From Desulfococcus multivorans (lineage in GTDB: Bacteria; Desulfobacterota; Desulfobacteria; Desulfobacterales; Desulfococcaceae), in assembly GCF_001854245.1 (NCBI RefSeq), contig NZ_CP015381.1, positions 1,204,001 through 1,268,000 on the forward strand: 64,000 nt of DNA, read 5' to 3'. Made by a program: the position numbers and the translations under genes. Below the pieces are notes generated by a model, which was given only the letters and a program-made list of their open reading frames with translations, ran no database searches and was not told the origin of the DNA. Shown in pieces: positions 1 through 64,000 of this stretch. The first letter of the stretch is position 1. Each line of letters starts with the position of its first letter.

Positions 1-297
1 CGACAGGGGAATGACGGAGCCGATAAATTCGTGGTAGAGATAGATGCCTTTCAGGGCCGGGATCTTGAGCATCCGTCGATAGTCGAAAATACGGCGCCAG
101 AGCGGACCCGGGATTTGTCTGAGCCGATCGAACTGCTCATCCTGAATGAGCAGCACCTGGCCGCAATCCGGGCAGGTGTAGAGCAGCTTGTCAATTCCGT
201 GCACCGTACCGCAGCCGAGACAGTGGTAGGCGAGCCGGCCTGCTTTTTCGGGAATCAGATAAGAGCGGATTTCTTTCGGAAAGTCTTGTGGCTTCAA
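1..297 (-). CDS. thrC: Threonine synthase, N-terminal part (runs off window)
   Basis: This frame encodes the first 99 residues of a protein that continues past the left edge. It opens with a zinc ribbon (C26-x2-C29 and C42-x2-C45), followed by an LKGIYLYHEF segment typical of the N-terminal region of ribbon-bearing PLP threonine synthases, which convert O-phosphohomoserine to threonine. The start is taken as TTG at 297, because an in-frame TAG lies just upstream and an AGAGA tract precedes it. It begins 12 bp after the serS stop, so the two genes are probably cotranscribed. The catalytic domain lies outside the window, so the call rests on the N-terminus only. Confidence 0.75.
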   Translation of the reverse strand, partial: MKPQDFPKEIRSYLIPEKAGRLAYHCLGCGTVHGIDKLLYTCPDCGQVLLIQDEQFDRLRQIPGPLWRRIFDYRRMLKIPALKGIYLYHEFIGSVIPLS

Positions 298-309
298 CTT
301 GATATCTCT

Positions 310-1590
310 CTATTTTTTATGGTCTATTTTTTCGAGGCCGCCCATATAGGGTTTCAGTGCTTCAGGGATAAGCACTGATCCGTCGGCCTGCTGATAGTTT
401 TCAAGGATGGCGGCAAAGGTCCGCCCAACGGCAAGGCCCGAACCGTTAAGGGTATGAATCCATTCCGTTCCTTTCCTGCCCTTTTGCTTGAACCGGATGT
501 TGGCGCGTCGTGCCTGAAAATCCTCGAAATTGCTGCAGGACGAGATTTCCCGATACTTGTTTTGAGCCGGAAGCCAGACCTCGATGTCATAGGTCTTGGC
601 GGATGAAAATCCCAAATCTCCGGTACACAGGGTGATGACTTGATAAGGCAACTCCAGGCGCTTCAGAATGGTTTCGGCGTGTTCGAGCAAGGATTCCAGT
701 TCGGTATAAGAATGATCGGGATGGACAAACTTGACGAGTTCGACCTTGTTGAACTGGTGCTGGCGGATCAATCCTCGGGTGTCTTTGCCGTAGGAACCGG
801 CCTCGGAGCGGAAGCACGGGGTGTAGGCCGTGTGGTAAATCGGGAGGTCTTCTTCGGCGAGGATGTCGCCGCCGTAAATGTTGGTTACGGGAACCTCGGC
901 GGTGGGGATCAGAAAATAATCCCAGTTTTCCAGCTTGAAAAGATCGGCCTCGAATTTAGGGAGTTGACCGGTGCCGGTCATGGCGGCGCGGTTGACGATG
1001 AACGGCGGCAGGGTTTCCGTGTATCCGTGTTCGGTGGTGTGGATATCGAGCATGAAGTTGATAAGCGCCCTCTCCAACCGTGCGCCCGCACCGATATAAA
1101 GTGGAAACCTGGCGCCGGTGATTTTGGCGGCCCGTTCCAAATCGAGGATTCCCAGATTTTCACCGATATCCCAATGGGCTTTGGGCGTGAAATCAAATCG
1201 GGTGGGAGTGCCAACCTGTTTCAACAGGATATTTTCCGACTCGTCGCGTCCAATGGGAACCGAAGCATGCGGTATATTGGGGAGCGTCATCAGGATACCC
1301 TGAAGCGTTTCATCATAACGCGCCAACCGGATGTCCAGCGCTTTGATCCGAGAGGAGACGTCCCGCATTTCCGTCACGAGGCTTTCGGCGTTTTCACCAT
1401 TTTTCTTCATATCGGCGATCTGTTCTGAAACCACATTTCTTCGATGCCTCAATATCTCGATTTCCTGGAGGATCTCCCGTCGTTTTTCATCCGCATCACG
1501 AAAACCACCGAGGTCGGCTTTGTCGTTCCGTGTGGTCAGCGCTTTTTGTACTTCCGCTAAATTTTGTCTCACAAACTTGATTTCCAGCAT
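310..1590 (-). CDS. serS: Seryl-tRNA synthetase
   Basis: Cytoplasmic class II aminoacyl-tRNA synthetase that charges tRNA-Ser (and tRNA-Sec where present). Residues 1 to about 105 form the charged helical hairpin that grips the tRNA long arm. The catalytic core carries motif 2 ([17 protein letters not shown], roughly residues 262-278) and motif 3 ([17 protein letters not shown], roughly 385-400). The length of 426 residues is normal. The ATG at 1590 starts directly with the family's [10 protein letters not shown] opening. It is followed after 12 bp by the threonine synthase gene on the same strand. Nothing unusual was seen. Confidence 0.97.
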
Positions 1591-1740
1591 AATAATTCCT
1601 ATAATCTCAAAAGTCGGTTGTATATAAAGTTGAGATCGTTATCGCTGAACCGGGTCCCGGCAAAACGATTGCTCGGCAACTCCAGGATAATTGTTAAAAA
1701 GTTATCATGGGCAGAGAGGGGAGTCAATGGATAATATCAG

Positions 1741-1770
1741 TTGACTCTAATCGGAAAAATTAATTATATT
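1741..1770 (+). promoter_or_regulatory. Sigma-70-type promoter for the 5-FCL gene
   Basis: TTGACT at 1741-1746 and TATATT at 1765-1770 are separated by 18 bp in an AT-rich stretch. The downstream gene starts at 1824 with an AGGAGAG ribosome-binding site. A TATAAT at 1773-1778 is also present, but its spacing to the -35 is too long. Confidence 0.5.
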
Positions 1771-1823
1771 ACTATAATATATCAAAAAAATGTCTTGGAG
1801 CTCAGCGGATAGGAGAGCAGTGT

Positions 1824-2411
1824 ATGGATGAGATCAGAGAGAAGAAGAGCAGTATCCGGACTGACATGATCACGATGATGGACGCCCTTTCCGATGATGT
1901 TTTCAGGAAAAAGACTAAAAACTTGGAGGAAAGGCTTTTCGATTTCGCTAATTTCATAGAAGCCAAGATTTCCCTCCTGTACGTGAACCTCAAGCACGAG
2001 ATTCCGACGAAGCGGATTTTGCAATGGTGCTTCGAACATAACAAAATAGTTGTTTTGCCCGCTTTTGGCAAAGAAAAGCGAACCATGACGCTGATGAAGG
2101 TCGACGATATCGAGAAAGATCTGAAACCGGGTCCTCGTGGTGTGTTGGAGCCGGATCCGGAGAGATGCAAGCGAGTGCCTGTCGATCAGGTTGACATCGC
2201 CATCATCCCAGGGATTGCATTTGATGAAAAGGGCGGTCGGATCGGATCGGGAATGGGTTATTACGATCGTCTGATTCCCAAGTTGTCCGTCACAACCCGA
2301 AAGGTCGCACTGATTTTTGAAGATCAGGTCATACCCCAGGTCCCCATGGAGCCTCATGATAAATATGTCGATATTGTCATCACTGACCGGCGGATTATTT
2401 ACAAGATATAG
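1824..2411 (+). CDS. ygfA: 5-formyltetrahydrofolate cyclo-ligase
   Basis: Converts 5-formyl-THF to 5,10-methenyl-THF with ATP, returning stored folate to the one-carbon pool. The C-terminal signature GGRIGSGMGYYDRL, at about residues 139-152, is diagnostic of the 5-FCL/MTHFS fold, and PGIAFDEKG just before it forms part of the nucleotide site. The length of 195 residues is normal. The start ATG has AGGAGAG upstream. The gene is monocistronic and converges on the K+ channel gene 20 bp beyond its stop. One-carbon metabolism recurs in this window with metF. Confidence 0.93.
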   Translation: MDEIREKKSSIRTDMITMMDALSDDVFRKKTKNLEERLFDFANFIEAKISLLYVNLKHEIPTKRILQWCFEHNKIVVLPAFGKEKRTMTLMKVDDIEKDLKPGPRGVLEPDPERCKRVPVDQVDIAIIPGIAFDEKGGRIGSGMGYYDRLIPKLSVTTRKVALIFEDQVIPQVPMEPHDKYVDIVITDRRIIYKI

Positions 2412-2431
2412 CGGTCGGTCACGGTCTGTGA

Positions 2432-3430
2432 TCAGGGGTTCAGGACGTTTTCCAATTTTTCAAGGTTCCCCGATTCGCCTACGGCGATCAGGGTGTCCCC
2501 GCTGTTGATGGTCGCTTCGAAGGATGGGTTGAACAGCATGCCGCCGTCCGACTTTTTGATGGCGATAATGATGAGGTTGTAATTCTGGCGGATGCCCGAA
2601 TCCTTGAGCATCTTGCCGACGAGGGCGGATGCCTTTCCGACGGGAATCTCCTCCATTTGAATATCCTTGCGGCGATGCGTAAAGGCCAGATCCAGAAAAG
2701 TGGTCACCGTCGGTCTGAGAATCCGATTGGCCATGTTTGACGCCCCCATGGCGTATGGTGACTCAACCCGATCTGCGCCTGCTGCCGTAAGTTTCGCCGC
2801 GGACCGATCGCTGCCCGCTCTGGCGATGATTTCAATGTTCTTGTTGAGTTGGCGGGCTGTCAGAACCAGGAAAACGTTTTCCGTGTCCGTGGCCAGGACA
2901 GCTACGAGCCCTTTGGCGTGCTCGATACCGGCTTTCAGCAGCAGCATTTCGTTGGTTGCGTCTCCGGAAAGGTGGAGCACATTGTCGGCCTCCATTACGG
3001 GGATCAACTCCGAATCCTTTTCGATGACGACCAGGTCTATGGGTTTGCTTTTCAGTTTGTTGCACAAAACCCGGCCAATGCGGCCATACCCGCAGATAAT
3101 ATAGTGGTTTTCGAGTTGGCTGATTTTCTTGTCCAATCTTCGTCTCCCCAATGTTTCACGAATCTGTCCCTCCACCATGAATTGAACCACGGCGCCGGCG
3201 ACGTAAACGAACAGCCCCAGTCCTGAGAAGATGAGAACCATGGTATAGATACGACCCATGGAACTTAACGACTGGACTTCCGAATACCCCACCGAGGCGA
3301 CGGTGATAACCGTCATGTAAAGAGCGTCCAAAACATCCCAACCCTCAATCAGCATATAACCAAGGGTGCCCGCAATGATCATGAGGATGGACAGGCAGCA
3401 GACAATCACGAGATGTTTTGTTCTGTTCAT
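2432..3430 (-). CDS. Two-TM potassium channel with RCK (TrkA-N/TrkA-C) domains
   Basis: Inner-membrane ion channel subunit. TM1 spans about residues 8-28, followed by a pore helix and selectivity filter, then TM2 at about 62-85. The filter reads TVASVGYSE at about residues 43-51, so the usual GYGD becomes GYSE. A cytosolic TrkA-N Rossmann domain follows with YIICGYGRIGRVL near residue 112, which binds a nucleotide. A TrkA-C domain ends the protein (GDTLIAVGESGNLEKLE). The length of 332 matches MthK/GsuK-like channels. The gene stands alone and converges on the 5-FCL gene. The filter variant leaves ion selectivity uncertain. Confidence 0.88.
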   Translation of the reverse strand: MNRTKHLVIVCCLSILMIIAGTLGYMLIEGWDVLDALYMTVITVASVGYSEVQSLSSMGRIYTMVLIFSGLGLFVYVAGAVVQFMVEGQIRETLGRRRLDKKISQLENHYIICGYGRIGRVLCNKLKSKPIDLVVIEKDSELIPVMEADNVLHLSGDATNEMLLLKAGIEHAKGLVAVLATDTENVFLVLTARQLNKNIEIIARAGSDRSAAKLTAAGADRVESPYAMGASNMANRILRPTVTTFLDLAFTHRRKDIQMEEIPVGKASALVGKMLKDSGIRQNYNLIIIAIKKSDGGMLFNPSFEATINSGDTLIAVGESGNLEKLENVLNP

Positions 3431-3619
3431 GAGGTGACTTTACACTTCCCTCCATATGTTTGCTGTAGAAGATGATGTATATTATCCGGCCGTCAAAGAA
3501 AATAGAAAAGGAGTCTCTGCATATCGCCGTCATCTTGTATCGTCCCGGTCCCCGGTGTGTCCAGGCCTGTGGGATTCAGCTTGATGACGTGTTTATGTGA
3601 CTGAAAACAGATATGTTTA

Positions 3620-3648
3620 TTGACGTGCATCCGCAGAGTTGATATAAA
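3620..3648 (+). promoter_or_regulatory. Promoter immediately upstream of pcm (possibly leaderless)
   Basis: TTGACG at 3620-3625 and TATAAA at 3643-3648 have a 17-bp spacer. The pcm ATG starts at 3657, only 8 bp after the -10 box, so transcription would begin at or next to the start codon. No Shine-Dalgarno sequence precedes that ATG. Confidence 0.5.
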
Positions 3649-3656
3649 ATAAAATT

Positions 3657-4316
3657 ATGGAAAAAGAGATATCAAAATACCTTCGTCGTCGCGAGGAGAT
3701 GGTCAAGCGACAGATTGAAGCGCGAGGTGTGAGCGATCCGCGGGTGCTGGATGCCATGAGGAGGGTTCCAAGACACCTGTTTGTGAGCGAAGCGCTGGAA
3801 GATCAGGCTTACGGCGATTTCCCCCTCCCCATCGGCGACGGACAGACCATCTCTCAACCCTACATTGTCGCCGAAATGACACAGGCTCTCAAGGTGGGCG
3901 AAAAGGACCGCGTCCTCGAAATCGGAACAGGATCCGGATACCAGGCTGCGGTCCTGGCTCAGATCGTTTACCGTGTCTACACCATTGAGCGGATTCACGC
4001 ACTCTACATCAAAACCCGCCGGCTGTTCGATAATCTCAAATATCACAACATCGTCACTCGCTATGCCGACGGAACCAGCGGGTGGCGGGAAGAGAGTCCC
4101 TTTGACGCAATTATCGTGACTGCGGGTGCACCGATCGTCCCGCAACCGCTGATCGATCAACTGACGCCGGGAGGGCGGCTGGTCATTCCCGTAGGGGATC
4201 AGTATATTCAGGATTTGGTTCGGATCGAAAAGGATGAACGCGGCGTTCACCAAACCAGCCTCGGCGGATGCCGCTTCGTCAAACTTGTCGGCGAATATGG
4301 TTGGAAAAAGGAATAG
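3657..4316 (+). CDS. pcm: Protein-L-isoaspartate O-methyltransferase
   Basis: Repairs age-damaged proteins by methylating L-isoaspartyl residues with S-adenosylmethionine. It shows the family's N-terminal [20 protein letters not shown], the substrate loop [18 protein letters not shown], and the SAM-binding [18 protein letters not shown] at about residues 83-100. ATVTAGAP-like motif III appears as IIVTAGAP. The 219-residue length is usual. The start ATG lacks a ribosome-binding site and lies right after a promoter -10 box. An internal ATG at residue 15 has GAGGAG abutting it, too close to work well. The gene is followed by the DUF368 transporter after 29 bp. Confidence 0.94.
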
Positions 4317-4345
4317 CCGAAAAACACGTTATAGAAAACGGCGCT

Positions 4346-5308
4346 ATGCATTCATTTATTCTATTGTATCTCAAGGGGCTTGCCATGGGAGCCGCGGATG
4401 CGGTTCCCGGGGTTTCAGGTGGGACGGTCGCTTTCATTTCAGGCATTTACGAGGAACTGATCCTGGCGATTCGATCCTTTGACGGTCGGGCATTGAAATT
4501 TCTCCGGCAGAGAGATCTTCGAGGCTTCTGGCACCATATTCACGGGACGTTTTTAGCCGTACTTCTGACGGGAATCGGGACATCGCTTTTCATCTTTTCC
4601 CGTTTTGTTCTCTACTGGCTTGAAGATTTTCCCGTGTTGGTCTGGGCATTTTTTTTTGGGTTGATCATCGCCTCCATTCTGATGGTGGCGCGAAAAATCA
4701 ATAGCCGGAACCCGATGATTCTGGGGTTCGGTCTGGGAGGGGTGATTCTGGGGTATGCCGTTACGGTCGCCGTTCCCGCTGAAACCCCTGAAACCCTGAG
4801 TTTTGTCTTTCTTTCCGGTATGATCGCCGTGTGTGCCATGATCCTGCCGGGAATCTCCGGAAGCTTCATTCTGGTGCTGTTGTCGAAATATGAGTATATA
4901 TTCACCGCGATCCGGGATTTCAATCTCGTGATCATCGCCGTTTTCGGATCGGGTTGCGTCGTCGGGATTCTCTCGTTCTCCCATTTTTTAAGCTGGACTC
5001 TCCGGCGCTATTACGCACCGACCATCGCTATGCTAACGGGGCTTATGGTGGGATCCCTCAACAAGGTATGGCCCTGGAAGGTTGTTGTCGAAACTGTTGT
5101 GTCCTCGGAAGGAGAGGTGAGATCAGTGGTGGAAAAAAACATTCTTCCCACGGCTTACCTCGATGCAACCGGTGCATCCCCTTACCTGACGGAAGCGTTG
5201 CTGCTTGCCGTCGCCGGCTTCTCTCTGGTCTATGTTATCGAGAAGCTCTCCTTGCGGCCACCCTTGACTGCGGTCATCAATCGACGGATAGATCGGGCCA
5301 AAGGGTGA
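4346..5308 (+). CDS. DUF368 family polytopic membrane protein (polyprenyl-phosphate transporter family)
   Basis: Integral membrane protein of about 320 residues with roughly eight to nine hydrophobic segments. The N-terminal LKGLAMGAADAVPGVSGGT is the DUF368 hallmark, and a second copy of the motif occurs as MILPGISGSFILVLLSKYEYI, reflecting the family's internal duplication. DUF368 proteins (PopT) have been reported as undecaprenyl-phosphate translocases, so a role in recycling the lipid carrier is inferred. I chose ATG 4346; a longer frame from 4268 would overlap pcm and adds an unconserved basic tail. Its last 32 bp overlap the convergent LysR gene. Confidence 0.85.
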   Translation: MHSFILLYLKGLAMGAADAVPGVSGGTVAFISGIYEELILAIRSFDGRALKFLRQRDLRGFWHHIHGTFLAVLLTGIGTSLFIFSRFVLYWLEDFPVLVWAFFFGLIIASILMVARKINSRNPMILGFGLGGVILGYAVTVAVPAETPETLSFVFLSGMIAVCAMILPGISGSFILVLLSKYEYIFTAIRDFNLVIIAVFGSGCVVGILSFSHFLSWTLRRYYAPTIAMLTGLMVGSLNKVWPWKVVVETVVSSEGEVRSVVEKNILPTAYLDATGASPYLTEALLLAVAGFSLVYVIEKLSLRPPLTAVINRRIDRAKG

Positions 5309-6194
5309 TTCGCCCTTTCAGGAATTCGATGAACGCCAGAGACAGGGGAGAGAGGGTCTTTCGGCGATGACTGGTCAGGTAAAAATGACGTTTCAGAGAG
5401 AGGCCTCTTACAGCGACGACGGCCAGGATTCCCCCAGCCAACTCCTCGGCTACCGCAATCCTTGAGAGGATTGATATGCCTATTCGTCCTTTGATGCCCT
5501 GTATAACGGCCGCGGTGCTGCCCATCTCGGCGACGATGTTGAGTTGGGCGACGCTCATCGACACCTGACTCAGATGCTTCTCGATGGATTTCAGTGTGCC
5601 CGATCCAGCCTCTCTGATGATAAACGGCGCTGTCTTGAGCATGGACAGCGTGATCTCTCCCCTTTTGGCCCACGGGTGATCCACCGGAACGATGAGGCAG
5701 AGCTCGTCCGCCAGAAGCGGTTCCTGATGAATCTGCTTCAGACCGGTCCTGGCGCCCACGACACCGACCTCCAGAAGACCTGCGGCAACATCTGCGACGA
5801 TCTCTTCCGTATCCCCGATGCGGATGGCGGTGGTGACATCCGGATAGGTTTCGACGAAAAGACCCACCATTCGAGGGAGAATATAAACGCCGGGAATGGT
5901 GGAGCCTCCGATGACCAGGCGTCCTTTCAGGTTGCCGTGGAACGCCGCCATGGCCGCCTCGGCCTCCTCCTTCAGGGCGATCAGTTTTCTGGCGTATTCA
6001 TACAGCAGTTCCCCTGCCTTCGTGGGGATCGCCTTTTTGGCCAGGCGATCGATCAGACGGCACTCGAAATGGGCTTCGAGATCTTTGATATGACTGCTGA
6101 TCGTCGGTTGGGAGAGATGAACGATGTTTCCGGCTTTTGAAAAGCTTTCGGATTCGATGACCTTGCAAAAGATGTTGAGCTGCCAGAGATCCAT
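5277..6194 (-). CDS. LysR-family transcriptional regulator
   Basis: DNA-binding regulator with an N-terminal winged helix-turn-helix (WQLNIFCKVIESESFSKAG then LSQPTISSHIKDLE, residues 3-40) and a C-terminal effector-binding domain of two alpha/beta lobes. The length of 305 is typical. The N-terminus resembles the branch found beside selenium-metabolism genes in delta-proteobacteria, from memory only; no selenium genes lie here. It is downstream of coaD on the same strand and its 3' end overlaps the DUF368 gene tail-to-tail by 32 bp, without a terminator between. Target and effector are unknown. Confidence 0.92.
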   Translation of the reverse strand: MDLWQLNIFCKVIESESFSKAGNIVHLSQPTISSHIKDLEAHFECRLIDRLAKKAIPTKAGELLYEYARKLIALKEEAEAAMAAFHGNLKGRLVIGGSTIPGVYILPRMVGLFVETYPDVTTAIRIGDTEEIVADVAAGLLEVGVVGARTGLKQIHQEPLLADELCLIVPVDHPWAKRGEITLSMLKTAPFIIREAGSGTLKSIEKHLSQVSMSVAQLNIVAEMGSTAAVIQGIKGRIGISILSRIAVAEELAGGILAVVAVRGLSLKRHFYLTSHRRKTLSPLSLAFIEFLKGRITLWPDLSVD

Positions 6195-6282
6195 GGGGTA
6201 ATCTTGAAAGGTTAAAGTGAGGCGTCAACGGCTGTAGACGCCTTTTTCCCCGGGATATATTTTTTCAGTTTCGTCGGATCAA

Positions 6283-6777
6283 TCAGGGGGTGTGGAGAAA
6301 CCCGTTTTTTTCCTTCAGCTTCCGGTTAACCAAAGGGGGCACCATATCTTCGATGTCTCCGCCGAATTTGGCGGCCTCCTTGATGATGGTCGAGCTGGTA
6401 AAGATCCACCGGAGACCCGTCATCATAAAAACCGTCTGGATATCCCGGTTCAGTTTTCGATTCATCAGGGCCATCTGAAATTCATATTCGAAATCCGATA
6501 CGGCTCGCATGCCCCTCAGAATCGCATCCGCCTCCCGTTGGCGTGCATAGTCCACCAGGAGGCCGTGGAAAACATCCACCTCGACGCTGGTCTGACCCGC
6601 CAGGCTTTCCTTCAGCATCTCCACCCGCTCCTCCACCGTAAACAGGCTTTTTTTTGCCGGGTTGCACAGGATGGTTACGATGATTCGGTCGAAGATTTCG
6701 AGTCCGCGATGAATGATGTCGAGATGACCGTTGGTGACGGGATCGAAGGATCCGGGATAGATGGCGATTTTAGGCAT
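6283..6777 (-). CDS. coaD: Phosphopantetheine adenylyltransferase
   Basis: Fourth step of coenzyme A biosynthesis: 4'-phosphopantetheine plus ATP gives dephospho-CoA. The nucleotidyltransferase T/HxGH motif is in YPGSFDPVTNGHLDII (residues 7-22), and the C-terminal end of the active site carries FTSSTIIKEAAKFGG in place of the usual ISSSLVKEVA segment. The length of 164 residues is standard. It follows rsmD by 13 bp in the same leftward operon, the common rsmD-coaD pairing. CoA supply fits a genome rich in acyl-CoA ligases, though this gene is universal. Confidence 0.97.
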   Translation of the reverse strand: MPKIAIYPGSFDPVTNGHLDIIHRGLEIFDRIIVTILCNPAKKSLFTVEERVEMLKESLAGQTSVEVDVFHGLLVDYARQREADAILRGMRAVSDFEYEFQMALMNRKLNRDIQTVFMMTGLRWIFTSSTIIKEAAKFGGDIEDMVPPLVNRKLKEKNGFLHTP

Positions 6778-6790
6778 GCGTTCGAGTTCC

Positions 6791-7363
6791 TCATGATTTA
6801 TTTGGTGCGTTCATAGCATAATTTAAAAAGGACACCAAGGTCTTTCCGTATTTTCTCTGATCTGACAGATCATATCCCGACAACTGTTCAGGCAGAGGTT
6901 CGCTTGCGGCGTGCTCGACGACCACCAGCGCTCCGGGTGCGAGAATTCGGCGCTGCCGCAAATGAAAAAGCGCCGGGCCGATCAAATTTTTGTGGTAGGG
7001 GGGATCCATGAAAACAAGATGAATATCCGGTTCATGAGGGGTGAGACAGTTTAGGTTTCTATCAATGTCCCACAGGACCACCCGGGAGCGTTCCGTGAGG
7101 CCCAGGTGTTCAAGATTTTTCCGTACAGCGGCGACCGAGGCTTTTCGGTTGTCGATGAAAATTGCCGACCGAGCGTCCCGGCTGAGGGCCTCGATTCCCA
7201 TGGCGCCGGTGCCGGCGAAAAGATCGAGTACCCGAGCCTCCGCAATATTCCTGCCGATAATGTTGAAAATCGCCTCCCGCACTCGATCCGAAGTCGGGCG
7301 AACGGCGTTACCCCGGATAGGCAGAAGCTTTCGACCCCGCAAACGGCCGCTGATAATTCTCAA
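6791..7363 (-). CDS. rsmD: 16S rRNA (guanine(966)-N(2))-methyltransferase
   Basis: Methylates G966 of 16S rRNA in the assembling 30S subunit. It begins with the family's MRIISGRLRGRKL, carries VRPTSDRVREAIFNII, the SAM-binding VLDLFAGTGAMGIEALSR (about residues 44-61) and the catalytic DPPY (FMDPPYHKN). At 190 residues it is full length. Its start overlaps the stop of the upstream NtrX-like regulator gene by 4 bp (ATGA), so translation is likely coupled. coaD follows 13 bp downstream. Confidence 0.95.
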   Translation of the reverse strand: MRIISGRLRGRKLLPIRGNAVRPTSDRVREAIFNIIGRNIAEARVLDLFAGTGAMGIEALSRDARSAIFIDNRKASVAAVRKNLEHLGLTERSRVVLWDIDRNLNCLTPHEPDIHLVFMDPPYHKNLIGPALFHLRQRRILAPGALVVVEHAASEPLPEQLSGYDLSDQRKYGKTLVSFLNYAMNAPNKS

Positions 7364-8721
7364 ACCGATACCCCGAATTGTTCGAGCTTCCGACGCAGTT
7401 CGGCCGGATCGATGCCGATAACGCCGGCGGTTTTGGTGAGGTTGTTGCCGTACTGAGAGAACTTTCTTCGGATGAACGCCATTTCGAACATCTCCTTTGC
7501 GGTGGAAAGCTGATCAATGCTGAACAGCTCTTCTTCGGATTTGCCGCTTCTGCCGGCCGACGGGTTGTAAGGAAAAGGGATATCTTCAACCTCGATTGTC
7601 GTCTTGTTCAAGATGATTACGAGCCGTCCGATAAGATTTTTCAGTTCCCGGACATTGCCGGGCCAGGGATACGACATGAGCATCTCCATGGCTTCAGGCG
7701 TGATATGAGTGGGTGACGGCCCGGTTTTTTTGCCGCGATCCTCGAGAAAGATGTTCATCAGGACGGGAATGTCTTCGATGCGGTCTTTCAGGGATGGGAC
7801 ATGGAGCGGTATTTGATTGAGGCGATGATACAGATCCTCCCGGAAATTGCCCTTCTCGATTTCTGTTTCCAGGTCCTTGTTGGATGCCGCGATGATCCTG
7901 ACGTCGACGCGAATGTCTCTGCCGCCCCCGACGCGCTGAAAGGTTTGTTCCTGAAGCACCCTCAAGAGCTTGGCCTGGGTTTGAAGGCTCATGTCTCCGA
8001 TCTCATCGAGAAAGAGGGTTCCATCGTTGGCGATTTCGAACCGTCCTCGTTTTCGTGTGTCCGACCAGGAGACCGCGCCTTTTTCATGGCCGAACAGCTC
8101 GCTTTCCAGACGCTCTTCGGGAATCGCGGCACAATTGATGTCGATCAGGGGTTGCTCCGCCCGTTTGCTGAACTGGTGGATCGTCCGTGCCACCAACTCC
8201 TTGCCGGTGCCGTTTTCACCGGTGATAAGGATCCACGAGTCGGTGGGGGCGACAACGACAATCTGTTTCTTGAGTTCGACGATAGCCGGACTTTTACCGT
8301 TGATGGCGTGCTTTTCGAGTGTTTTTTTCCGAAGGTAGCGGTTTTCCTCCTCGAGTCTTCTGAAATTGAGGGCGTTGTTGATGTCAACGATGACCTTGTC
8401 GATGGAGAGGGGTTTTTCAATCAGGTCGAAGGCACCCAGTTTTGTGGCTTTCACCGCGGTCTCGATATTGCCGTGACCCGTGATGATGATGACTTGAAGG
8501 GCGGGATGATGCTTCTTGATCTCTTTGAGAGTTTCGATGCCGTCGATGCCCGGCATCCAGATATCCAGCAGGACGAGGTCGGGGGATTTGTCTTCTATCA
8601 ATTTCAAGCCCTCGTACCCGTTGTTTGCGGTGATGACCTCGAAGCCTTCGTCGGAAAGAAGTCCGCCCAGAGATTTCAGGATGTTGGGTTCGTCGTCGAT
8701 GATCATGATGGTTGGAAACAT
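7360..8721 (-). CDS. NtrX-like response regulator with AAA+ domain lacking GAFTGA
   Basis: Output half of a two-component pair with the kinase encoded upstream. Residues 1-120 are a receiver (phospho-acceptor D in LVLLDIWMPG, about residue 53). The central AAA+ domain has Walker A GENGTGKE and Walker B GTLFLDEIGD, and the C-terminus is a Fis-type helix-turn-helix (NNLTKTAGVIGIDPAELRRKL). Where sigma-54 activators carry GAFTGA after FGHEKG, this protein reads GAVSWSD (bases 8059-8079), so contact with sigma-54 is doubtful. Some NtrX proteins also lack the motif and may act on sigma-70 promoters. It sits 34 bp after the kinase gene and overlaps rsmD by 4 bp. Confidence 0.88.
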   Translation of the reverse strand: MFPTIMIIDDEPNILKSLGGLLSDEGFEVITANNGYEGLKLIEDKSPDLVLLDIWMPGIDGIETLKEIKKHHPALQVIIITGHGNIETAVKATKLGAFDLIEKPLSIDKVIVDINNALNFRRLEEENRYLRKKTLEKHAINGKSPAIVELKKQIVVVAPTDSWILITGENGTGKELVARTIHQFSKRAEQPLIDINCAAIPEERLESELFGHEKGAVSWSDTRKRGRFEIANDGTLFLDEIGDMSLQTQAKLLRVLQEQTFQRVGGGRDIRVDVRIIAASNKDLETEIEKGNFREDLYHRLNQIPLHVPSLKDRIEDIPVLMNIFLEDRGKKTGPSPTHITPEAMEMLMSYPWPGNVRELKNLIGRLVIILNKTTIEVEDIPFPYNPSAGRSGKSEEELFSIDQLSTAKEMFEMAFIRRKFSQYGNNLTKTAGVIGIDPAELRRKLEQFGVSV

Positions 8722-8755
8722 GCCTTCTCCTTTGATGGTGTTGCGGCGTACGTTG

Positions 8756-10987
8756 CTATACCGGGAGTTCTATGATGAATACCGTTCCCATCGGATGATT
8801 GTCCTGGACGCGGATGGTGCCCTTGTGATCCGCTATGATGGTGCTCACGATGGTGAGTCCGAGACCCATGCCGGTCTTCTTTGTTGAAAAGTAGGGCTCG
8901 AAAAGCCTTGTTTTGTCTGACCGGGCGATGCCGGGACCCGTATCGGCGATATCGAGTTGTACGATCCTTTTGGAGGGGACCAGGGTCGCGGTGATGGTGA
9001 TCGTCCCGTTTCCACCCATGGCGCTGATCGCGTTATCCAGCAGGTTGATGACGGCCTGTTTCATCTGGAAACGATCCAGGTTGAGCAAGGGCAGATTCGT
9101 CTGGACTTGTACGTCGAAATGAATGTCGGGGTGTCCCTCCCTGAATAAGGCCACGCTCTCTTCAATGATGGGGGGCAGCCTGACCTGCTCCGGATTGGCG
9201 GCCGGGAATCGAGCGAATTTCGAAAATTCATTCACGAGGTTGCGGATCAACTCGACATGATCGATGATCATCTGGGTGCATTCGTCAAATACAGGATCCT
9301 GGATCGTCTGAAAATATTTTCGTCGGAGGCGCTGGGCCGATAGGGATATGGGGGTCAGGGGGTTTTTGACCTCATGGGCGATTCTCCGGGCGACTTCGCG
9401 CCACGCCGCCATCCGTTGGGCCTTTTCCTGGTCCGTCAGGTCGTCGAAGACCACGACCAGTCCAATGTGACGCTTTTTGTCGTCCTGAAGCGCATTGACG
9501 TGGATCATGAAGCTGCGGGGCCGTTCATTGATGATAAGTCGAAGGGGCATCGCCAGGGTACGCTTCCCGGATTCCACGAATTTGTCCATGATATCACGAT
9601 CGAGGTCCGGGTCCTGGCCTTCGAAGAGCCGTCGGTAGTTTTTGTGAAGAATTTCTTCGGATTTGAGGTTGAGCATGCGTTCCGCCGACTTGTTGGCGGT
9701 CCGGATGATGCCCTGGGCATCGATGCTGATAACGCCGGTGGAGACATTTCGGAGAACGATCTCCATATATTGGCGGCTTTCCTCGATTTCTTCGTTCTGT
9801 TCGCGGAGCTTTCGGGCCGACAATTCCAACTGCTCCCGGTTGGTCCTGAGATCCCGCGTCATTCGGTTGAATGAATCCACAAGGCTTCCGATTTCGTCGT
9901 CCCCAACCATGGCGATGCTGAAACTGAGATCGCCCCCTGCCACTCGTCGGGTGCCTTCGGCCAATTCCTTGATGGGGATGCTGATGGATTTCGCCAGGTA
10001 AAACCCGAGCCATATAGCCGAAAAAACCACCAGCAGCGCGACGATGGACAGGGTGATGTAATACGTCGATTGGATGGGCTGTTTGAACAGTTTGATCTGT
10101 TGATACTCTTCGTATCCCCGAGAAATGGCCGCCAGGTTTTCCGTGAGGTTCGGCGGAATGAGGGTTGAGAGAATGATGAAGCCCCGTGCGTTTCGGGGAT
10201 GGGCTCCCAGGGGGATGGCGCCGATCACCCGGTTCAGTTCGCCGATGGGGATTTCTTCGGATACGGCCCGAATCGATTGATCGCCGAGATACTGTTCGAA
10301 GTTGGATCTGGAAAGGGCCGGAGGGGGTTCCGGAAATGATTTGCTGATTGAGATGGACAACCGTCGTGCTTCGGCGTCGTAAATCTCGACGCCTTCGATA
10401 TTGAACTCCCGCTGAACGACCTGTGTATATTTTCTGAGCGCATCCTGTTGAGGGGCGTCAATGTAGTTTCGGGCGTCGACCTGATAAACGATACGTTCCA
10501 GAAAGAAGCGATTATGGTCTTCCACGTATCGATACAGTTGGCGGCCGACCCGGAGGGAGTTGTCGAGGGCCTGCTCTATGGGAACGTTAAACCAGAACTC
10601 GACGCTGGTAGTGATGAAATGGATGGAGAAAAAAAAGAGGACCGTTGTCGGCAGCAGGGCCAATCCGATGAATGCCACAACGAGGCGGGTTCGCAGGCTG
10701 GCACCCATAACCTTCCGTTTTCGGTCGTAAAGGAGCTTGACGAGGTTTCTGAAAACGAGAAAGGCCAGCAGGAGCAGCAGCAACAGGTTGATGTTGATGA
10801 GGATGAACATCAAGATGGTGTTGGATATGGGAAAATCCGAAACCGAATCGAAAAGGCGATTCTCGACGTAGGTCAGCACGACTACGACGACGGCAATCAG
10901 GACAATCAAAATGATTTCTCGCCTGCGTCGTCGCCGATCCTCGTCGGTCAGAAAAGTGGCGCGGCTTTTGATTCGGTTTTTTCGCAT
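8756..10987 (-). CDS. NtrY-like membrane sensor histidine kinase
   Basis: Membrane kinase expected to phosphorylate the NtrX-like regulator. Two N-terminal hydrophobic segments (about residues 24-42 and 55-82) and a third near 105-125 precede an extracytoplasmic sensor region. A further TM at about 305-325 leads into a HAMP domain (SISIPIKELAEGTRRVAGGDL). A PAS domain follows (about 415-510). The H-box is ARRIAHEVKNPLTPISLSAQ, and the ATP-binding domain has LLDNAISAM (N box), DTGPGIA (G1) and GMGLGLTI (G2). The 743-residue length and layout match NtrY. The adjacent DUF4390 gene is its usual partner. The signal sensed is unknown. Confidence 0.92.
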   Translation of the reverse strand: MRKNRIKSRATFLTDEDRRRRRREIILIVLIAVVVVVLTYVENRLFDSVSDFPISNTILMFILININLLLLLLLAFLVFRNLVKLLYDRKRKVMGASLRTRLVVAFIGLALLPTTVLFFFSIHFITTSVEFWFNVPIEQALDNSLRVGRQLYRYVEDHNRFFLERIVYQVDARNYIDAPQQDALRKYTQVVQREFNIEGVEIYDAEARRLSISISKSFPEPPPALSRSNFEQYLGDQSIRAVSEEIPIGELNRVIGAIPLGAHPRNARGFIILSTLIPPNLTENLAAISRGYEEYQQIKLFKQPIQSTYYITLSIVALLVVFSAIWLGFYLAKSISIPIKELAEGTRRVAGGDLSFSIAMVGDDEIGSLVDSFNRMTRDLRTNREQLELSARKLREQNEEIEESRQYMEIVLRNVSTGVISIDAQGIIRTANKSAERMLNLKSEEILHKNYRRLFEGQDPDLDRDIMDKFVESGKRTLAMPLRLIINERPRSFMIHVNALQDDKKRHIGLVVVFDDLTDQEKAQRMAAWREVARRIAHEVKNPLTPISLSAQRLRRKYFQTIQDPVFDECTQMIIDHVELIRNLVNEFSKFARFPAANPEQVRLPPIIEESVALFREGHPDIHFDVQVQTNLPLLNLDRFQMKQAVINLLDNAISAMGGNGTITITATLVPSKRIVQLDIADTGPGIARSDKTRLFEPYFSTKKTGMGLGLTIVSTIIADHKGTIRVQDNHPMGTVFIIELPV

Positions 10988-11070
10988 GGCGGATTGAAAA
11001 ACGAATTCAAGATAAGGTTAAAAACGGGTCGATATTGAGGCAAAAGCGGCACCGGCCGTATATCGACCGT

Positions 11071-11640
11071 TTAATACGTAAAGTCGACGGCGTGCCAGTC
11101 GGTTTCAAATTCCCACATGGATGCCATTACCATGATGTATCTCAAATAGAACGGCAATGTCATTTTGCTGAGTTTGGCTTTGACGCGAATGCGGTAAGCA
11201 TTGCCCTTCCTGAGCCGATCCAGGGGAATGACCTTGACGCCGTCGATCCGGGTCATCCGCCCCTTGGCCTCGTCAAACGACATGAGTGGGACGGAAGGGT
11301 CCGCTTCCCAGGAGCGTGTGACGGTAAATTCTTTCTTGAGGTTGTAATACTTGATGGTGTGGGTAAGGGTCATTTCAGACAAGGTTCGGTTGGCCCAAAA
11401 ATAACGAATTTCCTCCAGAACGATAAAAAACGAAAAGGTGGTGGGGACACCGCTCGAAACGGCCTCATGGATCGGTTCCGTAAAAGCGTCCTTGACTTTC
11501 AGGTAGAGGAGAAGATCCTTTTGGCTGTTGGTCACGGAAATATCCGCAATGCTCGCACCGAGGGCGAGGCCCGGCGAGGCCTGAAGCATGATGGCCATCA
11601 GGCAGGCGACGCCGATGTGCCGATATCGCGACTGCCCCAT
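11071..11640 (-). CDS. DUF4390 exported protein
   Basis: Small exported protein of 189 residues and unknown function. From the chosen ATG at 11640 it has a signal peptide with a hydrophobic core (IGVACLMAIMLQASPGLALG) ending in a likely AxA-type cleavage site near residue 28. The body matches the DUF4390 pattern, with IADISVTN, a central EIRYFWANRTLSEM segment and TRSWEADPSVPLMSFDEAKG. The frame stays open 45 codons further into lpxC, but that part reads as lpxC antisense-type sequence. It lies 5 bp after lpxC and 83 bp before the kinase gene. DUF4390 commonly neighbours NtrY, suggesting a periplasmic role in the same signalling system. Confidence 0.8.
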   Translation of the reverse strand: MGQSRYRHIGVACLMAIMLQASPGLALGASIADISVTNSQKDLLLYLKVKDAFTEPIHEAVSSGVPTTFSFFIVLEEIRYFWANRTLSEMTLTHTIKYYNLKKEFTVTRSWEADPSVPLMSFDEAKGRMTRIDGVKVIPLDRLRKGNAYRIRVKAKLSKMTLPFYLRYIMVMASMWEFETDWHAVDFTY

Positions 11641-11644
11641 AACG

Positions 11645-12565
11645 TCAGATCGGCTCACTCCGGAAACCAATGGGACCCTGAAGCCGGGTGATGTCGTCGG
11701 CGTTGTTGATGGTGATCGTTTCCCAGGATTCCTTCCGACTGAAAAGAGTTTTGAGAAAGGCGTGGTTGAAAGCATGGCCGGACCGATGGGTCACGATGTG
11801 GCCTATGATGGGAAGCCCCAGAAGAGAGAAATCGCCGATACAGTCAAGAATTTTGTGCCGCACGAACTCGTCTGGAAATCGCAGACCGCCTTCGTTGACG
11901 ACGCCGTTATCGCCGATGACGACGGCATTGTCGAGAGATCCCCCCCGAGCGAGGCCATATCGTTTCATATATTCGACTTCATGCAGAAAACCGAAGGTTC
12001 GGGCCGGACTGATTTCTTTTTCGAAGCGATCCGGCGTCACCTCGATGGAGTAGGTCTGTCGCTTGATCATGGGGTGCGGAAATTCGATGGTACAGGTAAT
12101 TCGGGTTGTGGGTTCGGGGTAAACCGAGACGGATTTCCCCTCCGATTCAATCGCTATCGGCTTTTTGATGACGAAATAGCACTTGGGACCGGACTGGGCC
12201 GTTGTTCCTGCCGAACGTACGAGCCGGGTAAAAGGCCCGGCGCTGCCGTCCATGATGGGGACTTCATAGGAATCGAGCTCAACCAGGGCGTTGTCGATGG
12301 AGAGCCCCGCAAATGTCGCCATGAGGTGTTCGATGGTGGAGACGATGCATCCCTCCGAGCCGATGACCGTGGCCAGACTGGTATCCACGACCTGATTGAA
12401 ATGGGCTGATATCCTTGGACTGCCTGTCAAGTCTTTTCGAACGAATTGAATACCGTGGTTGATCGGAGCCGGATGAATGGTCATGTTGACGATTTTTCCG
12501 GAATGTACGCCCATCCCGGAACAGAAAACCATTTTGGCCAGCGTTTGCTGACGGGTTTGTATCAA
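11645..12565 (-). CDS. lpxC: UDP-3-O-acyl-N-acetylglucosamine deacetylase
   Basis: Committed zinc-dependent step of lipid A synthesis, so the cell has a lipopolysaccharide outer membrane. Seen are FCSGMGVHSGKIVNMTI, the zinc ligand segment STIEHLMATFAGLSIDNA, DGSAGPF, and the second metal cluster RHKILDCIGDFSLLG with GHAFNHA near the end. I place the start at TTG 12565, which has AGGTGGAGG 4-5 bases upstream and gives 306 residues, close to the usual 305. A longer frame from ATG 12658 adds 31 residues with no lipid A enzyme counterpart and cannot be excluded. It heads the leftward operon with DUF4390 and the NtrYX-like pair. Confidence 0.93.
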   Translation of the reverse strand: MIQTRQQTLAKMVFCSGMGVHSGKIVNMTIHPAPINHGIQFVRKDLTGSPRISAHFNQVVDTSLATVIGSEGCIVSTIEHLMATFAGLSIDNALVELDSYEVPIMDGSAGPFTRLVRSAGTTAQSGPKCYFVIKKPIAIESEGKSVSVYPEPTTRITCTIEFPHPMIKRQTYSIEVTPDRFEKEISPARTFGFLHEVEYMKRYGLARGGSLDNAVVIGDNGVVNEGGLRFPDEFVRHKILDCIGDFSLLGLPIIGHIVTHRSGHAFNHAFLKTLFSRKESWETITINNADDITRLQGPIGFRSEPI

Positions 12566-12826
12566 GAATGCCTCCACCTTGCTGTTGACGGTGCCTCTCC
12601 GTTCAGGGCTGTCAATCCATTTATTATTTGGGTCGTCCACCGCTGTCTGACCCGACACATCCCGTCGCCACGGCGATGAAATACGTTTTTGCTTCGAGGC
12701 GTCGCCGTTGCTTTTCCCTTGCGTTTGAAAGGAATAAAGGTATTTTTAAACACTTTTAGCCTAGTGTTCAAGGATTTGACAACAATTTCCGGAAAAACTT
12801 TGAGCGGTTTGAAGAGGATAAAATAA
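12566..12826. other. Intergenic region between divergent lpxC and comM
   Basis: Between the two genes I see no credible coding frame other than the possible 31-codon upstream extension of lpxC. The sequence becomes AT-rich after about 12720. The comM promoter lies just to the right; I found no clear -35/-10 pair for lpxC. Confidence 0.4.
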
Positions 12827-12855
12827 TTGTGCTCATTTTAGCGCTTTGTTATAAT
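12827..12855 (+). promoter_or_regulatory. Strong sigma-70-type promoter upstream of comM
   Basis: TTGTGC at 12827-12832 and a perfect TATAAT at 12850-12855 are 17 bp apart in AT-rich DNA. The gene starts at 13094, which leaves a leader of about 230 nt with no obvious open frame. Confidence 0.55.
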
Positions 12856-13093
12856 TTAAAAATTCAACTTGAAACTTCCGGGAACCGGCCCTTTCCAATC
12901 AATATCGCTGAAGTCGGCTTCAACCCCGAATCATGGAGTGATGTTGAAAGGCGGAGAACAGAAGCTTGAGAACGAAGCGTCTTGAAAAGGGGATAGTGGT
13001 CCATTCGGGAATACCGGAACCGAAACGCAATGGTCGCGGACGGACTTTCGTCCTCCGGTCTTCCAGCCGGCCGTCTGAAAGGAAGGAGATGGT

Positions 13094-14629
13094 GTGCTTG
13101 CCAAAGTGTTGAGCAGTGCGGTGATCGGCATTGATGCATTCATAGTGGATGTGGAAGTGGATATCTCGGCGGGCCTGCCGTCTTTTACGACGGTCGGACT
13201 GCCCGAAGCCTCGGTCAAGGAAAGTAAGGAGCGGGTCAAAGCCGCCATTCAGAACTCCGGGTATGCCTTTCCGGACGATCGGATCACCATCAATCTCGCT
13301 CCCGCCGACATCAAAAAAGAAGGTACGGGTCTCGACCTTCCCATCGCTATAGGCATCCTGGCCGCTGTCGGTCTGATCCCAAAAGACGTTTTGACTGACT
13401 ACATGATCCTGGGCGAACTCTCCCTGGACGGCCGGGTCAAACCCGTTCGGGGGTCACTGCCCACGGCCCTGACCGCCTTGCGAGCCGGATATGCCGGAAT
13501 TATGGTTCCCAGGGAGAACAGTCTTGAAGCCGCGGTAGTTCAGGAAATATCGGTTCTGCCCGTCACGGATCTGTCCCAAGTGGTGGATTTCTGTCGGGGA
13601 TTGGCTTCCATCCCGCCCGTGAAGACGTGTCTTGATACGCTGTTTTCGAATTCGGAGCATTACCCGGATGATTTTTCCGACGTCATGGGGCAGGAGCATG
13701 TCAAGCGGGCGCTGGAGGTGGCTGCGGCCGGATCTCACAACCTTCTGATGATCGGCCCCCCCGGATCGGGAAAGACCATGCTGGCCCGCCGGATTCCGTC
13801 TATATTGCCGCCCATGACCTTTGAAGAATCCCTTGAGACTACCCGGATATTCAGTGTCATCGGTGGGCTGGATAGAGGACAGGCCCTGGTTGTCCGTCGA
13901 CCTTTTCGGGCGCCCCACCATACGATATCCGATGCCGGCTTGATTGGTGGGGGGCGTTTTCCTCGACCGGGCGAGGTAAGCCTGGCCCACAACGGCGTTC
14001 TGTTTCTCGACGAATTACCGGAATTCAAGAAAAATGTGCTGGAAGTGCTTCGCCAGCCCATGGAAGATCTTTCGGTCACCATCTCGAGGGTGAATTCGAC
14101 CCTGACGTACCCCGCAAGCTTCATGCTCATATCGGCCATGAATCCTTGCCCGTGCGGATACAAGGGGGATGATGCCCATGAATGCCATTGCTCTCCGATT
14201 TCCGTCGAACGTTATCGGTCGCGGATTTCAGGACCTCTCCTGGACCGGATCGATATTCACGTGGAGGTGCCTGCCGTGGCTTACAAAGACCTCACCGGCG
14301 GCACTTCAGGCGAGTCTTCGGCCGTCATACGACGGCGGGTTTCCATGGCGCGCGCCATGCAGACGCGGCGATTCAAGCGGACCGGCATCCATTGCAACGC
14401 CCAGATGGGCAGCCGGCAGATCCGCCGGTATTGTACCGTCGACGAAGATTCCGAAACCCTCCTGGAAACGGCTATGCGTCGATTGGGCCTTTCAGCCCGG
14501 GCCTACAACCGTATCCTCAAGATCAGTCGAACCATCGCCGATCTGGATGGATCGGAGATGATACGGCTCGATCATCTTTCAGAAGCCATCCAGTATCGAA
14601 GTCTTGATCGGGGGAAAACCCGAACCTGA
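13094..14629 (+). CDS. comM: YifB/ComM-type AAA+ ATPase (Mg-chelatase-like)
   Basis: Hexameric AAA+ protein; ComM homologues drive branch migration during integration of incoming DNA in transformation. The N-terminal Lon-protease-like fold starts [21 protein letters not shown] and includes [19 protein letters not shown]. The AAA+ module has Walker [10 protein letters not shown] (about residue 219), Walker [10 protein letters not shown] and a four-Cys stretch [18 protein letters not shown]. The C-terminal Mg_chelatase_C domain ends [12 protein letters not shown]. The 511 residues are normal. The start is GTG with AAGGAAGGAGATG just upstream. A Cys-rich gene follows after 23 bp. Confidence 0.95.
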
Positions 14630-14652
14630 CTTTTTCTGCAGAGAGGATCCAT

Positions 14653-15168
14653 ATGCCGATGAATCTGAAACCGCCGCCGTTGCAGCTACCGGAATACTGG
14701 ATCGAGATCAGCGGACGTATCGCCGACTACGGGGTCTATCATCCCGGCGAACTCCATCAGGCGGTTGTGACGGCGCGATCGATCCGGTTGCGTACGGCCT
14801 CGGTGGCGCTCCTCTTGGACGGTCTCTGCCGGCGAACCTGCCCTCATTGTCCCGACCCTTGCTGTCTGAGCGCCAAGGTGTGGTTCGATATGACGGATCT
14901 TTTGACGATTTACCTGAACGGGATGCCCATGCCGGAAGCTCAGCCCATTTCCCAATGGACGGCAGTGTGTCGATACGCAGGGTGCCATGGCTGCCGGCTT
15001 GAGCGCCGGGACCGTCCATGGATCTGTACATGGTATCTCTGCCCGGCCCAGACGGCCTTGCTGCGACGATCGGAGGGACCGGCTCGCGAGGATTGGGCGG
15101 CGGCTGTGACGGAGATCAAAACACTTCGCGCGGAACTCAAAAGATGGTTTACACCTATCGTTTTCTGA
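14653..15168 (+). CDS. Cys-rich protein of unknown function, comM operon
   Basis: I do not recognise this 171-residue soluble protein. Nine cysteines fall in two clusters: CRRTCPHCPDPCC at about residues 58-70 and CRYAGCHGC plus CTWYLCP at about 107-132, suggesting a zinc or iron-sulfur site. No signal peptide or membrane segment is evident. The spacing loosely recalls YkgJ-type zinc/iron-chelating proteins, but that is weak. It lies 23 bp after comM with a GAGAGGA ribosome-binding site, so it is probably cotranscribed. The real-gene call rests on its length, ribosome-binding site, operon position and organised Cys pattern. Confidence 0.7.
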   Translation: MPMNLKPPPLQLPEYWIEISGRIADYGVYHPGELHQAVVTARSIRLRTASVALLLDGLCRRTCPHCPDPCCLSAKVWFDMTDLLTIYLNGMPMPEAQPISQWTAVCRYAGCHGCRLERRDRPWICTWYLCPAQTALLRRSEGPAREDWAAAVTEIKTLRAELKRWFTPIVF

Positions 15169-15234
15169 GCTTTTTTGCACGATATAGCAAATGGGTTCGG
15201 CCGGTACGAACAAATGCATGATCTCGTGATACCC

Positions 15235-15283
15235 AAAAAGCCGCCTGCCATAATTGCACGACGTGCGGCATGGACAAGCGGCT
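15235..15283 (-). terminator. Rho-independent terminator of metF
   Basis: Read leftward, AGCCGC pairs with GCGGCT followed by TTTTT; the 37-nt interior can fold further through TGCC/GGCA and GCACG/CGTGC. It lies about 60 bp after the metF stop, between convergent genes. Confidence 0.5.
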
Positions 15284-15341
15284 CTTTGATTTGAGACCGT
15301 TGCAGAAGGACGGCCGGTTTTACGTTAAATATCGGTTGACG

Positions 15342-16289
15342 CTATTCTGCCGGTTCCTCGTTAAAGGTGGGCCTGGGGAGTACACCAGCCCTCTCGGCGA
15401 TTTCTGGAACCTTGTGTTCCCATTCGATGGCCATGAGATGGACACCGGCGATGCCCTTCATCTCCTTGAACTCCTCGATCTGTTCGCAGGCCATTTTAAT
15501 GCCCTCTTCGGCGTGCTTGCCTTTCGCGCAACCCTTCAAACGGTCGATGATTTCGTCGGGGACGTCCATGCCGGGAACGTTGTTTTTCATGTATCGGGCC
15601 ATACCAAGGCTCTTCATGGGCGTAACCCCCGCGAGGATGGCGACCTTCTCCGTCAATCCCATGTCGTTGGCCATCTTGACCCATTCCCGCATTTTTTTCA
15701 TGTTATAAATGCACTGGGTCTGAATAAAATCCGCACCGGCTTCGATCTTTTTGGCCAGTCGATGTACTCTCCACTCAAAAGGCTCGGCAAAAGGGTTTGC
15801 TGCGGCTCCGATGAAAATCTTGGGAGCGCCGTCAATTTTTGCGCCGCTCAGGAACTTGGATTCATCGCGCATTTTTTTTATGGTTGAAATCAACTGGGTC
15901 GAATCGATATCGAAGACGCCTTTGGCATTGGGATGATCCCCAAACTGCTGATGATCTCCGGAAAGGCAGAGCAGATTTCGGATGCCGTGAGCCGAAGCAC
16001 CCAGAACATCCGCCTGCATGGCGAGCCGGTTTCGGTCGCGACAGACCATCTGGTAATTGGGTTCGAGACCTTCCTCTATGGCGATCAGCGACGCGGCCCA
16101 ACTGGACATCCGAACCATGGCTGTCTGATTGTCCGTGATATTGACGGAATCGACCAGACCCTTCAGGTAACGGGCTTTTTCTCTGACGGCATCGGCATTT
16201 GCACCGCGCGGAGGTCCGAGTTCGCCCGTAAAAGCAAAATGCCCGGCTCTCAGTACCTTCTCCAAATTACTTCCTGATTTCATATTCAA
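15342..16289 (-). CDS. metF: 5,10-methylenetetrahydrofolate reductase
   Basis: Flavoenzyme reducing methylene-THF to methyl-THF, used for methionine and, in acetyl-CoA-pathway sulfate reducers, in the methyl branch. The TIM-barrel shows FTGELGPPRGANADAV near the N-terminus, SVNITDNQTAMVRMSS, LLCLSGDHQQFGDHPNAKG, and FIQTQCIYNMKKM. At 315 residues it is the compact bacterial form. No metV-type zinc partner gene adjoins it. A TTGACA promoter is predicted about 255 bp upstream and a terminator 60 bp downstream, so it appears monocistronic. The biosynthetic or catabolic direction cannot be read from sequence. Confidence 0.9.
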   Translation of the reverse strand: MNMKSGSNLEKVLRAGHFAFTGELGPPRGANADAVREKARYLKGLVDSVNITDNQTAMVRMSSWAASLIAIEEGLEPNYQMVCRDRNRLAMQADVLGASAHGIRNLLCLSGDHQQFGDHPNAKGVFDIDSTQLISTIKKMRDESKFLSGAKIDGAPKIFIGAAANPFAEPFEWRVHRLAKKIEAGADFIQTQCIYNMKKMREWVKMANDMGLTEKVAILAGVTPMKSLGMARYMKNNVPGMDVPDEIIDRLKGCAKGKHAEEGIKMACEQIEEFKEMKGIAGVHLMAIEWEHKVPEIAERAGVLPRPTFNEEPAE

Positions 16290-16398
16290 TTACCTCTCGT
16301 TTATTGTTGTGGGTCACGGTTCTCCGTCATGACCGATAACCCGGCTTTATCAGTTTGAAAGGTGCGGTCCATTTTTGAGGCCTCCGGATCGTGCCGTT

Positions 16399-16536
16399 TC
16401 AGGCGAGCGGGAGATGCTGATCCAGCCATTGCTGGAACGGTAAGGACATGTTGGGGGCGGCGGCCGCATCTGTTTGCTTTTTGCGTTCATCGCTTTTCCA
16501 TAGGGGTTTGGCATCAATATATAGCCTGATGCTCAA
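16399..16536 (-). CDS. Possible small open reading frame in the metF leader
   Basis: A leftward frame of 45 codons from TTG 16536 would give a hydrophilic peptide with K-S-D-E-R-K-K and a C-terminal FQQWLDQHLPLA. Its composition looks more protein-like than the other frames here, and it lies just downstream of the predicted metF promoter. It has no convincing ribosome-binding site and no ATG start, and I do not recognise it. It could be a leader peptide, a gene remnant or chance. Confidence 0.2.
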   Translation of the reverse strand: MSIRLYIDAKPLWKSDERKKQTDAAAAPNMSLPFQQWLDQHLPLA

Positions 16537-16543
16537 GGCGTAT

Positions 16544-16573
16544 CTAATAATCCTATTTAATGATATCTGTCAA
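16544..16573 (-). promoter_or_regulatory. Leftward sigma-70-type promoter, probably for metF
   Basis: On the minus strand TTGACA (16568-16573) and TATTAG (16544-16549) are separated by 18 bp. It would give metF a 5' leader of about 250 nt. Confidence 0.45.
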
Positions 16574-16963
16574 TAAAAAGCTCTCGTTGCTGCCGGATGA
16601 ACAACTTATGAAAAGGATCGGATTGGAAAACAGGGCGTCAGGAAAGGCGCCGCAAAGCGGCCTGGGAAAAGAGCTGGATTTGGAGGGGAATATTTGACGA
16701 AGCTGAAAATTTGAGGTAGGAGTTCAAACACGGGTACGGTAACGATATCGAAAAGACTGTCGGTATCAACGGCCGGAACTGCTTTGCCGAGACATCAAAA
16801 ACCGCATGCCATGCCTGCCGTGTTCCGGCATCAAAGCCGGGAAAACGAAGGGAAGCGCTTGTTTTTCTGAATTCTGCCGATGTATAAAACAGCGTTGTTT
16901 CCGACGTGGTCAAGATACGTCAAGTTCGACGTAGCCAACAAAAATATCGTGGGAACGACCGTG

Positions 16964-17569
16964 ATGCTCATGAGAATCTGTTCGCGGCCAACAAAAAAGT
17001 GGTGGGTAATCGGGGTGCTGGCGATCGGCTGTTTCGGTGTCGGTTGCAGCGGATTGCTTCCCAGCTCCAAACGTGACACGAAAACGATATGGGCTTCATA
17101 CGATGCCGCCAAAAAATCGTTTGATGAAATTGTCCCCTACAAGACAACGACGGAGGATCTGAGACGACTCGGGTACGATCCTTTTGTCGCCGCCAACATC
17201 AAGGTGTTGACATATATCGAACTTCTTTACAGGTTTTTACCCAACAACTCCATCACCAAGGCAGATTTGGACGAGGGAATTCAGGACTGCCTTCTTGCAA
17301 AGGATGCCTGCACGGGGTATGAGGTTGCATTGTGGCGCAGGCACGAAGACCGATTTGGAAACGTCTTTCTGGATCTTTTCAGTTTCAGACGTAAAACGAA
17401 AGTGACCGGATGGGAGTTTAACGCCTTCATCATCATGAAAAACGGACTTGTAGTCTACAAGAACAGCAGCGGCAGACCTAATATAGACGAACTGATCGAT
17501 GAGAAAAAACCCCTCGGTCCGTTTCAGGATATCGGCGGCGATACGTTGATCCGTAACGCGGGTTTGTAA
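16964..17569 (+). CDS. Putative lipoprotein of unknown function
   Basis: From ATG 16964 the protein starts MLMRICSRPTKKWW, followed by a hydrophobic stretch and a lipobox ending FGVGC-SG near residue 28, so it should be lipidated and exported. The mature region has a TTEDLRRLGYDPF segment reminiscent of SmpA/OmlA-like small lipoproteins, two further Cys (QDCLLAKDAC) and WEFNAFIIMKNGLVVYK. I do not recognise a named family. It is 3 bp upstream of a DUF3108 gene, so the two are almost certainly cotranscribed, suggesting a shared envelope role. The frame opens at ATG 16880, but that start would bury the signal peptide. Confidence 0.7.
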   Translation: MLMRICSRPTKKWWVIGVLAIGCFGVGCSGLLPSSKRDTKTIWASYDAAKKSFDEIVPYKTTTEDLRRLGYDPFVAANIKVLTYIELLYRFLPNNSITKADLDEGIQDCLLAKDACTGYEVALWRRHEDRFGNVFLDLFSFRRKTKVTGWEFNAFIIMKNGLVVYKNSSGRPNIDELIDEKKPLGPFQDIGGDTLIRNAGL

Positions 17570-17572
17570 CCC

Positions 17573-18391
17573 ATGGGGATTCTCTTTCGGGGAGCCGTTG
17601 TCCTCGTCATCCTGATCGTCGTTCCGCTTACGGCAGGAGCGATGCCGCCGGATACGGCCGTTGGGTACGATTCAGCCATAACGGAAACAATATCGTTTTT
17701 TCCGGGTGAACGTCTCAGTTACGCGCTCAGATGGGAATTTATCCTCGCCGGTGAAGCCACGCTGGAAGTTCTGCCCAATGATGTCGTAGACGATCGACCT
17801 GTGCGTCATTTCGCTCTGACTGTCAGGTCCAACGCCGTTCTGGATAAGATCTACAAAGTCCGCGATCGTATCGATGCCTATACCGACCTGAGGTTGAGCC
17901 GGTCGGTTCTGTATCGAAAGAAACAGAAGGAGGGACGACGCGAGCGGGATATCGTTGTTCGTTTTGACTGGGAAAATCAGACGGCGGTTTATACCAATTC
18001 CGGTCGTTCGAAGGCGCCTGTGGCGTTGATGCCCGGTACCTTCGACCCGTTGTCCGCGTTTTATTTTGTCCGTGCATCCGATCTGTCGCCCGGAAGGATT
18101 ATCGAGCGTCCGGTGAGCGACGGCAAGAAATGCGTTCGCGGCAGCGCCGAGGTGCTTGAACGGGAAACCATACGGGTGAATGGGAGGACTTACGAAACCC
18201 TTCGGCTGGAACCCGAGCTGAGACACGTGGGCGGTGTCTTCGAAAAGAGCCCGGATGCCAAGATCGAGTTGTGGGTGTCCGCCGATCGTCGGCATATCCC
18301 TGTCCGGATCAGGAGCAGGGTGGCGGTGGGCCGTTTCGTAGCGGAACTCATGTCCGATTCGACTGAAACCGATTCCGACTGGATTCAATAG
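17573..18391 (+). CDS. DUF3108 domain periplasmic protein
   Basis: Exported protein of 272 residues with a signal peptide (about residues 1-23, ending TAGAM). The mature part matches DUF3108: FFPGERLSYALRWEFILAGEATLEV, then RSNAVLDKIYKVRDRIDAYTD, MPGTFDPLSAFYFVR and a C-terminal beta-rich section with IELWVSADRRHIPVRI. The family is predicted to be a periplasmic beta-barrel-like lipid-binding fold, but its function is unknown. It follows the lipoprotein gene by 3 bp and precedes pyrK by 18 bp, an unusual grouping of envelope and pyrimidine genes. Confidence 0.85.
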   Translation: MGILFRGAVVLVILIVVPLTAGAMPPDTAVGYDSAITETISFFPGERLSYALRWEFILAGEATLEVLPNDVVDDRPVRHFALTVRSNAVLDKIYKVRDRIDAYTDLRLSRSVLYRKKQKEGRRERDIVVRFDWENQTAVYTNSGRSKAPVALMPGTFDPLSAFYFVRASDLSPGRIIERPVSDGKKCVRGSAEVLERETIRVNGRTYETLRLEPELRHVGGVFEKSPDAKIELWVSADRRHIPVRIRSRVAVGRFVAELMSDSTETDSDWIQ

Positions 18392-18409
18392 GTGACGAAG
18401 AGGTAAGAA

Positions 18410-19213
18410 ATGAACCAGGAATATGTTCGGGTACTGTGGAATAAGATCGAATGTTCCGGGTACTACCGGATGGGGATGACGTGTCCACCCGACTACGAAC
18501 GGGCCAGGCCCGGACAGTTCGTCATGGTTCGGGTGGCGGAGCGGATGGATCCCATGCTCCGACGACCCTTTTCCATACACCGCCTGATCACTTCTGATGC
18601 GGGGACGGTTGAGGGAATCGAAATCCTGTACAAGGTGGTCGGGACAGGAACGGCGCATCTCTCGACGCTCAAGGAGGGCGACGGACTGAATCTTCTGGGG
18701 CCCCTGGGCCGTCATTTCAGCCTTCCCGAAAGATCCGGGCACATTTTTATCGTATGCGGAGGGATCGGTGTCGCGCCGATGTACTTTTTGACGGAAACCC
18801 TCAAAAAAAAGGGGATTGACATTTCCCGTTGTGTAGTATTTATCGGGGGGCGCTCCAAGGACGATTTGCTCTGCATGAACGATTTCTTCTCCATTGGGGT
18901 TCAAACGGTCACCATCACAACCGATGACGGCACGGCCGGAGGAAAGGAGATGGTGACCGGACCCCTCGAGCGAGCGATTCTGGCGCAACGTCCTGACATG
19001 ATCTATGCCTGTGGACCGCTCGCGATGCTGAGGACGACGAGCCGTATATCGCGGCAATACGGCGTCTCCTGCGAAATTTCCATTGAAACCATGATGGGCT
19101 GTGGCATAGGCGCCTGTCTGGGCTGTGCGGTGGAATCGTCGGGCGATTCCGGAACATATTTCCATGCCTGTATCGATGGGCCGGTTTTTAATGCGTTGGA
19201 CATCATCATATGA
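18410..19213 (+). CDS. pyrK: Dihydroorotate dehydrogenase electron-transfer subunit
   Basis: FAD and [2Fe-2S] subunit that passes electrons from PyrD (type 1B) to NAD+ in pyrimidine synthesis. The FAD-binding motif RRPFSIHR is at about residues 50-57 and the NAD-binding CGGIGVAPMYFL at about 117. The cluster ligands are in MMGCGIGACLGCAV with a last Cys in YFHACIDGP. The length of 267 residues is normal. No pyrD is next to it in this window, and related NAD-linked ferredoxin reductases share the fold, so partner identity is inferred. It is the last gene of the lipoprotein-DUF3108 operon. Confidence 0.88.
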   Translation: MNQEYVRVLWNKIECSGYYRMGMTCPPDYERARPGQFVMVRVAERMDPMLRRPFSIHRLITSDAGTVEGIEILYKVVGTGTAHLSTLKEGDGLNLLGPLGRHFSLPERSGHIFIVCGGIGVAPMYFLTETLKKKGIDISRCVVFIGGRSKDDLLCMNDFFSIGVQTVTITTDDGTAGGKEMVTGPLERAILAQRPDMIYACGPLAMLRTTSRISRQYGVSCEISIETMMGCGIGACLGCAVESSGDSGTYFHACIDGPVFNALDIII

Positions 19214-19247
19214 AACCGACGCTGCCGCTTGCAATGCTGAATTTTCG

Positions 19248-19276
19248 TTGACTTGATGAGCGAGCTGTGCTAAACG
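19248..19276 (+). promoter_or_regulatory. Promoter for the ATP synthase Fo operon
   Basis: TTGACT at 19248-19253 and TAAACG at 19271-19276 are 17 bp apart, 35 bp before the atpZ start. The -10 box is a poor match. Confidence 0.35.
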
Positions 19277-19310
19277 AAAAACCCTAAAATAAAGGCGGGT
19301 TTTCCCATAA

Positions 19311-19529
19311 ATGGATAAGAAAAATTTACGGTACCTCAGAGAACTCGCATATTACAGCAGCATTGGTCTGTCGGTCGCTCTCTCCATCTTTATCGGATTG
19401 GGAATCGGCGTCTACCTTGACGGCCGATACAGCACGAATCCCTGGCTAACGTTGATATGCTTGGGGTTGGGCATCGCAGCAGGCTATCGAAACATCGGGT
19501 TGGCTATCAAGAAGAGTCGGAAATTCTAA
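19311..19529 (+). CDS. atpZ: AtpZ/AtpI-family small membrane protein
   Basis: A 72-residue protein with two membrane helices (about residues 15-33 and 44-62) joined by a short loop YLDGRYSTNPW. This is the AtpZ/AtpI (formerly DUF3593/AtpR-like) pattern found at the head of Fo operons, where such proteins assist c-ring assembly or divalent-cation uptake. It is 19 bp upstream of the atpI-type gene and in line with atpB and atpE. The family call rests on size, topology and position more than on a diagnostic motif. Confidence 0.8.
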   Translation: MDKKNLRYLRELAYYSSIGLSVALSIFIGLGIGVYLDGRYSTNPWLTLICLGLGIAAGYRNIGLAIKKSRKF

Positions 19530-19548
19530 CGGGAAAGCGTAAACGGTT

Positions 19549-19935
19549 TTGAAAATCCAAGAGCGTCTGTTAAAATTTGTGACCCGCATGAATTGGATAC
19601 TATTAGTTCTTTCGGGTGCCGCAGGGTTTTTCTGGACATCCCCTGCATTCGCCGGCGGGATTATCTGCGGCGGTCTGATCGTCACCGTCAATTTCCACCT
19701 TCTTTACCGAACACTCAAAAAAGCCTTCGTTCCCAACAGTTTGACGTCACATCATGTCATTTTAGCCAAATATTATGTCCGTTTTCTCGTGAGCGGGCTG
19801 CTCATTTTTGTGCTCATTTTCAAGCACATCGTGAACCCCATTGGGCTTTTTATCGGGCTGTCGGTCGTCGTTGTCAGTATCACCCTGGCAACCTTGCTTG
19901 AATTTAAAAACCTTTTGTTGAAGGAGGCTGTGTAA
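19549..19935 (+). CDS. atpI: ATP synthase subunit I
   Basis: Four-helix membrane protein of 128 residues preceding atpB by 1 bp. AtpI acts as a chaperone in c-ring assembly. Hydrophobic segments lie near residues 14-30, 33-50, 73-92 and 97-115, with the motif GGLIVTVNFHLLYRTLKK between the second and third. The start is TTG at 19549; the only plausible in-frame alternative is ATG at codon 14. Position between atpZ and atpB supports the name. Confidence 0.82.
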   Translation: MKIQERLLKFVTRMNWILLVLSGAAGFFWTSPAFAGGIICGGLIVTVNFHLLYRTLKKAFVPNSLTSHHVILAKYYVRFLVSGLLIFVLIFKHIVNPIGLFIGLSVVVVSITLATLLEFKNLLLKEAV

Positions 19936-19936
19936 G

Positions 19937-20626
19937 GTGGAACATCCCTATCTATTCTTTGTCAAGTTGTTCGAGTTCGTCGGTCTGGGCCATTTTGCCC
20001 ATGCGTATCCCCATGTGATCTATTCCTGGGTGGTGATGCTTCTGCTGGTCGTCCTGGGCCTTCTGAGTGCCAAAGGTATCGCCATGGTCCCCAACAAAAT
20101 GCAAAACTTTTTTGAAATCATCGTGGCCGGCATTGAAGACTTCATGGTCGATATTACCGGGGAAGAGGGGCGTTGGCTTTTTCCATTGGTCGCAACGATC
20201 TTCCTCTACATCTTTATCGGAAACCTCATCGGTCTTGTCCCCGGTTTCTTTCCCCCGACGGCCAGCCTGAACACCACTCTCTCCTGCGCACTGGTGGTTG
20301 TTGTTTTCACCCACATCATCGGTGTAAAATATCACGGCGTCGGTTATATCAAACATTTTATGGGGCCGGTATGGTGGATGATTCCCATCATTTTCCCTAT
20401 CGAGCTTATTGGGCACCTTGCCAGAATCCTATCGCTTTCCTTCCGACTTTTTGGAAACATGATGGGGCATGAACTGGTGCTGGGGATTCTTTTCGCGTTG
20501 GCAGGTGCTTTTTTTGCCCCTCTACCGATCATGGCGCTGGGTATATTTGTCGCGCTGGTTCAGGCATTTGTTTTTTTTCTCCTGTCGATCATGTATTTTA
20601 CGGGTGCCATGGAGCACGCACATTAA
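19937..20626 (+). CDS. atpB: ATP synthase Fo subunit a
   Basis: Stator subunit providing the ion half-channels of the F-type ATP synthase. The essential arginine is in ILSLSFRLFGNMMGHELVLG, at about residues 161-180, and IGNLIGLVPGFFPPTASLNTTL marks the preceding helices. Five to six membrane segments are visible in 229 residues. The start is GTG at 19937 with AAGGAGG a few bases upstream inside atpI. The F1 genes are not adjacent, as is common in this lineage where Fo and F1 genes form separate operons. Confidence 0.96.
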   Translation: MEHPYLFFVKLFEFVGLGHFAHAYPHVIYSWVVMLLLVVLGLLSAKGIAMVPNKMQNFFEIIVAGIEDFMVDITGEEGRWLFPLVATIFLYIFIGNLIGLVPGFFPPTASLNTTLSCALVVVVFTHIIGVKYHGVGYIKHFMGPVWWMIPIIFPIELIGHLARILSLSFRLFGNMMGHELVLGILFALAGAFFAPLPIMALGIFVALVQAFVFFLLSIMYFTGAMEHAH

Positions 20627-20735
20627 GAACGCACATAAACGTAAGATCGGATATGGATTTAATTTCGCTATTAATGGGATAGTGGAAGAAGCGCAATACT
20701 TATCAAATCTACTTAAGGTGAAGGAGGTACGTTAG

Positions 20736-21017
20736 ATGGAAGCTCAGGCATTACAATTTTTTATCGCATGTGTGACTGCGGCGGGTTTTGGGATTGCAGT
20801 AGCAGCTTTTGGTTGCGGTATCGGCCAGGGTCTTGGCTTGAAGGCTGCGGTCGAGGGTATCGCCAGAAATCCCGAATCTTCCGGTAAGGTGACCGTTACC
20901 ATGCTGATCGGCCTGGCCATGATCGAGTCTTTGTGTATTTATGCTTTGGTCATCGCACTGATCCTGATCTATGCGCATCCGCAGGCTGCTGCTATTGCAG
21001 GGTTGTTTGCCAAGTAA
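20736..21017 (+). CDS. atpE: ATP synthase Fo subunit c with Na+-type ligands
   Basis: Proteolipid ring subunit of 93 residues with two membrane helices. Helix 1 contains GCGIGQG, and helix 2 carries the ion-binding carboxylate in MIESLCIYALV. Compared from memory with the Ilyobacter tartaricus Na+ ring, the Gln of helix 1 and the Glu, Ser and Tyr of helix 2 are all present. The Thr that holds the bound water is replaced by Leu, and GPG becomes GCG. Na+ coupling is therefore possible but unproven. The gene follows atpB by 109 bp with an AAGGAGG site and ends the operon at a strong terminator. Confidence 0.96.
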   Translation: MEAQALQFFIACVTAAGFGIAVAAFGCGIGQGLGLKAAVEGIARNPESSGKVTVTMLIGLAMIESLCIYALVIALILIYAHPQAAAIAGLFAK

Positions 21018-21042
21018 ATATCGTTGGTTATCCTTATGGTCC

Positions 21043-21081
21043 AAGATAGGGCCACCCTTCGGGGTCGGCCCTATCTTTTTT
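21043..21081 (+). terminator. Rho-independent terminator after atpE
   Basis: An 11-bp outer stem (AAGATAGGGCC / GGCCCTATCTT) continues through ACCC/GGGT with one bulged C, closes on a TTCG tetraloop, and is followed by a T tract. It is 25 bp after the atpE stop. Confidence 0.93.
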
Positions 21082-21144
21082 GGGGCGGGGCGACTGAATT
21101 TTAATGGCTCAATCCTGATCTTGTCTGAATTCCGAGAAATAAGC

Positions 21145-21174
21145 TTGACTTTTCAGGGATAGCGATGCTATCAA
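21145..21174 (+). promoter_or_regulatory. Promoter for the rpsF operon
   Basis: TTGACT at 21145-21150 and TATCAA at 21169-21174 are 18 bp apart, leaving a leader of about 75 nt before rpsF. Confidence 0.4.
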
Positions 21175-21210
21175 CTCAAGTTTTAATTTGTAAGATGTAG
21201 AAGGTTCTAT

Positions 21211-21247
21211 CCTTGCTCCGCTCTGTCGGGGCTTCATATCCGTAAGG
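21211..21247 (+). promoter_or_regulatory. Possible S6:S18 leader element
   Basis: A GCTCCG/CGGGGC hairpin (21215-21232) is nested inside a CCTT/AAGG pairing, with an unpaired CCG at 21240-21242 next to the AAGGAGG site of rpsF. S6:S18 autoregulatory leaders use a CCG next to a helix to mimic the rRNA site. The match is by eye and from memory. Confidence 0.28.
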
Positions 21248-21254
21248 AGGATTT

Positions 21255-21683
21255 ATGAGACGGTACGAAACTATGGTCATTGTTGAATCTGACCTGCCCT
21301 CGGAAAAGCGGGATCCGCTTTTCGAGAGAATGGAAGAGACCATCTCCCAGCATGGGGGAATGCTGATTGCGCGTGACGATTGGGGGACGCGCAAGCTTGC
21401 CTATGAGATCAAGAAAAAGTCACGGGGTTATTATTTGCGGCTCGACTACTGCGGGAATGGTGGATTGGTCAGCGAACTGGAGCGATTCTGCCGGATCGAC
21501 GATCGTGTTTTGAAATATATGACGGTTTTACTCGAAAAGGATGCCGACATGGCGGCCATAAAAGCCGAAATGGCCAAAGCGGAGGCTGCCGAGGCATCGT
21601 CCGCCGCCGAAGATGCCGATGCCGCCGAGGCGACACCTGCCCAAGAGGATGCCGAGAAACCTGAAACCGCGGAGGAGGAATAA
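21255..21683 (+). CDS. rpsF: 30S ribosomal protein S6
   Basis: Small-subunit protein that pairs with S18 on the 30S platform. The fold starts [15 protein letters not shown] and contains [25 protein letters not shown] and the helix [19 protein letters not shown]. Residues from about 100 form an Ala/Glu-rich acidic tail of around 40 residues, beyond the ordered core, as in many delta-proteobacteria. An AAGGAGG site sits 6 bases before the ATG. Its TAA overlaps the rpsR ATG by one base, indicating coupling. Confidence 0.97.
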
Positions 21684-21955
21684 TGGCCTTTCAACGTAAA
21701 CGGAACGCCAAGGGTGGTCGAAGAAAAAAGCGGATTTTTCATCGCCGCAAAGTCTGTCGTTTTTGCGCTGACAGCAGTCTTGCCATCGATTACAAGGAAC
21801 CGAAGACGCTCAGAATGTTCACGACAGAGCGTGGGAAGATCATTCCTCGCAGAATTTCAGGTACCTGTGCCACCCATCAACGCAAATTGACCGAATCGAT
21901 TAAACGGGCGCGTTCCATCGCGCTGTTGCCTTACGTCGGTACGGTCGATCTGTAA
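21683..21955 (+). CDS. rpsR: 30S ribosomal protein S18
   Basis: S18 binds with S6 to the central domain of 16S rRNA. The 90-residue sequence has a basic N-terminus ([13 protein letters not shown]), then [43 protein letters not shown] and [11 protein letters not shown]. Two CxxC-like Cys at residues 21 and 24, with a further Cys in GTCATH, indicate the zinc-binding (C+) form. It overlaps rpsF by one base. A strong hairpin without a T tract separates it from the DUF2232 gene. Confidence 0.97.
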
Positions 21956-21961
21956 AGAGCT

Positions 21962-21996
21962 GGGCAGGGGGGCATGCAGTAAGCCCCCTGCTGCCC
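21962..21996 (+). other. Strong stem-loop between rpsR and the DUF2232 gene
   Basis: GGGCAGGGGGGC (21962-21973) pairs with GCCCCCTGCTGCCC (21983-21996) over nearly its whole length. There is no T tract, so it is more likely an mRNA stability or processing element than a terminator. Confidence 0.55.
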
Positions 21997-22010
21997 TATC
22001 CGAGGAGACA

Positions 22011-22967
22011 TTGAACGTGCTGCCAATCGGCAGATCGAGTGTAGGAACGGAACTTCTCATAGGGATAGTGGTTGTCGGCCTGCTTTTATTCAGTGCGACA
22101 CACATACCAGTGATCGGATTTTTTGTTTCCCTGTTTATCCCGTTGCTGATTTTTTTTTATCGACTTCGGCTGGGTCGACGCATCGGTGGTATTGTCCCCG
22201 TCGTACTTGGTGCCATCATGGCGCTTTATCTGGGTGGGGCATCCTTCGAGTTACTCTTCTTTTTCGAACTGATGGTGATGGGATATGTTTTGGGGGAGGT
22301 GCTTGAGCAGCGTCTGTCGGTGGAGAAAACCGTACTTTTGACCGTCGGGATCGTGATGGTTTCCGGCGGCGTATGTCTGACGGTATACAGCGCCTTTCTC
22401 GGCGTCGGCACTGGTGAGATGATCTCGGATTATGTGGATCGGAATCTCCAGATGACGATGGCACTCTATCAAAGCATCGGAATGTCCGAAGAGATGATTG
22501 ACGCCGTTTCGGAATCCCTCGAAACGATCCGTTTTTTTCTGGTGCATGTCCTGCCGGCATTGGCGATTTCTTCCGTTCTTTTCATGACATGGATGACCCT
22601 TGTCATGGCGAAGTTCGTTGCCCCCCGGTTTGGGCTTGCCTATCCGGATTTCGGGAGACTGAATCTCTGGCGGGCACCGGAATTTCTGATCTGGGGCGTT
22701 ATCGGAAGCGGCGGTATTCTGCTCTTTGCAGACGGCAGGCTTCGAATGGCAGGCGTCAATGGCCTGATCATTCTGATGACAATCTATTTTTTTGTCGGAA
22801 TTGCAATCGTCTCCTATTACCTGGAGAAAAAACAACTTCCCCTGTTTTTGCGTATTTGCGTCTACAGCTTCATTGCGCTTCAACAGATTGCGTTTTTCCT
22901 GGTGATCGGTATCGGTCTTTTCGACATGTGGCTGAATTTTCGAAAGTTAGAAACCCAAAAAGAGTGA
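22011..22967 (+). CDS. DUF2232 polytopic membrane protein
   Basis: Membrane protein of 318 residues with about eight hydrophobic helices, lying between rpsR and rplI. That position is where DUF2232 (YybS-like) proteins are found in many bacteria, and the C-terminal FLIWGVIGSGGILLF with YFFVGIAIVSYYLEKKQLP fits the family. Its function is unknown; the conserved ribosomal-gene location suggests a housekeeping role. The start is TTG at 22011, preceded by CGAGGAGAC at good distance; GTG two codons on is the alternative. Confidence 0.82.
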   Translation: MNVLPIGRSSVGTELLIGIVVVGLLLFSATHIPVIGFFVSLFIPLLIFFYRLRLGRRIGGIVPVVLGAIMALYLGGASFELLFFFELMVMGYVLGEVLEQRLSVEKTVLLTVGIVMVSGGVCLTVYSAFLGVGTGEMISDYVDRNLQMTMALYQSIGMSEEMIDAVSESLETIRFFLVHVLPALAISSVLFMTWMTLVMAKFVAPRFGLAYPDFGRLNLWRAPEFLIWGVIGSGGILLFADGRLRMAGVNGLIILMTIYFFVGIAIVSYYLEKKQLPLFLRICVYSFIALQQIAFFLVIGIGLFDMWLNFRKLETQKE

Positions 22968-22991
22968 ATCCACCCCCGAGGGAGGCTTAAT

Positions 22992-23447
22992 ATGAAAGTC
23001 ATTCTGACAGAAACCATTGAAACATTGGGTATCATCGGCAGCGAGGTCAATGTTGCCAAAGGGTACGCGAGAAATTATCTTTTACCGCAGGAAAAGGCCG
23101 TTCTGTCCACCCCAGCCAACCGAAAGCGCCTGGAGTTCGAAAAAAAGCGTTTCGAGATTCAGATCGCCAAAGAAAAGGCATTTGCGGAGGAAATGGCCAA
23201 GCGGCTCGAAGGGGTTGCTTGTACGATCGCCGCCAAGGTCAGCGACGAAGATCGTCTTTATGGGTCGGTCACAGTGAGGGACATTGTCGATGCCCTTTCC
23301 AGACAAGGGATTGATATCCGCAAGCAGATGGTCCTGCTGCCCGAATCCATCAAAAATCTCGGCACCTACAACGTGCCTGTCCGGGTTTACAAAGGGGTTG
23401 AACCTGAGATAACCGTAGAAGTCGTGCCCGAGGAACAGTCGGATTAG
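22992..23447 (+). CDS. rplI: 50S ribosomal protein L9
   Basis: Large-subunit protein that binds 23S rRNA near L1. The N-terminal domain has MKVILTETIETLGIIGSEVNVAKGYARNYLLP, a long central helix follows (residues 45-75), and the C-terminal domain includes KVSDEDRLYGSVTVRDIVDAL and PESIKNLGTYNVPVRVY. The 151 residues are typical. A GGGAGGC ribosome-binding site precedes it, and a strong terminator closes the operon 25 bp downstream. Confidence 0.97.
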   Translation: MKVILTETIETLGIIGSEVNVAKGYARNYLLPQEKAVLSTPANRKRLEFEKKRFEIQIAKEKAFAEEMAKRLEGVACTIAAKVSDEDRLYGSVTVRDIVDALSRQGIDIRKQMVLLPESIKNLGTYNVPVRVYKGVEPEITVEVVPEEQSD

Positions 23448-23471
23448 CGTCGGCCGATTCAGATTCAAAAG

Positions 23472-23510
23472 AGCATCAAGGCATGATAAAGATGCTTTGA
23501 TGCTTTTTTT
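23472..23510 (+). terminator. Rho-independent terminator after rplI
   Basis: AGCATCAAGGCAT pairs with ATGCTTTGATGCT (one mismatch) across a 7-nt loop and runs into a T tract. It lies between rplI and dnaB, so dnaB needs read-through or its own promoter. Confidence 0.9.
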
Positions 23511-23525
23511 GCGAGGAGGGTGTTT

Positions 23526-24923
23526 ATGGCTCTGAAATCCATACAACGGGATGCCGATATGATCTATAAACTTCCTCCCCAGAACATCGAGGCTGAAGAA
23601 TCCATTCTGAGTGCGATTCTCCTCGATGATTCGACGCTTATCGACATTGTCGAGATATTGTCACCCGAGGACTTCTATTCGACATCCCACCAGAAGATTT
23701 ACGAGGCCGTCGTCGACCTTTTCACGCGAAACGAACCGGTCGATCTGATTACCCTCTCGAACCGGCTTACTGAAAAAGGGGTGATCGACGAGATCGGGGG
23801 CAAGGATCATCGGGGCGTCACCTATATCTCCTGGTTGACAGATGCCGCGCCCGCGGCTGTAAATGCCCCGCATTACGCTCGCATTATTCGTGACAGAGCA
23901 TGCCTTCGACGCCTTATTCAGAAAGCCGGCGAGATCAGCCGGCGCTGTTACGAAGCGCATGACGACGTGGACGACGTCATCAATTTTGCTGAACGTTCGA
24001 TTTTTGAAATATCTGAAAACAAGATCAATCCCTCTTTTCATCCCATCAGCAAGCTGATCGAATCGAGCATTGACACCCTGGAAGAGCGTCAGGGCAAAAA
24101 AACAATGATTACCGGCGTGGCGACCGGCTTCACGCATCTGGACAACCTTACCTCGGGTTTCCAGCCTTCGGATCTTATTATTCTGGCGGCCAGGCCCAGC
24201 ATGGGCAAGACGGCTTTTGCTCTCAACGTCGCCCGAAATGCGGCGGTGGACAGTAATGTGCCTGTTGCCGTATTTTCTCTTGAAATGTCAAAAGAACAGC
24301 TCTCCATGCGGCTTCTCTGCGCAGAGGCCCGCGTGGATTCATCCCGTGTCCGCAGAGGTTATTTCAGCATGGACGACTGGGACGCGCTGACCGAAGCTGC
24401 AGGGGTTTTGTCCGAGGCGCCGATCTACATCGATGATTCCGCGGATATCTCCGCCATTGAGATTCGGGCCAAGTCTCGTCGACTTAAAATGGAAAAGAAC
24501 CTCGGCTTGGTTATTGTGGATTACCTGCAGCTTATGAAGGGTCGGGTCTCATCGGAGCGGCGGGACCTTGAAATATCCGAAATCTCACGGTCGCTGAAGG
24601 CTCTGGCCAAAGAACTCGATATTCCGGTCATTGCGCTCTCGCAGCTAAACCGGAAGCTCGAGGAGCGGTCGGACAAACGGCCTATGCTTTCAGACCTTCG
24701 GGAGAGCGGCAGCATCGAACAGGACGCCGATGTGGTGGCCTTCATCTACCGGGACGAGGTTTACAACAAGGAAGAAAACAACCCCAACCGTGGAAAGGCG
24801 GAGATTATCCTCGGAAAACAACGAAACGGCCCCATTGGTTCGGCACACCTGATTTTTCTGGGCTCCTATACGCGATTTGAAAATCCCGCGCCCGATCAGG
24901 TCGCGGCGGTCGGGAGGCCATGA
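23526..24923 (+). CDS. dnaB: Replicative DNA helicase
   Basis: Hexameric 5'-3' fork helicase. The N-terminal domain begins LPPQNIEAEESILSAILLDD, and the RecA-like motor has Walker A ARPSMGKTAFAL, preceded by GFTHLDNLTSGFQPSDLIIL. Walker B is LVIVDYLQLM, followed by the arginine finger region SDLRESGSIEQDADVVAFIYRD. At 465 residues it is the normal size with no intein. I start it at ATG 23526, 6-7 bases after GAGGAGGG; GTG 23520 abuts that site. Its stop overlaps the hflX ATG by 4 bp. Confidence 0.97.
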   Translation: MALKSIQRDADMIYKLPPQNIEAEESILSAILLDDSTLIDIVEILSPEDFYSTSHQKIYEAVVDLFTRNEPVDLITLSNRLTEKGVIDEIGGKDHRGVTYISWLTDAAPAAVNAPHYARIIRDRACLRRLIQKAGEISRRCYEAHDDVDDVINFAERSIFEISENKINPSFHPISKLIESSIDTLEERQGKKTMITGVATGFTHLDNLTSGFQPSDLIILAARPSMGKTAFALNVARNAAVDSNVPVAVFSLEMSKEQLSMRLLCAEARVDSSRVRRGYFSMDDWDALTEAAGVLSEAPIYIDDSADISAIEIRAKSRRLKMEKNLGLVIVDYLQLMKGRVSSERRDLEISEISRSLKALAKELDIPVIALSQLNRKLEERSDKRPMLSDLRESGSIEQDADVVAFIYRDEVYNKEENNPNRGKAEIILGKQRNGPIGSAHLIFLGSYTRFENPAPDQVAAVGRP

Positions 24924-26557
24924 GAACCCTTTACGGCAATACGGAAGACCTTAAGGCAGACCATATTCGCCGGCTGGAAAATCTTTGCCGGCGAAAAGTA
25001 CCGGATCGCTTTATCATTACGCCGGAATTGGCTAGAGATATCGCCCGTCTGTCCCATGAGATTCATCGTCAGGTCGGCCTTCTTATCGAACGATCCGGAA
25101 AGATCGTCGCGGTGATCGTCGGGGACGCCCACAAGATTGTTATCCCTGAAACCGGCGCTTATCACACCCTCCCCGGAAGGCTCAAAGGGCTCCGTTGCGT
25201 TCATACTCACCTCAAGGACGAACCGCTTACAGCCGATGACCTCACGGACCTTGCTTTGCTGCGGCTCGACTTGATGGCGGCGGTGACGCTCACCCCCGAA
25301 GGGGGCGTTCGAAGTGTTCATGCCGCCCATATCCTTCCCCAGGGCCCTCCCGATGCGCCATATCGGATTCTCGATCCCTTGCCGCCCCACCGGCTTGACG
25401 TTGGATTCGCCGAGATCATTCGGGCGTTGGAAAGTGAGCTCGCCCAGATCCGATCCCTTTATACTGCTGAAAAGGGTGAAGAGCGGGCCGTTCTGGTGAG
25501 CGTCTCCACTGCTCCCAGGAAGATCGCGGAAGATTCGTTGGCCGAACTGAAAGAACTGGCAATATCCAGTGGAATAGAGGTAGTGGAAGTCGTACTGCAA
25601 CAACGCAAGAAGGCCGATCCTCGATTTCTCATCGGTCGAGGCAAGCTTCAGGACCTGAACCTTCTCGCGCTCCAGAAAGGTATTTCGCTCATTATCTTCG
25701 ATCAGGAGCTCAACGCCTCCCAGATTCGCTCCATTGCGGACCAAATAGAGCTCAAGGTCATCGATCGGACTCAGCTCATTCTTGATATATTTGCTCAACG
25801 GGCTCAGACTCGGGAAGGCAAGCTTCAGGTGGAGCTGGCTCAACTCAAGTATCTGCTACCTCGACTGGTGACCAAAAATACGGCTATGTCCCGTCTTACC
25901 GGAGGGATCGGAGGGCGGGGGCCGGGAGAAACAAAGCTGGAAATCAATCGCAGGCGGGTTCGGCAGCGCATCAACCAACTCGAAAAAGCTCTGCAGGCGG
26001 TGATCAGGCACCGATCACGTCAGAAAGCACGGAGAACGAAGAAGGGGCTGCCCGTCATCTCCATTATCGGCTACACCAATGCTGGAAAGTCAACGCTTCT
26101 TAATACCCTTACCCAAAGCGACGTTCTGGCGGAAGACCGCCTTTTCGCCACTCTTGATCCCTCGAGTCGGCGGCTCCGATTTCCAAGAGACGTCGAGGTG
26201 ATCATAACGGACACTGTGGGATTCATCCGAGAGCTCCCCAAAGACCTCATGGTCGCCTTCCGGGCGACCCTTGAGGAACTTCAAAGTGCCGATCTTCTTT
26301 TGCATGTCGTGGACGTCAGCAATCCGAGATGCCAGGAACAGATCCGTTCTGTGGAACGCATCCTTTCGGATCTCGATCTTCAGCATATCAAGGTTCTCCG
26401 GGTTCTCAACAAGATTGACCTGATTTCGGCCGAAGACCTGGACCGCCGGATCCGGACGTTGGGCGGTTTCCCCGTTTCCGCCGTGAACCGGAGCACTCTC
26501 GTGCCCCTTACGGAAAAAATGGCGGAAGAAATCGAAAAACTGTCATCTATTACTTGA
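24920..26557 (+). CDS. hflX: Ribosome-associated GTPase HflX, N-terminally extended
   Basis: GTPase that splits stalled 70S ribosomes. The HflX domain runs from about residue 190 (FLIGRGKLQDLNLLALQKG) through the GGIGGRGPGETKLEINRRR linker. The G domain has G1 GYTNAGKSTL, G3 DTVG with FIRELPKDLMVAFRATLEEL, and G4 NKID. At 545 residues it is over 100 longer than E. coli HflX; the extra N-terminal part (about 1-185) has VGDAHKIVIPE and VHTHL, an N-domain seen in a subset of bacteria. It overlaps dnaB by 4 bp, so expression is coupled. Confidence 0.94.
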   Translation: MRTLYGNTEDLKADHIRRLENLCRRKVPDRFIITPELARDIARLSHEIHRQVGLLIERSGKIVAVIVGDAHKIVIPETGAYHTLPGRLKGLRCVHTHLKDEPLTADDLTDLALLRLDLMAAVTLTPEGGVRSVHAAHILPQGPPDAPYRILDPLPPHRLDVGFAEIIRALESELAQIRSLYTAEKGEERAVLVSVSTAPRKIAEDSLAELKELAISSGIEVVEVVLQQRKKADPRFLIGRGKLQDLNLLALQKGISLIIFDQELNASQIRSIADQIELKVIDRTQLILDIFAQRAQTREGKLQVELAQLKYLLPRLVTKNTAMSRLTGGIGGRGPGETKLEINRRRVRQRINQLEKALQAVIRHRSRQKARRTKKGLPVISIIGYTNAGKSTLLNTLTQSDVLAEDRLFATLDPSSRRLRFPRDVEVIITDTVGFIRELPKDLMVAFRATLEELQSADLLLHVVDVSNPRCQEQIRSVERILSDLDLQHIKVLRVLNKIDLISAEDLDRRIRTLGGFPVSAVNRSTLVPLTEKMAEEIEKLSSIT

Positions 26558-26589
26558 CATCCGCTATAAAATATATATTTTGATTTCTT

Positions 26590-27378
26590 ATGGACCTCGA
26601 AAATATTAAAAGAGTCGGTGTTGCTGCAGCCCTATCGGGCGGAGCCGTCCTTCGGTCCTACCTCGGAAATCTCTCTGCCATTGAAAAAAAAGGAGCCATC
26701 GATCTCGTAACAGAGGCGGATATCGGCTCCGAAAAAACAATCATTCAGACTATCCGACAGCATTTCCCGGATCATGCCATCCTGGCGGAAGAAAGCGGGA
26801 CGGATCCTGGTATGCCTGAATACCGATGGATTATCGATCCCCTGGATGGTACAACCAATTTCGCTCACCAATTGCCTATTTTTGCGGTTTCCATCGCCTT
26901 TTCCTACCGGGATGAGATTAGCGTGGGGATCGTCGTGAACCCGATATCGGGCGAACTGTTTACGGCTGTCCGAGGGCAGGGTGCCTTGTTGAACGGGCGG
27001 CCCATACACGTGTCGGATAGTCTATCTGTTTCGGAGAGTCTCCTGGTAACGGGATTTCCGTACAATTTTGGTGACATTCTGGAATCCGTTGTCGAACGTT
27101 TCAGATCCTGCCTGACGGCTTCACGAGGTGTCAGGCGTCTGGGGGCTGCAGCTCTGGATCTCTGTTTTGTTGCCTGCGGCCGCTTCGACGGTTTTTGGGA
27201 AGAAAATCTGAAACCGTGGGATACCGCCGCCGGGATGCTGATCGTGACGGAAGCGGGCGGACGGGTAACCGATTTCAAAGGGGGGAAATACGGTGTTGGC
27301 GACCGGGAAATTCTGGCCACCAACGGATGCATTCACCGTGAACTGATGTCACTATTGGAGTTAAAGGAAAAACTATGA
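26590..27378 (+). CDS. suhB: Inositol monophosphatase family protein
   Basis: Mg2+-dependent phosphatase fold of 262 residues. Metal ligands are visible: ILAEESG (E), WIIDPLDGTTNFAHQLP (DPLDGT), and the C-terminal FWEENLKPWDTAAGMLIVTEAGG. In enterobacteria SuhB also acts in rRNA transcription antitermination; here either role is possible. It is preceded 32 bp upstream by hflX and overlaps the next small gene by 4 bp, so dnaB, hflX, suhB and the small gene probably form one operon. Confidence 0.92.
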   Translation: MDLENIKRVGVAAALSGGAVLRSYLGNLSAIEKKGAIDLVTEADIGSEKTIIQTIRQHFPDHAILAEESGTDPGMPEYRWIIDPLDGTTNFAHQLPIFAVSIAFSYRDEISVGIVVNPISGELFTAVRGQGALLNGRPIHVSDSLSVSESLLVTGFPYNFGDILESVVERFRSCLTASRGVRRLGAAALDLCFVACGRFDGFWEENLKPWDTAAGMLIVTEAGGRVTDFKGGKYGVGDREILATNGCIHRELMSLLELKEKL

Positions 27379-27569
27379 AGCAGAGTGGTAAAAAGGTTTC
27401 GTTAAATGATCATCTGGGGTGTTTCGGTGAATTCAATCTGGGAGATCCGATTTGCAGGAAGATGTGTTCCCTGAACATTCGTTGTGCCATCGAACGAGAA
27501 CAGAACGATCAACTGGAGTTGCTGGAGGATCTGATATCGACTGATATGATGTATATCAAGATCCAATAA
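27375..27569 (+). CDS. Small Cys-containing conserved protein
   Basis: A 64-residue soluble protein that overlaps suhB by 4 bp (ATGA). Its four cysteines are in LGCFGEF and in ICRKMCSLNIRCAIE, suggesting a metal site. The C-terminal third is acidic and helical (NDQLELLEDLIS). I do not know a named family, although I recall similar short proteins in related sulfate reducers. The tight overlap and ordered Cys pattern support a real gene. Confidence 0.65.
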   Translation: MKQSGKKVSLNDHLGCFGEFNLGDPICRKMCSLNIRCAIEREQNDQLELLEDLISTDMMYIKIQ

Positions 27570-27592
27570 TTTCATTTGGTCAAGTCCTTGAA

Positions 27593-27610
27593 GCCGGCCA
27601 TCGGGCCGGC
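27593..27610 (+). terminator. Hairpin between convergent suhB operon and dnaA
   Basis: GCCGGCC-ATCG-GGCCGGC is a perfect 7-bp stem with a four-base loop, in the 134-bp gap between convergent operons. There is no T tract on either strand, so intrinsic termination is uncertain. Confidence 0.45.
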
Positions 27611-27703
27611 ACCGACATTTCGCTTGATATTTTCCTGACCCTTCCGTTCATTTCCCACAGCGTTTGTCATCCCCTGTTTACTTTACACGGTAGGCTTTTG
27701 CTC

Positions 27704-29053
27704 CTAATGGGATTCAATACGCTCGCAAAGGAATTCCAGCTGCTTTTTCAAAGAGCCGTCTGAACGGATGCCTTTCTCGACGGCGGCAATAGAGTGAAGG
27801 GCTGTTCCGTGGTATCGGTTGAAGCTTTTTCCGATGGCCTGAAGCGGTTGATCGGTATATTTTCTCGCAAGGTAGATGGCTACCTGGCGGGGCCGGACGA
27901 TGGCCCGCTTTCTCGATGGTGAGACAATTTCCTCTACAGAGATCTTGAACTGTCTGCACACCAGTTTTTTGATATAGTCTACAGTAATAGCTTGTTTTCT
28001 TTGGGTAATGTTTCTAACCACGCTCTCTGCAAGCCTCAGATCGATGGGCTCTCCAAGAAGGGATGCCTTGGCGGTTACGCCGATAAGGCCGCTTTCGAGC
28101 TGGCGAACGTTTTCAGATAACTCTCCGGCAAGATACTCTGTGACCGACGACGGCAACATGCACCCATGCTCCACCATCTTTCTTTTGAGAATCTTGATCC
28201 GAGTCTGAAAATCAGGGATCTCGATGTGGGATATAAGGCTCCGTGCCAGGCGAGATTTGAGTTGTTCGCTCATGTTTGGAATTTCGGCAGGCAGATGACA
28301 ACTGGTAAAGATGATTTTTTTGTCTGCATCGATAAGATAGTCAAGCGCCTGAGCAAGCTCCATCTGGGTTCGCTCTTTTCCGGTCAGAAAATGGACATCC
28401 TCCAGGAGCAGCACGTCACACTGATTACGGTATTTAAGCTTGAACTGCTCAATGGCATCGTTGCGGAAGGCCCGGATCATCTCATTGGTGAAATCCTCGG
28501 CTGTGATGTAATAAACGTTCTCCGTTGGAAAGTGTGATAGAATATGGTGCCCGATGGCCTGGGACAGGTGACTTTTACCCAGGCCCGTCTGAGACATGAG
28601 GAACAGGGAGTTGTGGTTGATGCCTTGCCTTGACGCCAAAGAAAGTGCTGCTGAATAGGCAAAATTGCTGTTGCTGCCAACAACGAAACGGTCGAACGTA
28701 AAATTTTTCCGGAGGAGCCGCCCGCTGGAAGGGGGCGGCGGCATCGACGGCAACTCCAGTTGGGGCTCGATCCTCAGTTCATTGGCATCGGATCTTCGCC
28801 GGACTGAATTCTGTCGGGAAGCAATTTCGATGCTGATGGAGCAGTTTTTGCCCGTGTCTTTCTTGAAGAGGGCTTCGATCATGGCGCCATAGTGATCCAT
28901 GACACGCTTTTTGGCAAAAAAATTCGGACAGGAGAGCACGATCGTGTTTCCGTCGGCTTTGACGAATTCGACGGGTTCGATCCACATTCTAAAGCTGTGG
29001 GCGGGAATCTCCTTTTTGACGACAGCCTTAACGTTTTTCCAGATATCTTCCAT
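27704..29053 (-). CDS. dnaA: Chromosomal replication initiator DnaA, divergent recognition motif
   Basis: AAA+ initiator of 449 residues. Domain I starts MEDIWKNVKAVVKKEIP, a short linker follows, and the AAA+ domain opens with FTFDRFVVGSNSNFAYSAAL. Walker A reads SQTGLGKSH and Walker B LLLEDVHFL (canonical LLIDDI). Domain IV has RQVAIYLARKYTDQPLQAIG but then FNRYHGTALHS where most DnaA proteins have FGGRDHTTVLHA (bases 27791-27826). The residues that read the DnaA box are therefore changed and one residue is missing. It could be the sole initiator of a divergent lineage or a paralogue. No dnaN, recF or gyrB adjoins it. Confidence 0.9.
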   Translation of the reverse strand: MEDIWKNVKAVVKKEIPAHSFRMWIEPVEFVKADGNTIVLSCPNFFAKKRVMDHYGAMIEALFKKDTGKNCSISIEIASRQNSVRRRSDANELRIEPQLELPSMPPPPSSGRLLRKNFTFDRFVVGSNSNFAYSAALSLASRQGINHNSLFLMSQTGLGKSHLSQAIGHHILSHFPTENVYYITAEDFTNEMIRAFRNDAIEQFKLKYRNQCDVLLLEDVHFLTGKERTQMELAQALDYLIDADKKIIFTSCHLPAEIPNMSEQLKSRLARSLISHIEIPDFQTRIKILKRKMVEHGCMLPSSVTEYLAGELSENVRQLESGLIGVTAKASLLGEPIDLRLAESVVRNITQRKQAITVDYIKKLVCRQFKISVEEIVSPSRKRAIVRPRQVAIYLARKYTDQPLQAIGKSFNRYHGTALHSIAAVEKGIRSDGSLKKQLEFLCERIESH

Positions 29054-29596
29054 TGGACAATACGCTTCCTTATTGCTTACGCAACCGATTTAAACCCTTA
29101 AACTATTCGTTGTATTCGTCGTGGATGTACGTTTAGGCTAATTATGGCCCAAATACCGGAGGATGGTCTGATGTATCAAACAACATGGACTCCTCTAATA
29201 TGCGATTTGTCCAAGAGCGTCAAATCGGATGAATCGGGCTGTATCAACATTTCAGGGTACGGAAAATTTATTTGGTAATAGTCTGAATAAATTGGTTATA
29301 TGTGTTTTTCAGTTTGCAACTCTCCATAAATACACCCTTTTTCACCGTCCGATTTATCTTCAAGTATTTTAAGGGCATCGGCGAGGAATTTTTGAAAAAA
29401 GCCATATCGCCATCAACTCACAATTTTAATATATCTTTTGTTTTCATTGAATATCATCGTTTTATGAGCGAACAACCGCATTTCGATCTGGAATAATTCG
29501 TTTGAAAAAGCATGACAGGCGGGCTAAAATATTTTTTAAAAGGACGTCAACGGCTGCCTCCTCATCATCGCAAATCATTGAACAACGGACCTTCTT
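29054..29596. other. AT-rich intergenic region between divergent dnaA and uvrA
   Basis: About 540 bp, AT-rich, with no coding frame I trust. Such a place could hold oriC, but I found no cluster of the canonical DnaA box TTATCCACA or close variants. Given the changed recognition motif of this DnaA, canonical boxes might not be expected. It should also hold promoters for dnaA and uvrA, which I could not assign. Confidence 0.4.
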
Positions 29597-32458
29597 ATGA
29601 CATCGGATAAAATCATCATTCAGGGGGCAAGGCATCATAATCTTAAAAACATCGATGTGGAAATCCCGCGACACAAATTGGTGGTGGTGACCGGTCTGTC
29701 CGGCTCGGGAAAGTCCACGCTGGCCTTCGATACCCTATATGCAGAGGGACAACGCCGGTTTGTGGAGTCCCTGTCGGCATATGCCCGACAGTTTCTGGAG
29801 CGTATGGATAAACCGGAGGTGGATCTGATAGACGGTCTTTCCCCCGCCATCGCCATTCAGCAAAAGGCCCCAGGCCATAACCCTCGATCGACCGTGGGAA
29901 CCATCACCGAAATCCATGATTATCTCAGGTTGCTCTTTGCGAGGATCGGACGGAGTTACTGTCACCGATGCGGGCGCCCTGTTTCGGCCCAATCTATAGA
30001 CCAGATTGTCGACCAGGTGACGGCTTTTCCGGAACAGACGCGGATTCTTATCCTCGGGCCGCTGGTGTCTAATCAGAAAGGGCGTCACGAAAAACGCCTG
30101 AGGCAACTTCAAAAGCAGGGCTTTTCCAAGGTCCGAATCGACGGTGAAGTCATGGATATCGAGGCGTCGGATGGGTTGGAACAGCATCAGAGGCATACCA
30201 TCGATGTCGTTGTCGATCGCCTGGTGATCAAACCGGGCATCAGCAATCGGCTGGCCGACTCCCTGGAACTGGCCATGGCCCAATCCGATGGTCGGGTGGC
30301 TGTCGATATCATGGGCGGCGAGACCATCCTCTTCAGCGAGCATGCGGCCTGTACCTATTGCAACATCAGCCTTCCGGAGCTCTCTCCCGCCAGTTTTTCC
30401 TTCAATTCCCCACAGGGCGCCTGCGCTAAATGCGACGGTCTGGGGGTGGCCAGTGAACTGGATCCTGAGTTGATCGTTCCCAACCCCGATCTTAATCTGC
30501 GGGAAGGCGCGGTGAAGGTATGGGCCCATCGAAGTTCGGTACAATTCATGGATTTTCTGGAGGCGCTGACGAGATACTACGGCGTCGATATCTACACGCC
30601 TTACAAAGATCTTCCGGAATCCTTTAAAACGGTATTGATGCATGGGTCCGGCGACGTGGAGATCCCTTTTTTTTTCGAGCGGAAAAATCGGCGGGTCGTT
30701 TACCGAAAACGCTTTGAAGGGATTATTCCCAAACTGGCCCGCCGATACATCGAAACCGATTCTCAGCAGTCAAGAGATGAGATTGAACAGTACATGAACG
30801 TCCGGCCTTGCGAAGCCTGCCGAGGAGACCGGTTGAACCCTGCTTCGTTGGCCGTCAGGGTCGGTGGCCGGAACATCGCTGAAGTAACGCGTTTTACCAT
30901 CAGCCAGGCGCATGATTATTTTGCGGCCCTGGCCGGTGAACTCACGGAGAAAGATGCGGTCATTGCACAGAACATTTTGAAGGAAATTACGGACCGGCTT
31001 GGGTTTCTGAATAATATCGGGCTGGGCTATCTGACCCTGGAGCGACCGGCAAGCAGTTTGTCGGGCGGGGAATCTCAGCGCATCCGTCTGGCCACCCAGA
31101 TCGGATCCAAGCTTACGGGGGTTCTCTATGTGTTGGACGAGCCCAGTATCGGACTTCATCAACGGGACAACCGGCGGCTTCTTGCCACCCTTCTTCAAAT
31201 GCGGGATTTGGGAAATACGGTGTTGGTGGTGGAACATGACGAGGAGATGATCCGAGCTGCCGATCATGTGGTGGATATGGGGCCGGGAGCCGGCGTCTGG
31301 GGCGGCGAGGTGGTCTTTTCGGGTCACCCCGACCGTTTGGTGGAGGCGGAGACTTCCCTGACGGGTCAATATCTGGCCGGGAAAAAGTGTATCGAGGTGC
31401 CGACGGCTCGTCGAGCCGGCGATGGACGGCAAATTATCGTGAAAGGGGCCAGAGCCCGCAATCTCAAAAATATCGACGCGATCTTTCCCCTGGGATGCTT
31501 GATTTGTGTAACGGGCGTTTCCGGATCCGGCAAATCGACCCTGGTTCTGGAGACCCTCCACAGGATTCTCGTTCAGAGGCTCCATCGAAACCGCATTCGT
31601 GCAGGGGCCTGTGACGCAGTCTCCGGGACTGAATACGTCGACAGGGTGATTCATATCGACCAGTCGCCCATCGGCCGAACGCCCCGTTCCAATCCAGGAA
31701 CCTATACCGGGGTCTTCACCCACATCCGTGAGGTATTTGCCGAGACGCCCGAGGCCCGGATGCGAGGGTATAAAGCCGGTCGGTTCAGTTTCAACGTCAA
31801 GGGCGGTCGGTGCGAGTCCTGCCAGGGGGACGGCATCATCAAGATCGAGATGCATTTTTTGCCGGATGTTTACGTGGTCTGTGACGTCTGCCGGGGAAAG
31901 CGGTATAACCGAGAGACTCTCGAGGTCCGCTACAAGGGTAAGACCATCTCCGAAATCCTCAACATGACCATTGATCAGGCTTTGGAATTTTTCGAAAGAA
32001 TTCCGGCCATTCGTAACAAGCTTCAGACCCTTTCAGCGGTGGGGCTTGGGTATCTTCAGATCGGGCAACAGGCCACCACCCTGTCCGGTGGGGAGGCCCA
32101 GCGGGTGAAACTGGCAAAGGAACTCAGTCGCCGGGCGACAGGGAACACCGTTTATTTTCTGGATGAACCCACTACGGGTCTTCATATGGACGATATCCGC
32201 AAGCTGCTTGACGTTCTGAATCGACTGGTGGACATGGGGAATACGGTGATTGTCATCGAACACCATTTGGACGTCATCAAAACCGCCGACTATATCATTG
32301 ATCTGGGACCCGAAGGCGGGGACGCCGGCGGCCGGATCGTTGCTTGCGGAACACCGGAGGCCGTGGCGACGGCGGACGCTTCCCATACCGGACGATTTCT
32401 GAAGAAGATGATCCAGAGAGGGCTCTGTGGGGGCAAGTCCCATCCGGAACCCCCTTGA
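29597..32458 (+). CDS. uvrA: Excinuclease ABC subunit A
   Basis: Damage-recognition ATPase of nucleotide excision repair; 953 residues, normal length. The first ABC module has Walker [16 protein letters not shown] (residues 33-47), the first zinc module [11 protein letters not shown], and the zinc finger [19 protein letters not shown] with ACAKCDGLG. The first signature is [19 protein letters not shown] and the second is [18 protein letters not shown]. Between them are a second Walker [12 protein letters not shown] and the Cys4 finger CESCQGDG...[10 protein letters not shown]. The upstream neighbour is divergent dnaA; the downstream paaK is 65 bp away. Confidence 0.98.
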
Positions 32459-32523
32459 CCTTTTCCGCCGTCGATGCCATAGAACAACGACATTTTTTTA
32501 GACCCCTCGAAACGGGAGACATC

Positions 32524-33831
32524 ATGCCGAGACAACGCTTTATGCCCAAATTCAATACTGAAGCGGAGCTTCTGAATCACCAGCTCTCGGGTTTGAAATG
32601 GACCGTGGCCCATGCCTACAGCGGATCACCAGTCTATCGGGCCAAACTGGCTGCTGCAGGAGTGGCACCGCAGGACATTCAATCGCTTACGGATATTCGA
32701 AAACTGCCGTTTACCGATGCGGAGGATCTCAAGGACGGCTATCCTTTCCCCCTGCGCGCCGTGCCCTTCGAAAAAATCGTCCGGATTCACTCGAGCAGCG
32801 GCACCACCGGTCGGCGCAAAAACCTTTGCTATACCCAAAAGGATATAGACGACTGGGTCCATTTTTTTGCCAGAGCTTACGAGATGGCCGGGGTTACCCC
32901 TGAAGACCGGGTTCAGATCGCCGTCGGTTACGGCGTATGGACCGCCGGTGTGGGATTTCAACTGGCCTGCGAAAAGCTGGGCGCCATGGCGTTGCCTGTA
33001 GGGCCCGGTAATGTGGATCTCCAGTGCCAGTTCCTGGTGGACATGCAGAGTACCGTACTTTGCTGCACGGCTTCCATGGGGCTTTTGATGGCTGAGGAGG
33101 CGAAGCGTCGGGGTCTCGCTCGGAAGATTAATCTCAAGAAGGTGATCTATGGTTCCGAACGATCGTCGGTTTCCATGCGCAAGAAGATTTCCGAACTTTT
33201 CAACGGTGCCGAGCTTTTCGACATCACCGGATTGACGGAGCTCTATGGGCCGGGGACGGGCATTGAGTGCCCGGATCACGACTGCATTCACTACTGGGCG
33301 GATTATTACATCCTGGAGATCGTCGATCCCCACACCCTGACACCCGTTCCCGACGGCGAATGGGGGGAGATGGTGGTGACGACTCTCTGCAAAGAGGCCG
33401 TCCCCCTGATCCGATATCGAACCCACGATATCACCCGAATCATTCCCGGGCCGTGTACGTGTGGATCGATAATGCCGCGGCACTCACGCATCTCGGGCAG
33501 AACGGACGACATGTTTATCTTCCGGGCGGTCAACATCTACCCTTCTACTATTGACGCCATCATTTCAGATGTTTCAGGACTGGGGTCCGAATACCAAATC
33601 CATCTGTCCCGGGACGCCTCCGAGCGCGGGGTGATGCATCTCATCGTGGAACGGGCGGACGGCGTTCACGACCGCCGTTCCGAGGATCTTGCCGTCGAAG
33701 TGCAGCAGCGAATTAGGAAAAAGGTTCTGGTGACGCCGTCGGTGGAAATTGTCGCGTATGGGACGCTTCCTCGATCGGAACGCAAGAGCTGCAGGGTTTT
33801 TGACACCCGGATTCAGGATCCCATTGTGTAG
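32524..33831 (+). CDS. paaK: Phenylacetate-CoA ligase family AMP-forming enzyme
   Basis: Activates phenylacetate or a related aryl acid to its CoA thioester with ATP. Characteristic segments are IRKLPFTDAEDLKDGYPF, the phosphate-binding loop HSSSGTTGRRK (about residues 91-101), TGLTELYGPGTGIEC, IRYRTHDI and the C-terminal SGRTDDMFIFRAVNIYPS. The length of 435 residues fits PaaK. I use ATG 32524, after CGGGAGACATC; a longer frame from 32344 runs into uvrA and is not conserved. In sulfate reducers several PaaK-like paralogues exist, including indolepyruvate-linked ones, so the natural substrate is open. Confidence 0.88.
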   Translation: MPRQRFMPKFNTEAELLNHQLSGLKWTVAHAYSGSPVYRAKLAAAGVAPQDIQSLTDIRKLPFTDAEDLKDGYPFPLRAVPFEKIVRIHSSSGTTGRRKNLCYTQKDIDDWVHFFARAYEMAGVTPEDRVQIAVGYGVWTAGVGFQLACEKLGAMALPVGPGNVDLQCQFLVDMQSTVLCCTASMGLLMAEEAKRRGLARKINLKKVIYGSERSSVSMRKKISELFNGAELFDITGLTELYGPGTGIECPDHDCIHYWADYYILEIVDPHTLTPVPDGEWGEMVVTTLCKEAVPLIRYRTHDITRIIPGPCTCGSIMPRHSRISGRTDDMFIFRAVNIYPSTIDAIISDVSGLGSEYQIHLSRDASERGVMHLIVERADGVHDRRSEDLAVEVQQRIRKKVLVTPSVEIVAYGTLPRSERKSCRVFDTRIQDPIV

Positions 33832-33858
33832 GGAACGTCAGTGACAGGAAAACGAGAC

Positions 33859-35163
33859 ATGCGATATATGCCCATTGACAGCGATCTTTTTGTTCAAAAT
33901 CGAGTCGCTTTTGCAAAGGCGTTGAAACCGAGGTCCGTTGCGGTGTTCAATTCAAATGACGTACCGCCCAAAAGTGCCGACGGCGTTCGACGATTTGTCC
34001 AGCATACCGATATCTTTTACCTGTCCGGCATCGACCAGGAGGCGTCTACCCTGGTGATCTGTCCGGATGCGTCCGAAGAAAAACATCGGGAGATTCTTTT
34101 TATCCGGGAAACCAATGAACGGATCGCTCTTTGGGAGGGGCCGAAGCACACACAGGAAGAGGCTCGTGAGATTTCGGGTATCCGGACGGTTTACTGGGCA
34201 TCCCAGTTTGAGTCGGTATTCCGCGACCTCGTGCTGTCGTCGGACCGTATCTATCTCAACACCAACGAGCATCTTCGGGCCGATGTGTCGGTGGAAACCC
34301 GGGACGACCGGTTTCTGAAATGGTGTAAGGCGGTCTATCCCCTTCACCGCTATGAACGGTCCGCACCCATTATGCATCGACTGCGAGCGGTGAAGTCACC
34401 CATTGAGAGAGCGCTGATCCAAAAGGCTTGCGATATTACGGGGGCGGCGTTCAGACGGGTGATGGGATTTATCCGGCCGGGTGTGTGGGAGTTCGAGATA
34501 GAGGCGGAAATCTATCATGAGTTCATGAAAAACCGGTCTCGGGGCCCGGCTTATGAACCCATCGTCGCGTCGGGCAAAAATGCCTGCATCCTGCATTACG
34601 TCAGAAACGACCGATTGTGTAAGGCCGGTGATTTGGTGCTGATGGATTTTGGGGCTGAATATGCCAACTACGCCGCAGACCTCACCCGTACAGTTCCGGT
34701 TAACGGACGCTTTACCCCAAGACAGCGAGCCGTATATGACGCGGTGCTTCGGGTTCAACGCTCGGCGATTCGGATGCTGACGCCCGGCAACACACTGAAG
34801 GCTTATCACAAGGCCGTCGGAGGTCTCATGGAGCAGGAGTTGATCGGCCTCGGTCTCCTCGATGACGCCGATGTCAAAGGCCAGGATGAAAATGCCCCCC
34901 TTTACCGTACCTATTTCATGCACGGGACCTCCCATCATCTCGGATTGGACGTCCATGACTACGGGGATGCTTCCCGTGTCTTTGAACCGGGCATGGTGTT
35001 GACCTGCGAGCCCGGCATTTATATCCGGGAGGAAGGCATCGGCGTTCGTACTGAAAACGACATTCTTATCACCGATGATGGGCCGGTCGACTTGATGAGC
35101 GATATACCTGTAGAAGCGGATGAGATCGAGTCGCTTATGGCCGACGGCATGAGGGGAAACTGA
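33859..35163 (+). CDS. M24-family Xaa-Pro aminopeptidase
   Basis: Metallopeptidase with an N-terminal creatinase-like domain (QHTDIFYLSGIDQE at about 52-65) and a C-terminal pita-bread domain. Metal ligands are visible in LMDFGAEYANYAADLTRT (two Asp), HGTSHHLGLDVHD (His), TCEPGIYI (Glu) and GVRTENDILIT (Glu). The 434-residue length is like PepP. I start at ATG 33859, since related proteins begin M(R)Y-PI; GTG 33841 is possible. It lies 27 bp after paaK on the same strand and may be cotranscribed, though a functional link is not obvious. Confidence 0.88.
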   Translation: MRYMPIDSDLFVQNRVAFAKALKPRSVAVFNSNDVPPKSADGVRRFVQHTDIFYLSGIDQEASTLVICPDASEEKHREILFIRETNERIALWEGPKHTQEEAREISGIRTVYWASQFESVFRDLVLSSDRIYLNTNEHLRADVSVETRDDRFLKWCKAVYPLHRYERSAPIMHRLRAVKSPIERALIQKACDITGAAFRRVMGFIRPGVWEFEIEAEIYHEFMKNRSRGPAYEPIVASGKNACILHYVRNDRLCKAGDLVLMDFGAEYANYAADLTRTVPVNGRFTPRQRAVYDAVLRVQRSAIRMLTPGNTLKAYHKAVGGLMEQELIGLGLLDDADVKGQDENAPLYRTYFMHGTSHHLGLDVHDYGDASRVFEPGMVLTCEPGIYIREEGIGVRTENDILITDDGPVDLMSDIPVEADEIESLMADGMRGN

Positions 35164-35171
35164 AATTTTAA

Positions 35172-35200
35172 TTGACAAAAATTTCGGGATGATTTATCGT
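35172..35200 (+). promoter_or_regulatory. Promoter of the PxxKW gene
   Basis: TTGACA at 35172-35177 and TATCGT at 35195-35200 are 17 bp apart. The gene starts 81 bp downstream and has its own terminator, so it looks like an independent transcription unit. Confidence 0.55.
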
Positions 35201-35280
35201 ACCAAATTACGAAAGAAAAGTCTGAAATTAAACACTTCGGGTTTTTCTTGAAGTCCAAGTACATAAGGAGAAATTAAGAG

Positions 35281-35565
35281 ATGATCTGCACCACTGTAAG
35301 AAAAGGGTATGACTGCCCTTTCATGACTGCAAAGGGATGTTCCTACAACGGCGGCGCCTGCGTAGAAGCTGTTGAAGCATGCAAGGGATGTTCCCGTATT
35401 ATTGAGCTCGAGACCGGTTGGTACTGCAGCGCTTTTCCGGAACCGGCGCTGAAGTGGAAAAACGGTATCTGTAACATGGCGACACATGTCAAGGCTGGAG
35501 AAATGTCCGCTCAGGCAAAGATAAACCCGTTGAAGGCCTCCAAACGCGCGCGTCGCGGGAAATAA
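35281..35565 (+). CDS. PxxKW-family Cys-rich protein
   Basis: Small soluble protein of 94 residues with nine cysteines: CTTVRKGYDCPFM, GCSYNGGACVEA, ACKGCSR, YCSAF and ICNMA. The name-giving motif is present as PALKW at residues 58-62. The family is found in sulfate-reducing and related Desulfobacterota; its function is unknown, and the Cys pattern suggests a metal centre. A basic tail (KASKRARRGK) ends the protein. The flanking strong promoter and perfect terminator point to abundant, monocistronic expression. Confidence 0.87.
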   Translation: MICTTVRKGYDCPFMTAKGCSYNGGACVEAVEACKGCSRIIELETGWYCSAFPEPALKWKNGICNMATHVKAGEMSAQAKINPLKASKRARRGK

Positions 35566-35591
35566 GATATCGATTTCATATCGCCCTCCAT

Positions 35592-35620
35592 GCCCCGCCC
35601 GTAGCAAGGGCGGGGCTTTT
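35592..35620 (+). terminator. Rho-independent terminator after the PxxKW gene
   Basis: GCCCCGCCC and GGGCGGGGC form a perfect 9-bp GC stem with a 7-nt loop, followed by TTTT, 26 bp after the stop codon. Confidence 0.93.
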
Positions 35621-35850
35621 ATACCTGCCGATTCCTTTTTATTCTTGATATTTTTCTCTTTAACCATTAAACAAAATCTTTCCGGCCCCTAATGGTTTTC
35701 GGTCCCACTCTTTCCGATATTCCACAGACTACTTCACCAGATAGTCCTGTCGCGGATGAGATGAAGAAACGCTCAACGGAGATGAGAAGTGCCGAACGAA
35801 ACTCATGAAGTGACGTAGTAGCTATCCTTGATTATGGAGGAACAGGTGAG

Positions 35851-37179
35851 ATGAGCGTCAATCCCATCGCACAAGAATTGAATGCAACCATCAAACACGG
35901 CAACTCCAACCTGATGGAGATGTTGTCCAAAACCGGACGCCGGCTCTTTTTCCCCAAGGGTATTCTGACCCAGAGCGCCGAAGCCAGGGAGAAAGCCGAT
36001 CAGCGTTTCAACGCCACCATCGGCATTGCCACCGAACACCTCGACACCATGTACCTGCCTTCGGTCATGGACTATCTCAACCACGAGAAGATCAAGGCTC
36101 GGGAATCTCTGACCTACGCGCCCTCCTTTGGCCTGCCTGAGTTACGTCAACGCTGGAAAGAGGCGATGTACGAAAAGAATCCCTCGCTGGCGGGGAAGAC
36201 CATCAGTCTGCCCGTGGTGACCAACGGTATCACCCACGGAATCAGCATTTTCGCTGATATGTTTCTCGATCCGGACGATGTCGTCATCTTTCCCGACAAG
36301 ATGTGGGGCAACAACCATCTTGTCATGGCTGTGAGGCGGGACGCCGTTATCTGCAACTATCCCATGTTTGGTGACGGCGGCGGATTCAATCTCAAGGGAT
36401 TTGAAGCGCGTGTTCGAGAAGAAGCCGAAAACAACTATAAGGTTGTGGTTTTTCTTAATTTCCCCAATAATCCGACAGGGTATACCATCAATGCGACGGA
36501 GGCGGACGCTATCGTCGATATCCTCACCGATATCGCCGAGGGGGGCACCAATATCATCGCCGTTACCGACGACGCCTATTTTGGTCTTCGCTACGAGGAA
36601 GAACCCATCAAGGAGTCACTGTTCGCGAGACTCTCCGAAAAGCACGCCCGTCTGCTGGCGGTAAAACTTGACGGCGCCACCAAGGAAATGTTTGTCTGGG
36701 GCCTTCGGATCGGATTCATCACTTATGGTACAAAGGTGATGAAGGGGGCGGCGGAGCCGTTTTACGAGGCGTTGGAAAAAAAGACTGCCGGGTGTGTCCG
36801 CGGATCGATCTCCAGTGCCAGCCACATTGGACAGCGATTGGTCCTGAAGGCCATGTCTTCTCCCCGGTTCCGGGAGGAACGGGATGCCAAAGTCGAAATT
36901 TTAAAGCGGCGGGCCAACCGGGTCAAGCAACTTCTTGCTGGGAGCCGATACAATGATGCCTGGGATGTTTATCCATTCAACTCGGGATATTTCATGTGTA
37001 TCCGCCTCAAGACCGTCGAAGCCGAGGCGCTCCGCCGCCACTTGCTCGACCGGTATCAGGTCGGGACCATCGCTACCGGGAAGCATGACCTGAGAATCGC
37101 CTTCTCTTCCGTGGATGAAGAAAACATCGAAGCCTTGTTCGACGCTATTTATCGGGCGGCCAAGGATCTGGCCGGCTAG
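35851..37179 (+). CDS. PLP-dependent class I/II aminotransferase
   Basis: Fold-type I aminotransferase of 442 residues. Seen are ARESLTYAPSFGLPELRQRW (substrate entry), VVFLNFPNNPTGYTI (PLP-binding Asn-Pro), VTDDAYFGLRYEEEPI (Asp to pyridine N and Tyr), and the Schiff-base lysine in LDGATKEMFVWGLRIGF, with the Arg that binds the carboxylate nearby. I cannot assign a substrate; aromatic or alanine-type activity are guesses. The GTG/ATG region has GGAGGAACAGGTG upstream of ATG 35851. The ClC gene follows after 41 bp, with a TGCCGAG/CTCGGCA hairpin (37191-37206) between them. Confidence 0.88.
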   Translation: MSVNPIAQELNATIKHGNSNLMEMLSKTGRRLFFPKGILTQSAEAREKADQRFNATIGIATEHLDTMYLPSVMDYLNHEKIKARESLTYAPSFGLPELRQRWKEAMYEKNPSLAGKTISLPVVTNGITHGISIFADMFLDPDDVVIFPDKMWGNNHLVMAVRRDAVICNYPMFGDGGGFNLKGFEARVREEAENNYKVVVFLNFPNNPTGYTINATEADAIVDILTDIAEGGTNIIAVTDDAYFGLRYEEEPIKESLFARLSEKHARLLAVKLDGATKEMFVWGLRIGFITYGTKVMKGAAEPFYEALEKKTAGCVRGSISSASHIGQRLVLKAMSSPRFREERDAKVEILKRRANRVKQLLAGSRYNDAWDVYPFNSGYFMCIRLKTVEAEALRRHLLDRYQVGTIATGKHDLRIAFSSVDEENIEALFDAIYRAAKDLAG

Positions 37180-37220
37180 AAAAACGGCGCTGCCGAGTTC
37201 TCGGCAACCGGACACCTGAC

Positions 37221-39035
37221 ATGGGATTTTCAAGGATAAACCAACATTCCGGCAAACTCGCCCATGCCGGTAAGTGGACGCTTTATTTCATGGTGATCGG
37301 CATCATCGCCGGCTTGGGCGCTGTCGTTTTCCACTATCTCTGCCATATAGGCGTTCATTATTTCATGGATATGGTCGCCGGTTATCGCCCGCCCCAACCC
37401 GCCGGGGAGCATCCTCTATTTTCGCCCACAGAACGTTCCTTCAACCGGTGGCTGCTCCTTTTCCTCCCCGCTTTCGGCGGACTTTTGAGCGGTTGGCTGG
37501 TCTATACCTTTGCTCCCGAAGCCGAAGGTCACGGAACCGATGCGGCCATCGACGCTTACCACAACAAAGGCGGGTTTATCCGGAGCCGTGTTCCCGTGAT
37601 CAAAACCGTCGCCTCGGCCATTACCCTGACCACCGGAGGATCCGGCGGCCGCGAAGGCCCAATCGCCCAGATCGGTGCGGGTTTCGGGTCGTTTCTGGCA
37701 ACCACTCTGAAGCTCTCGGACCGTGAACGGCGAATCATGATGGCTGCGGGCATCGGGGCTGGCGTCGGCAGCATTTTCAGAGCCCCCCTGGCCGGTGCAC
37801 TCTTCGCTGCGGAGGTTCTCTACAAGGATCCGGAATTCGAGTCGGATGTCATTATTCCAGCAGGCATATCTTCAGTGGTGGCCTACTGCCTTTTCTGTCT
37901 CGTTTTTGGCTGGGGATCTCTGTTCGACGCGCCCGATTTTCAATTCCGGAACCCCCTTGAGATCGGCCCCTATGTGGTGTTGGCGCTGGTCCTTGCGGCC
38001 ACGGGCATTTTTTACATCAAATCCTTTTACGGCATTACGAAGCTGTTCAAGCGAATCCGGATTCCCAACCACCTGAAGCCCTGTATTGGAGGGCTTTGCA
38101 CCGGTTGTATCGGATTTTATTTTCCCTACACACTGGCTTTCGGCTACGGTTATGTGCAGGAGACGTTGAACACGGTTGGCGCCATCCACGAGACAGGGAT
38201 CTGGTTTCTGCTGACTCTGGCCGTGGGCAAGATAATGACCACATCCTTTTCCATCGGGTCGGGTGGAAGCGGCGGCGTTTTTGGCCCTTCGGTCGTGGTG
38301 GGGGGCGCCATGGGCGGGGTTGTAGGCAAAATCTTTCATGACGTCATGCCCACCATCGTCACCGAACCCGGTGCTTATGTGATTGTCGGGATGGCCGGCT
38401 TTTTTACCGCCGTTTCCAACGCACCCATTTCAACCATCATTTTTGTGAGCGAAATGACCAATTCCTACCACCTGTTGATGCCCAGCCTCCTGGTATGCTC
38501 GGTGGCGTATCTTGCCTGCAGGCGGTGGACGATATACGAGAAACAGGTCAAGAGCAGGATCGAATCGCCCGCCCACCAGGGTGAGTTTTTCGTTGATATT
38601 TTGCAGCAATTTCGTGTCAAGGATTTGATGTCGAGGGTCCGGAAGGTGAATATGATTCCCCAGGACATGAGCTTCAGGGAGTTCAAACGCTATTTCTCTG
38701 AAACTAAACAGCATTATTTTCCTGTCATGGATGAGAACAAGCGGTTGATCGGCATTTTTTCGAGCACCGACATTCGGAGCGTACTCTTCTCGGAGGGGCT
38801 TGAGCACCTGATTCTGATGAAGGATCTGGCCACGGCGGGCGTCATCGTGACGTATCCTTCGGACGACCTGAATTCCGTCCTCCAGAAATTTACCGTAAAG
38901 AACATCGACAGTCTTCCGGTGGTGAGTGATGATGATCACGGCATCATCGTTGGCATGATCAACCGGCGCGAGGTGATCGCGTTTTACAACGAAAATATCA
39001 ATACCATGAAAGAGAACAGGGGAACGGAAAAGTGA
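37221..39035 (+). CDS. ClC-family chloride channel/transporter with CBS pair
   Basis: Membrane protein of 604 residues with the ClC core (about 1-430) and a C-terminal tandem CBS module (about 450-590). The gating motif GSGGREGPIAQIGAGFGS has the conserved Glu, and GSGGSGGVFGPSVVVGG forms the later pore loop. Where H+-coupled exchangers have an inner Glu-Glu pair, this reads LFAAEVLY, so the proton-relay Glu is Val, as in channels. The first ion-binding loop is GHGTD rather than GSGIP. The CBS pair may sense adenine nucleotides. The last bases overlap the LUD gene start by 4 bp. Confidence 0.92.
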   Translation: MGFSRINQHSGKLAHAGKWTLYFMVIGIIAGLGAVVFHYLCHIGVHYFMDMVAGYRPPQPAGEHPLFSPTERSFNRWLLLFLPAFGGLLSGWLVYTFAPEAEGHGTDAAIDAYHNKGGFIRSRVPVIKTVASAITLTTGGSGGREGPIAQIGAGFGSFLATTLKLSDRERRIMMAAGIGAGVGSIFRAPLAGALFAAEVLYKDPEFESDVIIPAGISSVVAYCLFCLVFGWGSLFDAPDFQFRNPLEIGPYVVLALVLAATGIFYIKSFYGITKLFKRIRIPNHLKPCIGGLCTGCIGFYFPYTLAFGYGYVQETLNTVGAIHETGIWFLLTLAVGKIMTTSFSIGSGGSGGVFGPSVVVGGAMGGVVGKIFHDVMPTIVTEPGAYVIVGMAGFFTAVSNAPISTIIFVSEMTNSYHLLMPSLLVCSVAYLACRRWTIYEKQVKSRIESPAHQGEFFVDILQQFRVKDLMSRVRKVNMIPQDMSFREFKRYFSETKQHYFPVMDENKRLIGIFSSTDIRSVLFSEGLEHLILMKDLATAGVIVTYPSDDLNSVLQKFTVKNIDSLPVVSDDDHGIIVGMINRREVIAFYNENINTMKENRGTEK

Positions 39036-39691
39036 GCGATGGATCGACAGCGGAAAGCCGATACCGGAAATGGCTCAATGAAAAGATCGGTGAGCGGTGC
39101 ATTCACAATCTCAAAAAAAACGGGTTTGACGCCTACTGGACAGTTTCGACAATGGCAGCCCGACAGCTGGCTCTGGACCTGACGGCAGGATTTCAAACCT
39201 TCGGGTTTGGCGGGTCGGCCACCATCCGGGCGCTGGACCTGCCCAGGGCCATTGCGGCGTTGGGAAAAACCGTTTATGACCATTGGGACCCGCCAAAGCA
39301 CATGACCGATCGCGAAATCCGCCTCAAGCAGGGGCGTTGCGATTGCTTTTTCTGTAGTGCCAACGCGATCTCGGTTACCGGGGAAATCGTCAACGTTGAC
39401 GGGGTGGGAAACCGAACCAATGCAATGACCTTCGGGTGTCCAAAGGTCGTGATCATTGCCGGTGTCAACAAAGTGACCCCAACCCTTGACGCCGCGCTGG
39501 CAAGGATTCGCGATGTTGCAGCCCCCATGCGGGCGAGGAGCCTGGATAAGCCGACCCCTTGTGCCGAAACCGGGCGATGCACCGACTGCCGTTCACCCCA
39601 GCGAATTTGCCGTATCACAACCATCCTTCACCGGAAACCCATGATGACCGATGTGACGGTTATCCTTGTCGATGAATCTCTGGGGTTCTGA
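39032..39691 (+). CDS. LUD-domain protein (LutC/YkgG-like)
   Basis: A 219-residue soluble protein matching the LUD fold: TVSTMAARQLALDLTAGFQ, FGFGGSATIRALDL, CFFCSANAISVTGEIVNVDGVGNRTNAM and KVVIIAGVNKVTPTLDAAL. LUD proteins include lactate-utilisation LutB/LutC; this stand-alone form carries extra cysteines (CDCFFC and CTDCRSPQRIC) that could bind a metal. No lutA or lutB is nearby, so lactate oxidation is not supported. The start GTG overlaps the ClC stop by 4 bp, implying translational coupling. Confidence 0.85.
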   Translation: MSDGSTAESRYRKWLNEKIGERCIHNLKKNGFDAYWTVSTMAARQLALDLTAGFQTFGFGGSATIRALDLPRAIAALGKTVYDHWDPPKHMTDREIRLKQGRCDCFFCSANAISVTGEIVNVDGVGNRTNAMTFGCPKVVIIAGVNKVTPTLDAALARIRDVAAPMRARSLDKPTPCAETGRCTDCRSPQRICRITTILHRKPMMTDVTVILVDESLGF

Positions 39692-39815
39692 CGGCAAGCG
39701 GCTCCATCCGAAAAATATCGAACCTGTCAATCCAGCGATCCATTGCAGAGGGGTATAGCGCCCTTACCGGATTCTGCCATTTCCCTACCAAATATTTTTG
39801 TCGGTCAAATATATT

Positions 39816-39894
39816 ACTCAACTTCCACTTTCATGAGCCGTATGCTCCCGGCACCTCTATCCGATCACCATCATGAAAGTCGAAAGTTGAGTTA
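39816..39894. repeat. 79-bp dispersed repeat with terminal inverted repeats, copy 1
   Basis: The left end (ACTCAACTTCCACTTTCATG) is nearly the reverse complement of the right end (CATGAAAGTCGAAAGTTGAG), so the unit can fold as a long hairpin. The core contains CCGTATGCTCCCGGCACC. A second copy lies at 56790-56868; about 65 of 78 aligned positions agree by eye. No coding capacity. It resembles a REP or MITE-like element. Confidence 0.8.
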
Positions 39895-39984
39895 TTAGAA
39901 TTCCAGTTGATTGTCGTCGTATCGCAACAGCGTCTTCGATACCTTTTTATGTTCATGCACTATATGACATTCATTTTATTAAGC

Positions 39985-40014
39985 TTGACACATAGAATAA
40001 TTTTCTATTATAGA
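39985..40014 (+). promoter_or_regulatory. Promoter of the first propionyl-CoA synthetase gene
   Basis: A perfect TTGACA at 39985-39990 and TATAGA at 40009-40014 with an 18-bp spacer, in the AT-rich 490-bp gap after the LUD gene. A leader of about 160 nt follows. The GAGCGCTC operator seen before the second paralogue is absent here. The rest of the gap (39692-39815) shows nothing recognisable. Confidence 0.55.
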
Positions 40015-40181
40015 TTGTTTCTAATTAAATCCAACCGAATCGAGTTGAGATGTGTCCGTACCGAAAGTTCATTCGCGTTGCGGTCGCACGCGTTGGAGAT
40101 GTCGAGAAGGTCTGCGCAAAAAGAGGTGTTTCTGTTCAGAGGTTCCAAAGACGTAACCGTTCAAGATGAGGAGTGGAGAAT

Positions 40182-42086
40182 ATGACCAATTTATACGATG
40201 AGGCCTACCAGAAATCATTGAAGGATCCTGAAGGGTTTTGGGGGAAAGCCGCGGAAGACTGTCATTGGTACAAGAAATGGGACAAGGTCCTGGACGACTC
40301 CAATAAACCGTTCTACCGATGGTTCGTCGGCGGAGAAATCAATACCTGTTACAATGCACTCGATTTTCATGTCGACAACGGACGGGGGGATCAGCCCGCA
40401 CTGATCTATGACAGTCCCGTGACGAACACCATCAAGAAATACACCTATCGCCAACTCCGGGACGAGGTAGCGAAGTTTGCGGGTGTTCTGGCGGGGCAGG
40501 GCGTTATAAAAGGGGACCGCGTCATTATCTACATGCCGATGATTCCCGAAGCGGCCATTGCCATGCTGGCTTGTGCCCGCATCGGTGCCGTTCATTCCGT
40601 GGTGTTCGGGGGCTTTGCATCCAAAGAACTCGCCACCCGAATCCAGGACGCCAAGCCCAAAGTCATGGTATCGGCCTCATGCGGCATCGAAGTTCAGCGG
40701 GTTATCAAGTATAAACCCCTTCTGGACGAGGCCATCAACATCTCCAGCCACAAGCCGGAGAAATGTATCATATTCCAACGTCCGATGGAAACCGCTTCCC
40801 TGATCGAGGGACGGGACCTGGACTGGAACGCGGCGATGGCGGATGCCAAGCCGGTGGACTGCATTCCCTTAGCCGCTACGGATCCTTTGTACATTCTTTA
40901 TACTTCGGGAACCACCGGACAGCCCAAAGGCGTGGTGCGGGACAATGGGGGCCATGTGGTCGCCCTGAAGTGGACCATGAAAAACATTTATGATGTGGAT
41001 GCGGGTGATGTTTACTGGGCCGCCTCGGACGTCGGATGGGTTGTAGGTCATTCCTACATCGTTTACGGCCCTCTGTTCAAGGGATGCACGACCATCCTGT
41101 TCGAGGGGAAACCGGTTGGTACGCCGGATGCGGGCGTCTTCTGGAGGGTTATCTCGGAGCACGGCGTCAAGTCCCTTTTTACCGCACCGACGGCGTTTCG
41201 GGCTATCAAGCGGGATGACCCCAAAGGAGAATTGATCAAAAAATATGATCTTTCCAATTTTAAGATCCTCTTTTTGGCGGGCGAGCGCTCGGATCCGGAT
41301 ACCATAAAGTGGTCCGAGGACAATCTCAAGGTTCCGGTCATCGACCACTGGTGGCAAACTGAAACCGGTTGGGCCATTTGCGCAAATTGCATGGGGCTGC
41401 ATCGATTTCCCGTAAAATACGGCTCGCCGACGAAGGCGGTGCCGGGCTGGAATGTTCAGGTCGTCGACCCGGATTGCAAGCAGATCGGTCCGGGAGAAAT
41501 CGGGGCACTGGTCGTCAAACTGCCCTTGCCGCCTGGCGCACTTCCAACATTATATCAGAATGATGCGCGTTACAAGGAGTCTTACCTGGATGAATTTCCG
41601 GGGTATTACAAAACTGCCGATGCCGGGTATATCGACGAAGAGGGCTATGTCTACGTCATGTCCCGAACCGACGATATCATCAACGTCGCGGGTCATCGCC
41701 TTTCCACCGGGGCCATGGAGGAGGTCCTATCCGACCATCCGGATGTGGCGGAGTGTGCGGTTCTGGGCGTGGAAGACAAGCTCAAGGGGCAGGTGCCGGT
41801 GGGATTTCTGGTCCTGAAGGCAGGCGTGTCAAAATCCCATGACGACATCGTCAAGGAGGTGGTTCAGATGGTGCGGGATCGCATCGGACCCGTGGCTGCC
41901 TTCAAAACTGCAACCGTGGTCAAGCGATTACCCAAAACCCGTTCCGGCAAAATTTTAAGGGGCACCATTCAGAAGATAGCCGACAACCAGGAATACAAAG
42001 TCCCTGCGACGATTGATGATCCGTCGATTCTCGCTGAGATGGAAGAGGCTTTGAAATCCATCGGTCTCGCCGGTGCGCGAAAATAA
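40182..42086 (+). CDS. prpE: Propionyl-CoA synthetase-like AMP-forming ligase, paralogue 1
   Basis: ATP-dependent ligase of 634 residues in the acetyl/propionyl-CoA synthetase family. Seen are MPMIPEAAIAMLACARIGAVHSVVFGG, the P-loop YTSGTTGQPKGVVRDNGG, SDVGWVVGHSYIVYGPL, WWQTETGW, and the C-terminal catalytic Lys in LPKTRSGKILRGTIQKI, usually controlled by acetylation. The VVRDNGGH form after the P-loop points to the PrpE/ACSS3 branch over acetyl-CoA synthetase. I use ATG 40182, matching the paralogue's start; GTG 40173 sits within the ribosome-binding site. The next gene, 616 bp on, is its near-duplicate. Substrate is inferred. Confidence 0.88.
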   Translation: MTNLYDEAYQKSLKDPEGFWGKAAEDCHWYKKWDKVLDDSNKPFYRWFVGGEINTCYNALDFHVDNGRGDQPALIYDSPVTNTIKKYTYRQLRDEVAKFAGVLAGQGVIKGDRVIIYMPMIPEAAIAMLACARIGAVHSVVFGGFASKELATRIQDAKPKVMVSASCGIEVQRVIKYKPLLDEAINISSHKPEKCIIFQRPMETASLIEGRDLDWNAAMADAKPVDCIPLAATDPLYILYTSGTTGQPKGVVRDNGGHVVALKWTMKNIYDVDAGDVYWAASDVGWVVGHSYIVYGPLFKGCTTILFEGKPVGTPDAGVFWRVISEHGVKSLFTAPTAFRAIKRDDPKGELIKKYDLSNFKILFLAGERSDPDTIKWSEDNLKVPVIDHWWQTETGWAICANCMGLHRFPVKYGSPTKAVPGWNVQVVDPDCKQIGPGEIGALVVKLPLPPGALPTLYQNDARYKESYLDEFPGYYKTADAGYIDEEGYVYVMSRTDDIINVAGHRLSTGAMEEVLSDHPDVAECAVLGVEDKLKGQVPVGFLVLKAGVSKSHDDIVKEVVQMVRDRIGPVAAFKTATVVKRLPKTRSGKILRGTIQKIADNQEYKVPATIDDPSILAEMEEALKSIGLAGARK

Positions 42087-42174
42087 CGAATCGGGCGGTT
42101 TCTTTTGCGGCGCGGTGTCGATCATGGCAGTAAAATGAACTTGCATTCCCTTACACGACAATAATTCCATCATG

Positions 42175-42214
42175 GATGCCGGAGAAATAGTTTTTCTCCG
42201 GCATCTCGATTTTA
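42175..42214 (+). terminator. Rho-independent terminator after the first prpE
   Basis: GATGCCGGAGAAA pairs perfectly with TTTCTCCGGCATC across a 5-nt loop, followed by TCGATTTT. The tract is not a pure T run, but the stem is strong. Confidence 0.75.
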
Positions 42215-42413
42215 GAGCATCCTTCCTTTGCAATCCCACCCTGCCGATCCTATCGGCAGAAGAATTTCCTATCCCGACATCACTTCTTTCAGGGGGAATG
42301 CGGCTGCGGCCGATTCTTCCCGAACGTCCCAAGACGTTCAGAATGGCGCCTGCAAAGGGGTTATCATAACTGAACGCTCAAATCGTTCTATGAACATCAT
42401 TCAAAAAAATAAT

Positions 42414-42442
42414 TTGACAAATAATACGGTTTCTAGTTAAAT
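42414..42442 (+). promoter_or_regulatory. Promoter of the second prpE
   Basis: TTGACA at 42414-42419 and TTAAAT at 42437-42442 with a 17-bp spacer. The GAGCG-type operator begins 16 bp downstream, where a repressor would block initiation. A degenerate half site (TGAACGCTCA) lies upstream at 42371-42380. Confidence 0.6.
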
Positions 42443-42457
42443 TGTGACCCATAATAA

Positions 42458-42475
42458 TGATTGAGCGTTCGTTCA
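42458..42475. promoter_or_regulatory. TetR-type operator, site 1 before the second prpE
   Basis: TGATTGAGCGTTCGTTCA differs at three positions from the perfect palindrome TGAACGAGCGCTCGTTCA. It overlaps the expected transcription start of the promoter at 42414-42442. Similar sites occur at 42571, 59276 and 59330. Confidence 0.6.
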
Positions 42476-42570
42476 GAATAAAGCCCAACACAGGGAGAGA
42501 TGTGATCGGTATATCGATTTTCGGCGAATAACAGCAGTGAGAAAATCGTTATTTTTTGATGTTTAATTAA

Positions 42571-42588
42571 AGACTGAGCGCTCGTTTT
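42571..42588. promoter_or_regulatory. TetR-type operator, site 2 before the second prpE
   Basis: AGACTGAGCGCTCGTTTT carries the palindromic centre GAGCGCTC in the same AGANNGAGCGCTCG context as the two sites before the acyl-CoA ligase at 59452. It lies within the 260-nt leader, 115 bp before the start codon. Confidence 0.6.
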
Positions 42589-42702
42589 TTTTTAGCTGCA
42601 CAAATTGCCGGCGCGGAAGTTCCGCGAATTTCAAACAGTATCGTTCCGGTGAGTGACAGCAAAAACAGCAGTTCATGCAATTCAGCAAAGGGAGACTGAG
42701 GT

Positions 42703-44610
42703 ATGACCAATCTGTACGATGAAGCGTATCGACAATCGATTCAAGATCCTGAGACGTTTTGGGGTAACGCGGCAGAGGACATTCATTGGTACAAAAAATA
42801 CGAAAAGGTGTTGGATGACTCCAAAAAGCCTATGTATCGGTGGTTTGCGGGCGGAGAACTGAACACCTGCTATAATGCTTTGGATGTTCACATCGACAGG
42901 GGTCGAGGAGACAGGGTAGCGCTCATTTACGACAGTCCGGTCACCCAGACTATAAAAAAGTATACCTACAGGGACCTGAGAGACGAGGTGGCCAAATTCG
43001 CCGGTGTTTTGGTTGAGCAGGGAGTGGTTAAGGGCGATCGCGTCGTCATCTACATGCCCATGATCCCTGAAGCGGCTGTCGCCATGCTGGCCTGCGCCCG
43101 TATCGGTGCGATTCATTCCGTGGTCTTTGGAGGATTTGCAGCCAAGGAACTCGCCACGCGCATCAACGATGCGACCCCCAAGGTCATCGTGTCGGCTTCT
43201 TGCGGCATCGAGGTCACTCGCGTCATAAAATACAAGCCGCTTCTGGACGAAGCCATCTCACTTTCCGCCGTGAAACCCGAAAAGTGCATCATTTTTCAGC
43301 GTCCCCAGGAAATCGCTGCCTTGACACCGGGTCGCGATATCGACTGGGCTGCCGCTATGACCAATGCCCAGCCCGTCGACTGTGTCCCCGTGGCCGCGAC
43401 AGATCCCCTTTACATCCTTTACACCTCCGGCACTACGGGTCAGCCCAAAGGTGTCGTTCGAGACAACGGTGGGCATGCGGTTGCCTTGAAATGGACCATG
43501 AAGGCGATTTACGATATCGATGAAGACGACGTCTGGTGGGCGGCATCGGATGTCGGCTGGGTCGTCGGTCACTCCTACATCGTTTATGCGCCGCTGTTCA
43601 AGGGGTGTACATCGGTTTTTTTTGAGGGAAAACCCGTCGGTACTCCGGATGCCGGGGTTTTCTGGCGGGTCATTTCGCAGCATCGGGTCAAATGCATGTT
43701 CACCGCACCCACCGCCTATCGTGCCATCAAGCGGGAGGATCCCAAAGGACTTCTCGTGAAAGACTACGACATGTCCTCCTTCAAGATTCTTTTCCTGGCT
43801 GGAGAGCGATCCGATCCGGATACCATTCAATGGTCTGAAAAAAATTTGAACGTACCGGTCATCGACCACTGGTGGCAAACGGAAACGGGTTGGGCCATTG
43901 CTGCAAACTGCATGGGATTGCACCATTTTCCGGTAAAATATGGATCGCCGACCAAAGGGGTTCCGGGTTGGGACGTCCAGGCCCTCGACGAGTCCTGCAA
44001 CCAGATGGCTCCAGGGGAGATCGGCGCATTGTCGGTCAAACTGCCGTTGCCTCCGGGCACGCTTACGACGCTTTGGCAGAACGATAGGCGCTTCGTCGAG
44101 TCTTATATGGAAGAGTATCCCGGGTATTACAAGACCGCTGATGCGGGGTATATCGATGATGAGGGATATGTGTATGTCATGTCCCGAACGGACGATATCA
44201 TCAATGTCGCGGGGCATCGCCTTTCAACAGGCGCCATGGAAGAGGTCCTGGCCGATCATCCGGAGGTTGCCGAATGCGCAGTCCTGGGGGTGGCGGACAA
44301 CCTGAAGGGACAGATTCCCATCGGCTTTCTGGTGCTGAATGCCGGTGTCGAAAGGAGCCATGACGAGATTATCCGGGAGGTTGTTCAGATGGTTCGGGAA
44401 CGCATCGGGCCCGTGGCGGCGTTCAAAAAAGCGACAGTGGTCAAGCGTCTTCCCAAGACACGCTCCGGAAAAATTTTGAGGGGGACCATCCAGAAAATCG
44501 CGGATAACCAGGATTACAACGTCCCGGCGACCATCGACGATCCCACAACCCTGGGGGAGATGGCCGAAGCGCTCTCCAAAATTGGTCTTGCGAAAGCGCG
44601 TCAAGCGTAA
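42703..44610 (+). CDS. prpE: Propionyl-CoA synthetase-like AMP-forming ligase, paralogue 2
   Basis: A 635-residue tandem duplicate of the preceding gene; 48 of the first 61 residues are identical by my count. All catalytic landmarks recur: YTSGTTGQPKGVVRDNGG, SDVGWVVGHSYIVYAPL, WWQTETGW and LPKTRSGKILRGTIQKI. The copies differ in control: this one has two GAGCG-type operators and its own promoter, while the first has neither operator. That suggests one constitutive and one inducible enzyme, or split substrates. A good GGGAGA site precedes the ATG, and a strong terminator follows. Confidence 0.88.
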   Translation: MTNLYDEAYRQSIQDPETFWGNAAEDIHWYKKYEKVLDDSKKPMYRWFAGGELNTCYNALDVHIDRGRGDRVALIYDSPVTQTIKKYTYRDLRDEVAKFAGVLVEQGVVKGDRVVIYMPMIPEAAVAMLACARIGAIHSVVFGGFAAKELATRINDATPKVIVSASCGIEVTRVIKYKPLLDEAISLSAVKPEKCIIFQRPQEIAALTPGRDIDWAAAMTNAQPVDCVPVAATDPLYILYTSGTTGQPKGVVRDNGGHAVALKWTMKAIYDIDEDDVWWAASDVGWVVGHSYIVYAPLFKGCTSVFFEGKPVGTPDAGVFWRVISQHRVKCMFTAPTAYRAIKREDPKGLLVKDYDMSSFKILFLAGERSDPDTIQWSEKNLNVPVIDHWWQTETGWAIAANCMGLHHFPVKYGSPTKGVPGWDVQALDESCNQMAPGEIGALSVKLPLPPGTLTTLWQNDRRFVESYMEEYPGYYKTADAGYIDDEGYVYVMSRTDDIINVAGHRLSTGAMEEVLADHPEVAECAVLGVADNLKGQIPIGFLVLNAGVERSHDEIIREVVQMVRERIGPVAAFKKATVVKRLPKTRSGKILRGTIQKIADNQDYNVPATIDDPTTLGEMAEALSKIGLAKARQA

Positions 44611-44678
44611 AATTTTCCGGGCGACATGGCAGTGAACGGGCCGCAGGAAGCCGCTCCGGCAAGCCCGTTCAACATCAG

Positions 44679-44715
44679 AAGGTCGGCACAAAATCACGGT
44701 GTGCCGACCTTTTTT
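44679..44715 (+). terminator. Rho-independent terminator after the second prpE
   Basis: AAGGTCGGCACA pairs perfectly with TGTGCCGACCTT over 12 bp with a 9-nt loop, followed by a T tract. Confidence 0.93.
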
Positions 44716-44732
44716 GTCGATCGCTCCCGTTC

Positions 44733-44761
44733 TTGACAGATATCTGCATGTTATTTATTAA
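44733..44761 (+). promoter_or_regulatory. Promoter of the CitE-like gene
   Basis: TTGACA at 44733-44738 and TATTAA at 44756-44761, spacer 17 bp, just beyond the terminator. About 230 nt of leader follow, in which I see no credible gene. Confidence 0.6.
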
Positions 44762-44990
44762 CTTCGTGTGCCGCGCCATCCTGATCGTTCTGGACTCACC
44801 GCCTATCCGCCGGATTTACAGTCTCATCGGAGACGCAAAAGGCCCTTGACAGGTATCGCGGCATTGATATGGAAAATGCCGAATCGGCAAAGGTTGAGGC
44901 AGATGTGTTGCTCACGATCCTGTTTCCGCCGTTACAATCGTTTATACCCGACCGTCTCGTTACTGAAGCGTTGGGAGAGAGGAGCCATCT

Positions 44991-45905
44991 ATGAAACCAA
45001 GGCGTTCCGTTTTGTCTGTTCCGGGCCATGTGGAAAAAATGCATCTGAAAGCCGGTCAAAGCAATGCCGATGTGGTTATGCTCGACCTGGAGGACAGTGT
45101 TCCCCTGGACCAGAAGGAAATCGCTCGATCCCAGGTGATTCGTTCGCTTCGGACAAACGATTGGAAAGAGAAAGTGGTGACGGTTCGCATCAACGGCCTC
45201 GATACGCCATATGGGTACCGTGACCTTTTGTCGGTGCTGGAGGACGCCGGCAATCGGGTGGATGCCGTGGTCGTTCCCAAGGTGAACACGGCGGGCGACA
45301 TTCACTTTGTGGATCGGATGATGACGGGCATCGAAATGGCCGGGATGCTTTCCCGACCTATCGCGATCGAGGCTTCCATAGAGACGGCACAAGGATTGCA
45401 GAACGTTCGGGAGATCGCTGCCGCCAGTGAGCGAACGATTAGTCTGGTGTTCGGTATTGCCGACTATTCCGCTTCCGTAGGTGCCAGATTGGTATCGATA
45501 TCCGGGCACGGCGAAAAGGAGGCGGAAATTTATCCGGGACATCGGTGGCATTTCGCTTTGAGTCGGATCATCATGACCGCCAAGGCTAACGGTCTCATGG
45601 TCATCGATGCACCTTATGGAAATTTCAAGGATCCTGACGGTCTCGCGCGTTCGGCCGCCATGGCCTGTGCTATTGGATGCAACGGTAAATGGGCAATTCA
45701 TCCGGGGCAGGTTGAAGAAATCAACCGCGTATTTACGCCTTCCCTGGAGGATATTCAACTTGCTGTGAAGGTTTTGGATGCTATTGCCGACGCTTCCTCT
45801 CATGGACGGGGCGCCGTGGCTGTCGAAGGCCGAATGGTAGACCAGGCAACGGCTCGGCTTGCAGGTCAGCTTTATGAACAAGCCAAGTATTTAAAATTAC
45901 TGTAG
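44991..45905 (+). CDS. CitE/malyl-CoA lyase-like HpcH/HpaI aldolase
   Basis: Mg2+-dependent C-C lyase of 304 residues acting on CoA esters. Seen are RRSVLSVPGHVEKMHLKA, the metal/CoA segment VVMLDLEDSVPLDQKE, VRINGLDTPYGYRDL, the acidic IEASIETAQGLQNV (metal Glu), FGIADYSASVG (metal Asp) and GKWAIHPGQVEEIN. These suit the malyl-CoA/beta-methylmalyl-CoA lyase and CitE-like group. No citD or citF is present, so a citrate lyase complex is unlikely. Next to two propionyl-CoA synthetases, cleavage or formation of methylmalyl-CoA-type esters is an attractive but untested guess. Confidence 0.83.
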   Translation: MKPRRSVLSVPGHVEKMHLKAGQSNADVVMLDLEDSVPLDQKEIARSQVIRSLRTNDWKEKVVTVRINGLDTPYGYRDLLSVLEDAGNRVDAVVVPKVNTAGDIHFVDRMMTGIEMAGMLSRPIAIEASIETAQGLQNVREIAAASERTISLVFGIADYSASVGARLVSISGHGEKEAEIYPGHRWHFALSRIIMTAKANGLMVIDAPYGNFKDPDGLARSAAMACAIGCNGKWAIHPGQVEEINRVFTPSLEDIQLAVKVLDAIADASSHGRGAVAVEGRMVDQATARLAGQLYEQAKYLKLL

Positions 45906-46079
45906 TCAATTTCCGTGATTCGAAATGAAGCTTTCGCTTCTGTGATGGGGAGCGGGTACCCTCAATTAACGGAAGTGCTTTCTTCCGGTGTCGTCCCGGA
46001 CCTCGGCTACAGGGTATGACGCCCTTTTCCACCATGTTTTTCGCTCCTGTAAAGGCCCTGCTGCGGCGTGATAAAGTTT

Positions 46080-46108
46080 TTGACAAACAAGGGGTTTTAT
46101 AATAGATA
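46080..46108 (+). promoter_or_regulatory. Promoter of the cytochrome c3 gene
   Basis: TTGACA at 46080-46085 and TAGATA at 46103-46108, spacer 17 bp. The preceding stretch from 45906 contains only a short CGGAAG/CTTCCG hairpin and nothing coding that I trust. Confidence 0.55.
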
Positions 46109-46229
46109 TACGTCTTCAAACAAGCAGAAGTTTTGCCCCTAGATGGTATGGAATAATTTTATAACCAAAGGATGGCGGTCGAGACGGAAGCCCGGGCAGA
46201 GGCCGCACGAAAAAGGAGGAGGCTTTTAG

Positions 46230-46931
46230 ATGGATAGGAAGACGTTGGCGCTAATATTGACCGAGGTTGTTTTGGTTGTTGCCCTGGTTGTGGTGGTTGC
46301 GATGGATTTTAATTCAAAACCCCAGGCCGAAATTGCGACGGCTCCTGTTGCCGAGGAAGCAACGACAGCCGATGCGGATGAGGGGAAAACCGAGGAATCG
46401 GTTGCCGAAACCGTGGTGGCAAAAGCCGAGGAGGCTGCTGAAGCGGCGCCCGCTGAAAAGGCCGAAGCAAAAGAAGAAAAGCCGGCCGAGGAAGCGGCCG
46501 GCGAGGAGAAGGCGGCCGAGAAGGTTGCAGCCCCGGCCCCGGCTGCCGGAGGCGCGGTCGCCGATGTCATCCCCTTGGAAAATCCCGCATATGCCAAGCA
46601 CACCAAGGGCATTGTCCAGTTTACCCACAAGAAACACTACACAGACTACAAGATTGGCTGTGGGGAATGTCATCATGATGAGAATGCCGAGCCGCTGAAC
46701 GACCTGAAGGAAGGTGATGCAGTCCAAGGATGTATCGAATGTCATCCCAAGGCCAGCAAAGCCCCGATCCCCAAAAAAGGTGAGCCGAAACTGTCGGATT
46801 CCGAAAAAATGGAGTACCATGCCGAGGCCCTCCATGCCAATTGCATCGACTGCCACAAAGAGCACAATAAAAAGAACAACACCAAGGCGGCACCGACGAG
46901 CTGCACCACGTGCCATCCCAAAACGAAATAA
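46230..46931 (+). CDS. Membrane-anchored tetraheme cytochrome c3
   Basis: Periplasmic electron carrier of 233 residues. An uncleaved-looking N-terminal helix (about residues 7-26) is followed by an Ala/Glu/Lys-rich linker of roughly 85 residues and then a class III cytochrome domain. Four heme sites are seen: CGECHH, CIECH, CIDCH and CTTCH. Axial His candidates are in FTHKKHYTDY and EYHAEALHANC. Soluble c3 is usually cleaved and linker-free, so this form is probably tethered, with the linker giving reach. It resembles a type I c3 in heme spacing, but its partner hydrogenase or dehydrogenase is not nearby. GGAGGAGG precedes the ATG. Confidence 0.9.
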   Translation: MDRKTLALILTEVVLVVALVVVVAMDFNSKPQAEIATAPVAEEATTADADEGKTEESVAETVVAKAEEAAEAAPAEKAEAKEEKPAEEAAGEEKAAEKVAAPAPAAGGAVADVIPLENPAYAKHTKGIVQFTHKKHYTDYKIGCGECHHDENAEPLNDLKEGDAVQGCIECHPKASKAPIPKKGEPKLSDSEKMEYHAEALHANCIDCHKEHNKKNNTKAAPTSCTTCHPKTK

Positions 46932-46953
46932 GCATTTTCTTGCCTTGCAAAAG

Positions 46954-46983
46954 CTGCTCTCAGGCGGACACGCCTGGGAGCAG
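46954..46983 (+). terminator. Stem-loop after cytochrome c3
   Basis: CTGCTCTCAGGCG pairs with CGCCTGGGAGCAG through one G-T pair over a GACA loop. No clear T tract follows, so termination strength is uncertain. It lies between convergent genes. Confidence 0.6.
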
Positions 46984-47052
46984 GCCTATCCTATGATCCT
47001 TTCCACCCCATGGGTCATCACTGCTTTTTAATTCGCCGCAGGTCCTGATTTC

Positions 47053-47892
47053 CTATTTTTGAGACTGTTTCCTGGCCGAGATGTAGCGTGCCACTTCGGT
47101 TGCAAATTCATGAATGATCTTTTTAATGATGGGTTTTCGGGCCGAATCGAAAGTCATGTCGTTGATGGCTGCGACCGGAAGCACATCGACGGTCGTACCG
47201 GTGATAAAGGCGCCTTCGAGATCATGAAGCTCGGTTTGGTTGATGCACTTCTCGACCACGGTAATTTCGCTGGTCCGACAGATGGCCATTACCTTCTGGC
47301 GGGTCACCCCCAGCAGGACGCGACCACCCGGTGGTGTCAGGAGGTGTTGTCCTTTCAGGAAAAATAAATTGGATCGGCTTCCTTCGGTAATGTCGCCGCC
47401 GTCGTCCAGAAGGAGCGCCTCATAGGCGAACGCCTCCCTGAGAGCGGTGCGGACCCGATCCCTGAAGGAATCCTTGATGGTCTTGACGTTGGGCGTCTCC
47501 CTTTCCCCGGGGAAGAGGATGGTTCGGATCCCCTTCCTGTAAGCCTCTTCGCCCGGATGTTCGGTTCGGATAAAATAGATGAGGAGGCGGTGCTTTTCCA
47601 TTTCGCGGGTCAGAACGATTTTGACGTTGACCTGTCCGCAATCGTTGGCGCGGATCAATCGGATGATATCCGACAGGATTTCCGTTTCGGAGAGCGCGAC
47701 ATTGACCCTGGAGAGATGAATGGATTGCTTCAAACGGGCCATATGTTCTTCAAAAAATATGGGAACTCCGTCGATGATCTTGATGACTTCATACAGAGAT
47801 TCCCCGGTCAGGTGATGGAAAGCCTCAATGGCTGACGTCGACATTAAGGTATGATCGACGATATGGTAATCACAGATGGCTTCGCGTTTCAT
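47053..47892 (-). CDS. Class IV aminotransferase (IlvE/PabC/DAAT type)
   Basis: Fold-type IV PLP enzyme of 279 residues. The pattern includes SAIEAFHHLTGESLYEVIKI with FEEHMARLKQS, the Schiff-base lysine in VKTIKDSFRDRV (about residue 148), EALLLDDGGDITEGSRSNLFF with the catalytic Glu, and FITGTTVDVLPVAAIND. The family covers branched-chain and D-amino-acid aminotransferases and aminodeoxychorismate lyase; I cannot choose between them from sequence. It is the last gene of the leftward block and is separated by 285 bp from the membrane-protein gene upstream, so it may have its own promoter. Confidence 0.87.
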   Translation of the reverse strand: MKREAICDYHIVDHTLMSTSAIEAFHHLTGESLYEVIKIIDGVPIFFEEHMARLKQSIHLSRVNVALSETEILSDIIRLIRANDCGQVNVKIVLTREMEKHRLLIYFIRTEHPGEEAYRKGIRTILFPGERETPNVKTIKDSFRDRVRTALREAFAYEALLLDDGGDITEGSRSNLFFLKGQHLLTPPGGRVLLGVTRQKVMAICRTSEITVVEKCINQTELHDLEGAFITGTTVDVLPVAAINDMTFDSARKPIIKKIIHEFATEVARYISARKQSQK

Positions 47893-48177
47893 CTATTTCT
47901 TTCCATAGGTTGTGTTTTTATCATCAGTCTGTATTCAATAAAGCTCAATGAGGGATGATATCCCGGATATGTCCATGTGGCCTGCAAAAGTGTACCGCAC
48001 TTATGCCACTCATGGAGACCCTGAGGCGCCATGTGGCGTGTGTTTTTCAAGACGAATGCTGTCGCATTTTTCACGAATGAAAGATTTCGGCAAGTCGGCG
48101 TACGTCACGACACAATCCAAGGAGGAGGGAACCCGGGCTTTCGAGAGCGTTTCTGAGAGGCGTTTTAGTCCGGATGA

Positions 48178-49275
48178 TCAGCCTTTCGGCGGAGGAGCCG
48201 ATTTTTTCGCCGATGTCAGTCGGCGAAGGAGGTAAAAAATCAGTGTCAGAACCGTGGCCAGAACAACCCAAAACATGAGCATCGGGCCGGTCTGCTGGAT
48301 CACCGTGAGGTCCCTGATGGTGAAGTAAGGGTTGAGGTAGGCGGTCCTTACAAGATCCCGAATGAGGATCATGTCGGCGATCAGCAGTGTGACGCTTACC
48401 GCAGCAGCCCGAACATTGACGGTGATGCCGTAGTAGACAGTCTGGATGACGAGGCCTATACCGAAGATAAAGACGGCCGTATGCAGGAGGCTGCTGCCCA
48501 TAAAAAGATTGAGGATTTCTTCCGGCAGGCTCATTTGAAACCAGAATCCCACCAGAATCTGTGCCAGGGTTGCCCCGGTGAACCATCCCATGCCCAGGCG
48601 GATGTTTTGGTCTACCGTCGATGGGCCGTCTTCGGTCCGGCCGGTTTTTTTCTTGAACGTCCAGACGATGGCGATAAACAACCCGCCAATGGCGATGGAC
48701 GCGATCATGAAATGCAGGTAGCGAGGAAAAAGTGTCCTATCCTTTAGATTCAGTAGAAAGCCGTCGGGACGGTCGAAGTAGCTGGGCCATGAGGCTGGAT
48801 TGAGCATCAAGGTCATATTATTGGATAGCGTGAACCCGATGATCAGGAGCATCAATACCGCGGAACCAAGGAAAAAACGCCGGAATCCGGTCGAGAGGAT
48901 ATCAAATCTCATTTTGTGGTAGTAGATGTTGGTGTAGGCGAGAATGAGCAGACCGACGGCCAGGATCCAGAAAACCGCCATGAGGGTTGAGCTGACATAA
49001 ATGAATTGGCCGTAAAGGAGCTGTATGACAAGAAGGGGGGCTACCCCCATGTTAACGGCAAGAGCCACAATGACGGGGAGCTTTCGTGCGACATCTTTCT
49101 GAAGGGGAAGAGCGTCTCTCTTTTTCAAGCCCGATATCAGAGCGATCACACCGGTACCGACCATCATGTTCACCAACAGAATATGGATCATAAAAAAAAT
49201 GTCCAGCAGCACCCGAAACATCATACCCGGGGCGGGAATTGGGTCGGGGGTTGGAATGAGCTCGAATGGGTTCAT
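48178..49275 (-). CDS. Nine-helix membrane protein of unknown function
   Basis: I do not recognise this 365-residue protein. Nine hydrophobic segments are visible from ATG 49275 (MNPFELIPTPDPIPAPG), with conserved-looking His in the first (FFMIHILLVNMM), fifth (YLHFMIASIAIGG) and seventh (SSLLHTAVFIFG) helices. Such intramembrane His recall heme b ligands, and size and helix count recall cytochrome bd subunit I, but no bd signature is present. A frame extends 25 codons upstream into the DVU0298-like gene and is rejected. It follows that gene by 38 bp and probably belongs to the same operon. Confidence 0.65.
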   Translation of the reverse strand: MNPFELIPTPDPIPAPGMMFRVLLDIFFMIHILLVNMMVGTGVIALISGLKKRDALPLQKDVARKLPVIVALAVNMGVAPLLVIQLLYGQFIYVSSTLMAVFWILAVGLLILAYTNIYYHKMRFDILSTGFRRFFLGSAVLMLLIIGFTLSNNMTLMLNPASWPSYFDRPDGFLLNLKDRTLFPRYLHFMIASIAIGGLFIAIVWTFKKKTGRTEDGPSTVDQNIRLGMGWFTGATLAQILVGFWFQMSLPEEILNLFMGSSLLHTAVFIFGIGLVIQTVYYGITVNVRAAAVSVTLLIADMILIRDLVRTAYLNPYFTIRDLTVIQQTGPMLMFWVVLATVLTLIFYLLRRLTSAKKSAPPPKG

Positions 49276-49313
49276 GTGGCAACTCCTGAACGTTGATGCC
49301 TTGAATGTGTCGG

Positions 49314-50003
49314 TTATAACGCTTTGTCGGCAAGATCGGCAACAGTGCAATCGACGATGTTGCCGTCAAGGTAGATTGTTAGAGATGCGTTATCATCGGC
49401 AAGGGGTTTTATCAAGGCTTTTGTAGGGGCATCGGCAATTGGGGTCAACGCCCATGCGGCAAGACCCCGATGAAAGGAATCGGCGGAAGCCAGAAACGGC
49501 GTAATGTACGGTGCGGCGTACTCAACGAGACCGGAACGGGCATGGGCGAGTCGACCGATGCCCCAGAGAAGACCGCGCTGAAGAATGGGATGTTCCAGAA
49601 AATTGCCGTCCGTCATGACATAGGAAATCAGAATCCGATGATATTCCTCGGCCAGCCGACGATTTCGTGCGGTGATGTCGCCCATGGCTTCCGGGCACCC
49701 CCATCCGATGCCGCCTGATTCGTCATTGAGTTGCCACATCATTCGGCGGATAACGACTCTGGCCGATTCGACGGCCCCGCTGTCCGCCATTTCCGATACC
49801 ACGATACCCATGGCAGATATGGCCCGCCAGAATACGATATCGTTACCGAAAAAAAAGGAAAAAAGAGGGCCGATGACCTGTCGATGGGGATAGCGTCGGA
49901 TGCCCTCAACGGCGTTATCGAAACGCTTTTCGCGTAACAGCTCCGAGATCTCCTTTTTGAGTGTTCGACTACCGATTCGACTACCGATTTTTTTCGCTGC
50001 CAT
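49314..50003 (-). CDS. DVU0298-family HEAT-like protein
   Basis: Soluble all-helical protein of 229 residues resembling the Desulfovibrio DVU0298 family, as I recall it. Landmarks are RYPHRQVIGPLFSFFF, ARVVIRRMMWQLNDESGGIGWGCPEAMGDI and HPILQRGLLWGIGRLAHAR. Short helical repeats suggest a HEAT/PBS-lyase-like scaffold, but no function is known. It is downstream of a DsrE-like gene and upstream of a nine-helix membrane protein on the same strand, in a block of redox and oxygen-defence genes. A 44-bp palindrome separates it from the DsrE-like gene. Confidence 0.8.
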   Translation of the reverse strand: MAAKKIGSRIGSRTLKKEISELLREKRFDNAVEGIRRYPHRQVIGPLFSFFFGNDIVFWRAISAMGIVVSEMADSGAVESARVVIRRMMWQLNDESGGIGWGCPEAMGDITARNRRLAEEYHRILISYVMTDGNFLEHPILQRGLLWGIGRLAHARSGLVEYAAPYITPFLASADSFHRGLAAWALTPIADAPTKALIKPLADDNASLTIYLDGNIVDCTVADLADKAL

Positions 50004-50056
50004 GGAACCTGCCTTAAAAAGCCTTGTCGGCCCGAGTCTATCTGCGGCCGGGAATA

Positions 50057-50100
50057 GGATATGAGATCATCACCTTTTAAAAGGTGATGATCTCATATCC
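50057..50100. repeat. 44-bp perfect palindrome
   Basis: Bases 50057-50078 are exactly the reverse complement of 50079-50100, with centre TTTTAAAA. The right arm encodes the last seven residues and stop of the DsrE-like protein. In RNA it would form an uninterrupted 20-bp or longer hairpin, so it may end or stabilise that transcript. Confidence 0.9.
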
Positions 50101-50424
50101 GTCTTTTTGGAAACGGGCCATGCCGGGATGGCCGTTCATGTCGTTGAGCAAGGGGAGATCTTGCGCCTTGGCGGCGTTCAACGTGCCCATTTTTCTGGAA
50201 CAGGCTTCGCAGACGCCCCCCACCAGACCTGCGGTCCGAGCTTTTTCCCAGAGACCGTTCAAAGGATGATCCGCAGCTGCCAGGACAGGCGTCAAGCCCG
50301 TCGCGGCGCCCTCCACAATGATCAGGACGTCGTCGCCTCCCGATTTCATATCGAGAGCGTTCAAAAGGACGTGGGTGAAGCACATGGGGTCTCCGTTGAA
50401 TACGAAAACAGCAATCTTTTTCAT
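50077..50424 (-). CDS. DsrE/DsrF-like small protein
   Basis: Cytoplasmic alpha/beta protein of 115 residues with the DsrE-like opening MKKIAVFVFNGDPMCFTHVLLNALDM and DDVLIIVEGAAT. Two cysteines in GGVCEACSRKMG (residues about 72 and 75) sit where DsrE-family proteins carry the sulfur-relay Cys. Family members move persulfide sulfur or act as folding modules; the substrate here is unknown. It is 48 bp after the ferredoxin gene on the same strand. Its 3' end forms one arm of a 44-bp perfect palindrome. Confidence 0.85.
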   Translation of the reverse strand: MKKIAVFVFNGDPMCFTHVLLNALDMKSGGDDVLIIVEGAATGLTPVLAAADHPLNGLWEKARTAGLVGGVCEACSRKMGTLNAAKAQDLPLLNDMNGHPGMARFQKDGYEIITF

Positions 50425-50472
50425 AGGCCAAAACCTCCTGATCGATAGTGACGAGGCTGTCCCAATGTCGGA

Positions 50473-50661
50473 TTATTCTGTCCAGGAAATGCAGTCTTCA
50501 GGACAAAGGGCGATGGCCTCATCCACCTCGGCTTCGGGATAGAATTCAAGGTCCGCCACCTGAATAAAACCGAGATCGTTAAAACTGAAAACGGTCGGGC
50601 TTACCGCGATGCATGCCCCACATCCATTGCAGGCACTTAAATCTATTTCAGGTCTTCTCAT
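50473..50661 (-). CDS. Single-cluster [4Fe-4S] ferredoxin
   Basis: A 62-residue ferredoxin with CNGCGAC near the start and ALCPEDC near the end, giving the CxxCxxC...CP set for one [4Fe-4S] cluster. The region between is the usual acidic VFSFNDLGFIQVADLEFYPEAE. ATG 50661 overlaps the flavodiiron stop by 4 bp (ATGA), so I prefer it to the frame opening at 50718. It probably supplies electrons to, or accepts them from, the flavodiiron or DsrE-like partners encoded beside it. Confidence 0.92.
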   Translation of the reverse strand: MRRPEIDLSACNGCGACIAVSPTVFSFNDLGFIQVADLEFYPEAEVDEAIALCPEDCISWTE

Positions 50662-51857
50662 GAGTGATTTCCGGAAGCCTTGACGGCCGCCGCAATCTGT
50701 CGGCCGAAGGCAACACATCTTTCTATTGCGTCGTTATCCGGGACGTATTGATGCTTAAGCCCCGGGGCGACCATATTGAATTTCATTCCGGCCAATTCCT
50801 TTTCCAGAATTTTGACGGATTCACCGCTCCATCCGAAGGAGCCGAAGGCTGCTCCAATCCTGTTTTGCGGTTTGAGTCCTTTCATATAGGTCAGAAAATC
50901 AGCCACTGTCGGAAAAATACCGTTGTTCAGGGTGGGGGAGCCCACCACTATCGCCCTGGCGTCACAGACCTCCGTCATGATGTCGCTGCGGTCGTGCTCC
51001 CGCAGTTTCATTGGACGAACATCGATGCCTTCGGCATGGAGACCGTCGGCGATCGAGAGGCCCATTTGCTCAGTGCTGTGCCACATGGTGTCGTAGACCA
51101 CAACGGCTTTGTCATCCAGCTCCTCCTGGCGGCTCCATCGGGTGTAGGCATCGATGATACTTGACGGTTTTCGCCACATCACGCCGTGATCAGGGCAGAT
51201 CATGCGGATATCCAGACCCATCTTGATCACTTTGTCAATCAGTTTCAGAATCAACGGCGCGTAAAGAAGAAGAATGTTGGCGAAATATTTTTTGGCATGA
51301 AACATGATCTTCTCGCCGACCCTATCGTCGAACTGTTCATGGCCGGCATAGTGTTGGCCAAATGCGTCACTGGAAAATAGAATTTTGTCCTCTTTGAGAT
51401 AGGTGAACATGCTGTCCGGCCAGTGCAGCATTCTCGTCTCGATGAAGCTGTATGTCTTGTCCCCGAGCACGAGATCTTCTCCCTCCCGGATTTCCTGGAG
51501 ATTGAAAGCGTCCACGAAGTGACGGGACAGATTTTTCTTCCCCATGTTGGAACAATATATGGGCTTGTCCCGACCGATCAAATTCATGACATGAGGCAAG
51601 GATCCACTGTGATCCATCTCCGTGTGGTTGCTGATGACAACGTCGATTTCAGACGGATCAACGATGCCGGCGATGTTTCTGAGAAACTGATCGGCGAAGT
51701 TTTTTTTGACCGTATCGATCAGGACGGTTTTTTCCCCGAGAACCAGAAACGCGTTGTAGCTGGTGCCCATGTGTGTCGAGTATCCGTGAAAATCCCGGAT
51801 GGTCCAGTCGATGACGCCGACATCATAGACCCCTTTGGCAATTTGAACCGGTTTCAT
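50658..51857 (-). CDS. fprA: Flavodiiron protein (A-type flavoprotein, FprA-like)
   Basis: Cytoplasmic O2 or NO reductase of 399 residues. The N-terminal metallo-beta-lactamase domain carries the diiron ligands in SNHTEMDHSGSLPHV (HxExDH), then MLHWPDSMFTYL, SSDAFGQHYA and ICPDHGVMWR. The C-terminal flavodoxin domain starts KAVVVYDTMWHSTEQMG (about residue 253) and contains VGSPTLNNGIFP and FGSFGWSGE. Rubredoxin, its usual electron donor, is encoded 142 bp upstream on the same strand, and ferredoxin overlaps its 3' end. The set matches oxygen detoxification in sulfate reducers. Confidence 0.96.
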   Translation of the reverse strand: MKPVQIAKGVYDVGVIDWTIRDFHGYSTHMGTSYNAFLVLGEKTVLIDTVKKNFADQFLRNIAGIVDPSEIDVVISNHTEMDHSGSLPHVMNLIGRDKPIYCSNMGKKNLSRHFVDAFNLQEIREGEDLVLGDKTYSFIETRMLHWPDSMFTYLKEDKILFSSDAFGQHYAGHEQFDDRVGEKIMFHAKKYFANILLLYAPLILKLIDKVIKMGLDIRMICPDHGVMWRKPSSIIDAYTRWSRQEELDDKAVVVYDTMWHSTEQMGLSIADGLHAEGIDVRPMKLREHDRSDIMTEVCDARAIVVGSPTLNNGIFPTVADFLTYMKGLKPQNRIGAAFGSFGWSGESVKILEKELAGMKFNMVAPGLKHQYVPDNDAIERCVAFGRQIAAAVKASGNHS

Positions 51858-51998
51858 GCTTTTCCCTTGTGTGTGTTATGCGGTTTGATGAAACAGTGCA
51901 ACGGAAAAAGGCAATGCCCTTGACACCGTTGGATTTGGCGAAAAGGGCATCTGAATCGATCTATAACACTTAAACGTGATAAACCGAAGGACTACAGG

Positions 51999-52160
51999 CT
52001 ATTCTTCAACCTCAAAATCGCTTTTGCCTGCGCCGCAAATCGGACATTCCCAGTCATCCGGCACGTCCTCAAATGCCGTTCCGGGGGCGACGCCGTTGTC
52101 CGGATCGCCTTCCGCGGGATCGTAGACATAGCCGCAAATGGTGCATACGTATTTTTTCAC
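51999..52160 (-). CDS. Rubredoxin
   Basis: A 53-residue iron protein. The two knuckles are [12 protein letters not shown] (C6, C9) and [13 protein letters not shown] (C39, C42), and the middle has the invariant [15 protein letters not shown] with FEDVPDDW. The start is GTG at 52160 with CAGGAGGCATCA upstream; the gene is short. It lies between the flavodiiron gene and the FMN-reductase fusion, and should pass electrons to the flavodiiron protein or to desulfoferrodoxin. Confidence 0.96.
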
Positions 52161-52201
52161 TGATGCCTCCTGTTTGTTGTTTGAACGGTTAAATGTTACG
52201 G

Positions 52202-53173
52202 TTAGGTGTCCAACTGGTCGATCAGCTCCGAGACACGCTTTTCGGTTTCATCCCGGAGAATTCTTATGGAATCGATATCCTCTCCTTCCGGGTCTGGAAG
52301 GTCCCACGCGATTCTCGCCGCATCCGGTGTCGTCTCGATATCGTCACATCCCATGGTAACGATCATGTCAGGGCAGCCGGCCTCGACAGCCGCTTCGATG
52401 GATGCGGGAATCCGAAACCCCATGTCGATGCCCTTCTCGGCCATGACGTCTTCCACCAAGGGGTCGACCTTATCGGCAGGGTCTTTCCCGCCACACATCA
52501 CTTCGATTTTGTCTCCACCCATCAATTGGGCGAACGCGGCGGCGATTTGACCTCTCGCGGCATTCCGGCGACTTGCAAAGAGAATTTTCTTGCGGCCCGT
52601 ATAGGGCTTGAGCAGCTCGCCAACCGCTGCGGCCACATCATCGCGGACACCCGGATGGCGCGCCATGTCCCCCCGATGCTCGATCTGCCAGTAGTAGAGG
52701 CTCCCCGAATATTGAGCACCAACAGCGTCGAAAAAATATTTGGCCGTCAGGTCGACGCCCAGGAACAGGTTCTTGCCTTTGGTGGCGCCCTGACAAAGCA
52801 TGAACCCGCGACGCATTCGCCGGTTGGGGTCGGTCAGCTTCAACCGGTAATTCCGCGCCCACAAGGTCTGCGAGCGGTCGATCAGGGCCTTGAGCTGAGC
52901 GGTGACATTATAAAAAAATACAGGAGATGCCGGTACCACCACATCCGCCTTCCGAAGCAAAGGATAAATCTCGGGACCCATGTCGTCCTTGATGGGGCAG
53001 AAACCCTTCCTCTCGCAGGTCGTGAACTCCTTGCAAGGTTCGATGTGTTTCCGGCAGACATCGACGATGTGGGTTTGAGCGCCGTATTTTTGAGCCTCTG
53101 TCATGAACAGTGACAACAAAAATTCGGTGTTGCTCTTTTTACGAGGGCTTCCCTGTAGTCCAAGTACGAACAT
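52202..53173 (-). CDS. NADPH-dependent FMN reductase fused to a degenerate LMW-phosphatase/ArsC domain
   Basis: A 323-residue two-domain protein. Residues 1 to about 190 are an iron-sulfur-flavoprotein-type FMN reductase: [34 protein letters not shown] and [20 protein letters not shown]. The rest (from about 196) resembles low-molecular-weight tyrosine phosphatase or arsenate reductase, with [33 protein letters not shown] and WDLPDPEG. Its P-loop reads [11 protein letters not shown], where active enzymes have a catalytic Cys (CxxNSxRSQ), here apparently Ser. The start ATG 53173 follows cydB by 23 bp; a longer frame overlaps cydB and is spurious. Role unknown. Confidence 0.87.
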
Positions 53174-53196
53174 CTTGAGGTTTCCTTTATCCTGGT

Positions 53197-54225
53197 TCAG
53201 TAAGCATCTTCTGCAGCAAGGTCCGCCTTTGTCACCTTCCCTTTGAAAAGATTGTAGGCCCAGATCTGATAGGCCAAAATGATGGGAATGAAAATGATGA
53301 CCACGGTCAGCATGATCTTGAGCGTAAGGGGACTTGACGAGGCGTTCAGGGCTGTGATGTCGGCCGCCCTGTCCACGCTGGAAGGCAGCATGTTCGGAAA
53401 CAGCCCGATGAGGCCGAAAAAGGTGCAGCAGATGATGGCCAGAGCCGATGAAAACCACGCGGTGAAATAGGCTTTTTTAATCAAAAACCACTTGACCTGA
53501 AGGAAAGCCGCAAGGTTGATCAGCACGAGCAGAAACAACACCGGGTTGGCATAATAGTTGTCGTAAAGTCGGGTTTCGAACCTGGTGGCGGTCAAAAAAA
53601 GGAGTGCAACCGCTATAAGTATCCACCAGAGGCCGTGGGCGGTGCGAACGGCCCGATCATGCAGGTCGCCGTCGGATTTGATGGATAGCCACAAAGCGCC
53701 GTGCTCCAGAAAAAGAAAGAGAAACAACAGACCGCCCAGAAGGCCGTAACCGTTCAGGAGGCTGAAAAGGTTGCCGTGGTAAATGCCTTCCGCATCGATG
53801 GGGATCCCTTTGAAGAAATTGGCGAAGGCCACCCCGAATAAAACCGCAGGGACAACACTCCCGAAAAATACACAGAAATCCCATACCTGGCGCCATATCA
53901 CGTTTTCCACTTTCCCACGGAACTCCATTGCAACACCCCTGAGGATCAGTGCAAAGAGAATCAACATCAGCGCCGAGTAGAGCGCGGAAAACATGGTGGC
54001 GTAAAGAATGGGAAAAGCGGCGAAGGTGACCCCGCCCGCTGCGATCAGCCAGACCTCGTTGCCGTCCCACAGAGGTCCCATAGCATTGAGCATGACTCTT
54101 TTTTCGGTGTCGTTTTTAGCGAGAAACGGCATTAGCGTGCCGATGCCGAAATCAAAACCGTCGGTGACGAAAAAAATAGCCCACAGCAGCCCCCATAGAA
54201 AAAACCATGTAATCTGCAATTCCAT
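53197..54225 (-). CDS. cydB: Cytochrome bd quinol oxidase subunit II
   Basis: Inner-membrane subunit of the bd oxidase, which reduces O2 with quinol. The protein of 342 residues has about eight to nine helices and begins LQITWFFLWGLLWAIFFVTDGFDFGIGTL. It also has GPLWDGNEVWLIAAGGVTFAAFPILYA, which is diagnostic of CydB, and FLFLEHGALWLSIKSDG. It is 2 bp after cydA. In a sulfate reducer this oxidase most likely scavenges traces of oxygen. Confidence 0.96.
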   Translation of the reverse strand: MELQITWFFLWGLLWAIFFVTDGFDFGIGTLMPFLAKNDTEKRVMLNAMGPLWDGNEVWLIAAGGVTFAAFPILYATMFSALYSALMLILFALILRGVAMEFRGKVENVIWRQVWDFCVFFGSVVPAVLFGVAFANFFKGIPIDAEGIYHGNLFSLLNGYGLLGGLLFLFLFLEHGALWLSIKSDGDLHDRAVRTAHGLWWILIAVALLFLTATRFETRLYDNYYANPVLFLLVLINLAAFLQVKWFLIKKAYFTAWFSSALAIICCTFFGLIGLFPNMLPSSVDRAADITALNASSSPLTLKIMLTVVIIFIPIILAYQIWAYNLFKGKVTKADLAAEDAY

Positions 54226-54227
54226 GT

Positions 54228-55544
54228 TTACACCTCCTCTTCGACCGGTACCGGTCCTTTTTTAGCATTTTGCGCCATCAGATAGAAACCTGCGGCACCC
54301 AGAAGGCCGTATACGAGTATAAAACCCGCAAGAGATATGGCCACCTGGACCGGATCCACGGGAGAAGCGGCATCAGCCGTTTTCATCATGCCATAGACGA
54401 TCCACGGCTGGCGACCCACTTCGGCCAGAATCCAGCCAAGCTCGTTGGCAACGTATGGCAACGGTATGGAAAACATGATGATTTTGAGGAAAAGAGGGAA
54501 TTCGGTCAGGCGGTTGCGCACGAACAGCCCCACCAGCGTGATGAAGATAAAGTAGGTGCCGAGTCCCACCATTCCCTTGAATGCCAGGGAGGAAATGAAT
54601 ACGGGCGGCCGGTCTTCCTTGGGGAATTCCTTGAGACCCCGCACTTCCGCGTCGACATTTTTGAACGCTAGAAAACTGAGGAGGCCTGGAATCTTTCCAA
54701 TTTCAATGAGGTTGGCTTCTTTCTCTTCGTCCGGAATGGAAAAGAGATAGACGGGGGCCTTGGGTTGCGTTTCCCAGAGGGTTTCCATGGCGGCGAGTTT
54801 TGCGGGCTGGACTTCGGCGACATGAGCGGCATGGAAATCCCCATGAACGACCACGAGGACGGCAGCGACGAAGCCGGTGAACAGGGCGATTTTAAAGGAG
54901 CGGGTGAAGAATTCCACCTGTTGTTTTTTCAGTAGATGGAACGCGCTGATGCCCATCACGAAGAAAGCGGTAAGAACAAAAGCGCCGGCGATGACGTGGA
55001 GGAAAATCATCCACCCAAACTTGTTGAGCACAACCTGAAGGAAACTCACCAACTCGGCGCGACCGTTTTGAATGTCAAATCCCACGGGATGCTGCATCCA
55101 GCCGTTGGCGATCAGTATCCATACCGCGGAAAGAGTAGACGCGCCCGCAATCAGCCACATGACGGTTGCATGGGCTTTTTTCGAGAGCTTCCGCCATCCG
55201 AAGACCCAGACGCCGATCATGGTGGACTCCAGAAAAAAGGCTGCGGTGGCTTCGATGGCCAGAAGAGAGCCGAACACATCACCAACATAGGCGGAATATC
55301 CGGACCAGTTGGTACCGAATTGAAATTCCAGGGTAATTCCTGTGACAACACCAACGGCGAAGTTGATCAGAAAAAGCTTTCCCCAGAACTTGGTCATGGC
55401 GAGATAGGTTTCGTCTCCGGTTCTGACGTACTGGGTCTCCATATAAGCCACGAGAGTGGAAAGGCCTATTGTCAGCGGGACAAACAGAAAGTGAAAGATG
55501 GTTGCGGCAGCGAACTGCAGGCGCGATAGCAGCACGACATCCAT
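54228..55544 (-). CDS. cydA: Cytochrome bd quinol oxidase subunit I
   Basis: Heme-bearing subunit of 438 residues. The heme b595 ligand His is in LQFAAATIFHFLFVPLTIG, the GVVTGITLEFQFGTNWSGY block and LAIEATAAFFLESTMIG carry the Glu of the proton path, and MHPVGF-like MQHPVGF and GRQPWIVYGMM are conserved signatures. The Q-loop between helices 6 and 7 is short, which accounts for the length below that of E. coli (522). It precedes cydB by 2 bp. An inverted repeat at 55612-55655 lies in the upstream region. Confidence 0.97.
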   Translation of the reverse strand: MDVVLLSRLQFAAATIFHFLFVPLTIGLSTLVAYMETQYVRTGDETYLAMTKFWGKLFLINFAVGVVTGITLEFQFGTNWSGYSAYVGDVFGSLLAIEATAAFFLESTMIGVWVFGWRKLSKKAHATVMWLIAGASTLSAVWILIANGWMQHPVGFDIQNGRAELVSFLQVVLNKFGWMIFLHVIAGAFVLTAFFVMGISAFHLLKKQQVEFFTRSFKIALFTGFVAAVLVVVHGDFHAAHVAEVQPAKLAAMETLWETQPKAPVYLFSIPDEEKEANLIEIGKIPGLLSFLAFKNVDAEVRGLKEFPKEDRPPVFISSLAFKGMVGLGTYFIFITLVGLFVRNRLTEFPLFLKIIMFSIPLPYVANELGWILAEVGRQPWIVYGMMKTADAASPVDPVQVAISLAGFILVYGLLGAAGFYLMAQNAKKGPVPVEEEV

Positions 55545-55611
55545 AGCTTCTCCTTAGGAAAGATCGAGAGGTTGGTTTTACAAAGGTATCCGCTTATCGG
55601 GTTCTTCCCCG

Positions 55612-55655
55612 ACCATTCCCCAAACCGCCCCTGTCGGAGCAGATTGGGGAATGGT
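55612..55655. repeat. Inverted repeat upstream of cydAB
   Basis: ACCATTCCCCAA (55612-55623) and TTGGGGAATGGT (55644-55655) are perfect 12-bp arms around a 20-nt spacer, between the zinc-ribbon gene and cydA. With no T tract it may be an operator for cydAB or a transcript-processing stem. Confidence 0.65.
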
Positions 55656-55690
55656 ACAGAGTGATGGAACTATGTATGAAGTCCGGCCGG

Positions 55691-55897
55691 TTATCGGGGA
55701 GTGTCCGATTTTGCCGAGCCGTCCAGCGTGCATTGGGTGAAATCGATCGTTTTGCCGCACTTGTCACAGGTGTGGGGACGATCGAATTCATCGGAGAAAA
55801 TTTCCTTGGTCTCTCCGCATTCAGGACATTTGCAGCTGAAGGACTGAAGGTTCTTGAATTGCTCGAATCCCGGGCAGTGTTGAGGGGTGCTGGTCAT
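55691..55897 (-). CDS. Small zinc-ribbon protein
   Basis: A 68-residue soluble protein with two Cys knuckles, CKCPECG at about residues 22-28 and TCDKCGK at about 43-49, forming a probable zinc ribbon. Conserved-looking stretches are TPQHCPGFEQFKNLQSF at the N-terminus and EIFSDEFDRPH before the second knuckle. I recall the same layout in other sulfate reducers, but know no function. A GAGAACATC site precedes the ATG. It lies between the frameshifted rubredoxin-like gene and cydA in a leftward block. Confidence 0.75.
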   Translation of the reverse strand: MTSTPQHCPGFEQFKNLQSFSCKCPECGETKEIFSDEFDRPHTCDKCGKTIDFTQCTLDGSAKSDTPR

Positions 55898-55988
55898 GAT
55901 GTTCTCCTTGGTTGTTCAGGTGATGCATTTAAACCGCCGGCGACCAAACGCCATCTACAACCAAAGGCGATGCCGCCGGCGACTCGAA

Positions 55989-56143
55989 TCACTGGATCCT
56001 TTTGTCCACATCCGTCTTGGAACAATCCGGTGTGTAACAGGTATTATCTATAAACGCGCAAGGTTGATGACAACTGGAACATTTTCCGGGAGGCTGTCCG
56101 GTTCCGAGCACGCATCCGCAATTCCGACACGTCCGATGGTCAT
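55989..56143 (-). pseudogene. Rubredoxin-like zinc-ribbon gene with an N-terminal frameshift
   Basis: ATG 56143 is preceded by an excellent AAGGAGG, but its frame ends after 31 codons in sequence unlike any family. One base over, the frame reads RTCRNCGCVLGTGQPPGKC, then CHQPCAFIDNTCYTPDC and a stop at 55989, which is clearly a rubredoxin-like Cys pattern. That frame has no start codon near the ribosome-binding site. A single missing base between codons 3 and 4 would explain it. The gene may be broken, or the sequence may hold an error. It lies between dfx and the zinc-ribbon gene. Confidence 0.7.
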
Positions 56144-56179
56144 GGCAACCTCCTTTATTGAGCCTCAATTACTCAATGA

Positions 56180-56554
56180 TCAGGCTTTCCATAGGCCGTG
56201 AAGGTTGCAGTACTCGCGTGCCGAAACCTGATTCGCGGCAATGTGGAAAACGGCTTCGGGGGCGTCTCCGGGTTTGAGAAATTCACGATATGCCTTACCG
56301 TCGGCGATGAGTTCGATCCATTGGATATAATGCTTCTCCTCCATGGGGTGTGCGACGCTTCCCACGGTCACTTTGAAGCCGTTATCAACCTTTTCGATGA
56401 CCGGCACATGTTTTTCCTTGGCGGCATCCACGGTATTTTCAGTCATCAATTTCATGGGCTTGCCGCAACAGACCAATTCGCCATCACCGCCTTCCAGGAC
56501 CTCTACAATATTTCCACATGCCTCACATTTGTAGACTTCCAGCCTTTTTGCCAT
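56180..56554 (-). CDS. dfx: Desulfoferrodoxin (superoxide reductase)
   Basis: Two-iron superoxide reductase of 124 residues. The N-terminal desulforedoxin centre uses YKCEACG and LVCCGKPM (Cys4). The catalytic Fe site uses [25 protein letters not shown] and [11 protein letters not shown] (four His, one Cys), including the mobile Lys next to the site (EKH). It reduces superoxide to peroxide with electrons from rubredoxin. It is the first gene of the leftward block. AGAAAGGAGAACC precedes the ATG and a hairpin lies in the leader. Confidence 0.97.
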
Positions 56555-56591
56555 AGTGGTTCTCCTTTCTGTTGATTACGGCAATAGATAG

Positions 56592-56611
56592 GCATCCCCA
56601 TCAAGGGATGC
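56592..56611 (-). promoter_or_regulatory. Hairpin in the dfx leader
   Basis: GCATCCC and GGGATGC form a 7-bp stem with a six-base loop about 38 bp before the dfx start. It could affect mRNA stability or bind a regulator; no PerR-like box was found. Confidence 0.4.
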
Positions 56612-56789
56612 ACAACTCTCCTCCTCAAGCGCATATCCGGAGGCGGCATTGCGCGCCGATCTCGATCACATCGGCAGAATGTTCCGCCCGCACAGCGCAT
56701 ACCCGCTATTGTTGTTGATGCGCCTGTATATCCAACTCTTCTTACATTTTATTGGTTGACGTTGTAAAGCGCTTTGTTTCATATTAAAG
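56612..56789. other. Upstream part of the dfx intergenic region
   Basis: No coding frame I trust. It should hold the dfx promoter, but no clear -35/-10 pair could be assigned. Confidence 0.3.
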
Positions 56790-56868
56790 AACTCGACTTT
56801 CGACTGTCACAGGCCGTATCCTCCCGGCACCGCTTTCCGGTCACCATCATGAAAGTCGAAAGTTGAAT
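56790..56868. repeat. 79-bp dispersed repeat with terminal inverted repeats, copy 2
   Basis: Same element as at 39816-39894, in the same orientation. The right end, CATGAAAGTCGAAAGTTGA, is identical, and the core reads CCGTATCCTCCCGGCACC. It occupies the gap between divergent dfx and the DUF294 gene. The remaining 345 bp to 57213 show no feature I recognise. Confidence 0.8.
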
Positions 56869-57213
56869 AGAGAAGCTTCATTTATATCATCTCCGCGTAA
56901 TTTTTCAACGCGTCGGGAGAAACCATGCTAAGGTTCGGTTGTCTATCGCGAGGGCGGATCAGGGATACGCTCCGCAGCATCGCCTGTTATTGCCGAACTC
57001 TAAATAGGAACAATTCCTAATTAACAAATATCCAGCTTTGTTTCAAGGATTTTATTCTGTACTGTTTTGACGGTCGGCCTCATAAGACCCTTTTTGAGGT
57101 ATCTGTAATCGATTTGACGACAGGCTGTCGGGTACGGGAGGCTTCGATCTGAAAACGGTCGTTTTTGATGAACAGTTTTAGCCCCGTGTGGGAAGAGACA
57201 GGGTGTGCGGTTA

Positions 57214-59127
57214 ATGAACACGGATGAAATCTACAAGACATTGGTCAAGACAGATCCTTTCGAAATACTGGCACCGGAGGTTTTGGCCGCACTTGCCGAA
57301 AAAGTGGAGGTCAAGACTTATGCAGCCAACACTTATGTCTTCAAGACAGGAACGCCAAGCCTGGATGTGCTTTTCATCATCCATTCGGGGCTTGCCGAAA
57401 CGGTTGTTGTCAATGACAAGGGATCAGAAATGGTGATCGGTCTCCGGCGCCCCTATGATTTTTTCGGCGAAACCGTCGTTCTTTCTCAACAGTGCTATCC
57501 AGGGGCCGTTCGGGCCAAAGAGAAACTGGTTTGCTGCCTTGTCCATCGTAAAGACCTCGAAAAATTGATTTACGATCATCCTGAGTTCTGTGGTTTTTTC
57601 AACGTCTTGTTGGCGGAGAGAATGCGGTTGCTTTACGAGGTGCTGGTGGAGGAGCACTCCAAAGGAGGGTATTCGGGAATCAGTCAGATGGAGCCCGAGT
57701 TTTTCAAGAAGCGGGTCAGCGAGGTGATGGCACATCCCCCCATCACCTGTCGCGTCGACGATCGGGTCACGGCGGTTTCCAATATTATGGCGGACAGGGA
57801 CATCAGTGCCATTGTCGCTTTGGATCGCGAAAACAGACCGCGCGGGATTCTGACGGAAAAAAATCTTGTCAAGTATCTCATTGCCAAGCAGACTTATCCG
57901 GTAGAAACCTGCCGGGTTGACAACATCATGTACAGCAATCTGGTGGAAATCAGCCCTCATGCCTTCATCGGTCAGGCTCTGGTCGCCATGATGCGCAGCA
58001 AAACCAAAAACCTCATTGTAATGGAACGGGGAAACCTCGTGGGCGTGGTCACGCTGGTGGATCTTATTAAAACACAGAGCACCGGAACGCTCCTTCTGAC
58101 GAAGGACATCGAATCTCAGCCGGATGTGAGAGGGCTTGCGATGGTCAGCCGGGAAATCGACAATATTCTGAATGTCATGATCGAGGAAAACGCCTCCGCC
58201 GCGGAAATCTTCAACGTGATGTCGGAACTCTATGAGCGCATGACCCGGAGGGTCATCCAACTTTCCGAGGAACGCATGAAATTGAATGGCTGGGGGCCGC
58301 CGCCGGTGGAGTATTGCTTTATCAACATGGGGAGCGCCGCAAGGTATGAGCAGGCACTTCCCACCGACCAGGACAATGCCATCGTGTATGCCGATCCGGA
58401 AGATGCCGATGCAGGCAACGTTGACGCCTATTTCAAAACGTTTGCCGAGTTCATCGTTGAGGCGTTGGCACAATGCGGCGTTGGAAGATACGGCCTTGAG
58501 GTCATGGCAGATAATCCGAAATGGCGACGTTCCCTCGGTCAATGGATGATGCTGATCGATCAATGGATGACGCAGCCCGACCGAGAACTGGATAAAATTA
58601 TCGGACATCTTTTTGACTTCCGACCGGTATGGGGAAATATGGCATTGGGGGAAGCCCTCAGGGAAAAGCTTTTCCAGGCGATCGAATCGGGGATCGGCAA
58701 AAATCGGTTGGGGGAGGGGAATTCCGCCGAGTATCACCTCCCCATCAGTTATCTCGGCACGTTCATTACCGAGAGGGGTGGACCGCACAAAAACGAGATG
58801 AACCTCAGGGCGTCGGCCATCCTGCCGATGGTCAACGGCATACGGCGAAAGGCCCTTGCCAACCGAATTATCGAATCGTCAACGTTGGGACGACTTGCCC
58901 AATTGGCCGACGCCGACGTGCTTTCGGAAAAGGACGCCAGATTTTTTCAAAGGAGTTTCGAGGACCTGATGATGCTTAATATCCGGGAAAATCTGAAAGA
59001 ACTCAAACAAGGAAAGCGTCCGGACGATTATATCGATCCTTACAGCTTGAGAAAAAGGGAGCGGGTCGCGCTCAAGGACGCCCTTGCCGGGGTATCGACT
59101 CTCCTGGATATGCTTCGGGAGGAATAA
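57214..59127 (+). CDS. cNMP-binding/CBS/DUF294 nucleotidyltransferase-like protein
   Basis: Cytoplasmic regulatory protein of 637 residues. A cyclic-nucleotide-binding-like domain spans about 20-130 (RPYDFFGETVVLSQQ). A CBS pair follows (about 165-290), then a DUF294 nucleotidyltransferase domain with the GSxxR-type motif NMGSAARYEQALPTDQDNAI and its metal Asp, and a C-terminal helical domain. Proteins of this layout often neighbour acetate or acyl-CoA synthetase genes and are thought to modify a target, like GlnD. I use ATG 57214; GTG 57205 is too close to the AGGG site. It precedes the acyl-CoA ligase by 324 bp. Confidence 0.9.
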   Translation: MNTDEIYKTLVKTDPFEILAPEVLAALAEKVEVKTYAANTYVFKTGTPSLDVLFIIHSGLAETVVVNDKGSEMVIGLRRPYDFFGETVVLSQQCYPGAVRAKEKLVCCLVHRKDLEKLIYDHPEFCGFFNVLLAERMRLLYEVLVEEHSKGGYSGISQMEPEFFKKRVSEVMAHPPITCRVDDRVTAVSNIMADRDISAIVALDRENRPRGILTEKNLVKYLIAKQTYPVETCRVDNIMYSNLVEISPHAFIGQALVAMMRSKTKNLIVMERGNLVGVVTLVDLIKTQSTGTLLLTKDIESQPDVRGLAMVSREIDNILNVMIEENASAAEIFNVMSELYERMTRRVIQLSEERMKLNGWGPPPVEYCFINMGSAARYEQALPTDQDNAIVYADPEDADAGNVDAYFKTFAEFIVEALAQCGVGRYGLEVMADNPKWRRSLGQWMMLIDQWMTQPDRELDKIIGHLFDFRPVWGNMALGEALREKLFQAIESGIGKNRLGEGNSAEYHLPISYLGTFITERGGPHKNEMNLRASAILPMVNGIRRKALANRIIESSTLGRLAQLADADVLSEKDARFFQRSFEDLMMLNIRENLKELKQGKRPDDYIDPYSLRKRERVALKDALAGVSTLLDMLREE

Positions 59128-59232
59128 TGCCGGCAAGGGGGCGATATGATCCTTTGTGGTGGGACTTTCGCCCGTGAAGGCTGCTCTTTAATAGAATGCC
59201 ATTCAGTTTGTAAAGAAACGGCAAAAAACATA

Positions 59233-59262
59233 TTGACAACCTACGCTGTGAGCGGGTAAAAT
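59233..59262 (+). promoter_or_regulatory. Promoter of the acyl-CoA ligase cluster
   Basis: TTGACA at 59233-59238 and TAAAAT at 59257-59262, spacer 18 bp. The first GAGCGCTC operator starts 14 bp after the -10 box, over the transcription start. The rest of the 59128-59451 gap holds the second operator and a leader of about 180 nt. Confidence 0.6.
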
Positions 59263-59275
59263 GGCTTTCAGAATA

Positions 59276-59293
59276 AGATCGAGCGCTCGTTCA
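59276..59293. promoter_or_regulatory. TetR-type operator, site 1 before the acyl-CoA ligase
   Basis: AGATCGAGCGCTCGTTCA matches the right half of the palindrome TGAACGAGCGCTCGTTCA completely and shares AGANNGAGCGCTCG with the sites at 42571 and 59330. Confidence 0.65.
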
Positions 59294-59329
59294 AAAAGAA
59301 GTGAGCGTGTTTTTTATGTCTCGATTAAA

Positions 59330-59347
59330 AGACCGAGCGCTCGCTCA
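59330..59347. promoter_or_regulatory. TetR-type operator, site 2 before the acyl-CoA ligase
   Basis: AGACCGAGCGCTCGCTCA, 54 bp after site 1 (about five helical turns), lies in the leader. Two sites in phase would allow cooperative binding or looping. Confidence 0.65.
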
Positions 59348-59451
59348 TATTTTGGCTTAAAGGGGGTGAAGAGATTATCAAACGATGAGCCTTGGTTTTC
59401 GGGGTTGACGGATGGAGTATTTGGAGATGTTCAAGCGACAGGGAGATATGA

Positions 59452-61083
59452 ATGGGCCAGACGCACAACATGGCGGATTATGACGAGGTCTACCGATCCT
59501 TCAGGTACAGGGTTCCCGAGCATTACAATTTTGCCGGTGACGTTATCGACAAATGGGCCGAACATCCGAATAGGCTGGCCATGTGGTGGGTGGACGACAA
59601 TGGTCTCGAAGTCAAAAAAACCTTCCGGGAATTGAGCATCATTTCTAAAAGACTGGCAAACGCCTTAACGGACCAGGGCGTCAAACCGGGCGACGTAGTC
59701 ATGCTGATTCTTCAAAGAAACATCGAGTGGTGGGAAGCGGTTACGGCGTGCATTCGAATGGGGGCCGTGGTGGCGCCCGGGACCACGCAGCTGACCGCCA
59801 AAGATCTCAAGTTCCGCGCTCAGAAAGCCGAGGCTGTCTGTATCATCACAAATCCGGAGGTTGCCGAGAGATTCGACTCGATTGCGGATGAGTGCCCTTC
59901 CGTCGTATCCAGGATCGTTATATCCAATACCGTGGAGGGATGGTCGTTTTACGACGATATCGTAGCCCGGGGATCCGATGTGTTTCTCACCGCCGAAACG
60001 TCGAGTCGGGACGGCTGTATCCTCTATTTTACCTCGGGAACCACGGGGCTTCCCAAAATGGCGCTTCACACCCACGCATCCTATCCCATCGGCCATTTCA
60101 CCACGGGGAAATATTGGCTGGATCTTCGCGAGGACGACCTCCACTGGAACATCAGCGACACCGGATGGGCAAAGGCTGCCTGGAGCAGCTATTTTGGCCC
60201 ATGGATTTGCGGTTCTGCTTTGTTCATTCATCATACCAATCGGTTTGATCCCTTGAAAACCCTGGAATTTCTGTCTCGGTATCCGGTGACGACGCTCTGC
60301 GGCGCGCCGACCGTATACCGAATGTTCGTGTTGCAGGATCTGAGTCGTTTCACGTTTCCGAACCTTCGCCATTGTGTCGCCGCCGGCGAACCTTTGAATC
60401 CCGAGATCATCGAGGCATGGAAGACGGCCACCGGCTGTACCATACGAGACGGGTACGGCCAGACGGAAACCGTTCTGTTGTGCGGCATGTTTCCCTGCAT
60501 CGAACCGAGATTCGGGTCCATGGGTAAACCTTCGCCCGGCATCGATCTCGATGTCATAGATGGTGAAGGACATGTCGTACCACCCAATACCGAAGGAGAT
60601 ATCGCCATTCGCGTAGCGCCCCATCGGCCGCTGGGATTGTTCAGAGAGTACTGGAAAGAGTCGGAAAGAACCGCATCGGCCTTCGAGGGTGACTGGTATT
60701 TGACGGGAGACCGGGCCTACAAGGATGATGACGGATATTTCTGGTTCGTAGGCAGGTCTGATGATGTCATTTTGACCTCCGGATATCGCATTGGTCCGTT
60801 TGAGGTGGAAAGCGCCCTGATTGAGCACCCCGCCGTCGCGGAGTCGGCGGTTGTATCCAGTCCCGACGAAACCCGCGGTGCGGTGGTGAAAGCTTTCGTC
60901 ATTCTGGCACCCGGATACACCGGAAATGACGTACTGGTAAAGGAGTTGCAGGACCATGTCAAGAAGGTCACCGCACCCTATAAATACCCCCGGAAAATAA
61001 CGTTTGTCGAATCGCTTCCCAAGACGATCAGCGGCAAGATCCGAAGGGTCGAACTGAGAAGCATGGAGTGGGGAAAGGCGTAA
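59452..61083 (+). CDS. Acyl-CoA ligase, medium-chain (ACSM-like) AMP-forming
   Basis: ATP-dependent ligase of 543 residues. Seen are the P-loop YFTSGTTGLPKMALHTH, WNISDTGWAKAAWSSYFGPW, DGYGQTETVLLCGMF, YLTGDRAYKDDDGYFWFVGRSDDVI and the C-terminal catalytic Lys in LPKTISGKIRRVELR. The DTGWAKAAWSS block is typical of medium-chain acyl-CoA synthetases, so short to medium fatty or aromatic acids are the likely substrates. AGGGAGAT precedes the ATG. Two TetR-type operators lie upstream. It is the first gene of a cluster with a membrane protein, a small protein and a second ligase. Confidence 0.92.
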   Translation: MGQTHNMADYDEVYRSFRYRVPEHYNFAGDVIDKWAEHPNRLAMWWVDDNGLEVKKTFRELSIISKRLANALTDQGVKPGDVVMLILQRNIEWWEAVTACIRMGAVVAPGTTQLTAKDLKFRAQKAEAVCIITNPEVAERFDSIADECPSVVSRIVISNTVEGWSFYDDIVARGSDVFLTAETSSRDGCILYFTSGTTGLPKMALHTHASYPIGHFTTGKYWLDLREDDLHWNISDTGWAKAAWSSYFGPWICGSALFIHHTNRFDPLKTLEFLSRYPVTTLCGAPTVYRMFVLQDLSRFTFPNLRHCVAAGEPLNPEIIEAWKTATGCTIRDGYGQTETVLLCGMFPCIEPRFGSMGKPSPGIDLDVIDGEGHVVPPNTEGDIAIRVAPHRPLGLFREYWKESERTASAFEGDWYLTGDRAYKDDDGYFWFVGRSDDVILTSGYRIGPFEVESALIEHPAVAESAVVSSPDETRGAVVKAFVILAPGYTGNDVLVKELQDHVKKVTAPYKYPRKITFVESLPKTISGKIRRVELRSMEWGKA

Positions 61084-61172
61084 TTCAGTAGAGGAGTTTT
61101 TCATCAATTTGAGGGGTATGGGTCCGGTTGGGGAGACCGGCGTATCCCCACCTACATCCAAGGGAGGAACGT

Positions 61173-62495
61173 ATGGCACAAGCAGATGTTGTTCAACCTG
61201 GAAGTTCAATCAAAACCGAAGCAAAACAAGCGGCCGCCCACGGGGAACTGACCGCCCGCTGGGGGCAGCCCCTCACCGGCATCATTTCCCTGGCTTCGTT
61301 TACGGCTATCGCCTGGGTTCTCTGGTACATCTTCAGCGATCCCCGGGGACCGGTGGGTTTATTCCCGTATCCGTTTGTCATGTATCTGGCCATGATGATC
61401 CTGGTAGGCCTCTACCAGCATATGTTTCTCGGCGACTGGCCCTTTGAGAAGCTGCCTCAACCCACCCGGGGAATCGTCCAGACGATCCTGAACCTCATCA
61501 TCGTATGGTTCATGATTCATGTCGTTTTCTACCGGGTCCTGGGGCTCGGGTTCAATTTTCTAAGTCAGAGCAACCTCGAGACACTCGCGGCTGCGGGACA
61601 GACCGGCGCTTTGGATCTGGCCGCCATGCAGGCCAACCACTTTGCAGAGAGCGCCGTTGTTTGTTTCGTGTTGATCGGTTTCTACAGTTACCCCTTTGTC
61701 ACCATCCTGTTCGGCAAATGGCCCATTCGGCCCAGCGACCTTCCCCAGCCCCAGGCCGGTCTGGCGGAAATCGCATGGTGCTCCATGTGGACTATGTTCT
61801 TTTATGCGGTCTTGATCGTGCCTTTCTGGGGTCAGGTCTTCGGTGTAGCGTTTGGAAGTTCTTACGGCCTGAATACGCCCTGGTGGGGTGGTATATCCGG
61901 GATCACCCATGTCCATTGGGTCTTCGGCTGGTGGGAATGGATGATCATCATCCTGTTCATGACGCCCAATGTCTGGCGTATGAAGCCCTGGAGCCTCATC
62001 AGCCTGCCGCAACCATGGAAAGGTTTGATTTCATTTGTAATCAATGTTTGTTTAGCGTACCTCATCGCCCTGTTCTGTGTCAAGATCGCCCCGTTGTGGC
62101 TGCCCCATGACGTTATCCATCACCTGCAAGAGGCGAAACCCGAGAATGCCGAACTGCTTCGGTTCCTTTGGTATCACGCCGCGGAAATCGCCGGATTTAC
62201 CCTGATCCCGTTTCTGGCGTGGCATCATTATTTTGACGACATGGTTCCCATGGCGGACAAGGATTCCTGGGCGGCCTTCTGGTTCAGGACCGTGGGCGTT
62301 CTGGTATTCTGCGCCATCGGCTACATCATTTTCTATTATATCGGCTGGGGAGATTGGGCTCTCGGGAATCCTCACTGGGATCACAAATTCGTTCACGGCG
62401 AGTCCCTCATCTGGAACTTCTGGTGGATCATTCCCCTGCTCTGGAACGAATGGTTCTTCCATAAGTGGCCGTTTTATACCCATGAAGGTCATTGA
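61173..62495 (+). CDS. Polytopic membrane protein with triplicated WP/LPQP motif, unknown
   Basis: I do not recognise this 440-residue integral membrane protein. About nine to ten helices are visible. A motif recurs three times at the start of a helix: GDWPFEKLPQPTRGI, GKWPIRPSDLPQPQAGL and MKPWSLISLPQPWKGLI, so it appears to be built from repeated units. It is very rich in Trp and His, for example THVHWVFGWWEW, LPHDVIHHLQ, AWHHYFDDM and HWDHKFVHGES. ATG 61173 follows AGGGAGGAACGT. It lies between two acyl-CoA ligases, so a carboxylate or acyl transporter is a natural guess, but a metal- or heme-binding role is equally open. Confidence 0.75.
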   Translation: MAQADVVQPGSSIKTEAKQAAAHGELTARWGQPLTGIISLASFTAIAWVLWYIFSDPRGPVGLFPYPFVMYLAMMILVGLYQHMFLGDWPFEKLPQPTRGIVQTILNLIIVWFMIHVVFYRVLGLGFNFLSQSNLETLAAAGQTGALDLAAMQANHFAESAVVCFVLIGFYSYPFVTILFGKWPIRPSDLPQPQAGLAEIAWCSMWTMFFYAVLIVPFWGQVFGVAFGSSYGLNTPWWGGISGITHVHWVFGWWEWMIIILFMTPNVWRMKPWSLISLPQPWKGLISFVINVCLAYLIALFCVKIAPLWLPHDVIHHLQEAKPENAELLRFLWYHAAEIAGFTLIPFLAWHHYFDDMVPMADKDSWAAFWFRTVGVLVFCAIGYIIFYYIGWGDWALGNPHWDHKFVHGESLIWNFWWIIPLLWNEWFFHKWPFYTHEGH

Positions 62496-62512
62496 TTGAA
62501 GGCATAATTCAG

Positions 62513-62544
62513 CGCCGGCGGGGACGTTACCGCCGGCGGTTTTT
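62513..62544 (+). terminator. Rho-independent terminator after the membrane-protein gene
   Basis: CGCCGGCGG and CCGCCGGCG form a perfect 9-bp GC stem with an 8-nt loop, followed by GTTTTT. It is 17 bp after the stop and would limit read-through to the next two genes. Confidence 0.92.
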
Positions 62545-62587
62545 CTGAGAAGTTTGATCCAACGGCAATGAACGAAGGAGGAATGAG

Positions 62588-62779
62588 ATGACACTGGAAG
62601 AGATCAAGCAAGCGGTGCTGAAGTTGAGTCCGGCAGACCAGAAGCGGTTGATTCTTGAGGTCGTTCCCGAGATTTGGGGCGAGGCCTGTAAAGATGAAGC
62701 GTGTGTGCTCAAAATTCGCAGTCTGGTGGACGAGGATACGGTCAAAAAATATCGCCAGCAGCACATGAATGGCATCTAG
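62588..62779 (+). CDS. Small helical protein upstream of an acyl-CoA ligase
   Basis: A 63-residue protein with an amphipathic N-terminal helix (MTLEEIKQAVLKLSPADQKRLI), two Cys in ACKDEACVLK, and a charged C-terminal helix (EDTVKKYRQQHM). The opening recalls small antitoxin-like or addiction-module proteins, but there is no toxin partner and the Cys pair is different. It has a GAAGGAGG site and lies 17 bp before the ligase gene, so the two are probably cotranscribed. No function can be assigned. Confidence 0.68.
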   Translation: MTLEEIKQAVLKLSPADQKRLILEVVPEIWGEACKDEACVLKIRSLVDEDTVKKYRQQHMNGI

Positions 62780-62796
62780 GGGAGAGGAAAATCCGC

Positions 62797-64000
62797 ATGT
62801 CCGACAAAAGCGTCTATTATGATATCCTGACACCTGTTCATTTCATCAGCCGGTCTGCCGCTGTGTATGATGATAAAATCGCCGTCATTTATGGGGACAA
62901 AAGTTATTCCTACACGGAGTTCTATCAACGCGTGAACCGTTTGGCCAGCGCGCTTAAGAAGATCGGCATCGGTAAAGGGGACAAGGTGGCGTTCATCTGC
63001 CCCAACACCCCACCCATGCTGGAAGCCCATTATGCCGTTCCCATGATCGGCGCGGCCCTGGTCAGTATCAACATCCGCCTGTCTGCAGGAGAGATCGCTT
63101 ATATCATCGATCACTCGGACGCCAAGGCCGTGTTTGCGGACAATGAATTCGCCGAACTCGTTGCGCCTGTTACCGGTGAACTGCCCAAGGTCAAGACCTA
63201 TGTCAATATCTGCGATATCAGCCGGGATCGACCCCTGGACGGCATGGAATACGAGGAATTTCTGAACACCGGATCCCCCGACCCCATCGTGCCGGATATC
63301 GATGACGAATATCAGGTGAGCACCATCAATTATACCTCCGGCACCACGGGTCGGCCTAAAGGGGTGATGTACCACCATCGGGGGGCTTATCTCAACGCTC
63401 TGGGCGAACAACTGGAGTTCGGGACCAACAGCCGATCGATCTATCTCTGGACCCTTCCCATGTTTCATTGCAACGGCTGGTGCTTCACCTGGGGGATTAC
63501 CGCCATGGGCGCTACCCACCTGTGCCTTCGTAAGGTGGTACCGGAAGAGATCTATCGACTGATCCGGGAAAAAGGGGTGACGCACCTCTGCGCTGCGCCG
63601 ACGATTCTGATCGGCATGTCCACCTATGCCACTCAGCACAATATAAAATTGGATCATCGCCTTGAGATCATGACGGCCGGAGCGCCCCCGGCACCGACGG
63701 TTATCCAGAACATGGAGGACATCGGCGCCAATATTACCCAGACGTATGGACTGACCGAAGTTTTCGGCCCCCACAGCGTATGCCAGTGGCAGGCAAAATG
63801 GGATGACCTCCCCCTTGAAGAGAGAGCGCAGATCAAGGCTCGGCAGGGCGTTCCCTATATTGTCGCCATGTACATGGATGTCGTGGATCCCATTACCATG
63901 CAGCCGGTCCCCAGGGACGGACAGACCATCGGCGAGATCGTCATGCGGGGCAACAACGTGATGCTCGGATATTACAAGGACCCGGAGGCGACTGCGGAAG
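62797..64000 (+). CDS. Acyl-CoA ligase, FadD-like (partial, cut by window end)
   Basis: The first 401 residues of an AMP-forming ligase open at the window's right edge. Seen are YSYTEFYQRVNRLASAL, FICPNTPPMLEAHYAV, the P-loop NYTSGTTGRPKGVMYHH, LPMFHCNGWCFTWG and TQTYGLTEVFGPHSVCQW. The FHCNGW block is typical of long-chain or medium-chain fatty acid and aryl ligases of the FadD type. The C-terminal subdomain with the catalytic Lys is outside the window. ATG 62797 follows GGGGAGAGG. It follows the 63-residue gene and is the second ligase of this cluster. Confidence 0.9.
   Translation, partial: MSDKSVYYDILTPVHFISRSAAVYDDKIAVIYGDKSYSYTEFYQRVNRLASALKKIGIGKGDKVAFICPNTPPMLEAHYAVPMIGAALVSINIRLSAGEIAYIIDHSDAKAVFADNEFAELVAPVTGELPKVKTYVNICDISRDRPLDGMEYEEFLNTGSPDPIVPDIDDEYQVSTINYTSGTTGRPKGVMYHHRGAYLNALGEQLEFGTNSRSIYLWTLPMFHCNGWCFTWGITAMGATHLCLRKVVPEEIYRLIREKGVTHLCAAPTILIGMSTYATQHNIKLDHRLEIMTAGAPPAPTVIQNMEDIGANITQTYGLTEVFGPHSVCQWQAKWDDLPLEERAQIKARQGVPYIVAMYMDVVDPITMQPVPRDGQTIGEIVMRGNNVMLGYYKDPEATAE

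What the first reader, a model, noticed from the sequence alone, without database searches (positions are those of the whole stretch)
39816..39894. Dispersed 79-bp element with terminal inverted repeats
Seen: two copies in one 64-kb window, both intergenic, same orientation, about five sixths identical, with ends that are near reverse complements and a GC-rich core. It carries no gene. Such units may be REP/MITE-like, moved by a transposase elsewhere, or act as transcript stem-loops.
Basis: seen in the sequence. Interest (0 to 1): 0.55.

Follow-up and report, generated by a model that had tools for sequence, protein, structure and literature searches.

The report
Hairpin MITE family in Desulfococcus
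The small repeat is one of well over a hundred copies of a gene-less jumping DNA hairpin in the sulfate-reducing bacterium Desulfococcus multivorans, and most shorter copies, including the two seen here, look like cut-down versions of a longer 240-base hairpin.

Summary
The window lies in Desulfococcus multivorans DSM 2059. The unit is 75-76 bp (39817-39891, 56792-56867) with inverted ends. Its left-end and right-end 25-mers each match 168 times genome-wide (control 0). I recovered 141 paired copies (control 1); 69 of 141 have exact flanking direct repeats of 6-9 bp (about 1.5 expected), target-site duplications with mode 7 bp. Of 58 genomes of the order searched, only this one and one other Desulfococcus hold the family. 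It is a MITE family of the QMITE2/Chunjie sort, not REP/REPIN. No transposase with matching ends was found in what I examined.

Of 111 shorter copies, 84 fit one internal deletion of it. Its arms change together, within and between species. The 76-bp class points the same way relative to replication in 25 of 30 copies, independent of flanking genes.

Inference: a transposase spread the hairpin; replication slippage and template switching trimmed it and kept its arms matched. MITE identity is firm; the trimming model is plausible but unproven. New member of a known kind.

The parts
39817..39891 (+). Copy 1 of the short (76-bp) class, 75 bp, CTCAAC...GTTGAG
   Evidence: Its left end has lost a base, so it is not among the 141 paired copies; its right end is listed unpaired (1243873)
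39817..39835 (+). Left terminal inverted repeat of copy 1 (imperfect)
39873..39891 (+). Right terminal inverted repeat of copy 1
   Evidence: exact 18-mer match list
39811..39816 (.). Left side of the presumed target-site duplication of copy 1, ATATTA (5 of 6 match)
39892..39897 (.). Right side of the presumed target-site duplication of copy 1, TTATTA (5 of 6 match)
56792..56867 (+). Copy 2 of the same class, 76 bp, CTCGAC...GTTGAA
56785..56791 (.). Left side of the presumed target-site duplication of copy 2, TAAAGAA (6 of 7 match)
56868..56874 (.). Right side of the presumed target-site duplication of copy 2, TAGAGAA (6 of 7 match)

Best explanation
The repeat is a non-autonomous DNA transposon (MITE). 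SHOWN: fixed ends; flanking direct repeats, mode 7 bp at the commonest boundary; 141 paired copies in several size classes; restriction to two Desulfococcus genomes among the 58 of the order searched; absence at the one orthologous site examined; a longer form, about 238 bp, that folds as one hairpin. INFERRED: a DDE-type transposase, lost, diverged or not sampled, moved the units with a staggered cut of 6-8 bp. The 238-bp hairpin is the parent; the 76-bp class arose from it by deletion between two GGCCG repeats, probably more than once, by replication slippage across the hairpin. Template switching within the hairpin copies changes from one arm to the other and so keeps the ends symmetrical. 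My odds by step: MITE 0.93; short forms are deletion derivatives 0.8; slippage and template switching as the cause 0.5.
For: Duplications: 69 of 141 paired copies with 6 or more exact bases, shuffled mean 1.5, max 5 of 500; at the commonest boundary 16 of 113 have 6, 29 have 7, 4 have 8. Duplicated bases 76% A+T. Paired copies 141, reversed control 1. Mostly intergenic: 19 of 141 inside an ORF call against 3545 of 5000 random placements. Long form folds with z -13. 84 of 111 shorter copies fit one deletion; the commonest junction (23 copies) is a GGCCG direct repeat. Compensatory pairs: 93 cells at 28 of 63 pairs, shuffled mean 16; matched end changes 17 against 5.6, 0 of 2000 shuffles. Right-arm variants cut across size classes. 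Class 72: 25 of 30 copies aligned with the fork. Element absent at the LUD-acs locus of the relative.
Against: No autonomous partner found. Duplication length varies (6-8), which some DDE families show but which leaves the enzyme open. 27 of 111 shorter copies do not fit a single deletion, the fourth commonest junction has no direct repeat, and the mean repeat over 30 junctions is only 1.5 against 0.78 at random. Class 55 and the mixed rest are not fork-aligned (6 of 16; 10 of 27). The polarity was noticed before it was tested. Selection for a hairpin, or exchange between copies, could also give matched arms and shared variants. The shuffles do not remove relatedness.
Confidence: 0.75

Rival explanations
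1. Each size class is an independent MITE subfamily with a single founder deletion, which then spread as a short unit; orientation bias comes from insertion linked to the replication fork.
For: Class 72 copies that keep their duplication are 14 of 15 fork-aligned, as expected if insertion itself is polar; junctions within a class are identical.
Against: Arm variants such as TCATCGTC and TTACCATC and the end change T6G occur in several classes; class 55 and full-length copies lack a clear bias.
Confidence: 0.3
2. REP/REPIN elements moved as single strands by a RAYT (Y1) transposase.
For: Hairpin form with compensatory changes, which are also reported as common in REPINs (PMC3116915, passages); one Y1 gene in the genome.
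Against: Target-site duplications; the Y1 gene has no copy of this repeat beside it (read by eye), whereas REPINs lie beside their RAYT in that paper; ends lack a GTAG-type tag (recalled feature).
Confidence: 0.03
3. A selected functional site, for example a polar chromosome signal or a transcript stem-loop, that keeps its hairpin and orientation because they are useful.
For: Strong hairpins with compensatory changes; replichore polarity of class 72.
Against: Orientation is independent of both neighbouring genes; no terminator-like site near copy 1; absent at the one orthologous locus examined; many decayed size classes.
Confidence: 0.08

Closest known systems
QMITE2 of Coxiella burnetii (review PMC10969869, passages)
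   Same: About 190-bp hairpin MITE, 7-9 bp direct repeats, TIRs 23-29 bp, many shortened copies, and used as an insertion site by an IS1111 (IS110-type) element
   Different: Different organism; the review reports a GTAG palindrome there. I did not compare sequences
Chunjie MITE of Geobacter uraniireducens (same review)
   Same: 235-bp full-length form, intergenic, copies of 178-235 bp plus partial copies, conserved TIRs and direct repeats
   Different: Sequence not held, so kinship not tested; here many copies are only 53-76 bp
REPIN/RAYT system (PMC3116915, passages)
   Same: Small intergenic hairpins with compensatory changes in high copy number
   Different: Here target-site duplications occur and no RAYT lies beside a copy
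Template-switch correction of quasipalindromes (PMC8794818, abstract and outline; PMC6357072, passages)
   Same: Predicts matched changes in both arms of a hairpin and dependence on the replicated strand
   Different: Those works concern RNA genes and a lacZ reporter; here it is inferred for a mobile family

Membership tests
MITE | Short (<500 bp), no coding capacity | tested here: met
   75-76 bp here; long form about 238 bp
MITE | Terminal inverted repeats | tested here: met
   141 end pairs, reversed control 1; folds
MITE | Flanking direct repeats from target duplication | tested here: met
   69 of 141 with 6 or more exact bases, 1.5 expected
MITE | Multiple dispersed copies, mostly intergenic, AT-rich targets | tested here: met
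   168 left ends and 168 right ends; 19 of 141 inside ORF calls; duplicated bases 76% A+T
MITE | Element itself AT-rich (typical, not required) | tested here: not met
   GC 0.49 and 0.54 with a GC-rich core
MITE | Autonomous transposon with matching ends | tested here: inconclusive
   None among end pairs in the 624,718 bases examined nor at the ends of the four-copy 1981-bp DDE IS; ends of the other DDE loci were not determined and other families were not searched
REP/REPIN | RAYT (Y1) gene beside a copy | tested here: not met
   One Y1 gene; flanks unrelated by eye
REP/REPIN | No target duplication (recalled) | tested here: not met
   Duplications present
Known Rfam RNA | Match to a curated RNA model | tested here: not met
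   Window: none at gathering; four loci at E up to 1: a tRNA and one sub-threshold hit, both in L206 upstream of its repeat copy

The most novel reading that the evidence does not exclude
Each copy lands as a 238-bp all-hairpin unit and is then trimmed in place by replication slippage. Which short form results depends on the element's orientation to the replication fork, while template switching keeps rewriting one arm from the other. The genome would then hold over a hundred natural replicates of hairpin mutagenesis, and the 76-bp repeat would be mainly a scar of fork direction.
Probability: 0.3. Interest if true: 0.6.

Novelty: new member of a known kind. Interest (0 to 1): 0.4.

Why it matters
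MITEs are known; this is a well-populated family in a sulfate reducer that my paper searches and the passages found in the genome paper do not describe. The added value is that a parental hairpin, its deletion products, its matched arms and its orientation to replication can all be read in one genome. Ideas about palindrome deletion and template switching, studied in reporter genes, could be tested on natural copies; if class and orientation are truly linked, the repeats record fork direction.

Tried and rejected
Autonomous partner. Three end pairs lie exactly 1923 bp apart. Two (401781, 887501) are long copies holding an IS110-type element of about 1.69 kb at the same position; their arms differ at 8 positions and the IS at 1, so I read them as two independent IS110 insertions into the hairpin, not as the parent. 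The third (3369002) holds ORFs that do not look like transposases. A pair 1429 bp apart (2346108) holds a 467-aa ORF that, by eye, is not a transposase. The remaining wide pairs are combinations with the 887501 cluster or rest on an end with 4 mismatches. DDE_Tnp_1: 11 loci scanned for the end; the four-copy 1981-bp IS has other ends; for the other loci IS ends were not determined, and L295 lies beside one more short copy. RAYT link: rejected (by eye). Plasmids and phages: no match to the long form. Viral contigs: 0 for the left end, 2 single matches to the bare end without a partner. Genome collection: 8 stretches, 7 in the Desulfococcus assembly and 1 single end without a partner of matching spacing in a Prevotellaceae assembly. 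Rfam: nothing. Orientation set by transcription: rejected. The middle motif as a wider module: 21 and 10 matches in the two Desulfococcus genomes, four 2-mismatch matches in two others.

Limits of the counts. Pattern searches list only the first 100 places, so 141 is a large sample, not a census; it includes some degenerate pairs, and it leaves out window copy 1. One search scored 40 of 258 candidates. Five of 141 copies without clear orientation were left out of the orientation counts. For the relative, 5 of the 10 loci were used in the pair count; the other five were cut by contig ends or incomplete. Gene calls are a simple longest-ORF scheme.

Failed calls. One search stopped with a script error; a simpler script ran.

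Full report
What it is. The genome in which the window lies has 4,455,399 bases in one contig, the size printed for Desulfococcus multivorans DSM 2059 (PMC5109826, passages). The passages found there mention transposases and CRISPR but not this repeat. No held paper has 'Desulfococcus multivorans' with 'MITE'. One paper has 'Desulfococcus' with 'miniature inverted-repeat' and was seen in the listing only.

The unit. The window copies are of one class, 75-76 bp, CT|CAACTTTCGACTTTCATAGGCCGTATCCTCCCGG...CACCATCATGAAAGTCGAAAGTTG|A(A/G). Copy 1 is 39817-39891 with ATATTA/TTATTA at its sides, copy 2 is 56792-56867 with TAAAGAA/TAGAGAA. Those two pairs alone would be weak. Family-wide, 69 of 141 paired copies have 6 or more exact duplicated bases; shuffled mean 1.5, maximum 5 in 500 shuffles. 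At the commonest boundary, of 113 copies then in hand, 16 have 6, 29 have 7 and 4 have 8 bases.

Spread. Left-end and right-end 25-mers have 168 matches each at up to 3 mismatches, reversed control 0. In a search of 58 genomes, this one has 172+185 matches to an 18-base end and the one same-genus genome 26+10. Of the other 56, eight have matches: seven have one each, and G011 has 22 against 53 for its control pattern; I take these as chance, and three of the eight read out showed a single end only. The relative has a variant end (CGAGTTTC); matching contig positions identify it as an uncultured Desulfococcus assembly. At its LUD-acs locus no copy is present while a stretch upstream of acs is conserved; the spacer is too diverged to show the empty target itself.

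The parent form. Copies of 233-235 bases between the CAAC and GTTG marks (about 238 with the ends) number 25 of 141. One of them folds as a single hairpin, z -13 as DNA and as RNA. It has two inverted copies of the core that the 76-bp class has once. Of 111 shorter copies with clear orientation, 84 fit one internal deletion of the long consensus with at most 15% mismatches. The commonest junction (23 copies) lies in a GGCCG direct repeat; two others (12 and 7 copies) in CCGG; one (11 copies) has no direct repeat. Over 30 distinct junctions the mean repeat is 1.5 against 0.78 for random deletions: a modest excess that rests on the common junctions.

Arms that change together. In an alignment of 25 long copies of D. 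multivorans and 5 of the relative, 28 of 63 pairs have a change on both sides; 93 such cells, shuffled mean 16, maximum 26 of 300. Within D. multivorans 10 cells (mean 1.0, max 4), within the relative 12 (mean 3.9, max 8). Shuffling does not remove relatedness, so the within-species figures are the better evidence. The two ends of single copies also share changes: 17 matched double changes, 5 unmatched, 276 single; 5.6 matched expected, 0 of 2000 shuffles as high. Six of the 17 are the same change (T6G), in copies of 62, 69, 72 and 99 bases. Template switching is a known route to such changes (PMC8794818, abstract and outline; PMC6357072, passages); selection for a hairpin is another, and REPINs show them too (PMC3116915, passages).

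Orientation and replication. GC skew over the sampled stretches changes sign near 2.35 Mb. Copies reading along the direction of the fork: class 72, 25 of 30 (p 0.0003); class 59, 16 of 20 (p 0.012); class 62, 10 of 13; full-length, 16 of 24; class 55, 6 of 16; 138/139, 3 of 6; others, 10 of 27. The classes differ (chi-square p 0.0013), and class 72 stays at 24 or 25 of 30 for terminus positions from 2.0 to 2.5 Mb. Flanking genes do not explain it: 51% of 631 rough gene calls are leading; copies between two genes of the opposite direction are fork-aligned in 22 of 28, between two of the same direction in 21 of 30, in the two mixed settings in 18 of 30 and 12 of 21. Class-72 copies that keep their duplication are 14 of 15 fork-aligned, the others 11 of 15. 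I saw the bias before testing it and compared several classes, so it needs an independent census. That strand-dependent deletion at asymmetric palindromes is known from plasmid work in E. coli is recalled, not looked up here.

One event or many. Right-arm variants cut across classes: TCATCGTC occurs in classes 55, 72, 59 and the full-length form; TTACCATC in the full-length form and in classes 55, 62, 138, 72 and others. That favours repeated deletion, or exchange between copies, over one founder per class. It does not show that deletion happens at the site of insertion.

Relation to IS110. Two long copies carry an IS110-type element (PF01548, PF02371) at the same internal position; the IS parts differ at 1 position, the arms at 8. 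Two further relatives of the protein, one a fragment, lie elsewhere; whether they sit in hairpins was not worked out. The review reports the same relation for QMITE2 and IS1111 (PMC10969869, passages). The seekRNA and bridge-RNA papers were seen in the listing only.

Verdict. It is a MITE family with an unknown transposase; REP/RAYT is disfavoured. The hairpin parent, matched arms and replication polarity make it a better than average example; trimming in place is a testable proposal, not a result.

Noticed in passing
G000:C1:401779-403705 and 887499-889425 (L124:1000-2925): An IS110-type element of about 1.69 kb sits at the same position inside two long copies of the repeat; further right-hand parts of the repeat follow at 889.8, 890.4 and 890.8 kb, as if the region had been duplicated.
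   Followed up: partly
L061 (G000:C1:3819045-3822374): The single Y1 (IS200-like) transposase gene is flanked on both sides by a different repeated sequence with GGGGTCGGGCCAAGCCAA-type ends, perhaps its own mobile unit.
   Followed up: no
window 40173-42086 and 42703-44610: Two neighbouring acetyl-CoA-synthetase-like genes in tandem (71% identical DNA over 300 bases; the first matches ACAS_N and AMP-binding).
   Followed up: no
window 39969-40005: A stretch upstream of the first acs-like gene is conserved in the Desulfococcus relative although the rest of the spacer is not; it may be a promoter.
   Followed up: no
for example G000:C1:93438, 375825, 2697734, 4079019: Right ends of the repeat joined to a different inner sequence (CTTCAGTCTCTATCCGG...), which suggests a second, related repeat family or recombined copies.
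   Followed up: no
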